Origin: a virus | Strand: one strand, 5' to 3' | IMG/VR virus record: IMGVR_UViG_3300042090_000224 | Coordinates: 1 to 20,968 of that record | Length of the DNA: 20,968 bases | In this document: in pieces, positions 1-20,968 of the stretch | Numbering within the stretch: position 1 is the stretch's first letter | Layout of the letters: each line of letters opens with the position of its first letter | Program-made: the position numbers and the translations under genes | Notes under the pieces: generated by a model | Told to the model about the DNA's origin: nothing | The model's database searches: none | Seen by the model: only the letters and a program-made list of their open reading frames with translations

Positions 1-1470
1 ACCGTATGTCGCTCCAATACTCTCGCCACCCCCAACAGAAAGCGTAGACAGGGGCGTTACATTCGTGCCAATGGCAATGCCGAGCTTACCAAACATAATA
101 TTTTGGTTGATGTAGGTACCCCCCATCATGATTTGATTACCGGCTGTAATCACCGCAGACTCGCCTAAAGCAACTGAACCACTATAATCGCCATTTTCCG
201 TTGTAACGGCACCAAGATATGTATTGGCTGTTCCGTGAACGCTGCCGCCTCCACCGCCGCCATAACCAGCCTCATAACCAACCGCGACATTGTAACTTCC
301 ATTTACATCCAACGGCAACGCCCCAACACCAAGCGCCGTCTCAACTGTGCATGTTGTGCACAATACGAGCGCCTGATCGCCAAAACCAGCATTACCATTC
401 GCGCCCGTTGTCATCACATTGCCGGTGCCGACGCCAAACAAATCATCCCCGGATGGGGTTCCGGTTCCCAAGGAAAGCGCTTCACCAAAAAGAGATAAGA
501 ACGTCCCGTTTGTGTTCGCCCCTGTTGTGCTGCCCATAGCCGTAATATCATGCCCGGTCGTCAAATTGGATAGAACCGAATTACCCATGCAGGTTATATC
601 GTGGCCCGTCGTCAACGAGATTAATCCATAAGACGCCACGCAATTATTATCGATCCCTGTAGGATGTGCATTCCATAGATCGCCAACTCCCAGCATCACC
701 AAGCCTATCGCGCCAGTGCCAACACCAAGGGGAATGCCGTTGCCAACAAGCAGATTAGAATCTGTACTCATAATAGAAGAAATATTCGATTGAATAAGCG
801 GTTGCCCTTGCTGATAAATAACCGAACCAGCAAAATTTATGCCGCCATTAACATCGAGCGTTTGAATCGGGGCTGTTGAACCAATACCCACAGAACCATC
901 ACTAAGATAAAACTGGCTCGCCCGGATTTCCACAGGCTCATTGACCGTGTTTGCGTCATTGACAAAATTAAATGTCTGTCCGTTTGATAGGGTAAGCGGT
1001 CCGCTAATCTGCAATACTTCATTTGTACCAGCTCGGACCGATAATTCAGCGTTCGGGGAATTTGTCCCTATTCCGACATATCCCCCATTATAAACAAAAC
1101 CTGTTCCTGTTGTAATTATGCTGCCATTGTAAAAAGCCACACCATTGGGGCTTTGCGTCGCATTGCCGGTGCCGCCGTTGGCGACGGGGAGGATTCCCGC
1201 TGATGTTCCTATAGAGGTAAGGCTTTCATTACCAAGAACGCCGTTATTATTATAAAGAAGGTAAGAGTTCGTGCCGCCGGTGATAGTGGTGGTGCCGATG
1301 GAGACAGAGGAACCCATAGCGCTTCCCGTAACATACATGGGATTGGCGTTACTGATCGGCTTACATGTTGTTACCCCATTTGTCGTAACGTTCTGGCAAA
1401 GCTGCATGGATTGCTGCGCATAGGCCGGAAAGCAGAACAGGACGATAAAAAGAGCGAGAATATTTCTCAT
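1..1470 (-). CDS. Secreted-type tail fibre / adhesin with VGIG and YadA-like repeats (partial, C-terminus beyond window)
   Basis: I translated this frame by hand: it opens at ATG 1470 and stays open for 490 codons to the window edge. Residues 1-18 are a Sec-type signal peptide (short basic start, hydrophobic core, FPAYA before QQ). A segment with Cys25 and Cys36 follows, then a fibre motif (ILPVANGGTGNAT, about 93-105), VGIGTNSP and VGIGSTAP repeats near 132 and 194, a long Gly/Thr/Asn region, and from about 390 YadA-head-like text (NVAVGYEAGYG, SVALGESAVITAG, NQIMMGG). Such architectures often end in an S74 intramolecular chaperone, which would lie outside this window. The start overlaps the stop of the upstream 49-aa gene (ATGA) and has no clear Shine-Dalgarno, so translation is probably coupled. 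Fibre identity is an inference from motifs; export is inferred from the leader and is odd for a virion fibre. Confidence 0.72.
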   Translation of the reverse strand, partial: MRNILALFIVLFCFPAYAQQSMQLCQNVTTNGVTTCKPISNANPMYVTGSAMGSSVSIGTTTITGGTNSYLLYNNNGVLGNESLTSIGTSAGILPVANGGTGNATQSPNGVAFYNGSIITTGTGFVYNGGYVGIGTNSPNAELSVRAGTNEVLQISGPLTLSNGQTFNFVNDANTVNEPVEIRASQFYLSDGSVGIGSTAPIQTLDVNGGINFAGSVIYQQGQPLIQSNISSIMSTDSNLLVGNGIPLGVGTGAIGLVMLGVGDLWNAHPTGIDNNCVASYGLISLTTGHDITCMGNSVLSNLTTGHDITAMGSTTGANTNGTFLSLFGEALSLGTGTPSGDDLFGVGTGNVMTTGANGNAGFGDQALVLCTTCTVETALGVGALPLDVNGSYNVAVGYEAGYGGGGGGSVHGTANTYLGAVTTENGDYSGSVALGESAVITAGNQIMMGGTYINQNIMFGKLGIAIGTNVTPLSTLSVGGGESIGATYG

Positions 1471-1616
1471 GGCTGTGTCGGCAACGGATTTGTTGAACTG
1501 ATAGGTTGGCATGTCGTTATGCCGTTCGTCGTAACCGGAATACACGGCTGAACCGTCACTTGCGCGAACGCAGGAAGCGGAAAAATCAGGATTAGAGCGA
1601 GAATCCGTATGAGCAT
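1467..1616 (-). CDS. 49-residue secreted mini-protein, paralogue of the N-terminus of the next fibre
   Basis: A small frame from ATG 1616 to TGA 1467, preceded by AAAGGA (1623-1628) at good spacing. Residues 1-18 form a signal peptide (MLIRILALILIF..PAFA before Q19). The mature part is about 31 residues with Cys25 and Cys36. It aligns without gaps to residues 1-49 of the following fibre: both have ILAL in the leader, Ala18-Gln19 at the predicted cleavage site, VTTNG(I/V)TTC, then a PIS..NP stretch, with the two cysteines at identical positions. It could be a duplicated leader module left after fibre gene rearrangement, or a real small exported protein. The intact frame, ribosome-binding site and ATGA coupling argue that it is translated. 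Its function is unknown. Confidence 0.62.
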   Translation of the reverse strand: MLIRILALILIFPLPAFAQVTVQPCIPVTTNGITTCQPISSTNPLPTQP

Positions 1617-1622
1617 GGCACA

Positions 1623-1628
1623 TCCTTT
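1623..1628 (-). promoter_or_regulatory. Ribosome binding site of the 49-aa secreted peptide gene
   Basis: AAAGGA on the minus strand lies six bases before ATG 1616. It supports a start for a gene short enough to be skipped by automatic calling, and it is the only clear ribosome-binding site for the two-gene unit 1616-1. Confidence 0.6.
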
Positions 1629-1636
1629 GCTGCTTC

Positions 1637-1662
1637 GGAGCGCCCGATGCTGGCCATACGGC
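1637..1662 (-). promoter_or_regulatory. Leader element copy 2 (GCCGTATGGCCA ... GGGCGCTCC)
   Basis: In the 88-base gap between the 1011-aa gene and the 49-aa gene, the minus strand reads GCCGTATGGCCA (1651-1662), then after five bases GGGCGCTCC (1637-1645). The same two blocks in the same order occur at 10993-11018, the other sizeable gap. TCGG and CCGA (1635-1647 on the plus strand) can pair as a small hairpin. It begins 12 bases after a TATAAA box, so it would sit at the 5' end of the transcript. A role in transcript stability, regulator binding or start-site choice is inference. Confidence 0.5.
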
Positions 1663-1674
1663 GAGCGAGTGGAG

Positions 1675-1701
1675 TTTATACTAAGTCACGATAGAAGGCA
1701 A
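1675..1701 (-). promoter_or_regulatory. Candidate sigma-70-like promoter before the secreted peptide/fibre unit
   Basis: On the minus strand TTGCCT (1696-1701) is followed after 15 bases by TATAAA (1675-1680). The -10 box is good, the -35 is partial and the spacing is short, so by itself this is a weak call. Support comes from position: it lies in one of only two real gaps and directly precedes a leader element shared with the much stronger promoter at 11030-11058. Confidence 0.38.
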
Positions 1702-1704
1702 TTT

Positions 1705-4700
1705 CTACGCCGCCATACCAAGCGGCTTCTTCGTTTTCCCACTGTTTAACCATTGTTTCAGTTTCTCGATGCTCATTCTGGTAACAGCCCCGATACGTTT
1801 CGCACTCTTACTGTCAGAAAATGATTTTCTGTAGGCATTCAAGGCTTTTTCTTCTGACATAAAGCCAAGCATGATCTTGTGTTCGTCAAATTTTCCGGTT
1901 TCCGAGTCTTTCTGGTCTATCAGAAACGCCATCGGACTGCCCTTTTTATCGCCGATAAAGCAATCTACATGATCTTTATCAGCGCCAACCGTTCCCTTAA
2001 CATAGCCATATGCACACGGCATTTTGCACGACCAAGATTTGCCGTTCTTGTCCGTTCCGCTTCGTTTTGAGCCTTTAGGGTTTTCGATAGTAATCCCAAG
2101 GCCATAAAGACGTATATGGTCTTTTCTGTAGTTTCCGGCTTCTTTTTGGGCTTCTGTCGGATTGGCGTTAATACGACCTCCCTTAGCGTAGGTGCGTCCA
2201 CCTACTTTGAATGGGATTTCATCATTTCCGAATGCTGATTGTGCAGGGCTATGACCTTTCGCCAAGCCTTCCAGCACCGCCTCTGCGCCTCGCGCACTAT
2301 TGGGGGTAGCTTTGAGTTGTTCATTGCCTTGAATGCTGCCGCCAACTCCTCCCTGACTTCCTTGAGCTTTTCCGGTTTCATAGGCATTGAGTTTTTCCCT
2401 TTCGGCAGCGGCATGGGTGTCTAATTCTGCTACAAGTTGATCGTTCGACAAGCCTTGATGATCTATGCCGCGTTTATCGGCCTCATTTTCAAGATTATCG
2501 CGGTAGTCGGCTGCTGTATAAGAACCGGCAAATTTAGGATGCGGCTGTTTGCCATTCTCAAGCGCAGAATAAAGATCGCCTAAATCGTTCGCAGTCGGAT
2601 TGGCACCAGCACCATTATCTTTAATAAAACCCTCACGAATACCGAGATTTAGGGCTTGCTCATGCGTCATGCCGTTCTGCTTGATTAAACCGCGTGGAGC
2701 CGAGCCAACATCTATTACATTAGTGAGGTTTTCATCGCCTTGTGGCTTAATGCCACCAGCCTTGCGGATAACATCAAAAAACGAGTAAGGCTTTTGTTGT
2801 TTGCTGAGCGGCAATTCTGGCTCTGTTGCCCATTTTTTAGGCAAATTGATAGGAGGCGCAGTTTTTGTTGCCGGAATCGTCGGATTGCTCTCAACTTTAG
2901 TTTCAGGAACAGCCACGTCGCCCGAAACATTTAGATCGTTCGGATTATATGTTCTTGAAACAGCACCAGATGGCATGGCCATAGCCGTTGTCTCTGGATT
3001 TGGCAACAAACGGCCTGATTGCATCATATCTTCATAAGACATTTCTTTCGGCGCAGGCAAGGCGCGTTGTGCTGGGTTATAATTCACTTCTGTCGCAGAT
3101 GGCGTTGGCTCCGGTGTGCCAAATCCGCCTTCTGGGACGCGGATGGGGGGTGCTGGGAGTGCAAGCGGCGCGGCAACAGGTTGTGGTTTCTGGAATGATC
3201 CAGGTGCATTATTGGTTATGTCGTTGATGATCTTCTGACCTTTAACAGCCTGCATACTGCCAGCCAGACTACGCCCCGCTGCCGCAACTGGAATGGCAGC
3301 AATCGCCGCCAACGGATTGTGAGCTCCAAGCAGCGCATACGGAATTAAACGACTTCCGATGGCTCGCATTGCTTCAATGCCAAGATTACTAGATGCAGCA
3401 TCCTTAATCATGCTTTGTTGCTCTGGCGTAAAACGACTTAGACGCGCCTGATTACCAGCAAGAGACGCAAATCCTTGGCGCATTGATGTTGCCGGATTTT
3501 GCATGAACTCGGCGCGTTGCATAATGCGCTCAATATCGCTCGCCCGCGCGGAGGCTGCCCATAATTGTTGCCCCTTCTGCCATGCGTCTATTGCATCAGG
3601 ATTTCCTTTGTTTAACATCGTCGGGTCGTTTTTTGCCCGTTCGAGAATATTATCAATCGCGTCAATTGCGCTGTTTGCCTTCATCGCATCCGGCATCATT
3701 TTCCCGTTCGGATGAAGATTGCCATTCACCACATCGCCAAAAAGCTGACGGTATTGATGAAGACTTTCCATATCCAACGTTCCGGCATCAGCCTCTTTCT
3801 GGAGATCACCAAGAACAGAAAGGGTGTCGCTGTGGAGACTGGCATTCATCTTTCCTGTCTTTAACAATGCGCTGTTTATCGCATCGGGGATTGCCGCTTG
3901 TGTTTCCGGCGTAAAATCTACGCCCTGACTTTTAGAATAATCGTAATAAGGTTTTGCCCGAGCGCGTAAATCTGCGGAAGTATAAGAAGGAGTTTCCGGT
4001 GTCTTTGTGCCAAGCGTATTGATAGCCTGATCTTCTGCGCTCAGCGGTTCTTCTGGTGCTGTCGTCTCCCCCAATTTTCCTGCACCGATACCTCCGGCGA
4101 GAGACGCCAAGAATTGCTCTGCTTGTGTGCCGCCAGCTTGTTTAACTGCTTCGCCGCCTCCGGTAGCACCCGCTGCACCCATGAGAGCAGGAAGAACTTT
4201 CACGCCAGAACCAGCACCAGCCGTCGCAATATTCCCAAAGATTTCAGCTTGTTTTCCAGCCTCTGTTTTCGGTTGATAGAGCGGTGTTCCCATCGCGTTC
4301 ATGCCAGCGTTCAGCAAATTCGATGGCGTGGGAACAAGTTGAGAAATATCACCGCTATCGGTAGGTGAGAGTCCCATTTTGCCGCGAATGGCATTCATCA
4401 GGTCTTTTTGTTCGCTATCGTAATCGGCTTGAGATTTTGTAGGTTGCCCACGCGCCATACGCTGCAATTCATCAATACCTTCGCCAAGATACTCGCCGCC
4501 TTTCGTGCCGATTTGTGCAGCATAAGAGCCAACGGTTGCCGGAACCGAAGTGAGATTAGCAGCAGCGTTAGCGACGGCGTTAGGCGCGACATTGCCGATA
4601 AGGGTTTTGCCGACATCTGCTGTTGCGTTTGGTTTCGATGTTGGCGCGGATATAGGCACAGCGTCAAACTGGTCAAACGGATTTGCCGCCGGACTTGACA

Positions 4701-4740
4701 CAGGAGCATCGAACTGATCGAAGGGATTGCTATCCATCAT
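1705..4740 (-). CDS. Large internal virion / ejection-type polyvalent protein with C-terminal inorganic pyrophosphatase domain
   Basis: 1011 aa. The N-terminus carries a direct repeat NPFDQFDA at residues 5-12 and 20-27, a motif I associate with phage internal virion proteins. Residues about 170-223 are Ala/Gly-rich and hydrophobic, possibly membrane-active. A Pro-rich linker occupies about 500-640. The C-terminus (about 860-1006, nt 1723-2163) matches the inorganic pyrophosphatase domain of phage polyvalent proteins: it opens with NPTEAQKEAGNY, then ENPKGSKRSGTDKNGK, an Asp-rich DKDHVDC site (Asp921, 923 and 926, like the D-x-D-x-x-D signature of soluble pyrophosphatases), GKFDEHKIMLGF, and GAVTRMS..LKQWL near the end. 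KVGGRTYAKGGR just before it resembles the Gly-Gly motif of neighbouring virion proteins. ATG 4740 overlaps the previous stop (ATGA). Delivery into the host with the DNA is an inference from the family; catalytic activity is untested. Confidence 0.82.
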   Translation of the reverse strand: MMDSNPFDQFDAPVSSPAANPFDQFDAVPISAPTSKPNATADVGKTLIGNVAPNAVANAAANLTSVPATVGSYAAQIGTKGGEYLGEGIDELQRMARGQPTKSQADYDSEQKDLMNAIRGKMGLSPTDSGDISQLVPTPSNLLNAGMNAMGTPLYQPKTEAGKQAEIFGNIATAGAGSGVKVLPALMGAAGATGGGEAVKQAGGTQAEQFLASLAGGIGAGKLGETTAPEEPLSAEDQAINTLGTKTPETPSYTSADLRARAKPYYDYSKSQGVDFTPETQAAIPDAINSALLKTGKMNASLHSDTLSVLGDLQKEADAGTLDMESLHQYRQLFGDVVNGNLHPNGKMMPDAMKANSAIDAIDNILERAKNDPTMLNKGNPDAIDAWQKGQQLWAASARASDIERIMQRAEFMQNPATSMRQGFASLAGNQARLSRFTPEQQSMIKDAASSNLGIEAMRAIGSRLIPYALLGAHNPLAAIAAIPVAAAGRSLAGSMQAVKGQKIINDITNNAPGSFQKPQPVAAPLALPAPPIRVPEGGFGTPEPTPSATEVNYNPAQRALPAPKEMSYEDMMQSGRLLPNPETTAMAMPSGAVSRTYNPNDLNVSGDVAVPETKVESNPTIPATKTAPPINLPKKWATEPELPLSKQQKPYSFFDVIRKAGGIKPQGDENLTNVIDVGSAPRGLIKQNGMTHEQALNLGIREGFIKDNGAGANPTANDLGDLYSALENGKQPHPKFAGSYTAADYRDNLENEADKRGIDHQGLSNDQLVAELDTHAAAEREKLNAYETGKAQGSQGGVGGSIQGNEQLKATPNSARGAEAVLEGLAKGHSPAQSAFGNDEIPFKVGGRTYAKGGRINANPTEAQKEAGNYRKDHIRLYGLGITIENPKGSKRSGTDKNGKSWSCKMPCAYGYVKGTVGADKDHVDCFIGDKKGSPMAFLIDQKDSETGKFDEHKIMLGFMSEEKALNAYRKSFSDSKSAKRIGAVTRMSIEKLKQWLNSGKTKKPLGMAA
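1723..2163 (-). other. Polyvalent-protein inorganic pyrophosphatase (InPase) domain
   Basis: This is the domain segment of the 1011-aa protein, residues about 860-1006. Recognition rests on several ordered motifs: NPTEAQKEAGNY, GTDKNGKSW, AYGYVKGTVGADKDHVDC, GKFDEHKIMLGF and the final KQWLNSGKTKKPL. The acidic site keeps all three Asp of the pyrophosphatase-like D-x-D-x-x-D pattern, so the active site looks intact. Confidence 0.75.
4660..4728 (-). repeat. Direct peptide repeat NPFDQFDA x2 at the N-terminus of the 1011-aa protein
   Basis: Residues 5-12 and 20-27 are identical octapeptides 15 residues apart. The encoding DNA differs at several third positions, so selection appears to act on the peptide. 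It may be a short linear docking motif for another virion protein. Confidence 0.6.
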
Positions 4741-7700
4741 TGCCCCAGATATTGCTGCGGAGAAACGCCGTATTTCTGTTGAAACGCGGGAGCCAACGCA
4801 GGATTTTGTTTGAGCATCTGAATGGCTGCTGCTGGGGGAGTTATAGTAGTTGGTGAGGTCGAGGCTTGCGTTGGCATCAAAGCTGTCTTAGCCGCAGGCG
4901 TCAGATATTTATCAAAATCCTTGCGTCCAGTCGATTGCTCATACTGCTGTTTCAAACCGCCAAGCTGCCCCGTCATAAGCTGCTTGTATGTTTGGATCGC
5001 ACCCTTAAGCTGTTCTGGGCTATTCGCGGCATCAATCACGGATTGCGCCTTATCACGATCTGCGCCTGTGCCGCCAGCACCGATAACAGCCTTGGTGACT
5101 TCATCGCCAACGATCTGCTTGGCGGTATTGAAATTTGTCGGCGCGGGTGATCCGGTTTGAGAGTTCCAAGCATTGCCCACCGCATTGAGCGCCTTTACAT
5201 CACCATTATTGAGCGCATCGGTGAGATGGTCGAGCAAATCAAGGTGATTAACGGCAACATTAAGTGAGCGCATCTGGTCGCCCTGTTTACCCTGATTAAA
5301 CGCCTTCACTGCCGCCGCCGTTTGCTGACTTGCATCTGGATTGTACTGATAAAGCTGCGAAAGCTTCTGTTGCCAATAGGGAGATTTCAACGCGAATCCA
5401 GCGGGAAAGTTTAAACGCCCCTCATCCATAGCCTTAATCTGCGCTGCATTCTCCGGTGAGAGAGTGGCCAGATAAGCATCACCCGTTAAGGGCTGTCCTG
5501 ATTTTGGATCAATTGCAGGCACCATTGATCCGGATGCCCCAGCGATAGGCTGCGTCTCACCCGTCTTTTTATTGTATTTCAAAAATCCACCCATTTGATC
5601 GGGCACAAGCTGCCATTGATCCTGTTGCAACTTCGCCTTTTCCAAACCAAGGGATTGATTCTTCAATTCTTCGGCCTGCGCCAACTCTTTATTCTTCGCA
5701 TCGACTTGAGCCTGTTGATAGGGCGTCATTGATGTTAATTCTTGCTTCTTTAAACCTAACTCACTCTGCTGATAATCTTGCTGTTGCTGCATCTGTTGCT
5801 GCCGCAAATCAGCTTCCGCTTGCGCCTGATTTTCCTTGCCAGCCTGTTGGCGCTGCTCCATAGCGAAATCAAGTCCCTTCATTGCGCCATTGCCGATGTT
5901 CTCCAAAGCATGAGGCGATTTACCGGCCATCATGCCGAATCCTGCGGCAGCGAGCGCTGCCCAAGGCGATGACGTTGCGCCTGTATCCTTCATCGAAGGA
6001 ATGCCAGTGTCGAGTGTCTTGCCTTCGCTGTGTACCTTAACCGTATCGCCGGAGTGATCGACAACCGGCTTCGCGTCCAGTTCGCCTTCTGACTGTGGCG
6101 CAGGTGGTGGCGTATCTGTAACAACTGCCGGTGCCGCAATACCTTTCGCGTCAGGCGGCAGTAAATCGGAATCGCTGACAGCCCCAACGCCCTGAGCTAT
6201 AGCTGCATTACCTACGGGGCTTGGGGATGGCGCTACACCACCTCCACCATCCGTATTACCACCTACGCCGCCGCTTGGCGCATCGCCTGCCGCTACATCC
6301 TGTAAGACCTGCATAGCCCTATCGTCATCATCCGCCGAACCGCCATCGTCAAAATGCGTCCGTCCACCCTGCGCCATAGTCGGAGAAATACCGCCGAATG
6401 AACCGGATTGCGCCACGCCTGTTGTTGGCGGCGCGGAACTGCCGCTGCTCATCCCCATTTTCTTCATCTGCAACGCTTTTTGGATCATGGGATTTTGCGG
6501 TTGCGATACGGCGAGCTGTTGCAGCTTGTCTATCGGCAAGCTGTTGTATTGTGACATCTGCTGTTGCTGCAATGGATTCGCGCCTGCCATCGCCGCTTGC
6601 TGCGGCGTGGTGATCTGTCCGCCCATGTCGTAGTGACCGGCGACGCCACCGCTCTTGCGGTTCGTGCCAAAATACTGATCGAGCGGATCACTATCATCAT
6701 CAGATGATGATGATGATGATGACGAGAAATTGCTTGACGACGCTGGCGCAATCCCATTGGAACTTTGTTTGTTTCCGCTATTCAGAAGTTTCCCGAACTG
6801 CATCCCCTGCATAGCCGTTTGCAAAGGCGATCCGTTTGAATCCGTTTGCGGTCTCGGAGCTTGCGGTAGATTGGCGTGGCCGTTCATCTGTACCGAAGGC
6901 ACCCACGAATTAACAGTTGGTATTTGCGGCAACGTCACGCCACCAATATCGTAATGGCTTCGCGCCACACCGCCTTTGTTAAACATAGAAGCAATCTCGG
7001 CGATCCCGAGAACTGTACCCAAAGGATTGCCGCCAGAGCCGCCGCTTCCGCCACTTCCAGATGAACCGGATTGTGGAAGATTAGCGCGCGCCGTCATCGG
7101 AATTTGCGGTACAAAGCTTACCCCTGCATTAGGAACTGCGCTCGAAACGTTAATAGAGGTATCATCCGGCAACGCGGAAACCGATGGAGAAGCCACGCCG
7201 CCAATGTCGTAACGTCCATGACCATTAATAGCACCGCCTCTTTTGTAATTAGAACCCGGAGGTAAACCTGATGTTGGGGCAACTCCAGAACTGCCAACGC
7301 CGTTTGCCCCTGTTACTCCTGATCCAGATGAAGAATTGAACCCACCCGTTATCCCATAAATACCAAGCCCCCCCAGCCCCAACCCACCCAACTCGCTCAA
7401 CGTACTTGGCCCCGGACTTGTTGTCGTTCCCGTGCCGCCAGCCACGCCGCCAATCCCCGTCTCAATGCCGCCAAGATAATCCGTCGTCTGGAACGGATAG
7501 GCTTGCTGCGCCTCCCATTGCTCATATGGAATATTAAGTTCTTCCTGTGCTTCCTGCTGCTGATTACCACCAGCGATCATCTGCGCATTCGCCTGATTAA
7601 GCGTGTTGTTTTGCGCAGTCGTGCCAAGTTGCGACATTTCCTGACCGCCGCTTAAGTCGCGCCACGCATCACTTGACATGGTGTTGGCTTGTAACTGTTG

Positions 7701-8291
7701 CTGGTTATTCAACTCATTCAAGGCTTGCGTGTAATTCTGGCTCTCCAGCCCGGCAATCGTCTGATTATTCGCCAAATCCTGCTGCCCGGCCAACGTCGCA
7801 GCCGCCACGCCCGCGCGATCACCGCCGAACGGCGAAGCTCCACCCTGTATGGCCTGCCCCGTCAATTGGCTTTGCTGCTGCGCGTCGTTCTGATTAAGTT
7901 GCGCCATCGTCGTATTGATGACGTTCTGCGTATTGGGATCCATATACTGCTGCAAATTCTGTGAATTGAACTGCTGCAATTGCGGATAAATAGCTTGTGA
8001 TCCCGCCGCAATTCCCGAAGCCGCTGCGTTCGTGTAGGGCTGCGTCATGCCTTGCGCATTGGCCGTCGTGTTTATGGCGGCGTTCTGGTTCGCATTAAGC
8101 GGCGCGACCATCTGGCCGGAATAATTCTGGTAAGGCGTAGCCGCGACGTTTTGCGCTTGGCTAACAAGAGACTGATAGGCCGAATTTAGCCAAGCAGGAG
8201 GCGAAGTCGTGGATGTTGTCGTGTTCGATGAACCGCTTTTGCCGCCGCCCATTTTAATGCTGGATTGTATATCGCAGCGCCAGATTAACAT
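4737..8291 (-). CDS. Giant internal virion / DNA-injection-type structural protein
   Basis: 1184 aa. From about residue 32 it follows a widespread podovirus virion family: PPAWLNSAYQSLVSQAQ, NYSGQMVAPL, then QYMDPNTQNVINTT near 115-128. Residues 300-680 are low-complexity Gly/Ser/Gln with four spaced Gly-Gly motifs (about 350-365, 438-451, 546-559, 640-651), for example KGGVARSHYDIGG, and two ANLPQ motifs (403-407, 473-477). Residues 776-800 form a hydrophobic segment ending in AGKSPHALENIGNGAM, 810-890 a Gln/Lys-rich coiled-coil-like stretch, and 935-1120 a helical conserved region (GFALKSPYWQQ, TNFNTAKQIVGDEVT, SPEQLKGAI). The tail (KQNPALAPAFQQKYG..YLG) is also typical of this group. ATG 8291 overlaps the upstream stop and has weak GGTGG before it; family members usually start like MGGGKS, so ATG 8252 is a real alternative. 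The role is inferred from the family. Confidence 0.72.
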   Translation of the reverse strand: MLIWRCDIQSSIKMGGGKSGSSNTTTSTTSPPAWLNSAYQSLVSQAQNVAATPYQNYSGQMVAPLNANQNAAINTTANAQGMTQPYTNAAASGIAAGSQAIYPQLQQFNSQNLQQYMDPNTQNVINTTMAQLNQNDAQQQSQLTGQAIQGGASPFGGDRAGVAAATLAGQQDLANNQTIAGLESQNYTQALNELNNQQQLQANTMSSDAWRDLSGGQEMSQLGTTAQNNTLNQANAQMIAGGNQQQEAQEELNIPYEQWEAQQAYPFQTTDYLGGIETGIGGVAGGTGTTTSPGPSTLSELGGLGLGGLGIYGITGGFNSSSGSGVTGANGVGSSGVAPTSGLPPGSNYKRGGAINGHGRYDIGGVASPSVSALPDDTSINVSSAVPNAGVSFVPQIPMTARANLPQSGSSGSGGSGGSGGNPLGTVLGIAEIASMFNKGGVARSHYDIGGVTLPQIPTVNSWVPSVQMNGHANLPQAPRPQTDSNGSPLQTAMQGMQFGKLLNSGNKQSSNGIAPASSSNFSSSSSSSSDDDSDPLDQYFGTNRKSGGVAGHYDMGGQITTPQQAAMAGANPLQQQQMSQYNSLPIDKLQQLAVSQPQNPMIQKALQMKKMGMSSGSSAPPTTGVAQSGSFGGISPTMAQGGRTHFDDGGSADDDDRAMQVLQDVAAGDAPSGGVGGNTDGGGGVAPSPSPVGNAAIAQGVGAVSDSDLLPPDAKGIAAPAVVTDTPPPAPQSEGELDAKPVVDHSGDTVKVHSEGKTLDTGIPSMKDTGATSSPWAALAAAGFGMMAGKSPHALENIGNGAMKGLDFAMEQRQQAGKENQAQAEADLRQQQMQQQQDYQQSELGLKKQELTSMTPYQQAQVDAKNKELAQAEELKNQSLGLEKAKLQQDQWQLVPDQMGGFLKYNKKTGETQPIAGASGSMVPAIDPKSGQPLTGDAYLATLSPENAAQIKAMDEGRLNFPAGFALKSPYWQQKLSQLYQYNPDASQQTAAAVKAFNQGKQGDQMRSLNVAVNHLDLLDHLTDALNNGDVKALNAVGNAWNSQTGSPAPTNFNTAKQIVGDEVTKAVIGAGGTGADRDKAQSVIDAANSPEQLKGAIQTYKQLMTGQLGGLKQQYEQSTGRKDFDKYLTPAAKTALMPTQASTSPTTITPPAAAIQMLKQNPALAPAFQQKYGVSPQQYLGQ
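6693..6720 (-). repeat. Trinucleotide run with inverted repeat inside the 1184-aa gene
   Basis: On the plus strand three ATC units (6693-6701), one A, then six GAT units (6703-6720) make a near-perfect inverted repeat inside a microsatellite. On the coding strand it encodes a Ser run followed by Asp residues. A change of unit number would keep the frame and alter only the linker length. Confidence 0.6.
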
Positions 8292-8824
8292 GATGCCACC
8301 ACATGACGCTGGTTAAACGCATCGGAGGGAACATCAAGATTATAGGCGAATATCGCGCCGATCTGCGGATACTTGCGCCCGAACAAATTCATCTTTGCTT
8401 CGAGCCGCTTTAGCGACATCACGCCCGTTATCATCGCCATCTTGTAACCAGACACCGCGCTCATATCGTCGGTGAATTTTCGTTGAAATGCCATGAGCGC
8501 CTCGGCGTGTTTCGAAGCGCGATAATCGGGATGCACCCAATTAAACAATTCTGCGATATGCCATTCATCCGTGTACCAATACTGCTCGAACGTGAAGCAT
8601 GTCATAGCCTCGATAGCGCCGTTATCGCCGATAATACCAATTGTCGGTTTTACACCGCGCTCCGGCATTTCGGTTTTAACCGCATCCTCAACCAGTTTCA
8701 GAATCTTGCTTTCCGACAGAGGCCATAATCCATTATCGGCATGCCCAAGCAAAATCGTATCGAACATGGCAAGTTCATCGCCGTATTTCGCAATCCTTAC
8801 AACCGAAGGTGATGGCTTGCGCAT
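8285..8824 (-). CDS. GNAT-family acetyltransferase-like protein, copy 2
   Basis: 179 aa, starting at ATG 8824 with GGAGGG (8830-8835) eight bases... upstream and one base after the preceding stop. The core EQYWYTDEWHIAELFNWVHP (80-99), YR at 101-102 and the helix that follows are typical of phage-encoded GNAT proteins. It is clearly homologous to the 160-aa GNAT at 11055-11537 over this core and the later KRLEAKM..F..YPQIGAIFAYN block. In the acetyl-CoA loop, where R/Q-x-x-G-x-G/A is usual, it has R102-A-S-K105-H-A107, so the first Gly is replaced by Lys. This may weaken cofactor binding or mark a structural rather than catalytic role. The substrate is unknown; modification of a virion protein is inferred only from operon position between fibre and internal virion genes. 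Confidence 0.7.
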   Translation of the reverse strand: MRKPSPSVVRIAKYGDELAMFDTILLGHADNGLWPLSESKILKLVEDAVKTEMPERGVKPTIGIIGDNGAIEAMTCFTFEQYWYTDEWHIAELFNWVHPDYRASKHAEALMAFQRKFTDDMSAVSGYKMAMITGVMSLKRLEAKMNLFGRKYPQIGAIFAYNLDVPSDAFNQRHVVASC

Positions 8825-8825
8825 C

Positions 8826-9104
8826 TCATCCCTCCGTCGGCAAAGATTCGGGGAAATCCTTCATAGCCTCATGGCAATGATCGTAATTCTTTATATTTTG
8901 ATTGAACCATCTGAAGATAAACGTCAGAATAGCGCAACCGATGCATCCTACCCGCCTATGCTGTTGACGCATTTCGGCAAGACGTTGAGAAATTGTAAAA
9001 TGCGCGTTTCCAGCCGCCGGAATGCCTTTAACGGGGCCCAGAATCGCATTCCCCAATTCATCTATCGCTATCAGAATGGCTATGATCCGGGTTTTTGCGC
9101 TCAT
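8826..9104 (-). CDS. Small conserved phage protein with N-terminal hydrophobic helix
   Basis: 92 aa. ATG 9104 overlaps the upstream TGA (ATGA), so I chose it over a longer in-frame start at 9185 that would run deep into the preceding gene. Residues 7-23 are hydrophobic and contain IDELGNAILG; further on come TISQRL (37-42), CIGC (54-57) with a hydrophobic stretch to about 65, and DHC at 75-77. The order I-D-x-L-G-N-A, T-I-S-x-R, CxxC, DHC resembles a small phage family often found near tail or lysis genes; I recall the family by pattern only and its function is not established. It might be membrane-associated or carry a metal site (Cys54, Cys57, His76, Cys77). Holin is a weaker alternative, as it has one clear helix and many charged residues. 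Confidence 0.55.
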   Translation of the reverse strand: MSAKTRIIAILIAIDELGNAILGPVKGIPAAGNAHFTISQRLAEMRQQHRRVGCIGCAILTFIFRWFNQNIKNYDHCHEAMKDFPESLPTEG

Positions 9105-9646
9105 GGAATAGTAACCGCATTCGAGGGGATAGTCCCAATGCCACCCGCCAAAGCCCATTCCTGTACTGCTGCGATATAAGTACAAATGGCTTCCGCAAAG
9201 GCCTCAAAAACCGTCACATTGGGGAAAATATGCGGCGTATCCGACATGTCAAACCATGCCATCGTCGCACCACCCCCCGGAAATGACCCCTTTAGACCGA
9301 TATAAACAATTGTACCGACAAGCTTTGTTTGTGTCGTTGCATCGCAAGCGTAATTGCCGTTCACGGTTGACGTGCCCGTTGAAGTTATGACGACACCCGC
9401 AGCAATGGCACTTGCTGCTTGCTGCGCAGGTGTTGGAGCAAGAGGAGTCGGCGTCACCGCGATAGGATTGCCGTTACCGTCAGCTTGTATAACTTGCCCG
9501 GAGGATTGAGCGGCAAGTAGCGCATTATAGGTTTCGGTTGTTATTACAACGGCATCAGAAGGCATCGTTGCATTAACAAGGCTGTTGTAAAAACCGTTCG
9601 TGGTTTTCGAGTAGTAAATAATGGCGGCAGGAGGGGATGTTGTCAT
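9101..9646 (-). CDS. Tail fibre assembly-like / DUF4376-type protein
   Basis: 181 aa. The N-terminal part reads like fibre-assembly (Tfa-type) proteins: IIYYSKTTNGFY, then SDAVVITTETYNALLAAQSS and a GNPIAV strand. A Pro/Ala linker (about residues 70-85) leads to a C-terminal DUF4376-like domain (NYACDATTQTKLVGTIVYIG, later MAWFDMSD and EAFAEAICTYIAAVQEW). It lies four bases after the gp53-like fibre gene, the classic place for a fibre chaperone or fibre-tip partner. I chose ATG 9646; a TTG at 9661 adds five residues and overlaps the fibre stop, which is possible but less likely. It probably helps fold, or becomes part of, the neighbouring fibre. Confidence 0.62.
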   Translation of the reverse strand: MTTSPPAAIIYYSKTTNGFYNSLVNATMPSDAVVITTETYNALLAAQSSGQVIQADGNGNPIAVTPTPLAPTPAQQAASAIAAGVVITSTGTSTVNGNYACDATTQTKLVGTIVYIGLKGSFPGGGATMAWFDMSDTPHIFPNVTVFEAFAEAICTYIAAVQEWALAGGIGTIPSNAVTIP

Positions 9647-9650
9647 TGAA

Positions 9651-10967
9651 CTAATTTCCAATCGCTATCCAGTTAAAATTGCATGTGCCGTTTGAGCGAT
9701 TGACGACAGAAAAACCGGAAGTAGACTGCGAAGAAATATACCATCCGTTGATAAAATCCGGACTACTTCCGCCCCAACCGCTCTGAGAGGCTCCTAGAGA
9801 GAAAAAATTATTGGGAAAAGTGACGGGGAAAGTAACATTGGTTGTCAATGAATCTGCGCTTTGAACGGAGCCCCATTGTATTATCAGGCCATCGGTAGTT
9901 CTTGTGTAGCCGTTCGCACCAATGCTGTGACTGCCGAACGAAACGACTCCAGAACTGTTTATGGTTGTCGATTGATTATATCCAAGAGTCATCGTGCCGC
10001 CCGAAGCAGCGGTAATGAAATTCCGATTGTTGGCTGAATCTTGCAGATTAAAATTATTAGAAGAACTCGCGTTAACAAACACAGTCCATGTTGCGGAACC
10101 GTTTTCAGAGAGAGTTATGGCCTGCGACTGTCCGGAAGGCGCATTGATTACGATGCCTGCCTGATTCGATCCTGTGCTTCCGAAATAAGCTTGCGTTGCG
10201 GATGCAGAAACTACATTTAGTGGGTAGGTTAATGTAGCCGTGCCGATACCGACGTTGCCGCTTTGACCTAGATAAGTAGTTTGCGCCGGGCCGAGGGTTA
10301 GATCGCCGCCAGTCGTAGCGGTGAGAAAGTTCTCAGATCCAGCATCATCATACAATACAAAGGTAGAGCCAGTCCATCCAAGCTTATACTTAGTTGTACC
10401 TGCATCTTGAAACACAACCAATGACTGATTGCCACCGGCAGCGTTATTAATTGTTACTACCGAAGAATTAGCCCCCATGCTGCCGAAATACGCCTGACTA
10501 CTCCCTGCTTGAACAACACTTAAATTCCCATCAATTGTCACCGTTCCAGTAAATGTCGGACTCGTCGAGAGCACTCCAACGATAAAAGCGGTGCCCGTAT
10601 TCGTGCTGATGAAAACAAGCGCAGTCTCACCTTGTGGAATTGCAACTCCAGCTCCGCCCGTCGGCATGGCGGTCAGCGTAAACGCACCGGTCGTGGCGTT
10701 GTTAACGACGTAAAATCCCGCGCCAGTAGGCCAAATTACGTCAATGCTTCCGGTCAAAACACCCGTGAAATTGTAATAGAGATTTTCGGCTTGCGCTGCC
10801 GTTAGGGTAACATTGATCCCACCGGCAACCGATAGAGTGAGATTTCCGCCGAGATTGTTATCGAGGATGGAAAAAACATCGTTGTTAAGTTTTTGACCCC
10901 AAGTTCCGACGTCGCCGCCCGTTTGGGCTAACAGCAAACCTCTATTTGGGGTAGATGCGTCGGCCAA
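9651..10967 (-). CDS. Tail fibre with gp53-like C-terminal domain
   Basis: 438 aa, predicted to start at TTG 10967; no ATG lies near, and AAGGGAG (10974-10980) is ideally spaced. Residues 1-145 are the virion-attachment type (NRGLLLAQTGGDVGTWGQKLN, a common podovirus fibre start). Two degenerate tandem repeats follow (about 149-245 and 250-343), each beginning with SQAYFGS or TQAYFGS and ending in a GG(D/T)(L/M)TLG..T strand; VGIGTATL at 239-246 is a fibre-type motif. Residues about 349-438 match the tail fibre gp53-like C-terminal domain: GLIIQWGSVQ, TNVTFPVTFPNNFFS, and the ending CNFNWIAIGN. There is no signal peptide and only one cysteine, unlike the two other fibres in the window. It is the first gene after a strong promoter and probably the main receptor-binding fibre. 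Confidence 0.82.
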   Translation of the reverse strand: MADASTPNRGLLLAQTGGDVGTWGQKLNNDVFSILDNNLGGNLTLSVAGGINVTLTAAQAENLYYNFTGVLTGSIDVIWPTGAGFYVVNNATTGAFTLTAMPTGGAGVAIPQGETALVFISTNTGTAFIVGVLSTSPTFTGTVTIDGNLSVVQAGSSQAYFGSMGANSSVVTINNAAGGNQSLVVFQDAGTTKYKLGWTGSTFVLYDDAGSENFLTATTGGDLTLGPAQTTYLGQSGNVGIGTATLTYPLNVVSASATQAYFGSTGSNQAGIVINAPSGQSQAITLSENGSATWTVFVNASSSNNFNLQDSANNRNFITAASGGTMTLGYNQSTTINSSGVVSFGSHSIGANGYTRTTDGLIIQWGSVQSADSLTTNVTFPVTFPNNFFSLGASQSGWGGSSPDFINGWYISSQSTSGFSVVNRSNGTCNFNWIAIGN

Positions 10968-10973
10968 AGGTTT

Positions 10974-10980
10974 CTCCCTT
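10974..10980 (-). promoter_or_regulatory. Shine-Dalgarno AAGGGAG fixing a TTG start
   Basis: The minus strand reads AAGGGAG, six bases, then TTG 10967. No ATG or GTG in frame lies nearby, so this strong site is what supports the TTG start of the gp53-like fibre. Confidence 0.7.
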
Positions 10981-10992
10981 CGTAAATAGCAA

Positions 10993-11018
10993 GGGAGCGT
11001 CCCAATTGGCCATACGGC
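10993..11018 (-). promoter_or_regulatory. Leader element copy 1 (GCCGTATGGCCA ... GGGACGCTCCC)
   Basis: The minus strand has GCCGTATGGCCA (11007-11018), then GGGACGCTCCC (10993-11003), a four-base-pair hairpin with a CGC loop. It starts 11 bases after the TATAAT box, so at about +6 of the predicted transcript, and ends before the ribosome-binding site. Copy 2 lies at 1637-1662. Finding the element in both substantial gaps, each time between a -10 box and a fibre unit, argues against chance. Its function is unknown. Confidence 0.55.
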
Positions 11019-11029
11019 TCAACGCATTT

Positions 11030-11058
11030 ATTATAAACTTCACTGGCTTGAAAGTCAA
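11030..11058 (-). promoter_or_regulatory. Strong sigma-70 promoter driving the fibre cassette
   Basis: On the minus strand TTGACT (11053-11058, five of six consensus bases) and TATAAT (11030-11035, perfect) are separated by exactly 17 bases. The -35 box overlaps the stop codon of the upstream GNAT gene. Predicted transcription start is near 11023, giving a leader of about 56 bases to TTG 10967. It implies that the fibre and following genes can be read by host RNA polymerase independently of upstream late transcription. Confidence 0.7.
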
Positions 11059-11537
11059 TTTCTTGCCGCAACAGTCGCATCAATCGGCGCATTATTATAC
11101 AGAAACAAACCGCCCATGACAGGCACAAGCCGCTTGAGGAGCCGTATCTTCGCCTCGGTGCGCTTGTTCATAACCGCGCCAATCACCAGAGGAATCGTCA
11201 TATTATCGGAGCACCATTTAGAAAACTCCACCATCTTCGCCGCATGGCCGTTTTTGCGATACGCTGGATGAACGAAATTCCATAATTCATTCAGGTGCCA
11301 GTCTTCGCTGTACCACGCTTGCGTAATCGCCAGACCAACCGTTGCCTCCACGCCGTTCATACCATCAACAACGCCAACAATTCCGCCTTCATGGCGCGTC
11401 CCTTGAGCCATATGCGCCCGTACTTTGCGGTCACTAAAGCTAAACGTGCCAGCCTCACGGTGCATCAGCATCAGCAAATTATAGATCGCCGGTTCGTCTG
11501 ATTCTGTGGCTATGCGGACGCCGAGAAAGGTTGGCAT
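11055..11537 (-). CDS. GNAT-family acetyltransferase-like protein, copy 1
   Basis: 160 aa. Core: AWYSEDWHLNELWNFVHPAY (74-93) followed by R94-K-N-G97-H-A99, which fits the R/Q-x-x-G-x-G/A acetyl-CoA loop, then a helix (KMVEFSKW). A C-terminal block has NKRTEAKIRLL and MGGLFLYNNAP. It is paralogous to the protein at 8285-8824: the W-Y-x(3)-W-H-x(2)-E-L-x-N-x-V-H-P-x-Y-R string is shared, as is the closing Gly-x-hydrophobic-Phe-x-Tyr-Asn segment. The start at ATG 11537 follows the upstream stop by three bases. Phages often carry such GNATs next to structural genes; the target is not established. Unlike copy 2 it keeps the canonical loop Gly, so it is the better candidate for activity. Confidence 0.72.
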   Translation of the reverse strand: MPTFLGVRIATESDEPAIYNLLMLMHREAGTFSFSDRKVRAHMAQGTRHEGGIVGVVDGMNGVEATVGLAITQAWYSEDWHLNELWNFVHPAYRKNGHAAKMVEFSKWCSDNMTIPLVIGAVMNKRTEAKIRLLKRLVPVMGGLFLYNNAPIDATVAARN

Positions 11538-11540
11538 GAT

Positions 11541-12041
11541 CTATTTCTTCGGATTTGGTAAGCGTTTAAGGGTTTTTATGTTGTGAGCACGCATTTTTTT
11601 GCAAAAATCATCAAGAATTTTGTGGCCTCGCGCCATCGAACCGTTCCCGATACGGAAAATTGTTTGCGGCTTCACAACGTACTCACCACCCGCAATTACC
11701 ACATCGGCCTTTCCCGATTTTCCGCCCTTCGCCAGCGCCGTGTTTTCGTTATACGGTGCCGGAGGACGGGGCAAATTTGCGCCATGGTTCATGCGCGGCA
11801 ACGTTGTGCCATACGGCCCTGTTTTCAGGATCATGTCCATCATATGAGCACCAGCAAGCGAATTTCCTTGCCCGAGTCCGGCGACAACATCAGCCGGAAT
11901 AACATACGAATCCGTTGCCACGCTCGTCGGGATGCGATCCGTGCGCCCGGGAACCGAAGAATTGACAAAGCCGCCATCAGCGAAATGCTGCATCGGCAAT
12001 CCATGACCGGCCACGCCACCCTGAGATGAACATCCTATCAT
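11541..12041 (-). CDS. Conserved virion-operon protein with Gly-Gly / PADVV motifs
   Basis: 166 aa. It opens with GGVAGHGLPMQHFADGGFV, then PGRTDRIP, DSYVIPADVVAGLGQGNSLA and a helix (GAHMMDMILK); MNHGANLPRPPAP follows at about 98-110, and a second half repeats the theme (ADVVIAGGEYVVKP, IGNGSMARGHKILDDF) with a basic C-terminus. This organisation (a 'do not exceed' Gly-rich lead, then a Y/V-V-x-P segment before an alpha helix, twice) is common in podovirus genomes but has no assigned function that I know. The GGVAGH..DGG and ANLP motifs also occur in the 1184-aa virion protein, suggesting a shared module or binding partner. ATG 12041 overlaps the preceding stop (ATGA). Confidence 0.62.
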   Translation of the reverse strand: MIGCSSQGGVAGHGLPMQHFADGGFVNSSVPGRTDRIPTSVATDSYVIPADVVAGLGQGNSLAGAHMMDMILKTGPYGTTLPRMNHGANLPRPPAPYNENTALAKGGKSGKADVVIAGGEYVVKPQTIFRIGNGSMARGHKILDDFCKKMRAHNIKTLKRLPNPKK

Positions 12042-12364
12042 TTTTTCACCTTTTTCTTTTTATCCTTCTTTTTCAACTTCTTAGGCTTCTCCACTTCACG
12101 TGAAGACATTTCTTTTTCCGCCATCTGTTCGATTGAGATTTTCTGTTCGGATACCGCCTCCCATATTTCACCTAACGCCGTATCCTTGCGGCGGCAAGCC
12201 ACATAATCGCCGCGCTGATAATTATGCAACCGCGTTAATGGGAGCGATGTAATCTCGACAATCACGGCATCGTCCGTTACCACGCGCCGGATAACTGCCC
12301 TCAATTTTTCGTTAGGGAGTTGAACGATAAGATAACCATCTTCAGCAGGATGAAATTTAGCCAT
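12038..12364 (-). CDS. Hypothetical protein with lysine-rich C-terminal tail
   Basis: 108 aa, not recognised. Residues 1-70 look like a compact mostly beta domain (DGYLIVQLPNEKLRAVIRRV, then VIVEITSLPL and GDYVACRRK). Residues about 85-108 form a very basic tail with runs of Lys, likely disordered and able to bind DNA, RNA or an acidic partner. It begins nine bases after the short fibre-like gene with GAGAG close upstream, and ends by overlapping the next ATG. A virion or assembly role is suggested only by position. Confidence 0.5.
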   Translation of the reverse strand: MAKFHPAEDGYLIVQLPNEKLRAVIRRVVTDDAVIVEITSLPLTRLHNYQRGDYVACRRKDTALGEIWEAVSEQKISIEQMAEKEMSSREVEKPKKLKKKDKKKKVKK

Positions 12365-12373
12365 AGTCTCTCG

Positions 12374-12685
12374 CTAGGTTGCAGGTGTTGAGCTTGTCAA
12401 CACTCCTCCGACAAATGTCATCGACCCATTCGATCCGCCGCCAGTAAGTTTTGCCGTTGTGATGGTTGCGCTGATTCCTGTTCCTGTCGAAAGCACAACT
12501 TTGCCGCTGCCGCTTGCGCCTGTAATCGCCGTGCCGTCAATTTTAGCAATCGTTGGGTTTGGGTAAGTTCCGGTTAAATCGCCACCAGCGGCCATCGTAA
12601 GATTGCCAAGCGTTATGTTGAGTTGCCCGAGCACTTGGCTAATGCTTTGCAGCACCTGAAGAATAGAGGCGACATTTGTATCCAT
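12374..12685 (-). CDS. Short fibre-like structural protein (GGDLTGTYPNPT motif)
   Basis: 103 aa from ATG 12685, which overlaps the stop of the gp10-like gene (TAATG) and has GGAGAA upstream; a longer frame to 12739 would run into that gene, so I rejected it. Residues 1-30 look like an amphipathic, coiled-coil-type helix (VASILQVLQSISQVLGQLN). Then AAGGDLTGTYPNPTIAKIDG, a phage fibre motif, and a C-terminal strand block with GSNGSMTFVGGVL. It resembles a fibre stump: trimerising helix, one fibre repeat and a terminal cap. It may be a minor tail spike attached to the hub encoded just upstream, or a decoration protein. Confidence 0.58.
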   Translation of the reverse strand: MDTNVASILQVLQSISQVLGQLNITLGNLTMAAGGDLTGTYPNPTIAKIDGTAITGASGSGKVVLSTGTGISATITTAKLTGGGSNGSMTFVGGVLTSSTPAT

Positions 12686-14691
12686 TAGCCAATTCTCCCT
12701 GACCGCGTCCCACGATAGCGGATAGCACCAACGCGCCAAAACGTTCCAAGACTATCGCTTTCCACCTTGATCGCCATCTGTCTCGCCCGACACCTGACCG
12801 TGATATATTGCGTTGCCTGTGTTACCGTAAATGGCCCGAAAGTCGATTGCGGCCCTCCCGGATAATTCGTCGTGTAGAGTGTGATTGTAACACTTGGGTT
12901 GCTTCCTGTCATCAAAACATCTGGAACAAGCCAATCGATGAACAAAAAGATAGTGCCGTCGCTGACATCGACATACCCGCTCTCGACGTAAACCCCCGTC
13001 ATGGGTTCCCCATCGGCATCATAACCGACTTCATGCTGTTGAATTATGCCGTCCCCATCGATACCAATGGGCGTCCCGAAAGCGTTTTCATCAATCCAGC
13101 ATGTCCGAATGAGGTTCCCGTAATCCCAAAGGTTTTCCAGAATGTTGAATTTGCCATAAGTATCGATCTCGCCGGTTCCGCCGCTTAGGGAAGGAAAGAA
13201 AAATGCCCATTCATTAAACAGGGAATTACCTGCCATGAATGACTTATCGGCATTCGAGTAATCTATATTATTGAATATGTTATCAAATATAGGACACGGC
13301 AATGGCTGAACCGGTGTCGTTCCGTAAACATAGAAGCCGCTATGAGAAGCCCAAAAGGCATTCCCTCCCAGAAGAACATTTGCTTTCGGCGCAAGCAAGC
13401 CGCAATTCTGGCCAACGGTTGTTATACTGTAGATAAACGGCTGATTGGTGTACTGCATCGACCATAAATCAAGATCAGTCCAGATCAATCCGTATTGCTG
13501 CGCCTGTAGACCGCCGACAATGCGAGAGCCGCGCGATAGTCGATAACTCCCTGCCTGATTTGTAACTGTTGGCGTCCAATCCGTAATATCGCCGTTATCG
13601 CACCACGCCACCAGCAGAGGGTCTTGCACGTCCATAACTGAACTGCCCAGCAAAACAACTTGCGCGGCTGGCATAGACACAAACATGGCTGCGTTGACCG
13701 TGGGGGCGTTATCTACGATCTCCGCAACATTGCCTATGGCAGTCGGTGGCACCCACTGGTAGAGGCTGCCATTGGTCGGAACGGCCACAAGATTCTGTCC
13801 AAAATTATCCAGGAACCAGTTTCTCGCTGGTAAAGTTCCTTCGGACGTTCCTATGCCATACGGGCCTTCCCCGTAACCGCCGCCACCATATCCTGACAAA
13901 ATCGTGTCTGAAACAGGGCCGGAGGATAAGAAATATTGAATCTGAACATTGCCGCCGTTTTCGCTGCCTGTCGTGCTGCTCGTCGCCGAGTCCGCAGCAA
14001 TGAACGTAAAGTTATTTGCATCGATAATGCTGTTAACAAGATACTGTCCTAACAAAGTAATGCCGCCAACGGTCGTGCTGACACTGACATAAAACTTGCC
14101 GTTAACAGCCAAACCATGATTATCAAGCGTTACCTGAACGGTTGTCGATGTGTTGGCGGTGGTGAACAACGGAACTGCGCCGCCATCGGTAATATTCGAA
14201 GTGGCAGGTGATGCCGCTATAATCGTGAAATGCGTTGCATCGACGCTTGTAGTGACCTCATAAACGCCTGACAGGACAATGCCGCCAACTGAAACGGGGA
14301 CAAAGATATTGAGATAATCCCCGGCATCAGGAGAGTAAGTTGAGTCTTTAACCGTCACCACGGCAGAACTGATCGTAGTTGTAAAATCAGGGGAAATATT
14401 TGAAGTTTCTTCAAGCGGCGTGATGTACGAAAGATTTCCTCCCGTAAAAATCATCAGGTTTGAATTGGTGCCGATGGCAAGATAGTTATAGGATTGCAAA
14501 TCGCTGAACGCATGAAGGCCGCGCGCCACGCCGGAAACTGGCGTTGAATCGAGACTGACCCAACCGCCGATTTTTTCCGGCAAACCTGTTCGCCAGCGCA
14601 TAAGGTTTCCGGCTGACCATCCGCCTTCATTCAAGGTTTGCGAGGCAGTTGTGACGATGCCAGGACGTAGAGTAATTTTTTGAAGAGGCAT
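12685..14691 (-). CDS. P22 gp10-like packaged-DNA stabilisation / tail hub protein with inserted paired beta module
   Basis: 668 aa. The N-terminus (ITLRPGIVTTASQTLNEGGW, then NLMRWRTGLPEKIGGW, residues 6-44) is typical of the gp10-like family that plugs the portal and builds the short-tail hub, and LHAFSDLQSYNYLAIGTNSN follows. Residues about 101-254 are an insertion of two related beta repeats, nearly the same as residues 102-255 of the adaptor-like protein at 17687-18871. The rest is beta-rich with Trp motifs (NWFLDNFGQNLVAVP, GLIWTDLDLWSMQY, WASHSGFYVYG, NEWAFFFPS), fitting a propeller-like fold, and a C-terminal domain ends in TFWRVGAIRYRGTR. It starts at ATG 14691 sharing one base with the upstream TAA. 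The function is inferred from family and from its place among head-tail junction genes. Confidence 0.72.
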   Translation of the reverse strand: MPLQKITLRPGIVTTASQTLNEGGWSAGNLMRWRTGLPEKIGGWVSLDSTPVSGVARGLHAFSDLQSYNYLAIGTNSNLMIFTGGNLSYITPLEETSNISPDFTTTISSAVVTVKDSTYSPDAGDYLNIFVPVSVGGIVLSGVYEVTTSVDATHFTIIAASPATSNITDGGAVPLFTTANTSTTVQVTLDNHGLAVNGKFYVSVSTTVGGITLLGQYLVNSIIDANNFTFIAADSATSSTTGSENGGNVQIQYFLSSGPVSDTILSGYGGGGYGEGPYGIGTSEGTLPARNWFLDNFGQNLVAVPTNGSLYQWVPPTAIGNVAEIVDNAPTVNAAMFVSMPAAQVVLLGSSVMDVQDPLLVAWCDNGDITDWTPTVTNQAGSYRLSRGSRIVGGLQAQQYGLIWTDLDLWSMQYTNQPFIYSITTVGQNCGLLAPKANVLLGGNAFWASHSGFYVYGTTPVQPLPCPIFDNIFNNIDYSNADKSFMAGNSLFNEWAFFFPSLSGGTGEIDTYGKFNILENLWDYGNLIRTCWIDENAFGTPIGIDGDGIIQQHEVGYDADGEPMTGVYVESGYVDVSDGTIFLFIDWLVPDVLMTGSNPSVTITLYTTNYPGGPQSTFGPFTVTQATQYITVRCRARQMAIKVESDSLGTFWRVGAIRYRGTRSGRIG
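13930..14391 (-). repeat. Paired beta module, copy in the gp10-like protein
   Basis: Residues about 101-254. Two sub-repeats share V(S/T)..GGI.L...Y.V......D...FT..AA. The copy at 18107-18568 is about half identical by eye, including GGITL and DANNFT blocks. The fold is unknown; it looks like two small Ig- or OB-like beta domains. Confidence 0.7.
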
Positions 14692-14993
14692 TAGATCACC
14701 CCATTCATTATATCTCTTGCTGAATCCTCAGATATCCACCGTCTAACAACCGCAGCCGTCCAAGATGGCAAAAGAGTCATGGGAATTGCGACGCCGTTCT
14801 TCATAGCCCTGAAAAATTCACCTTCTTTGTTCCAAACAATCATTAAATAGCCGTCAACATTTCCGGTTCTTTCCCAGCAAATACGAAGATTCTCCAAAGC
14901 TTTCTTTAACTCGTCGTCATTCTGACTTTCAACTCGGAAAGACGATATGTTCTTATCTTTAAAGGTTATTTTCCCAATCTTACAATGGCTCAT
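14691..14993 (-). CDS. Small hypothetical protein
   Basis: 100 aa, not recognised with certainty. It has an N-terminal strand pair (KIGKITFKDKNI), an acidic/amphipathic helix (DDELKKALENLRICWERTG), a DGYLMIVWNKEGEFFRAM beta hairpin, and a C-terminal helix (AVVRRWISEDSARDIM). ATG 14993 is preceded by GGGGG two codons upstream and lies two bases after the adaptor gene; its end shares a base with the gp10-like start. This tight coupling between two junction genes suggests an assembly or minor virion role. Confidence 0.5.
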   Translation of the reverse strand: MSHCKIGKITFKDKNISSFRVESQNDDELKKALENLRICWERTGNVDGYLMIVWNKEGEFFRAMKNGVAIPMTLLPSWTAAVVRRWISEDSARDIMNGVI

Positions 14994-14995
14994 TG

Positions 14996-15751
14996 CTATC
15001 CCCCTTGCGGAGGCGCAAGCGGCGACGGCTGCATAGTGGTTCCCGCCGGCGCTTCCGATTTCTTCCGGGCTTCTTCAACCGCTGCGCTGCCCTTGAGGTT
15101 CTGATATTGTTTCTCCCAATAATCCGCCATGCCTGGCGTCGTGCCGTCCTGCGAAAAGTTTTGCTGATAACCGGCAGCATAAATCATCGATGCCGCCAAG
15201 AATAAATCCGGCAGATAGGTCGAGAGAAATGTTGTGGGGTTCGTTGCCGATAATGGCGTTGGTCTCACGGTGCCGACAAACTCCACCGTGTAAGCTGCGT
15301 CAGGCGCAGGCGCAACGAGCATATTCGTAACGTTGCCAGTGGGGTTTACAGTCGTAGCGTTCAAAAGCGCATAATACTGCGGAATGCTTGGCGTTCCATT
15401 TTCATTTGCCGCGGCACTCCATATAAAATTGACAAAAGATACTGACGTGCGCAGTACCGGATTGCGCATTGCTCCAGGTGCATCAGGATTCGTTTGTGAA
15501 ACAGGGGTAATGAAATTCACATCATTGAGCACAATGACCGTGCTTGGGACGGGAACGTTGCGATTACCGGCCACCGCAAGAGAGGTTGCGGTTGTTTCGG
15601 TCGTGAGAAAGTCTAGTTCGCGGTAGATGCGCTGTTCGCTATAATCAATAATATTTGGTAATATGGCTGTAAGATCAGCAATGCCGGTGACATCATTCAT
15701 CACCAGATTATTTTGAAGTGCCGTTTGAAATGTTGAGTAGGTCAGGGACAT
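14996..15751 (-). CDS. Head-tail adaptor-like protein (SU10-type phage adaptor)
   Basis: 251 aa. The N-terminal helices (YSTFQTALQNNLVMND, then LPNIIDYSEQRIYRELDF) followed by beta-rich text with PQYYAL and YTVEFVGTVRPTPLS, and a helical end (YLPDLFLAASMIYAAGYQQN, DYWEKQYQNL), match the phage adaptor family described from SU10-like podoviruses, which links portal and tail. The last about 30 residues are Pro/Ala/Gln-rich and likely disordered. The start ATG 15751 overlaps the end of the signal-peptide fibre gene by ten bases. Neighbours (gp10-like, second adaptor-like protein) support a role at the connector. Confidence 0.65.
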   Translation of the reverse strand: MSLTYSTFQTALQNNLVMNDVTGIADLTAILPNIIDYSEQRIYRELDFLTTETTATSLAVAGNRNVPVPSTVIVLNDVNFITPVSQTNPDAPGAMRNPVLRTSVSFVNFIWSAAANENGTPSIPQYYALLNATTVNPTGNVTNMLVAPAPDAAYTVEFVGTVRPTPLSATNPTTFLSTYLPDLFLAASMIYAAGYQQNFSQDGTTPGMADYWEKQYQNLKGSAAVEEARKKSEAPAGTTMQPSPLAPPQGG

Positions 15752-17271
15752 GATGATTTCGCATAAAAGTTGCCAGCACTGTCAACACAGACGGTTAATG
15801 CTCCTGCTGTCGTCCCAATCGGTGCCGTCGTTCCAAGGCCTGTCACCGCCAATTTACTGAGAGGCGCGTTCGTGCCTATGCCGACGCTGTTATTGACGAT
15901 AACATTATCGCTGGCATTCACAAGAATGTCGCATCCCGAACCTGCCGTTCCCGAAGATGTGCCATTGCCGGAAATACAGACGGTACCTCCTGACTGTGGA
16001 TTTTGGATTGAGAACTGCTTATAGGCCGTGCCGCCGTTGATTGCCGAGTTCTGGCCGAAATATCCTACTGTCCCGATATTATCATCCCTCACGCGCATAT
16101 AGGAGCCGCCACCGCTTTGCTCATGCCCCAACACAGTTATGACAGAATTTCCAGAAGTGTTCGCCAATCCTATATTTCCCGAACTCGTGAGGTTGCCGGA
16201 AAAATCCACCTGAAGCTGCGATAGCGATCCAACGCTTAACGGTGCTGACGGATTCGATGTGCCTATGCCAACATTCGCGGAGTTAAAAATAACCTGATCC
16301 GTAGCATTGATGAATATATCGCAGCCTGTCGGCCCCCCCGAACCGGACGCTGTGCCATTGCCGGAAATGCAAACGGTGCCTCCTGACTGTGGATTTTGAA
16401 TGTCAAACTGCTCATAAACAGTACCGCCATTGACCACTGAATTTTGTCCTATATTTCCATAGGTGCCATCGGTTTCATCCTTCATCAAAATAATAGACCC
16501 AGTGCCACTTGTATGCTCGCCATCTATCGTCAAAACGGCGTTCCCTGCATTATTGATGACATTCATCAATCCGTTCGTCGTAACGTTTCCTTCGTAATCC
16601 ACATTGAAATTTGAGTAAGTACCGACGCTCAACAGCGATGTGGGATTCGTCGTGCCGATGCCGATATTGCCGGGGTTAGCTGATCCGGTTCCGAGAATAA
16701 TCATGCGATCCGAAAAACTTTCGCTTCCATATGTTCCCGAGACGGTTTTGAAATGCAGATTATTATCGCCGATAATCCCGATCTCCGCGCGCGCATTTCC
16801 GCCCGAACGCATGACGATACTGGCGTCATTATCATCGGCAATCTTGTCCATGACGGCATAGGTGCAGTCGGGTGCGCAATCCGAAACATAGTCCGCTGGA
16901 TAATTAACGGTGCCAAGGCGCGAAATGCGTACTGTCGCATCAAGGCCGACGCCTGTCGCTAATATTGTCGTTCCGATACCAACCGAACCAGCGACAAACA
17001 AATCAGCGCTTGAATCCGTGATGAGACCCGAATTGCCGGTGACTGTTGCGGTTGTTCCCGATGCCGAAAAATATCCGAGTTGGTATTGGGGACTGGCCGT
17101 AACGGTTCCGGTTCCGAACACAGAACCGGAAAGAGCGTAATTCGTCCCAGACCGGGCAATCGGCACCAAATCGCCGGATTGAATTGCCCCACCATTCAGC
17201 ATTTGGCTGATCTTCTCTTGCGCCCAAACCGGCGATGCCAAAAGCAGAAACAGGATAACGAGAAAACGCAT
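15742..17271 (-). CDS. Secreted-type fibre with two 131-residue repeats and paired cysteines
   Basis: 509 aa. Residues 1-17 form a Sec signal peptide (MRFLVILFLLLASPVWA before QE). KISQMLNGGAI..GDLVPIAR (20-40) is a common phage fibre N-terminal motif. Two tandem repeats (about 203-333 and 334-463) each start with (I/V)GIGT(T/S)NP and contain a QNS..NGGT.Y.QF.IQNPQSGGT block and VCISGNGT...GCDI. The tail is a VGIGTNAPLSKLAV block and a small C-terminal cap with a Cys pair (Cys495 and Cys508). Eight cysteines occur in four pairs (132/136, 301/317, 432/447, 495/508), which would suit disulfides in an oxidising compartment. It starts three bases after the zinc-ribbon gene with GGAG upstream. A signal peptide on a fibre placed among connector genes is unexpected; it may be exported or be anchored in another way. 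Confidence 0.7.
   Translation of the reverse strand: MRFLVILFLLLASPVWAQEKISQMLNGGAIQSGDLVPIARSGTNYALSGSVFGTGTVTASPQYQLGYFSASGTTATVTGNSGLITDSSADLFVAGSVGIGTTILATGVGLDATVRISRLGTVNYPADYVSDCAPDCTYAVMDKIADDNDASIVMRSGGNARAEIGIIGDNNLHFKTVSGTYGSESFSDRMIILGTGSANPGNIGIGTTNPTSLLSVGTYSNFNVDYEGNVTTNGLMNVINNAGNAVLTIDGEHTSGTGSIILMKDETDGTYGNIGQNSVVNGGTVYEQFDIQNPQSGGTVCISGNGTASGSGGPTGCDIFINATDQVIFNSANVGIGTSNPSAPLSVGSLSQLQVDFSGNLTSSGNIGLANTSGNSVITVLGHEQSGGGSYMRVRDDNIGTVGYFGQNSAINGGTAYKQFSIQNPQSGGTVCISGNGTSSGTAGSGCDILVNASDNVIVNNSVGIGTNAPLSKLAVTGLGTTAPIGTTAGALTVCVDSAGNFYAKSSCP
15883..16665 (-). repeat. Two tandem 131-residue fibre repeats
   Basis: Unit A is 16273-16665 and unit B 15883-16272. The period is 393 bases; DNA identity is highest around the segment encoding NPQSGGTVCISGNGT (near 15961 and 16354 in plus-strand coordinates). 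This is an in-frame duplication that could expand or contract by recombination. Confidence 0.7.
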
Positions 17272-17273
17272 AT

Positions 17274-17690
17274 CTACTCCAACTCTATCGGCTGGCCGGT
17301 TTCAAGGGCAATGTAACCAGCGCCGCTTTCAAGTTCTATATTTCCGCCCACCTGCGGCGTCGGAGCGAATGGCGCAGGGCCAAAGATAATCTCTTGCGCC
17401 GACAAAGGCGGCGGCGGAGGGCCTTCCTGCGAAGCGTAGAAGCCGGGGCGCGGGTCTTTGATCGGAATTGGATCGGGGGGGACGATGATGGGTTTAAGCT
17501 GAGGTTGCGGCGTATCGAGACAGCGCGGACATTTAAGCAACTTGAGATTCTGAAGATTGCGACCGCGAAAATCATATTGCCATTGTAGATCAGTCCTCAT
17601 CCATTTAAATCCGCAATCATCACAGATTCCGCACGGTTCTGGCGCTGAAGGATCAGTGTAGGCGCGTCCCTGTAAGTTGCCGATGCTCAT
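17274..17690 (-). CDS. Conserved phage zinc-ribbon protein
   Basis: 138 aa. Residues 8-60 hold a conserved phage pattern: GRAYTDPSAPEPCGICDDCG, then DLQWQYDFRGRNLQNLKLL and CPRC at 54-57, followed by LDTPQPQLKPIIVPPDPIPI. Cys23, Cys26, Cys54 and Cys57 would bind one zinc. The C-terminal half is Pro/Gly-rich and ends with two similar strands. Such proteins recur in podovirus structural operons without an assigned function. ATG 17690 overlaps the adaptor-like stop (ATGA). A structural cap or assembly role is possible; a DNA-binding regulator is less likely in this position. Confidence 0.68.
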   Translation of the reverse strand: MSIGNLQGRAYTDPSAPEPCGICDDCGFKWMRTDLQWQYDFRGRNLQNLKLLKCPRCLDTPQPQLKPIIVPPDPIPIKDPRPGFYASQEGPPPPPLSAQEIIFGPAPFAPTPQVGGNIELESGAGYIALETGQPIELE

Positions 17691-18871
17691 TGAAAATACC
17701 CACTGAAATCAGGATCAAGAAAAAGCCCCACGCGCTCACGATCTTCGCTCATTGCGAGAGCTCTCGCCGCATCCGCATCCATCTTCCTTTGTGCTTCCAA
17801 AGGCTGCGCCCATTCTTTCGAGAGGAACCAACTCAAATCCGCCGTCAACGCCTCAAGGAAGCGATACGGGATCGCTGCCGTCTGGCCTCCTTGAGGGTTC
17901 TCTACCTGTATCTGCGCTGACCTGTAGTATAGCAGTTCATAAGGCCCGTTTCCATCCGGCACTTGCCACAAAGTAAGCGTTGGCGACAGCAAGCGGTCGA
18001 ACCACATGATCGTCGGGAAGCCTTGCAGGGTCTTGTCCGGCAAAGCCGAGTAATCGGTGCGTGAAATAGGGTTCATCACGCGGTCAACATATTGCGCGTT
18101 TGTATCTTGGCCGGTAAGCTGCGCCTGTCCGGTATTTTCCGCCAAGGTTGCAACGCTGGATGCTGGATAAGCCGCGTTGATGGTGAAATTATTGGCGTCC
18201 ACAATCGAAGTGATGTTGTAACTCGCGTAAAGTGTGATACCGCCCAAGGTCGTCGCCACTTGCACAACAAAAGGCTGTCCAGCGAGATACCCGTGGTTGT
18301 TGAGCAGGACATTTACGGTGGAGGATTGAGCCTCCGTTGTGAAAACAGGAACTGAACCTGCATTCGGAACGCCTGCCGTGGCCGCGCTTGCCGCCGTAAT
18401 CGTGAAATCATTGCTGTCGAGGACGGAAACGACTTGATAAAATCCATACAGGACGATGCCGCCAATCGAAACCGGAATAATGATATTGATCCAGTTTGAA
18501 ACGGAAAGACCGTTTGACGGCCATGTGATTTTCACGGTGGAGGAGTTTATCGTCGTCGTGATATTCGGCGCGGCATTGTAAGGATCACCCATAGGAAACA
18601 GACGGATATAGGCATCCAGAACCATGATTGTGTCTGCCGGGACGCTGTAGGTCGTTATGCCTTGGACGAGCGGGACGGTTTGGAAGTCTACGGTCCATAA
18701 ATTTACGCCGGCGTTGCTCCATGCAGCCTGCACAAGATTAAGCGCCATACGCGCGCTAACCATATGCTCGTTCGTGATCTTAGCGGAATAAATGCCGATA
18801 CGACGAAACGCCGTCAGAACGATGTCGGCGTTAGTTGGGTTGAATGCTGTCGTTCCGCTAAGATTACTCAC
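17687..18871 (-). CDS. Head-tail adaptor / tail accessory-like protein with inserted paired beta module
   Basis: 394 aa, starting at GTG 18871 with AAGGGA just upstream. Residues 8-60 (FNPTNADIVLTAFRRIGIY, RMALNLVQAAWSNAGVNLWT) form the helical start of phage adaptor or tail accessory proteins, comparable to P22 gp4-type factors. The C-terminal helices (AIPYRFLEALTADLSWFLSK, then KMDADAARALAMSEDRER) return to that fold. Between them, residues 102-255 are a two-repeat beta insertion shared with the gp10-like protein. TLQGFPTIMWFDRLLSP..LTLWQVP (281-305) is a typical conserved stretch of the family. The protein likely joins portal to tail hub; the exact homologue in model phages is uncertain. 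Confidence 0.65.
   Translation of the reverse strand: MSNLSGTTAFNPTNADIVLTAFRRIGIYSAKITNEHMVSARMALNLVQAAWSNAGVNLWTVDFQTVPLVQGITTYSVPADTIMVLDAYIRLFPMGDPYNAAPNITTTINSSTVKITWPSNGLSVSNWINIIIPVSIGGIVLYGFYQVVSVLDSNDFTITAASAATAGVPNAGSVPVFTTEAQSSTVNVLLNNHGYLAGQPFVVQVATTLGGITLYASYNITSIVDANNFTINAAYPASSVATLAENTGQAQLTGQDTNAQYVDRVMNPISRTDYSALPDKTLQGFPTIMWFDRLLSPTLTLWQVPDGNGPYELLYYRSAQIQVENPQGGQTAAIPYRFLEALTADLSWFLSKEWAQPLEAQRKMDADAARALAMSEDRERVGLFLDPDFSGYFQ
18107..18568 (-). repeat. Paired beta module, copy in the adaptor-like protein
   Basis: Residues about 102-255: first sub-repeat with PVSIGGIVLYGFYQV and DSNDFTITAAS, second with TTLGGITLYASYNI and DANNFTINAAY. It matches the module in the gp10-like protein at 13930-14391 in order, length and position. 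Confidence 0.7.
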
Positions 18872-18894
18872 AGTCCCTTGCTTTCTAGGGCTGC

Positions 18895-19437
18895 CTAACC
18901 TTTGCTACGCCCCGCATGATGCCACTTCTTCATCGTTTCCGCACGAATAGCATCACGGCGGATTTCAGGGTTGCGAGAATTAGCCGCTTGAGACAGACGT
19001 TTTGCGGGAATTTTCTTGTCTTCCGCTATCCCTAACTCACGATGCAGCTTTCCCTTTTCTCCCCCCGGATGGAAATTCGGTGTTTTGCCACCACTCGCCC
19101 GTCCCCCACAGGCATAACTTCGGTCAGGGTCATCGCCCTTGGGGCCATCGCCTTCATGGCCCTGCCCGGCCTCATCTTTGGCGGCAGCCGTTTTCTTGGA
19201 TGCCGAAGAGAACACGGAACCGCCGGAAGCGCGGCGCGGTTTCTTGTCGGGACGCCCCTTGCTCTTTTCTTTCTCGACAGCGCCACCCTTCTTGTGCTTT
19301 TTGCCGCCCTTCTTGAAGCTTTCGCTCTTGTCCTTGTCTTCGCTCATTTCCGGCGAACCGACAGCGTTATATTCATGATCCACGCCGCCGCCTTTGGCTT
19401 TGTGCTTTATCTTCATTTTCATGTGACGTGCAGCCAT
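18895..19437 (-). CDS. Lys/Gly-rich basic virion-operon protein with Gly-Gly motifs
   Basis: 180 aa from ATG 19437, with AGGAG well placed upstream. The N-terminal two thirds are highly basic and probably disordered (KMKIKHKAKGGG, KKGGKKHKKGGAVEKEK, RRASGGSVF, CGGRASGGK). The C-terminal about 45 residues are a small helical domain (GKLHRELGIAEDKKIPAKRL, then AANSRNPEIRRDAIRAETMK) that I recognise as recurrent at the end of phage proteins of this kind. Its place between a decoration-type protein and the adaptor suggests a head-associated or DNA-contacting role. The Gly-Gly segments resemble those of the 166-aa and 1184-aa proteins. Confidence 0.58.
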   Translation of the reverse strand: MAARHMKMKIKHKAKGGGVDHEYNAVGSPEMSEDKDKSESFKKGGKKHKKGGAVEKEKSKGRPDKKPRRASGGSVFSSASKKTAAAKDEAGQGHEGDGPKGDDPDRSYACGGRASGGKTPNFHPGGEKGKLHRELGIAEDKKIPAKRLSQAANSRNPEIRRDAIRAETMKKWHHAGRSKG

Positions 19438-19447
19438 TTTCAGTCTC

Positions 19448-20098
19448 CTACGCGCCTGCTAGGAACGGAACAACCAGACGCGCTTGGGCTGTTCCTGTGC
19501 CTGATGTATTTGTCAGGCGGATCATTGTGAAGGGGCCGGTAACGGTGCTTTGCTGGTTTGCGGTGAGCGCATTCCAACCGGATATCGGATACCAATCGGG
19601 ACTGTTGTTAGCCAAATCCCACAATGGCGATAAGTCCGTCATCGAACCTTCGAGTCCAGTTGTAACGGTGCCGGTAATTTCAAGCGCGGCCCCGTAATTC
19701 GCCGGATTGATGAATGTATCTACGATGTAAGGAGCCGTTGAACCAACTGCGCTAGTCCCTGACGTAACCGTGCTTGCCGTATTGCCTGATGGAGTCTCGG
19801 ATGTGACGGTCAGAAAATCATGAGCCGTTTGTGCAACGCCCACATTGGCTCCCGCAAGAATCTCGGTTTGCTGACGCCCATAACGGTCCGTCCCGACGAT
19901 AGTAAATGTGATACCGCTATCGTTGCCTGCCGACGTTATAATGACGCGACGAGCCGGAACCAGCGTAGCCACACCGCCGCTCACCAGTGAACCGCTCAAG
20001 GTCAGCGGCGTAGCGGCTGTGCCGGATTGCGACGCAGCAATGCCAGTTGCCGCTGCGGCGGGTAGTTGCAGGGTCAAAATGGGCGCATTGAAAGCCAT
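19448..20098 (-). CDS. Putative virion surface / decoration-type protein
   Basis: 216 aa, almost wholly beta-type and rich in Thr, Ser, Gly and Ala. RRVIITSAGNDSGITFTIVG followed by TDRYGRQQTE forms a pattern I associate with phage hypothetical structural proteins placed after the capsid genes; the end has TMIRLTNTSGTGTAQARLVV, a typical last strand pair. The start ATG 20098 has GAGG eight bases upstream. Two cysteines or fewer, no signal peptide. Head decoration or minor capsid is inferred from position and composition only. Confidence 0.5.
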   Translation of the reverse strand: MAFNAPILTLQLPAAAATGIAASQSGTAATPLTLSGSLVSGGVATLVPARRVIITSAGNDSGITFTIVGTDRYGRQQTEILAGANVGVAQTAHDFLTVTSETPSGNTASTVTSGTSAVGSTAPYIVDTFINPANYGAALEITGTVTTGLEGSMTDLSPLWDLANNSPDWYPISGWNALTANQQSTVTGPFTMIRLTNTSGTGTAQARLVVPFLAGA

Positions 20099-20108
20099 TT
20101 AATCAACC

Positions 20109-20968
20109 TCACACGGTAGCGATGGCCTTGCCGCCAGAGGTTGAAGGGATAGACATATTGATGTAAACAGCGCCGGATGCACTGGTTTCAATAGCCGTGA
20201 TATCGCCGAACGTCGTGCATTGATCGAGCAGGATTGCGCCGCCAGCCGAGCCGCTTACATTAAAACACTGCGCCATTGCCGAACCGCCAGTGAATGAAGT
20301 AAAGCGGCAACCAACGAACCGAACCCAGCGGTCAATACCTGCCGCGCCAACAAGAACATGGCTTGAAGCCGTTCCTGACGAACCAAGATCAGACGCAAAA
20401 TCGCAATTCTCGAATGTCAGACGCGGTGCCCCCCCTGTAATCTCAAGCGTGTAATTTGTCGCGTTGCGGACTTCGGTATCAGCCCCGAAATAGCAGTTAC
20501 GCCATACCGACTCACCGCTGTTGTTATTGAACTTGAAAGCACGGGCAGTCGTGATATTCGCCGTTCCAGTTGAAACTGTCCCGTCGCCGAAGCCCTGGAA
20601 ATTGACTCCATCGTAGCAACTACGTCCACCGGTATCTTCCCAGCAATTCGAGTTATTGGAGGCCGAGTTAAAGGCGTAAAACGTGCCGAAGTTCTTGAAA
20701 TGGCAACCTGAAGCCGTTACGCTGACAAGCGGCGTAAAGGCTGTCGTCCCACTCGTGCTGATACGGGCGCGCTGGCCGACTGCAAGGGGGGCATCAGCAC
20801 CAATTAAGTGAACCTGATTTTTGTTCCAGACCAGAGTCGATGTAAGATGAATGGTGCCTACAAAAATGACTGTATCGTTTTGATTGGCAGTACATTGTGA
20901 GAGGGCTTGCGTCAGCGTCTTAAATGGATCACCAGCACCACCTGTATTGCCATCGCTACCTGTGGTCT
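20109..20968 (-). CDS. Pectate-lyase-like beta-helix virion protein (partial, N-terminus beyond window)
   Basis: The frame is open from the window edge to TGA 20109-20111, 286 codons, read by hand. The visible start has GNTGGAGDPFKTLTQALSQC, NDTVIFVGTIHL and VHLIGADAP, the typical lead-in of right-handed parallel beta-helix (pectate-lyase-like) proteins. A series of rungs follows, each with an aromatic/Cys pair: GCHFKNFG, NCYFGA, ENCDFAS, GCRFTSF, DQCTTFG. The spacing of about 25-40 residues fits helix turns with stacked cysteines. No catalytic residues can be identified. It lies upstream of head and connector genes, so it may be a capsid-surface fibre or decoration rather than a tail spike. 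Confidence 0.62.
   Translation of the reverse strand, partial: TTGSDGNTGGAGDPFKTLTQALSQCTANQNDTVIFVGTIHLTSTLVWNKNQVHLIGADAPLAVGQRARISTSGTTAFTPLVSVTASGCHFKNFGTFYAFNSASNNSNCWEDTGGRSCYDGVNFQGFGDGTVSTGTANITTARAFKFNNNSGESVWRNCYFGADTEVRNATNYTLEITGGAPRLTFENCDFASDLGSSGTASSHVLVGAAGIDRWVRFVGCRFTSFTGGSAMAQCFNVSGSAGGAILLDQCTTFGDITAIETSASGAVYINMSIPSTSGGKAIATV

Follow-up and report, generated by a model that had tools for sequence, protein, structure and literature searches.

Tail fibres of tailed phages are taken to be made and attached in the cytoplasm, and the described systems closest to the locus examined here differ from it in separate ways. The canonical fibre family of contractile-tailed phages, phrog_12796 / phrog_1396, found for example in Burkholderia phages Bcep1 and Bcep781 and in Acinetobacter phages, occupies a position behind a gpI-like baseplate gene. 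Fibres with the endosialidase chaperone (Peptidase_S74) combine GIGT-repeat bodies with a conserved C-terminal end. Export by a leader during infection is documented for T5 Llp and other phage superinfection-exclusion lipoproteins (PMC9586334), which are small and carry a lipobox. Coat proteins of filamentous phages, such as M13 pIII, are virion proteins made with a Sec leader, but those virions assemble at the inner membrane, whereas tailed phages assemble in the cytoplasm, so that a Sec-exported fibre would need joining after lysis. Here we describe a gene in a virus record of 20,968 nucleotides (the window, meaning the whole stretch analysed) encoding a fibre-like protein with a Sec-type leader and paired cysteines, and we find proteins of this kind in many unrelated tailed phages, which suggests that some phage fibres are folded outside the cytoplasm. 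Full-text searches of open-licence papers returned no description of Sec-exported tail fibres, which is weak evidence of absence as subscription journals and bioRxiv as such were not covered.

A leader-bearing fibre-like gene in a short-tail module

The main genes of the window all run on the minus strand and form part of a short-tail phage module, comprising an SU10-type adaptor at 14996-15751 (PF24175, 6.9e-20), a nozzle/stabilisation protein at 12685-14691 (phrog_3287, 1.2e-62), a leaderless gp53-like tail fibre at 9651-10967 (PF21882, 1.3e-14) and large virion proteins. Relatives found with the nozzle include Roseobacter, Pelagibacter, Sinorhizobium, Ochrobactrum and cyanobacterial phages. 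The gene of interest, 15742-17271 (minus strand), encodes 509 aa, starts with ATG behind GGAG 2 nt after the stop of a 138-aa protein (17274-17690), and has its TGA inside the adaptor start (ATGTCCCTGA), so it is built into the operon. The 138-aa protein carries two CxxC pairs and is zinc-ribbon-like. The protein encoded immediately beyond it, at 17687-18871, shares a repeated beta-barrel-like insertion with the nozzle protein (weak PF12195 in both), and also hits the nozzle of the closest relative, L002, at 34% (numbers with L denote the loci and records compared).

The product of 15742-17271 begins with the leader MRFLVILFLLLASPVWA (residues 1-17, 17221-17271), followed by QEKISQ, with predicted cleavage before Gln18. 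To quantify this we used a von Heijne-type matrix, on which the leader scores 9.3 with an h-core of 3.81. SignalP was not run; the matrix was checked on five known E. coli leaders and two cytosolic proteins, giving high values for OmpA, DsbA, MalE and LamB and none for GroEL and RecA in the stricter version, which under-scores PhoA. No other start of a main window gene matches this leader, apart from MRNILALFIVLFCFPAYA before Q (ATG at 1470, score 8.6) and MLIRILALILIFPLPAFA before Q (1616, score 8.2). The latter starts a 49-aa product (1467-1616, minus strand; AAAGGA upstream of its ATG) that continues QVTVQPC..VTTNGITTC and overlaps by ATGA a second leader-bearing fibre (1-1470, minus strand), which is cut by the contig end and has a weak tail-spike match, phrog_4636. 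The N-termini of these two products are 52% identical, including a Cys pair.

The mature part of the 509-aa protein has exactly eight cysteines in four close pairs: Cys132/Cys136 (16864-16878), Cys301/Cys317, Cys432/Cys447 and Cys495/Cys508. By internal alignment, the second and third pairs belong to one module of about 130 residues present twice, at 16282-16677 (about residues 199-330) and 15892-16284 (about residues 330-460), while the fourth lies in the last 21 residues, AGALTVCVDSAGNFYAKSSCP, followed by the stop (15745-15807). The observation made in a sequence-only reading of this DNA, namely a clean Sec leader and eight cysteines in four close pairs on this protein, a single cysteine in the leaderless gp53-like fibre and two secreted products at 1-1616, is therefore correct. 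That reading also placed the gene among connector genes, which is true but is not a fixed place: L002 (nozzle 48%, adaptor 55% and zinc-ribbon-like gene 58% identical, the last at 8889-9158, where the adaptor follows at once) has the same order without the gene and no cap match anywhere in its 66.7-kb record, while L003 and L004 carry other, leaderless genes at this site as well as genes similar to the zinc-ribbon-like one. The gene in the window is thus an accessory insertion, and the conserved fibre of the lineage is the leaderless gp53-like one, with a relative in L002 at 19659.

Whether the window protein itself is a tail fibre rests on limited evidence. No Pfam, PHROG or NCBIfam family covers its body, and we observed only GIGT repeats and 57-60% identity over the last ~50 residues to L181, L145 and L158, so that on its own sequence the question is left undecided, although relatives do match tail-fibre PHROGs. 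A resemblance of its mature N-terminus (EKISQ..DLVPI) to leaderless fibre heads is visible by eye, but gave no phmmer hit at E < 0.05 and is not used here. Structure prediction was poor (mean pLDDT 40 and 49), with only the leader helix and a hairpin in the cap standing out (block means 63-72), and no fold search was made. Other identities could be rejected: there is no S74 domain by Pfam and the conserved end is the Cys-pair cap; there is no YadA-type barrel by Pfam, as a trimeric autotransporter would have at its C-terminus; and there is no lipobox, the leader ending in SPVWA before Q without a Cys, in a protein that at 509 aa is repeat-built and encoded in a structural operon.

A C-terminal cap family in which the leader is conserved

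Whole-length searches with the protein gave nothing in phages, viral contigs or genomes, including no tblastn hit in 50,697 phage records, and cap queries of 27 and 29 aa found no real hit among the same records. A profile of the 49-aa product gave two weak loci, one of which, phage L143, encodes a protein ending in AGGLFVCVDSTGIFYKKATCP, resembling the end of the window protein. We therefore ran two degenerate DNA patterns for this end, carrying no information about N-termini, over 2.9 million viral contigs, and about 30 loci were found to have C-x-D-x2-G-x2-Y-x-K-x2-C-P followed directly by a stop, as the window protein does. The C, D, G, Y, K, C and P are invariant in 24 aligned sequences, and the cap has no model among the Pfam, NCBIfam and PHROG families searched.

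Lack of conservation of the leader in homologues had been named in advance as an outcome that would count against export, and the opposite was found. All 25 members with intact 5' ends, the window and L158 from an Elusimicrobia genome included, begin with a leader, and 23 of them pass a strict automatic criterion, against 10 of 364 ORFs of related phages; the two others, L158 and L166, have evident leaders that miss the cut-off. In a further member, L149, the leader MRWVNLLLLLLLSGVAHAQSNPGFL is in the DNA just upstream, one frame off (about 5050-5135), a frameshift that could be a sequencing error. By contrast, of 76 viral ORFs with the same GIGT repeats but chosen without the cap, one had a leader by score and three by eye. 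A chance leader-like N-terminus on an ordinary cytoplasmic fibre, which a single-sequence prediction would have allowed, is consequently very unlikely, given that the leader is conserved across bodies with no other similarity and accompanies the cysteine pattern. The mature parts have 1.63 Cys per 100 residues against 0.21 in the leaderless GIGT sample, and 23 of 25 have an even number; after strict clustering by similarity, the remaining non-cap cysteines are even in 12 of 14 (P = 0.006). Even counts are an accepted mark of exported, disulfide-bonded proteins (PMC7678975).

One could also speculate that the hydrophobic N-terminus, which is short and very hydrophobic, is not cleaved but serves as a membrane or virion anchor, or for membrane contact during entry or lysis. 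Cleavage is only predicted, and neither cleavage nor export was measured here. We nevertheless regard this alternative as unlikely, since nearly all members have small-residue -3/-1 sites followed by Q, D or A, since the even, paired cysteines imply that the body itself crosses to an oxidising compartment, and since in a second, canonical fibre family position 1 of the PHROG profile begins exactly behind the predicted cleavage site.

The relatives support the fibre assignment. Members have bodies matching PHROG tail-fibre or tail proteins (L145, L179, L181, L182), a phage tail collar domain (L179) or a pectate-lyase-type helix (L166), and they lie beside baseplate wedge proteins (L146, L151, L175), a tail-tube protein (L169), a nozzle-type protein (L149, L191), terminase and portal (L188) or the major capsid protein (L172), in podo- and myovirus-like phages, many of which carry two or more leader-bearing fibres. 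An origin as a bacterial secreted protein, picked up as cargo without a role in the particle, would fit the accessory position in the window and the existence of one bacterial relative, L158 (3506-4924, Elusimicrobia MAG), which has a leader, a GIGT repeat and the same cap and lies, by our reading of the ORFs, between aspartyl-tRNA-synthetase-like and lipoyl-synthase-like genes, apparently not in a prophage. However, L158 is the only genuine case among nine pattern hits in genome contigs, most of which are due to chance, and about 30 phage members stand against one bacterial member in 84,980 genomes with the stricter pattern, and a profile of the cap found 0 of 399 Pseudomonadota and only that same genome among 150 Elusimicrobiota. 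The family is mainly viral as far as sampled and the bodies are of phage tail-fibre types, which makes the cargo reading improbable.

Leaders in a canonical tail-fibre family and the possible route of assembly

To establish whether the association is independent of the cap, we turned to L022, which showed a canonical tail fibre (phrog_12796, 5e-36) with a leader. A search with it gave 63 loci, and of 53 unique members ten carry a leader immediately in front of the conserved domain, position 1 of the PHROG profile falling on residue 23 of L213 and residue 21 of L229, exactly behind the predicted cleavage site; L213 aligns over profile positions 1-416 of 445. Six of the ten have a Cys pair (NC-AAS ... 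GGC-PPFGQDMN) where all 43 leaderless members have none. On a tree the leader needs two changes, although one origin is not excluded, and the Cys-pair members form a single clade inside the leader-bearing group, so this represents one or two events rather than many, but the leader has been kept through deep divergence. In six of these phage records the leader-bearing copy is the only member of the family. It stands directly behind the gpI-like baseplate gene and is followed in most of them by further leader-bearing fibres, and in the 73.8-kb record G559 we saw no leaderless fibre in the tail operon. In L213 (3989-8454), L217 (3944-6435), L222 (3926-6561) and L229 (3992-7405), nearly all fibre genes behind the baseplate gene bear Sec leaders, two to three in a row, the second ones being Cys-rich and without PHROG match.

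What the sequences show is a leader and its conservation, even and paired cysteines compatible with disulfides, fibre homology of the relatives and a position in virion operons, and we take the leader to be real, under selection and linked to disulfides. That the protein is exported by Sec, cleaved before Gln18 and folded with disulfides in the periplasm is inferred from these, and attachment to particles at lysis is a further and least certain inference. In the explanation we favour, at a probability of roughly one half, signal peptidase would remove residues 1-17, the mature protein would fold in the periplasm, where host thiol oxidases would close four disulfides including the one in the cap, and the finished fibres would meet the particles when the inner membrane opens at lysis and be attached as side fibres. 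The window gene would then be one member of a wider class of leader-bearing fibres in tailed phages. Attachment to particles in vitro is known for P22 tailspikes. Several points speak against this view: no virion proteomics or localisation data exist for any member, the window phage also has a leaderless gp53-like fibre, so that its leader-bearing fibres may not be needed in the virion, and the conserved end is the C-terminus, whereas fibres usually conserve the N-terminal attachment end. The absence of the gene at this site in L002, the single event on the tree behind the link of Cys pair and leader in the second family, and the bacterial, apparently non-prophage relative L158 also count against it. 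The sequence-only reading had proposed that export implies either a periplasmic or surface adhesin made by infected cells or late attachment during lysis, through a possibly undescribed export route; this interpretation is supported in part, in that the inference of export survives while which of the two consequences follows is not shown.

The main alternative is an adhesin that stays with the infected cell, being secreted or displayed on the surface late in infection, where it would bind the receptor used by the phage's own fibre and prevent superinfection or loss of progeny on debris, as T5 Llp, a precedent for phage-encoded exported receptor blockers, does by another fold (PMC9586334). The leader and cysteines, the separate leaderless fibre kept by the window and the several leader-bearing products per phage are all compatible with it. 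On the other hand, the window fibre has no lipobox, Pfam-detectable autotransporter barrel or other anchor, the genes are embedded in structural operons, and in several phages the leader-bearing fibre replaces the canonical one in its operon slot, where a fibre that never joins the particle would leave the phage without it. We therefore prefer late attachment and consider receptor masking possible but less likely, although for the window phage the exported fibres could be either side fibres or receptor-masking adhesins.

A bolder reading, which we hold only tentatively and as somewhat less likely than not, is that several lineages of tailed phages have moved their fibres to the Sec pathway, so that fibres fold and form disulfides in the periplasm while the rest of the particle is built in the cytoplasm and the two halves meet only at lysis. 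A recurrent class of exported, disulfide-rich fibres would mean a second assembly compartment, would make host Sec, signal peptidase and Dsb factors part of virion assembly, and would change how receptor-binding proteins are recognised in metagenomes, where a leader is usually read as evidence against a virion protein.

Leader-bearing proteins in other phages

Among isolates inspected for leaders in their structural region, phages phiM5, OH and KLEP18-1 and Sulfitobacter, Rhizobium and Octadecabacter phages had no convincing leader-bearing fibre, and phiM5 has a fibre at a comparable site that is annotated as detected in its particle. In Acetobacter phage phiAO1, an inducible temperate phage, PhiAO1_380 (L196, 16342-18804) is an 820-aa tail-like protein with a leader (score 6.1) and a tail PHROG match. 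Clusters of small leader-bearing proteins near the structural genes were seen in L018 (MW202675, 1050-3850), L021 (HTVC023P, 1257-1913) and L017 (3599-6397); three of them match phrog_20531, of unknown function, and one in L018 is annotated as nuclease-like and has a leader. Finally, a T7-like phage fragment, L061 (9722-13213), has four consecutive leader-bearing genes behind the tail fibre, the first of which is a GIGT fibre with 10 Cys and tail-fibre PHROG matches but no cap.
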